5,326 nt of DNA, taken from an uncultured Oscillospiraceae bacterium (GTDB lineage: Bacteria; Bacillota_A; Clostridia; Oscillospirales; Oscillospiraceae). Below are positions 1-5,326 of the stretch, in pieces. The notes below the pieces were generated by a model. The model saw only the letters and a program-made list of their open reading frames with translations, ran no database searches and was not told the origin of the DNA. The DNA lies in the NCBI GenBank assembly GCA_944387745.1, contig CALXGD010000191.1, positions 1-5,326 on the forward strand, given 5' to 3'. Numbering within the stretch: the stretch's first letter is position 1; each line of letters opens with the position of its first letter. The translations under genes were made by a program, and so were the position numbers.

Positions 1-213
1 ATGCGCCCCTCCAAGAGCGTGTCGGACATGGAACTGAAATCCCTGAAAAAGAAGTTCAAGGACAAAAAGTTTGCCGCCGGCTGCTCCCGGGACGTGATCT
101 CCAAGGGGGCGGAGCTGCTGGGCTGGGACCTGGACAAGTTGCTGGACCTGACCCTGTCCGCCATGCGGGAGGAGGAGCCGGCCATTGAGGCGGCCTGTGC
201 CCAGCTCCATTAA
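1..213 (+). CDS. C-terminal fragment of probable HD-domain phosphohydrolase
   Basis: The frame is open at the left window edge and ends at TAA 211-213, leaving 70 codons. The ATG at position 1 is probably internal. The residues contain the pattern MRPSKSV...LKSLKKKFKDKKFAAG followed by a helix beginning SRDVISKGAELLG. From memory of the family, this matches the C-terminal end of small (about 190 aa) HDIG/HD-domain metal-dependent phosphohydrolases of Firmicutes, in which a VRPSK-like segment follows the last HD helix. The catalytic H...HD...D residues would lie upstream and are not visible, so the function is inferred from the tail only. It is cytoplasmic, with no membrane segment. The following operon has its own promoter starting 29 nt after the stop, so this gene ends an upstream unit. 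I see no convincing terminator hairpin between 214 and 241, only an A/T-rich run. Confidence 0.6.
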   Translation: MRPSKSVSDMELKSLKKKFKDKKFAAGCSRDVISKGAELLGWDLDKLLDLTLSAMREEEPAIEAACAQLH

Positions 214-241
214 GAAGAAGTAAATTTTTTCGGCGCTATCC

Positions 242-271
242 TTGACAATTCAGCGGAAAATGTGTTACGAT
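242..271 (+). promoter_or_regulatory. sigma-A promoter of the oadB operon
   Basis: The -35 box TTGACA (242-247) is a perfect match and is followed by an 18-nt spacer and the -10 box TACGAT (266-271). Transcription should begin around 277-281, right at the 5' edge of the conserved riboswitch segment. That placement supports both calls. It lies between the stop of the upstream gene (213) and the oadB start (481). Confidence 0.75.
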
Positions 272-278
272 GTCCAGG

Positions 279-378
279 CTAAGGGGAGTAGTCGGCACAG
301 CTTTCTTCTGTGCGGCACAGCCAACATCCTGGAGGAAGAAGCAGTTCCTCCTGGCTTTGCCTGAAATGACAAGACCTG
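279..378 (+). promoter_or_regulatory. yybP-ykoY-like (Mn2+-type) riboswitch aptamer
   Basis: The leader shows the hallmarks of the yybP-ykoY riboswitch in the right order. AAGGGGAGTAG (281-291) forms the first conserved loop. Hairpin GCACAG/CTGTGC follows (295-300 with 308-313). A helix GGCACAGCC/GGCTTTGCC (314-322 with 353-361, one mismatch) encloses a CAACATC internal loop and the hairpin GGAGGAA/TTCCTCC (331-337 with 345-351). The second conserved segment ACAAGACCT (369-377) then pairs its CCT back to AGG near 282-284. The GGCTTTG and CAAGACCT strings match the family as I recall it from the Lactococcus example. The usual fourth hairpin before CAAGACC seems absent or tiny, and the basal helix is short. 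Known members sense Mn2+ and usually turn genes on. The ligand here is inferred, and a Na+-sensing class would also suit the downstream gene. Confidence 0.72.
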
Positions 379-406
379 TGTTTTCCAAGGAAACGCAGGT
401 CTTTTT
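371..406 (+). terminator. Leader terminator overlapping the aptamer (expression platform)
   Basis: AAGACCTGTGTTTTCC (371-386) pairs with GGAAACGCAGGTCTT (389-403), with one G-T wobble and one bulged T. The stem runs into the tract TTTTT (402-406), as in an intrinsic terminator. Its first eight bases are the conserved 3' end of the riboswitch aptamer (CAAGACCT), so aptamer and terminator cannot form together. Ligand binding should therefore block termination, giving an ON switch for the downstream operon. It sits about 75 nt before the oadB start. Confidence 0.8.
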
Positions 407-467
407 GTTGCGTCTGGAAGAAAATGCCGGCTCGGCCCCTGGAAGGTGTATTGAGAAGAAAGAAAAA

Positions 468-474
468 GGGAGGA
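468..474 (+). promoter_or_regulatory. Ribosome binding site deciding the oadB start
   Basis: GGGAGGA lies 6 nt before the ATG at 481. The frame is also open from an ATG at 424, which would add 19 mostly basic residues. That upstream ATG has only a weak GGAAG-like site, lies just after the leader terminator, and the added residues do not resemble an OadB N-terminus. The start at 481 is preferred. Confidence 0.8.
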
Positions 475-480
475 AATCAC

Positions 481-1629
481 ATGGATTTCAGTTTTCTAGT
501 AGACGGCATCCTCTCCATCACATGGCAGCAGGCTGTCATGTACGTGGTGGGTGCGGCGCTGATCTACCTGGCTATCGAGAAGGGGTTTGAGCCCTCGTTG
601 CTGCTTCCCATGGGCTTTGGCGCCATTCTAGTAAACCTGCCCCTGTCCGGCGTTATCAACCAATTTAGCGAGGGACTGGGCAAAGAGGTCCCCGGTATCA
701 TCGACTGGCTGTTTGAGGTGGGCATTGAGGCCAGCGAGGCCATGCCCATTCTGCTGTTCATCGGCATCGGCGCTATGATCGACTTTGGTCCCCTGCTGTC
801 CAACCCCAAGCTGTTCCTGTGCGGCGCCGCCGCCCAGGCCGGCATCTTCCTGACCATTATCATTGCCACGGTGATGGGCTTTGAGCTCAAGGACGCCGCC
901 TCTATCGGCATCATCGGCGCCGCTGACGGCCCCACCTCCATCCTGGTGTCCCAGACCCTGGGCTCCAACTATATCGGTGCCATCGCTGTGGCCGCCTACT
1001 CCTACATGGCCCTGGTGCCCATCATCCAGCCCTTCGCCATCAAGCTGGTCACCACCAAGAAGGAGCGGGCCATCCGGATGCCCTACAAGCCCCAGGGCGT
1101 GACCCGCCAGATGCGCCTGCTGTTCCCCATCATCGTCTCCGTCATCGCTGGCTTGGTGGCCCCCTCCTCTGTGGCTCTGGTGGGCTTCCTTATGTTCGGT
1201 AACCTGATCCGGGAGTGCGGCGTGTTGGAGAGCCTGTCCAAGACCGCCCAGAACGACCTGGCCAACCTGATCACCCTGCTGCTGGGCATCACCATCGCCG
1301 CCTCCATGAAGGCGGAGCAGTTTGTGCAGGTTCAGACCATTATGATTATGGCCCTGGGCCTGGTGGCCTTCGTGCTGGACTCCATGGTGGGCGTGCTCTT
1401 CGTGAAGATCCTGAACATCTTCACCCCCCACAACAAGATGAACCCCATGGTGGGCGCGGCGGGTATCTCCGCGTTCCCCATGTCCTCCCGCGTCATTGAG
1501 AAGATGGGCCAGGAGGCCGATCCCCAGAACCACCTGTTGATGCACGCCGTGGCCGCCAATGTGTCCGGCCAGATCGCCTCCGTGGTGGCTGGCGGCGTGG
1601 TGCTGCAGTACTTTGCCAACCTGGGCTGA
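481..1629 (+). CDS. oadB: Na+-translocating decarboxylase beta-subunit homologue (OadB/GcdB/MmdB family)
   Basis: This is a complete 382-aa polytopic membrane protein of the OadB/GcdB/MmdB family, the sodium channel subunit that couples decarboxylation of a carboxybiotin carrier to Na+ export. The signatures are clear: GAADGPTS at 146-153, with the Asp of the re-entrant region at 149; an AAYSYMALVP helix with Tyr175; and NPMVGAAGISAFPMSSRV at 321-338 followed by EADPQNHLLMHAVAANVSGQI. By offset these correspond to Klebsiella OadB residues D203, Y229, N373, G377, S382 and R389, which are needed for Na+ transport, so the ion path looks intact. Members run about 375-435 aa, so the length is normal. 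No alpha subunit or biotin carrier gene is nearby. It is followed after 15 nt by a tiny gamma-like gene and preceded by a riboswitch with terminator. The symbol names the family; oadB, gcdB and mmdB cannot be separated here. Confidence 0.93.
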   Translation: MDFSFLVDGILSITWQQAVMYVVGAALIYLAIEKGFEPSLLLPMGFGAILVNLPLSGVINQFSEGLGKEVPGIIDWLFEVGIEASEAMPILLFIGIGAMIDFGPLLSNPKLFLCGAAAQAGIFLTIIIATVMGFELKDAASIGIIGAADGPTSILVSQTLGSNYIGAIAVAAYSYMALVPIIQPFAIKLVTTKKERAIRMPYKPQGVTRQMRLLFPIIVSVIAGLVAPSSVALVGFLMFGNLIRECGVLESLSKTAQNDLANLITLLLGITIAASMKAEQFVQVQTIMIMALGLVAFVLDSMVGVLFVKILNIFTPHNKMNPMVGAAGISAFPMSSRVIEKMGQEADPQNHLLMHAVAANVSGQIASVVAGGVVLQYFANLG

Positions 1630-1630
1630 T

Positions 1631-1636
1631 AGGAGG
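1631..1636 (+). promoter_or_regulatory. Ribosome binding site of the mini-OadG gene
   Basis: A perfect AGGAGG begins 1 nt after the oadB stop codon and sits 8 nt before the ATG at 1645. It is the main support that the 46-codon frame behind it is translated. Confidence 0.85.
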
Positions 1637-1644
1637 AATTGACT

Positions 1645-1785
1645 ATGACACATGAAATGATTGTGAATTTGGAAGGCGCCCTCGCTATGCTGGCTCAGGG
1701 CATGATCGGCATTTTCGTGGTGCTGGGCATCATTGCTCTGATTGTGCTGGCCATGGGCAAAATGGGCAGCAAGAAGAAAAAGTAA
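1645..1785 (+). CDS. OadG-related small transporter subunit (46 aa)
   Basis: This is a complete 46-codon frame, too short for usual gene callers, starting 15 nt after oadB with an ideal AGGAGG. The product has a short acidic N-terminus (MTHEMIVNLEG), one hydrophobic helix at about residues 15-37 (AQGMIGIFVVLGIIALIVLA) and a basic end GSKKKK, predicting one membrane span with a cytoplasmic C-terminus. The GM-I-x-F-V-x-L pattern is that of the OadG helix. Known OadG subunits are about 80-120 aa with a Pro/Ala-rich linker and a Zn-binding tail that contacts the alpha subunit; that part is missing here. I recall the family described as OadG-related small transporter subunits found beside orphan OadB genes. 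The likely role is to stabilise or assemble the beta subunit in the membrane. Confidence 0.85.
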   Translation: MTHEMIVNLEGALAMLAQGMIGIFVVLGIIALIVLAMGKMGSKKKK

Positions 1786-1809
1786 GTCTATCCAACCTGA
1801 GAAGAAGCG

Positions 1810-1850
1810 AACAAGGCCTGGGACTGAAACAGTCCCAGGCCTTGTTTTTT
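1810..1850 (+). terminator. Strong intrinsic terminator of the oadB operon
   Basis: A perfect 17-bp stem (1810-1826 with 1830-1846) closes on an AAA loop. It contains the core GGCCTGGGACTG and ends in six T residues (1845-1850). It lies 24 nt after the mini-OadG stop. On the other strand the same hairpin is followed by a poorer tract (TTGTTCGCTTCTTC), so it may also stop the convergent minus-strand operon, whose last gene ends at 1890. Confidence 0.95.
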
Positions 1851-1889
1851 GATTGCGGTCGAACGGCCCTGGAGAGAGGGGCCACAGCC

Positions 1890-2378
1890 TCACTTCTCCC
1901 AGGGGGGCTTAGAGTTTTTCCTTCTGGTCCAGCTGGGGCGGGACTCCGGCTGTCGGACCTGCTCCGGCTCCTGAGGGGCGGCGTGGGGATTTGCTCTCCG
2001 CTGCGCCAGCAGCTGCTGCGCGGCCGCCCTGGCCACCTCGTCATACCCAGAGAGGAGGGAGGGGGCGGCGATCCGCTCTAGCTTCTTGTCGCTGTACTCC
2101 GCGAAATCCCGCAGGAAGGCCGCAAGCCGGTCCGATTGGAGGTGCTGGGTCCGCTCTGCCTTTGAGCGCTCCTTCTCCCACCAGGCCCGCCGCTCAGAGA
2201 GCCAGGAGTCGGCGGCGCAGAAGCGCAGGCAGCGGCACTGGTCACAGACGTACAAATCGCCGGGAATACACCTTTCCTCCACATCCTTACCCATCAGAAA
2301 TTGAATGTTTCCCGTGCGGAGAAACTCTGGTCCCAGGTACTGGAATGTTCCGCCGCAGCTGCATTTGATTTCCGCCAT
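1890..2378 (-). CDS. Zinc-ribbon-like cysteine-rich protein of unknown function
   Basis: This 162-aa protein starts at ATG 2378-2376, 7 nt behind a GGAG site (CTCC at 2384-2387 on the plus strand). The N-terminal third carries seven cysteines: C6 and C8 (CSCGG), C37, C45 and C48 (YVCDQC), C50 and C54. A CxC plus CxxC arrangement suggests one zinc-binding ribbon of the kind that holds nucleic acid or protein. Residues about 56-130 are highly charged and helical (WWEKERSKAERTQ, then AAAQQLLAQRR). The tail is Pro/Arg-rich and ends KPPWEK. There is no signal peptide or membrane span, so it should be cytoplasmic. It lies 30 nt behind ygiQ on the same strand without an obvious promoter of its own, so the two are probably co-transcribed. 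I do not recognise a named family. Start, frame and codon use support a real gene. Confidence 0.82.
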   Translation of the reverse strand: MAEIKCSCGGTFQYLGPEFLRTGNIQFLMGKDVEERCIPGDLYVCDQCRCLRFCAADSWLSERRAWWEKERSKAERTQHLQSDRLAAFLRDFAEYSDKKLERIAAPSLLSGYDEVARAAAQQLLAQRRANPHAAPQEPEQVRQPESRPSWTRRKNSKPPWEK

Positions 2379-2408
2379 GATATCTCCGTCCTTTCCGAAA
2401 CGATTGCA

Positions 2409-4403
2409 TTATCCCCGCTTCCTTCCCTTGGTGCCCTTCTTGGGGGCGGCGGGCTTGGCCCAGCCCGCCTTGCGCTTGGGTGGGCCGGAGCGGGCGGGGG
2501 CGCCGCCGCGTTTTTCCTCCCGGCCCTGGGCGCGGCTCGCTCCGCCCTTGGGGGCGGCGGGGCGCCTCTGAGCGGGGGTGGCTCCGGGGGCCTGCCCCTT
2601 GTCCGGCTTCACCAGGCAGTGCTTGCCGTAGCCAATTAAATCCTCCCGTCCGGTCTTATGGAGGGCCTCCAGCACCAGCTTCCGGTTCTGGGGCTTCCGC
2701 CACTGCATCAGAGCCCGCTGAAGGGCCTTGTCGTGGGGAGATTTTGGGACAAACACCGGCTCCATGGTCCTCGGATCAATTCCCGTGTACCACATACAGG
2801 TGGCCAGGGTGCCGGGGGTGGGATAAAAATCCTGGACCTGCTCGGGCATGTGTCCCTGCCGGTTCAGCCACTCCGCCAGCTGCACCGCGTCCTCCAGAGT
2901 GCAGCCGGGGTGGGAGGAGATGAGGTAGGGCACCAGGTACTGGTCCTTGCCGTAGCGCCGGTTGAGCTTAAAGTATTTCTCCCGGAATTTTTCATAGACC
3001 TCAATGTGGGGCTTGCCCATGTAGTCCAGGGTGTGGGCCACGCAGTGCTCTGGGGCCACCTTCAGCTGACCGGAGATGTGGTACTGTACCAGATCGGTGA
3101 AAAACTCCCCGCTGGGGTCCTTCATCAAATAGTCAAAGCGGATGCCTGAGCGGATGAATACCTTCTTCACGCCGGGCAGCTCCCGCAGCTTCCGCAGGAG
3201 CATCATGTAGTCGGTGTGGTCCGCGTCCAGGTTGGGGCAGGCCTCTGGGGCCAGACAGGCCCGGTTTTTGCACAGGCCGTGTTTCAGCTGCTTCTGGCAG
3301 GAGGGGTGGCGGAAGGTGGCGGAGGGCCCGCCCACGTCGTGGATATACCCCTTGAAGCCGGGGTGCTGGGTGAGCAGCTTGGCCTCCCGGAGGACGCTCT
3401 CGTGGCTGCGGGCGGAGATGACCCGCCCCTGGTGGAAGGCCAGGGAGCAGAAATTGCACGCCCCGAAGCAGCCCCGGTTGTGGGTGATGGAGAAGCGCAC
3501 CTCCTCGATGGCTGGGACGCCCCCCATGGAGTCATACATGGGGTGGGGCTCCCGCACATAGGGCAGCTCCGCCACCCGGTCCAGCTCCTGTGTGGTCAGA
3601 GGTAGGGCGGGGGGGTTGACCAAAAGAAAATCCCGGCCGTGCCTCTGTAGGATGGCCTTCCCTACAAAGGGGTCGTGCTCGTTATATTCGATCATATTGG
3701 CCTGGGCGTAGTCCTCCTTGCTGGCGGATACCTGCTCAAAAGAGGGCACCTCCACCTTGGGGTAGGCGCACACGCCGGGGTCCCGCACAGCCACGCAGGT
3801 GCCCCGCACGTCGGTAATTTCAGACACAGGCGTGCCCGAGGCCAGGCGGGAGACGATCTCCACCGAGGCCTCCTCCCCCATGCCGTAGGTGAGGATGTCC
3901 GCCTGGGCGTCAAAGAGGATGGACCGGCGCACCTTGTCCTCCCAGTAGTCGTAGTGGGCGAACCGGCGCAGGCTGGCCTCCAGGCCACCGATGATGACAG
4001 GGATGTCCCCAAACGCCTCCCGCACCCGGTTGGCGTACACCACCGTAGCGTGATCGGGGCGCAGCCCCGCCTTCCGGCCGGGGGAGTAGGCGTCGTCGTG
4101 GCGGCGCTGTTTGGCGGCGGTGTAGTGGGCCACCATGGAGTCCAAGTTGCCGGCGGAGATCATCACCGCCAGCCGGGGCCGGCCCAGGGCGGTGAAGGCC
4201 TCCGGAGAACGCCAGTCGGGCTGGGCCAGGACGGCCACCCGGTAGCCCTCCGCCTCCAGCACCCGGCCGATGATGGTGGGGCCGAAGGAGGGGTGGTCCA
4301 CATAGGCGTCCCCGGTGATAATCAGAATGTCGAAAAAGTCCCAGCCACGGCGGGCCATGTCCTCCCGGCTGACGGGGAGAAAGAGATCGCGGTCAAAGTT
4401 CAT
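2409..4403 (-). CDS. ygiQ: YgiQ family (UPF0313) radical SAM protein
   Basis: This 664-aa cytoplasmic protein belongs to the widespread YgiQ/UPF0313 radical SAM family, whose substrate is unknown. The N-terminal domain (about 1-290) opens DILIITGDAYVDHPSFG and includes the family strings AGNLDSMVAHYT and IPVIIGGLEASLRRFAHYDYW. The radical SAM core begins with CFGACNFC, a CxxxCxxC motif (Cys312, 316, 319) that should hold the [4Fe-4S] cluster cleaving SAM. A second cysteine group (C369, C378, C383, C389, in FRHPSCQ...CKNRACLAPEACPN) is a family feature and may bind another metal or cluster. The conserved YHISGQLKVAPEH and DFYPTPGT segments follow. The last 65 residues are Lys/Arg/Pro/Ala-rich and probably disordered. 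The start is supported by AGGAGGT 4 nt upstream. It leads an apparent two-gene operon with the zinc-ribbon protein. Confidence 0.96.
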   Translation of the reverse strand: MNFDRDLFLPVSREDMARRGWDFFDILIITGDAYVDHPSFGPTIIGRVLEAEGYRVAVLAQPDWRSPEAFTALGRPRLAVMISAGNLDSMVAHYTAAKQRRHDDAYSPGRKAGLRPDHATVVYANRVREAFGDIPVIIGGLEASLRRFAHYDYWEDKVRRSILFDAQADILTYGMGEEASVEIVSRLASGTPVSEITDVRGTCVAVRDPGVCAYPKVEVPSFEQVSASKEDYAQANMIEYNEHDPFVGKAILQRHGRDFLLVNPPALPLTTQELDRVAELPYVREPHPMYDSMGGVPAIEEVRFSITHNRGCFGACNFCSLAFHQGRVISARSHESVLREAKLLTQHPGFKGYIHDVGGPSATFRHPSCQKQLKHGLCKNRACLAPEACPNLDADHTDYMMLLRKLRELPGVKKVFIRSGIRFDYLMKDPSGEFFTDLVQYHISGQLKVAPEHCVAHTLDYMGKPHIEVYEKFREKYFKLNRRYGKDQYLVPYLISSHPGCTLEDAVQLAEWLNRQGHMPEQVQDFYPTPGTLATCMWYTGIDPRTMEPVFVPKSPHDKALQRALMQWRKPQNRKLVLEALHKTGREDLIGYGKHCLVKPDKGQAPGATPAQRRPAAPKGGASRAQGREEKRGGAPARSGPPKRKAGWAKPAAPKKGTKGRKRG

Positions 4404-4407
4404 AGGG

Positions 4408-4414
4408 ACCTCCT
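4408..4414 (-). promoter_or_regulatory. Ribosome binding site of ygiQ
   Basis: On the minus strand AGGAGGT ends 4 nt before the ATG at 4403. It fixes the start of the YgiQ protein, and there is no competing upstream start with a comparable site. Confidence 0.85.
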
Positions 4415-4426
4415 GGTATGTACATT

Positions 4427-4459
4427 CAGGCGGCTGACCGCCTGGGGAAATACTTCCCC
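4427..4459 (-). promoter_or_regulatory. Two adjacent inverted repeats in the ygiQ 5' leader
   Basis: CAGGCGG (4427-4433) and CCGCCTG (4438-4444) form a perfect 7-bp stem with a 4-nt loop. Next to it, GGGGAA (4444-4449) and TTCCCC (4454-4459) form a 6-bp stem with a 4-nt gap. The second repeat spans the predicted transcription start (about 4453-4455) just below the -10 box. It could be an operator for a dimeric repressor. Either repeat could instead be an RNA hairpin at the 5' end of the message, and there is no U-tract, so neither is a terminator. The function is not known. Confidence 0.5.
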
Positions 4460-4460
4460 T

Positions 4461-4488
4461 ATTATACCAGAGCCCGCCCGCCTGTCAA
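4461..4488 (-). promoter_or_regulatory. Near-consensus sigma-A promoter of ygiQ
   Basis: Read on the minus strand, TTGACA (4488-4483) and TATAAT (4466-4461) are both perfect matches to the consensus, separated by 16 nt. The start should fall near 4454, giving a leader of about 50 nt before the ygiQ ATG. Such a strong core promoter suggests high expression unless it is held by a repressor at the adjoining inverted repeat. Confidence 0.85.
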
Positions 4489-4500
4489 ACCCCGGGACAG

Positions 4501-4533
4501 AAAAAGACCTCGCCCCCTCTGCCGCCGCAGGGC
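4501..4533 (-). terminator. Possible weak terminator behind the small membrane protein gene
   Basis: On the minus strand GCCCTGC (4533-4527) can fold back on GCA...GGGC (down to 4512) with a GAGG bulge. A short spacer and five T residues (4505-4501) follow. The stem is imperfect and the spacing to the T tract is longer than usual. It is the only terminator-like structure between the permease unit and the ygiQ promoter. Confidence 0.3.
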
Positions 4534-4613
4534 ATCTCCCCCTTGACAGGGCGATTGCTGCGCATTTTGCAGCGGACGCTTTTCCCAAAATTCCCGCGGG
4601 CATGGTGGAAAAT

Positions 4614-4775
4614 TCACGGCTCCACCGCCCTGCCCCCCGCCAGCATGAGAGGGACGGACAGGGCCAGCAGGGCCCAGGCCGCTGGTCCGGCTGGCCGGAT
4701 GACCCCGGTGAAGGGGAGCAGGGCGGAGCACGCCGCCGCTCCCCGCCCCGCCCACAGGAGAAGCCGCCCTCTCAC
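4614..4775 (-). CDS. Small hydrophobic protein, probably a membrane protein
   Basis: This 53-codon frame starts at GTG 4775-4773, 2 nt after the TGA of the permease gene, and stops at TGA 4616-4614. The start is favoured by AAGGAG (4789-4784) 8 nt upstream, inside the permease 3' end, which implies translational coupling. The product begins VRGRLLLWAGRGAAAC and has two hydrophobic stretches, about residues 5-25 and 31-47 (AAWALLALSVPLMLAGG), separated by a Gly/Pro turn (IRPAGPA). This predicts a two-helix membrane protein. The codon choice is GC-rich like its neighbours. I do not recognise a family. It may be an accessory of the ABC exporter next to it, but that is inferred from position only. 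The frame also remains open upstream to 5021, where it merely shadows the permease. Confidence 0.58.
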   Translation of the reverse strand: MRGRLLLWAGRGAAACSALLPFTGVIRPAGPAAWALLALSVPLMLAGGRAVEP

Positions 4776-4777
4776 GG

Positions 4778-5326
4778 TCAAAACTCCTTCCGGTCCAGAA
4801 TGCGGCAGGAGAGCAGGAAGGAGACAGCCAGCCCCAGCAGCGTCACCAGGGGGAACAGACTGATCAGCCCCAGGGCGTTCCACTCCGGCAGCCGGTTCAA
4901 AAAGTCCAGGCTCAGGCCCAGGTCCTTCCCAAACCGCAGCAGCAGGAAGACGGCCACAAAGGGGGTGAACAGCACAGCGAGCAGATAGGGCCGGGCCCGC
5001 TCCGGCCCCAGCTTGTAGCACAGGGGGAGCAAAATGTCTACAATCAGCAGGCCCATCCCCAGGGAACCCAGCATGGCCCCCAGGTTTTCCGCCAGGGTGG
5101 CGTCCCCGATGTGCAGCAGGTCAATCAACACGGCGCACACACTGCTGAAGGCGAGCAGGGCCAGCAGGACCAGCAGGGTGAACAGGTATCTCGCCCCCAC
5201 AATGGTCCGGGGTTCGAGGGGGAAGGACCGGGCGAACCGGTCCCACTTGGCCGCCTCGTCCATGGAGAAGCAGGAGATGGGCAGCATCATAATGATGACG
5301 GTAGAAAATGTGATCACGAAGGTCAC
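4778..5326 (-). CDS. ABC-2 type transporter permease (5' part outside the window)
   Basis: The gene runs off the right edge. 182 residues plus the stop (TGA 4780-4778) are visible, and the first visible codon is a GTG that is most likely internal. The segment MDEAAKWDRFARSFPLEPRTIVGARYL (residues 22-48 of the fragment) is the hallmark of the ABC-2 permease family related to ABC2_membrane_5: an acidic D-E, K-W-D, then a P-x-x-R-x-I-V-x-x-x-Y stretch in the cytoplasmic loop after the second helix. Hydrophobic helices lie at about 1-20, 48-71, 83-104, 112-130 and 150-172, so roughly 30-40 N-terminal residues with the first helix are missing from a usual length of about 210-220 aa. Such permeases pair with an ATP-binding subunit, normally encoded just upstream, which would be beyond the window. 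The substrate is unknown. The small protein gene follows 2 nt after the stop. Confidence 0.88.
   Translation of the reverse strand: MTFVITFSTVIIMMLPISCFSMDEAAKWDRFARSFPLEPRTIVGARYLFTLLVLLALLAFSSVCAVLIDLLHIGDATLAENLGAMLGSLGMGLLIVDILLPLCYKLGPERARPYLLAVLFTPFVAVFLLLRFGKDLGLSLDFLNRLPEWNALGLISLFPLVTLLGLAVSFLLSCRILDRKEF
4784..4789 (-). promoter_or_regulatory. Ribosome binding site of the small hydrophobic protein
   Basis: AAGGAG on the minus strand lies inside the last codons of the permease gene, 8 nt before the GTG at 4775. It is the main evidence that the GTG, rather than an upstream codon in the same frame, is the start. Confidence 0.6.

Follow-up and report, generated by a model that had tools for sequence, protein, structure and literature searches.

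Targets of the Mn2+ riboswitches of the yybP-ykoY class (RF00080) include GDT1/UPF0016 proteins. MntP, YoaB and a P-type ATPase are named as further targets in the literature, and PMC9495176 recounts, second-hand, that the Mn2+/Ca2+ mgtA riboswitch of Streptococcus pneumoniae is a yybP-ykoY aptamer with a three-way junction. In the structures from Xanthomonas oryzae and Lactococcus lactis, an invariable adenosine contacts Mn2+ through its N7, and the contexts of this base are ACA(48)UACU and UCA(41)AUUC, respectively (PMC6754395). According to PMC6754395 and PMC11087558, Mn2+ stabilises helix P1.1 and the terminator is thereby prevented, so that the switch is ON with Mn2+; one review calls the class 'OFF', contrary to these two accounts. 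Some riboswitches of the Na+-I (DUF1646) family precede oxaloacetate decarboxylase genes (PMC9337991). On the protein side, OadB is a cation-binding, elevator-type protein, for which E40, D203, R304, N311, S382 and N412 (StOAD numbering) are given as essential residues in Salmonella (PMC7274780), and the C-terminal segment of OadD binds OadA (PMC7145394). No report of a link between an Mn2+ riboswitch and OadB was found in literature searches, the target tables of the 2015 primary and the pneumococcal papers being outside their scope.

The locus analysed here lies in a 5,326-nucleotide stretch (the window) from an uncultured Oscillospiraceae bacterium (contig CALXGD010000191.1), in which a leader RNA precedes a stand-alone (orphan) OadB-like gene and a gene for a very small OadG-like protein, mini-OadG (Table 1). 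A preliminary description, made from the letters of the window, had proposed a yybP-ykoY-like leader, set at a promoter and ahead of orphan OadB and mini-OadG. Both class and layout were borne out, and a terminator overlaps the leader. Its three motifs, GGGGAGTAG (283-291), GGCTTTG (353-359) and ACAAGACCT (369-377), stand at exactly these coordinates and are part of a conserved and covarying leader RNA, with a promoter-like site upstream and an OAD_beta gene (PF03977) downstream. From the position of the promoter, the RNA is expected to start at about 278, and TTGACA-type promoters were seen at the equivalent place before most of the other leaders inspected. Further downstream in the window (1893-5326, minus strand) lie genes for a 162-aa protein, a YgiQ-type radical SAM protein (TIGR03904) and an ABC-2 membrane protein, and no connection of these genes with the leader or oadB was seen.

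Table 1. Features of the leader RNA and of the two-gene unit (positions in the window)
Feature	Position	Strand	Basis and remarks
Sigma-70-like promoter	242..271	+	TTGACA 242-247, 18-base spacer, TACGAT 266-271; by eye
Aptamer, yybP-ykoY class without P4, three-way junction	275..376	+	R1 87.9 bits (window in training set); RF00080 16.0 bits
P1.1 switch helix, 5' strand	282..284	+	A282, G283, G284 with U377, C376, C375
L1 motif GGGGAGTA	283..290	+	GGGAGTA (284-290) shared by every distinct leader, whatever its target class; the way the model was built contributes to this
P1.2	291..294 with 367-370	+	RNAalifold consensus
P2 hairpin	295..313 (295-300 with 308-313)	+	5/7 model pairs changed on both sides
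P3	314..361 (314-317 with 358-361, 320-323 with 352-355)	+	7/9 model pairs changed on both sides
L3 CCAACATCCT	321..330	+	A326 (A52 in first A1 row) invariant in 32/32 rows of A1
Apical P3.2	331-337 with 345-351	+	Sequence reading and window fold
Intrinsic terminator	371..406	+	Arms 371-385 and 389-403, T run 402-406; window fold
Orphan OadB-like membrane protein, 382 aa	481..1629	+	PF03977 491 bits, E 2.3e-147; TIGR01109; Salmonella OadB 6iva E 2.2e-93
Mini-OadG, 46 aa	1645..1785	+	One hydrophobic segment, no C-terminal domain; NF040909 OadG_rel_small 19.9 bits, cut-off 25
Terminator-like hairpin closing the two-gene unit	1810..1850	+	Inverted repeat and T run by eye; hairpin aligned in sub-threshold Rfam matches

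Relatives of the locus were collected with an OadB protein scan of bacterial and archaeal genomes, and the best 80 of 95 loci were used. Thirty-four leaders, that of the window included, passed a motif filter (GGGGAGTAG plus a 3' GAN-AGAC motif), and 32 of these were aligned (alignment A1) after exclusion of the near-copies L003 and L007; in A1, the L1 motif, the 3' motif and the invariance of P1.2 are by construction, and P2, P3 and L3 were unselected. RNAalifold gave a consensus of 23 pairs, 12 of them with compensatory changes. The covariation score was 0.381 versus 0.189 for the shuffled alignments (no score as high in 500 shuffles), and the signal was lost when the pairs were shifted by 1 to 3 columns. 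It is located in P2 and P3; P1.2 is nearly unvarying, with three of its four pairs invariant, so that covariation neither supports nor contradicts this helix. The preliminary description had staked its proposal on covariation of the helices among homologous leaders, and that covariation is clear. The window sequence itself, at 270-412 (a stretch that includes the terminator), folds with a z-score of -3.83. The minimum-free-energy fold of the window alone is the terminator form, with 275-279 paired with GCCUG near 359-363 and neither P1.1 nor P1.2 present; the aptamer form rests on the alignment.

A model trained on the 32 rows of A1, that is, on oadB leaders only (R1), gave a match (E <= 1e-3) directly upstream of oadB in 39 of the 80 loci, of which 31 were training rows and eight were untrained (two of the eight, L003 and L007, being near-copies of a trained row); L019 and L024, which are without the 3' filter motif, also match R1. 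Five weaker matches were found at the same position (L033, L054, L070, L028 and L068; E 0.035 to 0.45) and three more leaders by eye (L022, L056 and L065), and in all eight GGGAGTAG is accompanied by a plausible L3 and by a terminator. The leader is thus present at 47 of the 78 loci that could be judged (8 of the 47 by eye), L030 and L050 having too little upstream DNA for the purpose. Among 13 leaderless loci, no other known RNA family reached its gathering score except one tRNA. Five leaderless orphan loci (L047, L048, L049, L051 and L053) still have, directly upstream of oadB, a promoter together with a GACTTTTGGC...GTCAGAAGTC type hairpin that resembles the terminators of L065, L068 and L070; these loci apparently represent a riboswitch with a lost aptamer.

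The search with RF00080 itself, which the preliminary description had recommended, was borderline: RF00080 was absent from the whole-window Rfam scan at E <= 10, and on the 261 bases around the leader it scored 16.0 bits (E 0.012), under the gathering cut-off of 45. The leader of the orthologue L004, the best oadB leader seen, scored 38.3 bits (E 1.1e-7), and two leaders of mntP homologues from genomes with an oadB relative scored 35.3 and 25.2 bits, all of them again below the cut-off. In control genomes, RF00080 matched in 5 of 14 and exceeded the cut-off in 2 of 14, and the cut-off alone is for that reason a poor test. The better-scoring Rfam names (among them SSRC10, Thr_leader and miRNA families) were rejected, as all were below their cut-offs and mainly aligned terminator hairpins. 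As a separate observation, RF00080 is insensitive in these bacteria, with 0/20 genomes over the cut-off and 4/20 at E <= 0.001, and R1 matches in 18 of the same 20. On 19 loci without a strict leader, RF00080 gave no match at E <= 0.05, and seven of those 19 (L022, L028, L033, L054, L056, L068 and L070) bear a leader by eye, so either RF00080 is insensitive to divergent leader forms or the by-eye calls are too generous.

The L3 context of the window, CCAACA(326)UCC, corresponds to the first of the two published forms, ACA(48)UACU, and its base 326 is invariant in A1; judged from the sequence, A326 corresponds to A48 of the Xanthomonas RNA, the adenosine that contacts Mn2+ (role after PMC6754395). 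Both published forms of L3 are represented before oadB. Of the 33 distinct oadB leaders in the 80-locus set, 31 have YCAACA and two have UAACA; YCAACA is also found in 45 of 45 mntP leaders, and in four of ten further distinct oadB leaders from the family sample described below (CGUCAR in five, another form in one). For P1.1, 159 leaders were taken, from which four without a clear motif and six duplicates were dropped. In the 149 distinct leaders, the pair 283/376 is AU in 87, GC in 44, GU in 17 and UG in 1, and the pair 282/377 is AU in 82, GC in 57 and GU in 6; for both pairs, no value as high was obtained in 500 shuffles, which do not preserve relatedness. Pairs outward of 282/377 are weaker (60-74% paired). 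The terminator 5' arm of the window includes the 3' strand of P1.1 (375-377), and the same overlap was found in 118 of the 149 leaders and not found in the other 31. Since the adenosine counterpart, P1.1 and the overlapping terminator are all present, the leader is by far most likely to be an Mn2+ ON switch, its direction being taken by analogy from studies in L. lactis and X. oryzae.

Compared with RF00080 as described, the window leader shares L1 GGGAGUA, the L3 adenosine counterpart, the layout of P1.1, P1.2, P2 and P3, and a terminator overlapping P1.1, and mntP, P-type ATPase and GDT1 genes are targets in the same lineages. It differs in its sub-cut-off Rfam score, in its target, a homologue of an oxaloacetate decarboxylase (OAD) beta subunit, and in having a three-way junction without P4. 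P4 and the four-way junction of the L. lactis and X. oryzae structures are absent from all 32 leaders of A1; because a three-way-junction member has been described in S. pneumoniae (PMC9495176), P4 was not taken as defining, the pneumococcal mgtA riboswitch differing from the present one in that its target is a P-type ATPase. On its sequence features, the window leader belongs to the yybP-ykoY (Mn2+) class, as a diverged member. That it is a riboswitch of this class with Mn2+ as its ligand is very highly probable; the class follows from sequence, structure and covariation, and the ligand is what we infer from them.

The genes behind the leader were surveyed with R1, which finds mntP leaders at scores of up to 69.4 bits, and the first gene behind each match was named by tblastn against seeds (six seeds named with Pfam, OadB by PF03977). 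In 300 genomes of one family, 125 matches were obtained in 107 genomes, a lower bound owing to the strict filters. The first genes were mntP (47), P-type cation ATPase (39), Na/Ca exchanger (14), oadB (11), TetR-family regulator (8), CitMHS-like permease (2), GDT1/UPF0016 (1) and unclassified (3). A second sample was drawn from the class of genome G017 (391 genomes) and yielded 54 matches in 50 of them (mntP 22, P-type ATPase 16, exchanger 6, oadB 3, TetR 1, unclassified 6), one match, in G086, being counted in both samples. The same L1 and L3 core is found in the leaders before mntP, P-type ATPases, Na/Ca exchangers and GDT1 of related genomes, so that, of the two options left in the preliminary description, a part for the OadB-like pair in metal-ion homeostasis is the better supported. 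In a set of 30 genomes chosen for the presence of oadB, 19 have an R1 match before oadB plus another before mntP (coordinates compared by eye); oadB belongs to the same regulon as mntP.

Several other genes stand behind the same leader. A TetR-family regulator is the first gene at L098, L105, L107, L114, L140, L148, L151 and L152 (8/125) and at L266 (1/54); the L151 protein has TetR_N and TetR_C_8 domains, and at L168 the leader is followed by mntP and then by a TetR gene. Four ABC-transporter ATP-binding proteins of the class-wide sample (L290, L299, L300 and L302) were named by reading the sequence. A target of the leader therefore need not itself transport Mn2+. The CitMHS/ArsB-like permeases were found at L121 and L199 (the latter named with Pfam), and it is possible that they are another new class of Mn2+ transporter.

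The OadB-like protein of the window shares with Salmonella OadB (PDB 6iva and 6iww) the family and the cation-site residues. The counterparts of E40, D203, N311, S382 and N412 are kept; unlike the Salmonella protein, it is stand-alone, has Ser as the counterpart of R304, is accompanied by mini-OadG in place of a full gamma subunit, and is preceded by an Mn2+-type riboswitch. For the comparison of residues, duplicates (L081, L085, L234 and L236-L239) and truncated sequences (L015, L030, L057 and L122) were omitted, and the canonical set consisted of 25 paralogues (L210-L233 and L235). E40, D203, S382 and N412 are present in 87/87 orphans, N311 in 61/87 and R304 in 7/87 (L018, L019, L021, L024, L025, L043 and L190, all of which bear the leader); the canonical paralogues have Arg (23/25) or Gln (2/25) at the R304 position. 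In total, 24 positions are differently conserved between the two groups; a concentration of these differences round the cation site was tested and was not significant (p 0.14 to 0.20).

In a quick tree of 111 rows, from which L050 was additionally omitted, the 25 canonical sequences were split from the 86 orphans by a branch with support of 100. The leader was seen in 56 of these 86 orphans (8 by eye) and not seen in 30, is found in each of the three deep divisions of the orphan clade, and requires at least nine changes on the tree. In the supported group that includes the window, all 40 rows have it (L022, L028 and L033 by eye).

The partner genes differ as well. A small ORF with a similar motif (search limited to <= 100 aa) follows 84 of the 87 orphan genes, with a median of 44 aa (range 37-81), so the partners are mostly shorter than the OadD/GcdD subunits of 9-10 kDa; NF040909, under the cut-off of which mini-OadG of the window falls, is the NCBI family 'OadG-related small transporter subunit'. 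No alpha or biotin-carrier gene was found in the window. Within flanks of up to ~3 kb, decarboxylase-type genes were found near 4/87 orphans versus 24/25 canonical paralogues, where part of the 24 are self-matches because the seeds came from canonical loci, and where L235 matched only a seed of non-decarboxylase type. At three leaderless orphan loci (L035, L041 and L075), carboxyltransferase-type and biotin-carrier-type genes lie 1.2 to 2.6 kb downstream, and these are possibly a form still tied to the decarboxylase. PF03977 was found in all 30 genomes searched, with at least two over-cut-off matches in 28 (part of these being fragments from short contigs); one of the copies is commonly found together with decarboxylase genes, and the other is the stand-alone form.

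We propose the following explanation. At low Mn2+, CCU (375-377) would enter the terminator hairpin (371-403), and transcription would stop before oadB. In excess Mn2+, L1 would dock on L3 around A326 and P1.1 (282-284 with 375-377) would be stabilised, in which case the terminator could not form and oadB and mini-oadG would be transcribed. The OadB-like protein, freed from the decarboxylase, would act as an elevator-type exporter of Mn2+ (or of divalent cations) driven by Na+ or H+, and mini-OadG would serve as a stabilising helix for it. The exporter reading is suggested because OadB is a cation-binding elevator protein, the decarboxylase partners and, in most orphans, an essential residue have been lost, and the RNA is the same as that of mntP. 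Several observations speak against the explanation: the terminator form of the window's own fold and its RF00080 score far under the cut-off, the 31 leaders in which no terminator overlap was found, R304 in seven leader-bearing orphans, the 30 orphans of the tree in which no leader was seen and the carboxyltransferase-type genes close to three of these, the non-significant concentration of differences at the cation site, the TetR and ABC ATPase genes behind the leader, and the PF02659 (MntP) gene in 28 of 30 genomes, by which a second exporter is not needed a priori. We consider the explanation as a whole, an Mn2+ ON riboswitch with an OadB-like Mn2+/divalent-cation exporter and mini-OadG, reasonably probable; export of divalent cations by the orphan OadB, for which the regulon is the evidence, is put forward somewhat more cautiously, and of all the steps the transport of Mn2+ is the one that goes furthest beyond the observations.

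The alternative that survives best, though an improbable one, is that the orphan OadB transports Na+ (or Na+ and H+) and not Mn2+, building up or relieving the ion gradient on which MntP, Na/Ca-type and other exporters run, Mn2+ control being indirect. It would be consistent with the retention of the Na+-site residues D203, S382 and N412 and with Na/Ca-type exchangers in the same regulon, and also with the finding of a PF02659 (MntP) gene in 28 of 30 genomes searched; against it, R304 and the decarboxylase partners, which energise Na+ pumping, are mostly gone, and metal pumps or exchangers are the commonest targets of the leader. The frequency of PF02659, together with the 19 genomes that have both leaders, also led us to reject OadB as a general replacement of MntP; in one genome, G106, the oadB leader is present and PF02659 gave no match.

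Less probable still, the aptamer would be a yybP-ykoY variant that binds a different divalent ion (for example, Ca2+, Cd2+ or Fe2+), and OadB would handle that ion. According to PMC7266159, some common yybP variants have probably switched ligand, and the pneumococcal mgtA aptamer also binds Ca2+ (PMC9495176); the L1 motif, the YCAACA L3 and the adenosine counterpart are nevertheless common to the mntP leaders, partly of the same genomes, which counts against this reading.

We regard it as quite unlikely that the orphan OadB still serves a decarboxylase as its beta subunit, with alpha and biotin-carrier subunits borrowed from genes elsewhere and with Mn2+ control reflecting the metal need of the carboxyltransferase. 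Genes from which subunits might be borrowed are widespread, PYC_OADA in 29/30 and Carboxyl_trans (acetyl-CoA carboxylase included) in 25/30 of the genomes searched, but they commonly lie beside the second, canonical OadB, the essential Arg is mostly lost, and mini-OadG, to judge from its length, is apparently mostly too short for the OadA-binding tail.

That the leader is a Na+ or Li+ riboswitch (the Na+ variant aptamer being the other option of the preliminary description), or no riboswitch, is largely refuted and barely credible, since, in spite of the oxaloacetate decarboxylase genes that follow some Na+-I riboswitches, the 261 bases around the leader gave no match at E <= 10 to a Na+ or Li+ family of the Rfam library, in which the Na+-I and Li+ families are presumably present, the leader agrees with RF00080 in fold and core, and it retains, in A326, the counterpart of the adenosine that contacts Mn2+.

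With the Mn2+ exporter as the favoured reading, the riboswitch serves as a clue to the ligand of a widespread protein subfamily that is named in databases after the sodium-pumping decarboxylase. The leader stands before stand-alone OadB relatives in many gut Clostridia, which makes the protein family a candidate for a new kind of manganese exporter. The evidence is about evenly balanced on the broader statement that, in anaerobic gut Clostridia, a whole OAD beta-subunit subfamily has parted from the biotin-dependent decarboxylases that pump Na+ and now forms, together with a reduced gamma subunit, a family of Mn2+ (divalent cation) exporters controlled by Mn2+ riboswitches. If it is true, manganese efflux would gain a new transporter family, a subunit of a primary pump would be seen to have lost its enzyme and turned into a secondary transporter, and many annotations of gut bacteria would be corrected.
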